NCBI GenBank assembly: GCA_036939975.1
Contig: JALLPB010001036.1
Coordinates: 1 to 11,595 of the forward strand
Length of the DNA: 11,595 nt
DNA from: Cyclostephanos tholiformis
Lineage: Eukaryota; Bacillariophyta; Thalassiosirophyceae; Thalassiosirales; Thalassiosiraceae
Direction of reading: 5' to 3'
Position numbers and translations under genes: made by a program. Below, in pieces: positions 1-11,595 of the stretch (positions are counted from its first letter, which is position 1; every line of letters starts with the position of its first letter). The notes under the pieces were generated by a model. The model made no database searches. It was not told the DNA's origin and was given only the letters and a program-made list of their open reading frames with translations.

Positions 1-2
1 GC

Positions 3-763
3 CTAAGGTGTAACAAATGTTACACAAGTTACAGTGAACTGTTGGGCTCATGTCACTGCTATCATGTATTGTCCTCCAATAACAACTCGAGCTGTGATGA
101 TGAGGATGATGACATCCCCCTGCATGATAATACAAATTATAGTAAAGCAAAGGAAGAACTAGAGGCATTTGAGCATTTTAAGCAGCAGAAATAATGTCTA
201 CCAAAACTGAAGGAGTTGACTGCTAGATGCCTGACTAGAGAGTCGGGTCAGATTATGGTTGGTACTGTGGAGGCAAGAGGAAAAGGTCTTCCATCTTCCA
301 TCAGGTCATAATCTTTTTGACTACATCAATATCTGAGGCTGCATTGGCCTGGTTCGATTATTTAGTGACCACGGCAAGTAGTTTCCAACCCTTTGGGTTA
401 TTGCTCAAAGGGAGTCATCTAGACATCTTGTCAAAGTTGGTTGTGAGCGCTTTTTGGTCTATCTGGGTATATTTCATCGCCTAGGCAAACAAGACTAGGG
501 GAAAGGAAATATGAATGCCTTGCTGTGCTTGCCTCTATTGTCCAGAATGTTTACATAGATGATGGCTGGGTAGCAGCTGAATACCTAGATGCAAGGTGGG
601 ATCATGGAAGAAAGAAAATTCTCTTGAGGCAGTGAAATGCTGGAACCTGGAGCGGATTGTTGATGCTGACCAGCATGGGGAGTACATGCCTGAAGAATTT
701 ACAATGGATGACTTGGTCAATGAAGACAATACATGCAGCAAACAGTCCATTGCTTCATATTAG
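3..763 (+). pseudogene. hAT-like transposase remnant, C-terminal part
   Basis: This is a decayed reading frame, open from the window edge and continued through several frames. Frame 3-194 holds an acidic stretch (CDDEDDDIP) and KEELEAFEHF. The same frame resumes after TAA 192-194 with LPKLKELTARCL and VEARGKGLPSS up to TAA 309-311. The frame then shifts and reads TLWVIAQRESSRHLVKVGCE, then RF, to about 500. Two further shifts give RKYECLAVLASIVQNVYIDD (about 505-630), then KENSLEAVKCWNLERIVDAD, ending at TAG 761-763. The order 'QRESSR..VGCERF...G......R' then 'ERL.vLASI' matches the C-terminal dimerisation region of hAT-superfamily transposases as I know it. That region normally helps form the active transposase dimer. 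No catalytic DDE core is seen, because it would lie upstream of the window or is lost. At least three frame changes and two stops make it non-functional. The family call is from motif memory. Confidence 0.55.
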
Positions 764-856
764 TACTTTCATGTTAAATCACCCTAACTTAGCTAACTTA
801 CATTTTTGTGCCACTAACTTACCTTACTTAACTTAAAACTTTGCCACCCAAACTAA

Positions 857-1002
857 TCCTCTGACTTTTTTTTGAAAATACTAAGCTTAAGCTCCTCTGA
901 CTTTTTTCCAAAATCCTCAACTCAAGCTCCTCTGACTTTTTTCTGCAAAAATCTTCAACTCAAGATCCCCTGACTTTTTTTTTCAACATTCTAAACTTAA
1001 AA
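857..1002. repeat. Four tandem ~36-bp repeats
   Basis: Four imperfect direct copies start at 857, 893, 928 and 966, with spacings of 36, 35 and 38 bp. Each opens with TCCYCTGACTTTTTT, followed by an A-rich part ending in CTCAAGC or CTTAAGC-like sequence. They lie 94 bp after the hAT-like stop codon. hAT elements commonly carry subterminal repeats bound by the transposase, so that role is an inference. The stretch before it (774-840) has loose TAACTTA-type repeats and no coding signal. Confidence 0.8.
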
Positions 1003-1037
1003 TCATGAGTCTACCTTTTTCCCATCTCTGTTGGTAA

Positions 1038-1555
1038 CAACAACTCGAGAACAGACAGTTTGCTAAGGCTAACCTTGCCACTCTCCCTAACTCAGAAGAG
1101 ACACAATATTTTCTTATGCCCACCCAACTGACCGCCATTGCAAATTCTGAGCACATGAACAACATAGCCATGATGTACCTCCATGATAGCGACACCCTAC
1201 AACATGGCATCCTAGATGGCACAATCCCATCTGCCACAGCAGACAATGGCGCCACATCCAGCATTGGCACCAAACGTGACTCAAAAAACTTTCTCCGGAC
1301 CCCAATGGCAGCATTGAGAGTGCATCAGGAATCAAACAGTTGGCCTTGGGAGTATGAGCACTAGCACACAACATACACATCACACCAGGTATTGACAAGA
1401 CATCCCTCATCAGCACAGTCAAGTTTGCAGTGGCAAACTAAACCACCATTTTTGACAAAAATTAAGTCTATGTCTATGACCAAAACAACACCAACATCAC
1501 CGTTTTGCATGCAGCAGTCCTCCATGGATGGTGCCAACCCAGCACTAACAACCTC
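1038..1555 (+). pseudogene. pol: Protease region of the old copia element, broken by insertion
   Basis: The frame is open from 1038 and carries SATADNGATSSIG. The aspartate at 1242-1244 and the D-N-G-A-T sequence correspond to the D-S-G-A active-site loop of copia proteases, with Ser changed to Asn. The protease normally cuts the polyprotein inside virus-like particles. Around 1290-1300 the frame shifts and then reads GIKQLALGV, AHNIHITPG, SLISTVKFAVA and TIFDKN, with stops at TGA 1352-1354 and two TAA codons near 1437 and 1463. It then reads VYVYDQNNTNITVLHAAVLH up to the target duplication. These are the usual blocks between protease and integrase in such polyproteins. The frame continues exactly at 6687 beyond the nested element. 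No gag sequence is recognised upstream. Confidence 0.75.
1551..1555. repeat. Target-site duplication, left copy (ACCTC)
   Basis: ACCTC lies immediately before the first base of the left LTR and is repeated exactly after the right LTR at 6682-6686. Five base pairs is the usual duplication made by Ty1/copia integrases. With one copy removed, the host element's reading frame resumes without a shift. Confidence 0.93.
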
Positions 1556-1772
1556 TGTTGAAAAGATGTCAATTTGACGCTAAATGCATGACATTGTATT
1601 GTTAAATGAATTAAAAGAAGTGAGCTCTCGTGCTCATTTCTATTCTCTACCCTTCCCTTTCTTAGCTGCTCCAACCTGCCATGTCAGAGCTACAATCCTG
1701 TCTACGTCAAGATTTCTCCCTGTCTGTCTGTCTGTCCCCCACCAGACATGCTGATTTCCATTCTCCTCAACA
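1556..1772 (-). repeat. 3' LTR of the younger copia element
   Basis: It is 217 bp, beginning TGTTGA and ending CTCAACA in + orientation, so the ends are short inverted repeats with the TG...CA rule. Ungapped comparison with 6465-6681 gives 17 mismatches by my count (about 92% identity), 14 of them transitions. It contains a run of four TGTC units near 1718-1736. The pol reading frame runs into it and stops at TAG 1640-1642. The sequence just inside it on the minus strand (ACAGGAGCG) is only weakly purine-rich, so the polypurine tract is poor or mutated. Confidence 0.93.
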
Positions 1773-2399
1773 CGCTCCTGTGGTGTCTTGGAGGGAGTCA
1801 TGATGACCCTCTTCCTTGACACCATCTTCCGGACACGAATGGGCTGTGTTATTTCTTCCTCTGGCGGGTCCTCATAATTCACATCACAATTCATCAGTTC
1901 AGCTCTCATCACCCTGAATGCTGTCCCCTGGAGTGGCTTAGTCATTATATCTGCCCACATCTCCTCAGTCGGGCAGTTGATCACCTTTATTTCTCCATCA
2001 TCTACCCTGTCCTTGATGAAGAAGAACTTAGCTTTTACCTTCTTGGTCCTCTTTACACTTCTTGACATCTTACCGTTCTTTATGAGCAGCTGAGTGCTGA
2101 TATTGTCTTGGTACAGTCCCACACATTCCGTCTTGTATCCCTGCGCTTGAATGAAATGTAGAGACCATAAGATCTCAGGCATAAACATGTCTGCCATCAC
2201 CAGTTCTGTTTCAGTCAAGCTCCTCGTGTTCAACTTCAGCTTCCTCAAATAACTTGAGGTCACCCCTCATCCCAATGAGAACACTGCTCCCCCGTGCCCT
2301 CTGCAGTCCTCCCAGTGTACATTGTGTGACCCATCCACATACCACTTTAACATCGATAGGTTATCCATGGTTAATCTTAGTTTCAAATACTTTGTTCCG
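1640..2399 (-). pseudogene. pol: RNase H domain of the younger copia element
   Basis: RNase H degrades the RNA of the RNA/DNA hybrid during reverse transcription. Three acidic residues typical of the copia RNase H are visible: Asp in WYVDGSHN (2333-2335), Glu in LTETELVMADM (2204-2206) and Asp in LYQDNISTQLL (2105-2107). The end also matches family style, with FFIKDRVDDGEIKVINCPTE, then ADIMTKPLQGTAF. An in-frame TGA at 2267-2269 splits it between the first and second acidic blocks. The reading frame then crosses into the 3' LTR and stops at 1640-1642, so the last ~43 residues are encoded by LTR sequence. Apart from the stop it is one of the best kept parts of the element. Confidence 0.85.
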
Positions 2400-3543
2400 T
2401 TGAGATACTTCAGTACGTGTTTTAACTTGCCCCAATCGTCTTCGTCCGGGCTTTTCACTCTCGTCATGAGGAATGCCACCGCTGTTTGAATATCTCATCT
2501 GGCTCCAGTTGCCATGAACAGCAACTGTGCTACCGTGCAGTGGAATGTCAAGGCCTGCTCCTTGTTTAGCTTCCTTGCATCCTCCTCATCTCTGACAACA
2601 AACAACTTATCGTGCGCCGGCGTTGCCGCTCGCCCCCTGATCACTTCCGGGAATTCGTTGATCTCATTTTTGAGATATTTAACCATAGAGACCTCCAGTG
2701 CTCCGTTGTCGCAGAATTCCATGTCCACCCCCAGGTAGTCATGTTTCTTTCCCAATTGCATGCTCAGGCTTGGCCCGCATATCTTCCGTAGCATGAGAAC
2801 TTTGTCAGTTCAAAATTGTCCTTGCATGATGCCATGAGATCATCCACGTGCCACACCACTGTCAGTTGCTTCCCAGATTTTGTCTCTGGGTTAGCCACAC
2901 ACGGGTTGTAAGGATTGATCACCAGTCCATATTGTTCGAATTCCTCTCTTAACTTCCTGTAAAAGAGCAGGCTTGCCCTTATTAGCCCGTATAGCGCCTT
3001 CTGGAGTTTCCCGTAGAGGGTTGGTGTCCCCTTCCTGTCTACTGTCACATATTTTCTGTACACCTCAGGAGCAATCTGGGTCATCAAGTTCGCCAGTTCT
3101 CCCTTGAGCACCATTATGACATCCTCGTCCACATTTGTGTTCATGAATGTGCTGGGTACATCGTAGCACCTCACCTTCCTTCCTTCCTTGGCTGCTATGG
3201 TTGCGGTAATGAACATCAATTCCATTGATACAGTAGGAGATGCGGCATCATCTTTTGGGATGTATGTGTGCTGAGGTGCCCCATTAATGCATGCCCTTCC
3301 TTTGACATCTCCGGTACGTTTCTCCTTGAGGAAGAGCAGCAAGGATAGTGCTCTCATCCTTTGCTCCCGCGACAGCTTCCTTGCATCCATAGGGGTCCAC
3401 ATGTCCATGATGTGCAGCTGGGTCATCTCCTTCAACGCAGCTTTCTCCCCTTGTGTGCCAAATTTACGCAACTCGGGTTTCAAGTTATATTGCATCAGGA
3501 TGTATGCCATTACTCCTAGCTCTTCTTCTGATGTCGTGCACAT
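2400..3543 (-). pseudogene. pol: Reverse transcriptase domain of the younger copia element
   Basis: This is the copia-type RT (RVT_2 family), which copies element RNA into cDNA. Visible blocks in order: LKEMTQLHIMDMWTPMD, LLFLKEKRTGDVKGRACING, CYDVPSTFMNT (first catalytic Asp at 3160-3162), KLQKALYGLIRASLLFYRKL, and VVWHVDDLMASC. The last holds the catalytic Asp pair at about 2839-2844, where HVDD stands for the usual YVDD. Then follow KKHDYLGVDMEF and AQLLFMATGAR. The frame shifts near 2790, just after the active site. TGA at 2495-2497 splits GAR*DIQTAVAF, where related proteins as I recall them have Arg, which would fit CGA to TGA. The upstream frame is separated from the integrase tail by TGA 3547-3549. 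Catalytic residues survive but the protein cannot be made whole. Confidence 0.88.
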
Positions 3544-3549
3544 GGCTCA

Positions 3550-4710
3550 ATCCATCCAATGTGTCACGTCATCCACAAAAGGTTCTGATGTTGTAGTTGT
3601 CATCGCCAGCAATTGCTTTTCCTTTGGCATTCTTGCCAGTCTATTTGCCTGGAGAACACTCCTGTGTGCTCGCACTGTTCCGAGCTGTAGAAAGGTGATG
3701 CGTGGGGTGTACTTGTTGTATGGTTGGTTGCCAACCGCACTCCTGCAAGCTTGTGTCAAATAACGTTAACCATCGATGGGAGTGTCTTCAGCATCTGCAG
3801 CTATCACGACAGCCGTGTTGTCATTCCTATCTTCACCCAATATGATCACGCGATTGCCCTCCATTGGTGCCAGCCCCGCATTGGGTAGGTCAAATGTTAG
3901 CTCATATACAAGCTCATTGTCCTCGGCTTCAACCGCTGCTGGTCTAGGTGGTGTGTTCTCTAGATTTGCACACCAAATAGCCTTGTCTGCATTGATCCCG
4001 GCATTGTATTGCGCATCTCCTGCTAAATCACGGAAGTCGGGCTCAGGTTTGTCCGTGAGTGTCTGGAAATCTTGTTGTTGTTCTTTGAGCAACACTCCTG
4101 GAAGCTCAGCACTGATATCAGGATACACTGCCGTGTCCTCAGTTTCATCTAACAACCCTTGGAATTCAGGGTCATCCTCCGGCACCTTGTCAGTCCATTC
4201 ATATGGCTCACCATGTCGGTTCAGAAACCGAAATGTACGACCCTGCTTCTCTCGCTTCCCAATTGCATTCACTCGTTGGATCACATGCTCCAGCATCGGC
4301 ATCTGTGTGAAGGAGCGACGTTTGTGGACTCGACCCGTGTTGATGCAGTAGAACTTTACGCTGCCCTGTAGGTTCCCTATAGGTCCTAACGCTATCACCT
4401 TGTGTGTTTGGGGCATCATCCCGTTTGTTGGGGTGGGTTTGTCGTGCACCTCACAGTATGTACCTGGCTCCACCGGACAGTGCTTCTTGTAGTTGAGGCG
4501 CCAGTGTAACATCAACTCACGCAGTGATATCTTGTCAGACACCCCAGACTTCACTGGGAATGCATTCATCCATAGCGCCATGAAGTAAATGAACTCGATC
4601 TTCATTTGTTGTGGGCAATTCTCAAATGGGAGCATGCTCAACAGCCCCCTCGCTTGCTCCTTCAACATCTGGAGTGCACCATGCTCCTTTGTGTTTGGGT
4701 TTGTTCCCCC
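3550..4710 (-). pseudogene. pol: Integrase C-terminal part and linker of the younger copia element
   Basis: The frame reads MLKEQARGLLSMLPF from 4668, then QQMKIEFIYFMALWMNAFPV, LHWRLNYKKHCPVEPGTYCE, IGNLQGSVKFYCINTGRV and GRTFRFLNRHGEPYEWTDKV. A Glu/Asp-rich linker leads towards RT. These are the blocks that follow the catalytic core in copia integrases. The bases just upstream (about 4690-4710) read NTKEHGALQ, which looks like a stub of the end of the core. The zinc-binding N-terminus and the D,D part of the D-D-35-E core are absent, so integration activity is lost. TAA at 3766-3768 splits DTPIDG from SAVGNQPYNKYTPRITFLQL, and TGA at 3547-3549 splits it from RT. Confidence 0.85.
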
Positions 4711-4744
4711 CCGTGTCAGGGCCTTGTCCTAGTTGCAATAGTGT

Positions 4745-5066
4745 CACTGCACCTTGCTTGATTCTTCAAGATCCAGGTACCAGGTAGGGAAGCCCCTGTT
4801 CATCCTTGTAGAACCAAACCTGTCCCTTTGGCATGTGCATGACATAGTACCCCTGCTAGCTGTTGTTGGCTATGCCATCGGGCAGGTACCACACCTTTAG
4901 GTTCCCTTAGGTTCCTCTCTTGTTCGTGGAGATTGCTCCCACATTACAGTTGATTCGAACTCCTCATGCCTCAGTCTTGATCCCTCTCAGGTACTTGTCA
5001 CTCTTGAAGGTGGTGACGGTTGAACACCCGTCTAGGTATACCCTGCTGTTGGGCAACTCACCCCCT
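4745..5066 (-). pseudogene. pol: Protease region of the younger copia element
   Basis: GGELPNSRVYLDGCSTVTTF then KSDKYLRGIKTEA is read from about 5066 to the TGA at 4964-4966. The Asp-containing LDGCST is the likely counterpart of the D-S/T-G-A active-site loop of copia proteases. Beyond the stop the same frame reads GVRINCNVGAISTNKRGT, a TAA, then GNLKVWYLPDGIAN. At about 4855-4868 it jumps straight to QGYYVMHMPKGQVWFYKDEQ and GLPYL. Related polyproteins, as I recall them, have a block of roughly 18-20 residues between these two, so a deletion of about 55 bp is inferred. The region ends at VTLLQ, where the big integrase deletion begins. A one-base loss in the C run 5061-5065 puts this frame out of step with gag. 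Confidence 0.75.
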
Positions 5067-6435
5067 GTGTAAAAATCACATTCAGCAGCTGGTGTGCATC
5101 CTTGGCTGCCTCCTGAGCAGTCTCTTTGTGTGCTTCCAGATTCATGTGCAGCTGGGATTGCTGTTCCCCACTGAGATGGGGGCATTCATATGCCCAGTGG
5201 CTTGGAGAGCCGCAATTGAAGCAGTGCAACTCGCCCTTACTGTGGGTCTTGCACGTGTCTCCCCCCGTGCATCCTCTGATTGTACTGACATCATTGCCAC
5301 CACTTCCCGAGGATTCCCCTGACCCAGTCTTTGCCTCTGCCTTTGCTCTGTGGCCTTCTTGTCATCCTCTTCCTGTGCCTCGACCTCCTCTTCCTCCGCG
5401 CTGTAGAAACATGACACCTGTCTCATTCCCACTTGCTCTGTAGGGTGCGCTTGCTCTCATGTTCTGGTAGTTCACCAGGATCCTTGCTGCCTTCTCCAGC
5501 GTATCTGGGTAGTGATCCAATCCCAGCAGATAATCATTTGCCAGCTCATCCTTCAGCTTCCCATATTGCTGATGACTTGCTCCACTGATCAGCATCGCCA
5601 CCTTGACTTGCTCGATGGAGACATCCTCTGCCTTGCTCAGCTCTGTGGGGGAAGGATTAGTGATGTTCTTCTCCTCAGCTCTCCTGCCACTAGCCCATCT
5701 TGTATTCCCGGCAATCCACCAAATACCTCAACCATGTCCCACAGGTTTTGGAAGTTCCTCGTGTATTCTTCCATGGTCTCCCTTTCCGATTGAGAGTACA
5801 AGAACAGCATCTTGAGGGATAGTACCAAGTTGAAAACCGACTGTTTATGGTCATCAAACATCAAACCCCACACAAATTTTCTCGATTCTTCTGATTAGCT
5901 TGTGCAATGACTGCTCCAACTTCATGACCTCCCAATCCTTGGTAACCTTCAATTTATCTTGCACCTCTTGCGAGCACTGGTTGTAGACTGTGGCATATCC
6001 CTTCTTCAGGGATTCTTTGAGTTTCTGTCGCCTCTTTGCAACGAATTTGACTATTTCTATGCAAATGATCTCTAGGTCCGCCTCATCTGGGGCATTTGTG
6101 TCGACGGGGGGTAGCAGCGCGATCATTTGCACCCTTCCCATCATGATTGTTTCCGCAATGAGGTAGCTCTCTTCCATCCCCACTCGCTGGATGTATCCCG
6201 CCACTCTTTTTCATGACTCTGTAAACTGTGCAGCAAATTTATTCTTGCCAGTGTTGAAGGTGTGCTTTGCAATTTCCGCAATAGGCAACTCATACGCCTT
6301 GCTCACCACCATGGCGCCTCCTTCCCTCCCTTGGGGGAAGTATCTATGTGGCCTCCTGCCGCCGCCACCACCACCACGTCCCCCTCCTTGCCCGACCGCT
6401 GCCTGCTGGCTCATCTCTCTTGTGCCGTTTGGCAT
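5067..6435 (-). pseudogene. gag: gag with CCHC zinc knuckle, younger copia element
   Basis: Gag forms the virus-like particle and binds the element RNA. ATG at 6433-6435 follows the 5' LTR by only 29 nt. The start is glycine/arginine-rich (GQGGGRGGGGGGRRP), a likely RNA-binding patch. It continues with SKAYELPIAEIAKHTFNTGK, an in-frame TGA at 6211-6213, then VAGYIQRVGMEESYLIAETI, KEICVGFD-like sequence, SVFNLVLSLKMLFLYSQSER, KLKDELANDYLLGLDHYPDT and the knuckle CFNCGSPSHWAYEC (5182-5223). The knuckle is a perfect C-x2-C-x4-H-x4-C. A 7-bp tandem duplication at 5852-5865 shifts the frame, a second indel near 5690 restores it, and TGA 5362-5364 stops it again. After the knuckle the frame is LLNVIFTQG, then breaks at 5061-5065. 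Confidence 0.9.
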
Positions 6436-6444
6436 TCTCCGCTC

Positions 6445-6535
6445 AGCTCACTTCTTTTAATTCATGTTGAGAAGACGTCAATTTGACCCTAAATGCATGA
6501 CATTGTATCATAAAATGAATTAAAAGAAGTGAGCT
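6445..6535 (-). promoter_or_regulatory. Perfect 21-bp inverted repeat spanning primer-binding position and LTR
   Basis: Arms 6445-6465 and 6515-6535 are exact reverse complements over 21 bp, with a 49-nt loop. The first arm covers the 20 bases directly inside the 5' LTR, where the primer-binding site must lie, plus the last LTR base. The second arm is LTR positions 147-167 on the minus strand. No TGG, expected for a site matching a tRNA 3' CCA end, lies in the first bases after the LTR (TGAATTAAAAGAAG). The LTR arm is also unchanged in the 3' LTR. The repeat itself is seen directly. The self-priming role is inferred from the element Tf1. Confidence 0.7.
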
Positions 6536-6681
6536 CTTGTACTCACTTCTATTCTCTACCCTTCCCTTTCTTAGCTGCTCCAACCTGCCATGTCGGAGCC
6601 ACAATCCTGGCTACGCCAAGATTTCTCCCTGTCTGTCTGTCTATCCCCCGCCAGGCATGCTGATTTCCATTCTCCCCAACA
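6465..6681 (-). repeat. 5' LTR of the younger copia element
   Basis: It is 217 bp, beginning TGTTGA and ending CCAACA in + orientation, and is the upstream LTR for minus-strand transcription, so it should hold the promoter. A weak TATA-like AGAATAG lies on the minus strand about 20 bases before position 6535. Just inside the U5 end is ACGTCA followed by the palindrome GTCAATTTGAC (6478-6488), which could be a bZIP-type site, but this is speculative. A second small hairpin (arms AGAAGTGAG and CTCACTTCT, + orientation, about 6525-6550) follows the long arm. Confidence 0.93.
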
Positions 6682-6686
6682 ACCTC
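6682..6686. repeat. Target-site duplication, right copy (ACCTC)
   Basis: It is identical to 1551-1555 and directly abuts the last LTR base at 6681. The next codon of the host element, TGG, starts at 6687 in the frame that was interrupted at 1555. Confidence 0.93.
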
Positions 6687-7938
6687 TGGTGCATCCCACT
6701 TGTGCCCGTGGTGAGCAACATGATGAACAATGACACAATCCTCACCACTCAAGTGCAAACCAAGTTCCTCCCATCACACCCATCTCCCAGCGAAGCCATG
6801 TCCAATGTCTAAGAGCTTAAAATGCAACCCAAAATGATATGATATCTCCATGCTGCAGCAGGATTTCCAACCAAACCCACAAGGCTTAAAGCAGTGAAGA
6901 ATGAATATTATGCCTCATGGCCCGGAATCCGCACAAAAACACCCCACAGACAAACCTGACACTTATGATAGCAAACTTATGCACCCTCACAACAAAAAAT
7001 GTACAATGTCAGAGACAACAAAACCACCCTTAAGATTTACACAGACTAAACTGGGCGTTTCCCCAAGAAATCAAGCCGAGGCAGTCACTATGTTATGGTC
7101 CTTGTTGACCTTGACAGTAATGGCAACCTTGTCAAAGCAATGCATGATCAAACATCAGGCAAAATGATTCATGCATACCAACACATGCTAAACCTACTAC
7201 ATGAATGTGGCATTTGACCAAAGCAACACATCTTGGACAATGAGAGTTCAGAAGATTTTACGACCATCATAAGGAACAATGACATGACTTACCAGCTGTG
7301 CCCCCACACAACCACCAATGCAATATCACTGAGAAGGCCATCCAAACTTTCAAAGTGCATTTTGTAGCCATACTGCGTGGTGTTGACAAAGACTTCCCTC
7401 TCCATCTCTGGTGTCAGCTGCTTAACCTTCTATGTCATTCTAGGATGATGCCCACTGTCTCAGCCTATGCCCACCTCTGGGGCCAACACGATGGCTACAA
7501 TGTTCACCAATTCTCACCACTTGGGTGCCGCTTTGAGACTTACCTCCACCCCACAAACTGTGAGACCTAGGCACCTCACACCGCCATGGGCTACTACATT
7601 AGCAACTCTCATGAACACTACCACTGCCATGAAATTTACATCTCCGACACCCATGCTACCCATGTCTGTGACACCATGTTCTCCAAACACGAGTATCTCA
7701 TGATGTCTACCATCGCCCCTGACATAGCACTCATTCTTGCAGCAACCAACTCTTGGATGCAATAGCCGGCATCATTCCCAAGAGCAGCATCACCAAAGAT
7801 GCCATCCATCAGCTCACGACCATCTTCCACACACCAGCACTTGCCGCCTCCAATGCCACATCAGCTCAAAGAGTGCTGAGGCAAATTGCAGCAACTCAGC
7901 ACCAACAGGCAAAGGAGCAAGGGCCCACCCCACCTTAA
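6687..7938 (+). pseudogene. pol: Integrase of the old copia element
   Basis: Integrase inserts element cDNA into chromosomes. From 6687 the frame reads WCIPLVPVV, then after two stops LHAAAGFPTKPTRLKAVKNE. The core keeps all three catalytic acidic residues: Asp in LKIYTD (7044-7046), Asp in QHILDNESSEDF (7236-7238) and Glu in NITEKAIQTFK (7331-7333). About 31 residues separate the second and third, slightly under the usual 35. Between them sits RGSHYVMVLVDLDSNGNLVK. Later blocks are HFVAILRGVDKDFPLHLW, MGYYISNSHEHYHCHEIYIS and AIAGIIPKSSITKDAIHQLT. Inactivating changes are TAA 7047-7049 right after the first Asp, TGA 7215-7217, a one-base shift near 7295, TAG 7568-7570 (at a position that is Trp in relatives as I recall) and a shift near 7750. 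It joins the protease region without a frame change once the nested element is removed. Confidence 0.88.
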
Positions 7939-8122
7939 AGGGTGAAGAACCCCAAAGATTGGATGGACCTCCATCACATCCCTGCCAGAAGCTGTTTGAC
8001 ATAGATTTCTCAACCAAAACCACATTGCCATATATGACCCAAGACAACAACAATTCACCACTCTCAGCCAACACTCATCAGAAATAAGCTGGTACCATCA
8101 CCCAAGACTACATCTTCACTCG
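7939..8122 (+). pseudogene. Integrase-RT linker of the old copia element
   Basis: A low-complexity, poorly conserved stretch lies between the recognisable integrase and RT blocks. One frame reads HPTLKGEEPQRLDGPPSHP and LPYMTQDNNNSPL before a TAA at 8085-8087. Proline- and Asp/Asn-rich linkers of this kind are usual at this place in copia polyproteins. No domain is seen. Confidence 0.5.
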
Positions 8123-9245
8123 ATGGACATGGCCACAACGAAATCACCTTTCACCCCTCAACAGGCAGCAACTCAGCTCTACCCAGCAAAATTCTGTCAT
8201 GACACAGCATCAGCCATCCTTGATGATGAAACAGGCAATCTCCTTGAGTACTGTCACCTCATAAAGCATCCTAAATACAAGGACACCTGGATGAAGTCAT
8301 TTAGCATAGAGATGCAATGTCTTATCACTACCACCAGAGCAATTGTCTTCAAACCAAAGAGCAAAATTCCCATGGATAAATGTAAAGACATCACACATGG
8401 ACGTATTGTATGCAACTACTGCTCCAGGAAATTGGACCCCTTTTACACATGGATCACCAACGGAGGCAACTTTATCATTTACTCTGATGATTGATGATTG
8501 TGGCACCCCCAGGGTGACATGATCACAGTCAAGTTCCTCCTTAATAGTGTCATATCCACCAACAATGCAAAATTCATGACCATTGACCTCAAGGATTTTT
8601 ACCACATGACACCATGTCCAGTTATGAATATTTCCACATGAATGTTGACCTTTTCCCCCAAGACATAATCAATAAATTCAATCTACAGGTGATTGTTGAC
8701 ACCAATGGCAAAATTTTCTGTGAGGTATGATGAGGAATGTATGGCCTTCCCCAGGCTGGCATCATTGCCTAAGAACTCCTCGAAAACACCTCAAGATTGC
8801 CGGATACAGCCAAAGCAAACTCCCTCCCAGATTCTGGACATACACATGGTACCCGATCTCATTCAGCATTGTTGTTGATGACTTTGGCATGAAATACTTA
8901 AACAAGGACAATGTTGACCATCTCCTCCATGTACTCCAACAAAACTACCTATGCAACACCAACTGGGAAGGCACATGTTATCTCGGCCTCATTCTTTACT
9001 GGGATTATAACAAGAGAAATGTCCACCTCAGCATGCCATCCTACATCCTCAAAACATTGAAGCATTTCACCCACAACAAACCCACTACTCCACAGCATCA
9101 AACACATCTTCACAGAATACCCATGTACCCACCACTATTCCAATATGCCACCCTGGCTGATATCTTGGCCCCTCTCTCCAACAATGACAAAATGTATATC
9201 CAACAGGTGGTGGGCACCCTATTATGGTTGAGCAGTTGATGCAAC
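8123..9245 (+). pseudogene. pol: Reverse transcriptase of the old copia element
   Basis: Blocks in order are FTPQQAATQLYPAKF, AILDDETGNLLEYCHLIKHP, KYKDTWMKSFSIEMQ, VKFLLNSVISTNNAKFMTID and LKDF (catalytic Asp at 8585-8587), then NVDLFPQDIINKFN, GMYGLPQAGII, ISFSIVVDDFGMKYLN and YLGLILYWDYNKRNVHLSMP. The catalytic Asp pair is at 8877-8882, with VVDD for the usual YVDD. Damage includes a 7-bp tandem duplication (8485-8498) with a compensating indel just after, a shift near 8610, two adjacent TGA codons before GMYGLP at about 8728-8733, TAA within QAGIIA*EL, and a shift near 8785 that opens the longest frame (to 9239). The two TGA codons occupy positions that are Arg-Arg in relatives as I recall, so CGA to TGA is plausible. 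Confidence 0.88.
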
Positions 9246-9775
9246 CATCCTTGTTGCTCTCAGCTCCCTCGCATTTGCCCAATCAAACCCACAGAGGACA
9301 CAATGTACCGTACTTTACACCTCCTTGACTATGTTGTCACCCATCCTGACACAATCCTCACCTATGCCAAGAGTGACATGATCCTTAACATTCACAGTGA
9401 TGCATCATACCTTAGCGAGCCAAAAGCACAGAGTCATACAGGAGGACACTTTTTCCTCTCCAATGGAGCCGAGGATGCACCAAACAATGGCACCATCCTT
9501 AACACCTCCCAAATTATCAATCCATCATGACCTCCACTGCCAAAGCCAAACTTGGCGCTCTATACATCAATGCTTGCAAAGCCATCCCTTGTTGCACTCT
9601 TCTCAAGGAAATGGGACACCAGCAGCCACCCACCCCCATCCAGAACAACAATAGCACTGCCCTCAGCATTGTCACTAACAACATCCTCCCCAGAAGAACC
9701 AGGGTCATTGACATGTGCTATTTGTGGCTCCATGACCGTGAGCACCAAAATTATTTCAAATATAATTGAAATCCT
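9246..9775 (+). pseudogene. pol: RNase H of the old copia element, catalytic residues lost
   Basis: The frame reads AVDATILVALSSLAFAQ, then MYRTLHLLDYVVTHPDTILT, MILNIHSDASYLSEPKAQSH and TGGHFFLSNG. After a shift near 9525 it reads STAKAKLGALYINACKAI and PTPIQNNNSTALSIVTNNIL, PRRTRVIDM and WLHDREHQNYFKYN, ending at TAA 9767-9769. The first acidic residue is kept (Asp 9399-9401). The two Glu of the usual T/A-E-A-E motif are Lys (9542-9544 and 9548-9550), and the Asp of the usual D-N-S/T motif is Asn (9647-9649). All three changes need only G to A. A working RNase H would need these residues, so this domain was dead even apart from the frameshifts. Confidence 0.85.
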
Positions 9776-10007
9776 TGACTCACTAATTGTGGAGACTACT
9801 GGACCAAACACCATTGCGCCGCCCACCACTGCAAGAAATGTTCAAGTTTCTCACCTCCAAATTTATTGTGGATGCACTCCGAGCATTTACAAACTGACAT
9901 CCAGCCACCTCCAAAAGTTTCATTGCACCACATATGTCATCAGCCCCAGCAGCATGATGGTGCCCTTCCAATGACACCCACGTACTAGCGCACTTGTCTG
10001 AGGTACT
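9776..10007 (+). pseudogene. pol C-terminal tail of the old copia element
   Basis: After the RNase H stops, a further frame reads GDYWTKHHCAAHHCKKC. This matches the short tail with a Trp-Thr-Lys-His block that closes such polyproteins (compare the 'ADxxTK' end of copia RNase H). Then follow SSFSPPNL and unrecognised sequence to about 9974. There is no other signal. Confidence 0.55.
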
Positions 10008-10014
10008 GAAAGGG
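10008..10014 (+). other. Candidate polypurine tract (GAAAGGG)
   Basis: A seven-base purine run sits directly before TGTGCTGG. This is the expected plus-strand primer site at the inner edge of a 3' LTR. It lies about 240 bp after the last pol stop, which is a plausible distance. The length is short and there is no 5' LTR to confirm the boundary. Confidence 0.4.
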
Positions 10015-10220
10015 TGTGCTGGGTACCCTGGTACCTATCTGGGAATGCTAATTCCCACGTAGAGACAGTCCCTCTTACTACTACAGTGCTACCTTAGCCA
10101 TCCCATCACATAACTGTTTATTAATTTGTTGGCTTATTGCCTTATCCTAAATAGTTCACACATCCAGAGAGCCAAAGCAAACATATTCCTCTTGTTATTT
10201 TGTGTGCCAACTTGATAGTA
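10015..10220 (+). repeat. Possible 3' LTR start of the old copia element
   Basis: The sequence begins TGTGCTGGGTACCCTGGTACC, with two GGTACC sites 9 bp apart. It then holds a small hairpin, TGGGAAT (10040-10046) and ATTCCCA (10051-10057), with a 4-nt loop. The far end cannot be fixed. It must end before the intron-containing minus-strand remnant, whose stop is at 10233. No second copy exists in the window, so this is a suggestion from position only. No gene is seen here. Confidence 0.3.
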
Positions 10221-10286
10221 AGACTCTAACATCTAAATCAACTTCATCACTTGCAGAGTTTCATCAATATCTTGCACATGCACATT

Positions 10287-10348
10287 CTGTGAAAAAAGTT
10301 GATAACACAATTTATATCTTTAGAAATACAGGATAAAAAAGATCTTAC
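10287..10348 (-). other. Candidate spliceosomal intron, 62 nt
   Basis: The minus strand reads CAG/GTAAGATCTTTTTTA... to ...AACTTTTTTCACAG/AAT, with a branch-like TTCTAAAG inside. The donor matches the GTAAG consensus and the acceptor has a six-T tract. A short intron is normal for microalgae. The downstream exon is open in only one frame (17 codons). Confidence 0.5.
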
Positions 10349-10731
10349 CTGGTTGACTTTCTTCCACAGCAAGGTGATTTATAGGCCTTTCATCTGCCCA
10401 ACATGTGCTGTTCTGCTGGGTAGATTGGTACTTGATTGATCCCAGGGAAACCATATCAAAACTTTTTCAATTCTGGACAATCAGCTTTCAATTTTTGCTC
10501 AGACTCAATCCGGTCAAACCTTTCTTTGATCCTTTGTAACCCATGAGCATTTCCTGCCAGACACCATCTGAATCAAATTCAACATCTTCAATTTCCTCTA
10601 TCAACTTGACATATCTATCATAAAGTTCATCTCCTGATATCCTTTCTCATGCTTGGTTATGAATTCTGAGCAGAATTTCAGGAGAATTCCGAAGAATTTT
10701 TGATTTCAGACCCTTTTTTGACCCAATTTCT

Positions 10732-10755
10732 TCCGATTCCGGTTCCGGTTCCGAT
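10732..10755. repeat. Four tandem TCCGRT hexamers
   Basis: TCCGAT, TCCGGT, TCCGGT and TCCGAT stand in direct tandem. On the minus strand they encode the Glu-Pro-Glu-Pro-Glu-Ser run at the head of the unrecognised remnant, so they may be coding rather than regulatory. Confidence 0.7.
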
Positions 10756-10767
10756 CAGATTAGTTGT

Positions 10768-10943
10768 TCCCGCCAAATTTTAGCCTATCTGAATTATGAT
10801 CCCGCCAAGTTTTTTTCCGAATTTTTTCATCAGAAAAGTCCTCCCGCCAAATCTGCTGGCATTGTAATTGCTCGCATCAAAAGGACATCTACTGGTATGA
10901 TGGCAGAAAATTTACATGTTGCCAGTAGAAGTCCTTTTGGCGC
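10768..10943. promoter_or_regulatory. Cluster of four E2F-like motifs
   Basis: TCCCGCCAAA-type sites occur at 10768-10777, 10800-10809 (last base G) and 10842-10851. Their complement, TTTGGCGGGA, is close to the E2F consensus TTTSSCGS. TTTGGCGC at 10936-10943 matches TTTSSCGC exactly in the opposite orientation. They lie between a minus-strand remnant and a plus-strand reading frame, so a divergent promoter is possible. The interval 10757-11060 contains no gene. Binding is inferred from motif only. Confidence 0.45.
10878..10939. repeat. Imperfect hairpin, 18-bp arms
   Basis: CAAAAGGACATCTACTGG (10878-10895) and CCAGTAGAAGTCCTTTTG (10922-10939) are reverse complements with one mismatch (17 of 18). 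The loop is 26 nt. The right arm touches the fourth E2F-like site. It could be a hairpin, a transposon end or a paired binding site; nothing decides. Confidence 0.75.
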
Positions 10944-11060
10944 TGGCAAAAAAAGCTAGAGCCGACCACAACAACCCCACTCCCTCCACCCATAATAACA
11001 TGAATGTTATCATTGTCCAACGCACTCTTAGACATTATTATTACTCTCAACAATCCAATT

Positions 11061-11258
11061 ATGGAGGACTCTGATGATGGAAGTGATATTGATGGAGATG
11101 GTCTCCATCAGGAGTACTCCGAATCACTTCCACCTCTTGTTCTGAATTCCATCTGGGATTGTCCCAGCATAACACTTGACAATTTTGCTGATGCCAATGG
11201 CAACATGATCAAGGGTTGGCACTGTGGGTATTGCCCCATTCCAGATCTGCCAGGATAA
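11061..11258 (+). pseudogene. Possible hAT-type transposase N-terminus, truncated
   Basis: ATG at 11061 opens MEDSDDGSDIDGDG, an acidic head, followed by LPPLVLNSIWDCPSITLDNF and [20 protein letters not shown], with TAA at 11256-11258. The same frame is open back to 11004, but the 11061 start is preferred because the acidic stretch begins there. WHCGYC is a C-x2-C pair as in a BED-type or similar zinc finger, and 'W-C-P-S-I-T-L..F.D.NG..kGW.CG.C' resembles, from memory, the head of hAT-like proteins in algae. It has only ~66 codons, against several hundred for a full transposase. It stops exactly where a histone H3 fragment begins in another frame. The family call is weak. The reading frame itself looks real because of its compact motif. 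Confidence 0.4.
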
Positions 11259-11427
11259 AGATTTAAAATTCCAGAGCACGGCAATGCTTGCTCTCCAGGA
11301 AGCATCAGAAGCCTATCTAGTCAACTTGTTTGAGTGGATTAACTTGGCCGCCATCCATGCAAAGCGGGTGACTATTACGCCAAAGGATATGCAGCTAGCA
11401 AGGTGCATCCGCGGAGAGAGAGTTTGA
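11251..11427 (+). pseudogene. H3: Histone H3 C-terminal fragment
   Basis: The frame reads [40 protein letters not shown] and [18 protein letters not shown], then TGA at 11425-11427. This aligns with the last ~60 residues of histone H3: the end of helix 1/loop 1, the long helix 2 (ALQEA.EAYLV.LFE), loop 2 ([14 protein letters not shown]) and helix 3 (QLAR.IRGER). H3 is a core nucleosome subunit. The whole N-terminal tail and the first half of the fold are missing. Two residues are lost in QDFKTDL (here QDKDL), and near-invariant positions differ (EDTN to EWIN, LARRIRG to LARCIRG). The frame is open upstream to 11224 but that part is not H3. A centromeric H3 would usually have a longer, not shorter, loop 1, so an ordinary H3 pseudogene fragment is favoured. 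It has 58 codons against ~136 in full H3. Confidence 0.9.
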
Positions 11428-11462
11428 GTAATGCCAGGATGAGGAGTACAAGGATGCTGAGC

Positions 11463-11507
11463 ATGATGATGATGATGATGAGGAGGAGGAGGAGGAGGAG
11501 GAGGAGG
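11463..11507. repeat. Microsatellite (ATG)6(AGG)9
   Basis: Six ATG units (11463-11480) run straight into nine AGG units (11481-11507). In one forward frame (from 11432, no start codon) it encodes an Asp run then a Glu run and stops at TAG 11519-11521. This is too short and repetitive to call a gene. The remaining sequence to 11595 is G-rich, with an eight-G run at its end, and holds no other signal. Confidence 0.95.
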
Positions 11508-11595
11508 ATGTTGAGGTGTAGGGAATGAATTTGAGTGGAGGGGGATGCGGGGGGATTAAAAAAGATCAATTGAAGCAATGGGGGGGGGTCATAGG

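Follow-up and report, generated by a model that had tools for sequence, protein, structure and literature searches.

Self-priming by an element's own RNA is described as demonstrated for the Ty3/gypsy element Tf1 in the excerpted text of two reports (PMC7175516, PMC4600332). According to the excerpt of the first, the first 11 nt of the Tf1 RNA pair with the primer-binding site (PBS), and RNase H cuts between nucleotides 11 and 12 (PMC7175516). For the Ty1/copia superfamily, self-priming of the plant TAR lineage (Houba, Osr-1) was predicted from sequence; as excerpted, the prediction used blastn and at least 10 bp of complementarity between the LTR and a site 0-5 bp inside it (PMC6317226). The initial annotation of the locus presented here knew of no established copia case. 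That statement needs correction in view of the plant prediction, for which experimental proof was not found in the excerpted text (PMC6317226). No report of self-priming for copia elements outside plants was found in the open-access literature, subscription papers being outside the search. As far as this literature shows, self-priming for copia elements has previously only been predicted. Fungal GalEa copia elements likewise have no tRNA PBS and carry a hairpin at that place, the Conserved Hairpin Site; they differ in that the GalEa site is a palindrome, for which the authors, in the excerpted text, give no complementary sequence in U5 (PMC5445492). The CoDi lineages of diatoms are also Ty1/copia elements of unicellular algae, and are compared here by description only, from an excerpt that gives no account of a priming site (PMC2806351).

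In this paper, "the window" denotes the whole analyzed stretch of 11,595 nucleotides from the diatom Cyclostephanos tholiformis (JALLPB010001036.1; contig C1008 of an assembly of 24.95 Mb and 1566 contigs). The arrangement of a Ty1/copia element in this window resembles that of Tf1, Tf2 and Tj1, the Tf1/sushi chromoviruses of the Ty3/gypsy group, in that the PBS lies directly inside the LTR, the LTR ends in CA (as excerpted, PMC10085805), and the 5' end of the RNA would serve as a primer cut by RNase H. On the sequence comparisons given below, we consider it probable (roughly 86%) that the 5' end of this element's own RNA serves as the primer for minus-strand DNA synthesis.

An old Ty1/copia element in the window

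The element occupies positions 1556..6681 of the minus strand and belongs to the LTR retrotransposons of the Ty1/copia type; coding frames broken into short ORFs mark this copy as old. Both an LTR pair of the TG...CA type and a target-site duplication are present. The two LTRs, each 217 bp long (TGTTG...CAACA), are located at 6465..6681 (5' LTR, read 6681..6465) and 1556..1772 (3' LTR, read 1772..1556) and differ at 17 sites, and the duplication ACCTC is found at 6682..6686 on the 5' side and at 1551..1555 on the 3' side. The reverse transcriptase (RT; 2764..3543, minus strand) matches the Pfam family RVT_2 (PF07727) above the cut-off, with an E value of 2.3e-11, and RVT_2 was also found in the relatives L031 and L043. 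Its catalytic motif is WHVDD, and all 10 RTs of one alignment (A2) carry HVDD; the usual motif of copia RTs is YVDD. A gag fragment of 116 aa (5854..6204, minus strand) served as the query for relatives. By Pfam, neither integrase nor RNase H was detected in the five pieces of copia elements scanned; no chromodomain was matched in the pieces scanned either, where Pfam also missed the integrase. In copia elements the integrase lies upstream of RT and RNase H; in L031, at most 378 aa lie downstream of the RT, so there would be little room for an integrase on that side.

Several other features of the window were observed. On the plus strand beside the element (6700-9990), there are decayed coding remnants of retroelement-like character, including ORFs 8123-8494 and 8727-9239, for which no Pfam match was obtained; the element may have inserted into an older one. 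Four tandem-like copies of 38 nt are present at 867-1014, and a simple repeat rich in GAT/GAG at 11452-11514.

Inverted repeat at the LTR boundary

The PBS (6445..6464, minus strand) is a 20-nt complement of a segment in the LTR of the same element, and 14 of its nucleotides (6464-6451) form a conserved core. An inverted-repeat search at this junction returned the arms 6445-6468 and 6512-6535, 24 nt long and 96% matched. Within these arms, the PBS read from 6464 to 6445, together with the last LTR base A6465, pairs perfectly over 21 bp with the LTR arm at 6515..6535 (minus strand, paired from 6535 to 6515), and the 21-mer 6445-6465 is perfectly complementary to the 3' LTR at 1606..1626 (minus strand) as well, where the same arm is unchanged. 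The arm corresponds to LTR positions 147-167, and none of the 17 differences between the LTRs falls inside it. Anchored at the boundary, the complement runs for 21 nt, and no more than 11 nt was reached when the LTR was dinucleotide-shuffled 20000 times. Just inside the LTR, the window reads TGA first, not TGG. The three features on which the initial annotation had been built, namely the 21-bp inverted repeat, an arm unchanged in both LTRs despite 17 differing sites, and the lack of a TGG-type tRNA site at the boundary, were thereby reproduced by the inverted-repeat search with its shuffles (at most 11 nt), by the LTR alignment and by the TGA start of the interior.

By eye, another local inverted repeat with the arms AGAAGTGAG and CTCACTTCT was noticed at 6525-6550 (minus strand), just upstream of the arm and overlapping it, and weaker versions apparently exist in close relatives. 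If transcription began further upstream, this repeat could sequester the primer.

Relatives with the same arrangement

Two gag searches gave 16 and then 63 matches, 30 of the latter with DNA, and yielded 36 distinct places in a sample that leaves out 18 of the 63 matches of the second search. A 5' LTR/PBS junction was readable at 30 of these places and unreadable in C299, C581, C827, C88, C1024 and C334. Eight further stretches of 5' ends added five junctions (C886, C1504:1-610 and C1526 being unreadable), for a total of 44 places with 35 readable junctions in the same genome; an element from another host, L117, brings the number to 36. Both copies on C35 are included, C35b having the arm and PBS of C35a, while LTR matches with no adjacent PBS (C104, C1499, C1168) are left out of the counts. 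The copia groups sampled represent part of the 106 RT matches in the host genome.

Among the first 30 junctions, 22 pair at 15 of 15 positions and 28 at 13 or more. Five of the eight further stretches come from contigs whose RTs are just 33-35% identical to that of the window, and all five junctions obtained from the further stretches have 14 or 15 of 15 pairs. Over all 36 junctions, pairing is complete (15/15) in 25 and reaches at least 14 of 15 anchored positions in 33. The other three, C517 (10/15), C209 (11/15) and C1387 (13/15, and this only when shifted by one base), look like decayed copies. As a control, internal 15-mers taken 30-90 nt further in from 28 elements reached 12/15 at most and mostly 8-9, and 13 or more in 0 of 140 cases. 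When a PBS was matched to the LTRs of other elements, 756 comparisons gave 8-11 of 15 pairs in 583 cases; another 119, between close relatives, gave at least 13. This distribution is the expected one.

The element from the other host (L117, JAJTHV010000262.1) is a copia element with an RT 41% identical, on a contig filed under a Flammeovirgaceae MAG; this contig is probably a eukaryotic contaminant of the bacterial MAG. Its layout is alike, with GAGCTCACTAATTTCTGATAAT upstream and TTATCAGAAATT after the CA end, and 14 of 15 pairs are formed, the LTR end being placed by analogy with only one LTR on the contig. The ends of this contig repeat each other over 249 nt (95%), as though the assembly had run through a circular form or one present in several copies. 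No RT relatives in viral contigs were found by the RT alignment or by searches with the L117 or L043 RTs. In the protein database, 877 RT relatives were found, with no informative names among the 120 matches listed.

The arrangement is not just a relic, because several relatives keep long open frames (C228, 1759 aa; C265, 1718 aa; C811, 1805 aa) and near-identical or identical LTR pairs. LTR pairs were comparable in 13 of the 15 contigs tried. Over the stretch compared, the two LTRs show no difference in C1408 (55 bases), C265 (55) and C811 (72 and 55); identity is 94-98% in C228, C87, C799, C35a and C138, and 82-90% in C221, C740, C35b, C1437 and C449. By eye, the pol frame of three relatives (L021, L022 and L024, on C228, C1408 and C265) apparently enters the LTR and stops at a TAA in the primer arm; the arm would thus overlap the coding end in these elements, in line with the L031 frame, which is open to its end.

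Covariation of arm and PBS

An alignment (A1) of 26 R-U5-PBS rows was made from the first 30 junctions, omitting C35b, C517, C1387 and C209; the omission of the three badly paired junctions flatters the figures of the 26 rows. In these rows, 95.4% of the cells of 16 pairs hold standard pairs versus 64.2% in shuffles, and the covariation score is 0.715 versus 0.161, a value that 0 of 500 shuffles attained. When the partner was slid by 1-3 columns, the score fell to 0.167 or less. Two-sided changes are seen in 14 of the 16 pairs and the remaining two pairs are invariant; one-sided standard changes were found in no pair of the 26-row alignment. When every one of the 36 junctions is used (33 distinct; C517, C209 and C1387 aligned on their CTCA motif), 91.3% of cells are paired versus 61.9% in shuffles, and the score of 0.666 compares to 0.157 shuffled and 0.200 in the highest of 300 shuffles. 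The sequences share ancestry and the shuffle figures are not probabilities, but relatedness is preserved in the slide control. The first base of each row is the predicted RNA start, which means that the rows are placed by hypothesis; the arms were first found by an inverted-repeat search that made no use of this start. RNAalifold, supplied with no structure, recovered 15 of the 16 pairs, all except that at +1.

The initial annotation had named relatives whose arms diverge without compensating changes as evidence against it. The arms change together in 33 of the 36 junctions, while C517, C209 and C1387 have lost or shifted their pairing. Counted pairwise within groups, 214 changes affect both arms, 30 the LTR arm only and 6 the PBS only; these counts come from 31 elements in five groups set by eye with no tree, the pairs are non-independent, and the excess of arm-only changes is left uninterpreted. 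A chance match or a palindrome at the DNA level, with no role in replication, would fit the AT-rich arms; chance is refuted by the covariation as measured against shuffles and slides; the LTR shuffles and the internal 15-mer controls argue in the same direction, and the probability of this explanation is close to nil.

Alternatively, a conserved RNA hairpin could close the leader at the 5' end, acting in packaging, in dimerisation or in the control of translation, with another primer in use. The stem does fold stably: arm and PBS came together in one stem in 10 of 10 strands folded (z -3.05 to -4.69), the strands being a selection from the 30 junctions, trimmed to the assumed start. A conserved hairpin also occurs at the PBS place in fungal GalEa copia elements, with a function given as unknown in the excerpted text (PMC5445492). 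The PBS arm, however, sits directly at the LTR end, and a structural hairpin should tolerate G-U pairs and one-sided changes. Among the 495 cells of the 33 good junctions, 487 hold Watson-Crick pairs and just 2 hold G-U, and no one-sided standard change is seen in the 26-row alignment. The near absence of G-U and one-sided states, unlike that expected for a structural hairpin, argues that the primer is really used. A comparison with 28 sampled tRNA loci offered no alternative primer site either. We regard a purely structural hairpin as improbable.

tRNA priming

Priming by a tRNA is the usual mode of copia elements, and half-tRNAs are used by some copia lineages, as stated in the excerpted text of PMC6317226; the complementarity to the LTR might then be incidental. 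In the host, at least 30 tRNA hits were obtained with 63 of 584 candidates scored; 28 loci were fetched, in which ARAGORN identified 25 genes. The best exact complement between the PBSs and these 28 sampled loci measures 6-9 nt, similar to the 6-10 nt of shuffled PBSs, and a TGG start occurs in 0 of 30 PBSs. A long tRNA match, which the initial annotation had suggested looking for, was not present among the 28 sampled loci, an incomplete set. Moreover, many different PBSs exist within one genome, each of which matches its own LTR. From this sample and the self-matching PBSs, we regard priming by a tRNA or half-tRNA as extremely unlikely.

Predicted start site and length of the primer

The extent of pairing points to a start site. 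A standard pair is found at nucleotide +2 in 25 of 26 sequences and at +1 in only 11 of 26. Position +1 is A in 32 of 33 good junctions, preceded upstream by C in 31 of 33, then by T (24) or C (9), then by C in 26. In the simplest reading, the RNA would start at the A of an initiator, mostly CTCA, so that pairing is kept only for bases contained in the RNA. From this predicted start to the cut, the distance is 15 nt in 32 of 33 junctions and 16 nt in one (C1427), and the 15-nt spacing extends to copia elements with more distant RTs and to the element of the other host. For the window, judging from the pairing boundary and the near-invariant +1 A, we infer an RNA start at 6530 and a 15-nt primer at 6516..6530 on the minus strand, from +1 (A6530) to +15 (A6516), with cleavage falling between 6516 and 6515. 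Just beyond this predicted cut, U+16 pairs with the terminal A of the LTR in 26 of 26 rows, and therefore the duplex spans the cut.

The initial annotation had placed the start at or just before 6535, with a primer of 20 nt cleaved at the LTR boundary. The comparative evidence shifts the start by five bases, to 6530, and the primer length to probably 15 nt. The same kind of primer could nonetheless measure 20 nt or more and start at or upstream of 6535, a variant that does not exclude the main reading. The window pairs over 21 bp, C811 over 22 and C74 over 29, and pairing is unbroken over at least 16 bp (16-29 bp) in 11 of 33 junctions. In the other 22, however, unbroken pairing is lost at or before position 16, where the A is nearly invariant, and this longer form seems unlikely. 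Positions 17, 18 and 19 are still paired in 16, 19 and 16 of 33 junctions; pairing of about half the junctions at these positions is not explained by a strict 15-nt primer, and the boundary has exceptions. The pairings of 16-29 bp would be accounted for if transcription had begun further upstream in some lineages and copying of the primer had preserved this.

Position 16 of the PBS, opposite the predicted +1 A, holds T in 13, C in 10, G in 9 and A in 2 sequences (n=34), C and G each being more frequent than A. A C templated by the cap opposite the start was considered for this position and set aside as too weak.

Proposed mechanism

What the sequences show directly is a conserved geometry, covariation between the arms and a point at which full pairing ends; a tRNA-type site is lacking in the sample. 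The transcription start, the cleavage, the use of the primer and the rewriting of the PBS are steps that we infer from these sequences. Transcription would start at the A of the CTCA initiator (A6530). Nucleotides 2-15 of the RNA would then pair with the 14 nt directly inside the 5' LTR, and U+16 with the last A of the LTR. The element's own RNase H would cut between nucleotides 15 and 16, which would leave the 3' end of a 15-nt primer at the exact LTR boundary, from where U5 and R could be copied. Finally, plus-strand synthesis would copy the primer, and the PBS would be rewritten from the arm. Such rewriting from the primer is suggested by how rarely one-sided changes occur. In tRNA-primed elements, plus-strand copying of the tRNA primer restores the PBS in each cycle. 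The self-priming proposed by the initial annotation is supported by 33 of 36 junctions, by the covariation and by the lack of a tRNA match in the sample.

Comparison with known systems and implications

A geometry like that of Tf1 in a copia element, as the initial annotation had proposed, finds support in a PBS complementary to an LTR arm in an element with an RVT_2 RT. Several differences from Tf1 were observed. The window element has a copia-type RT (RVT_2) whereas that of Tf1 is of the gypsy type, and the primer is 11 nt long in Tf1 compared to a predicted 15 nt in the window family. Tf1 also has "pretzel" duplexes flanking the primer duplex (as excerpted, PMC10085805), whereas none were detected in the window family: the consensus fold of 26 rows shows the primer helix alone, and the exact complement between the 30 nt downstream of the PBS and U5 measures 5.1 nt versus 5.0 nt shuffled (28 elements), in tests that covered the consensus and the whole set rather than clade-specific helices. 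Because its RT is of the copia type, the element is not a member of the Tf1/sushi group. The plant TAR lineage shares the Ty1/copia superfamily and an LTR-complementary site inside the LTR, a likeness drawn by description only (from an excerpt of PMC6317226). It differs in its plant hosts, and, in the excerpted text, its prediction was made without an argument from covariation, start spacing or rewriting (PMC6317226).

One arrangement, fixed in its spacing and strongly covarying, recurs in several copia groups of a single eukaryote and in a copia element from a different host. Self-priming would then either have evolved repeatedly, each time with this geometry, or be ancient among copia elements. 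From the sequence evidence, we lean slightly towards the view that a deep non-plant branch of Ty1/copia was ancestrally self-primed, with a fixed 15-nt primer from a capped CTCA start, and with a PBS that would be rewritten in every cycle because plus-strand synthesis copies the primer. If this is true, the start of an earlier transcript is preserved in each PBS, and the pairings of 16-29 bp would record upstream starts. The model predicts the start, the primer length and the cut site for each family to the base. The scarcity of one-sided changes would be a mark of primer copying that is legible from sequence alone and can be searched for in other elements.
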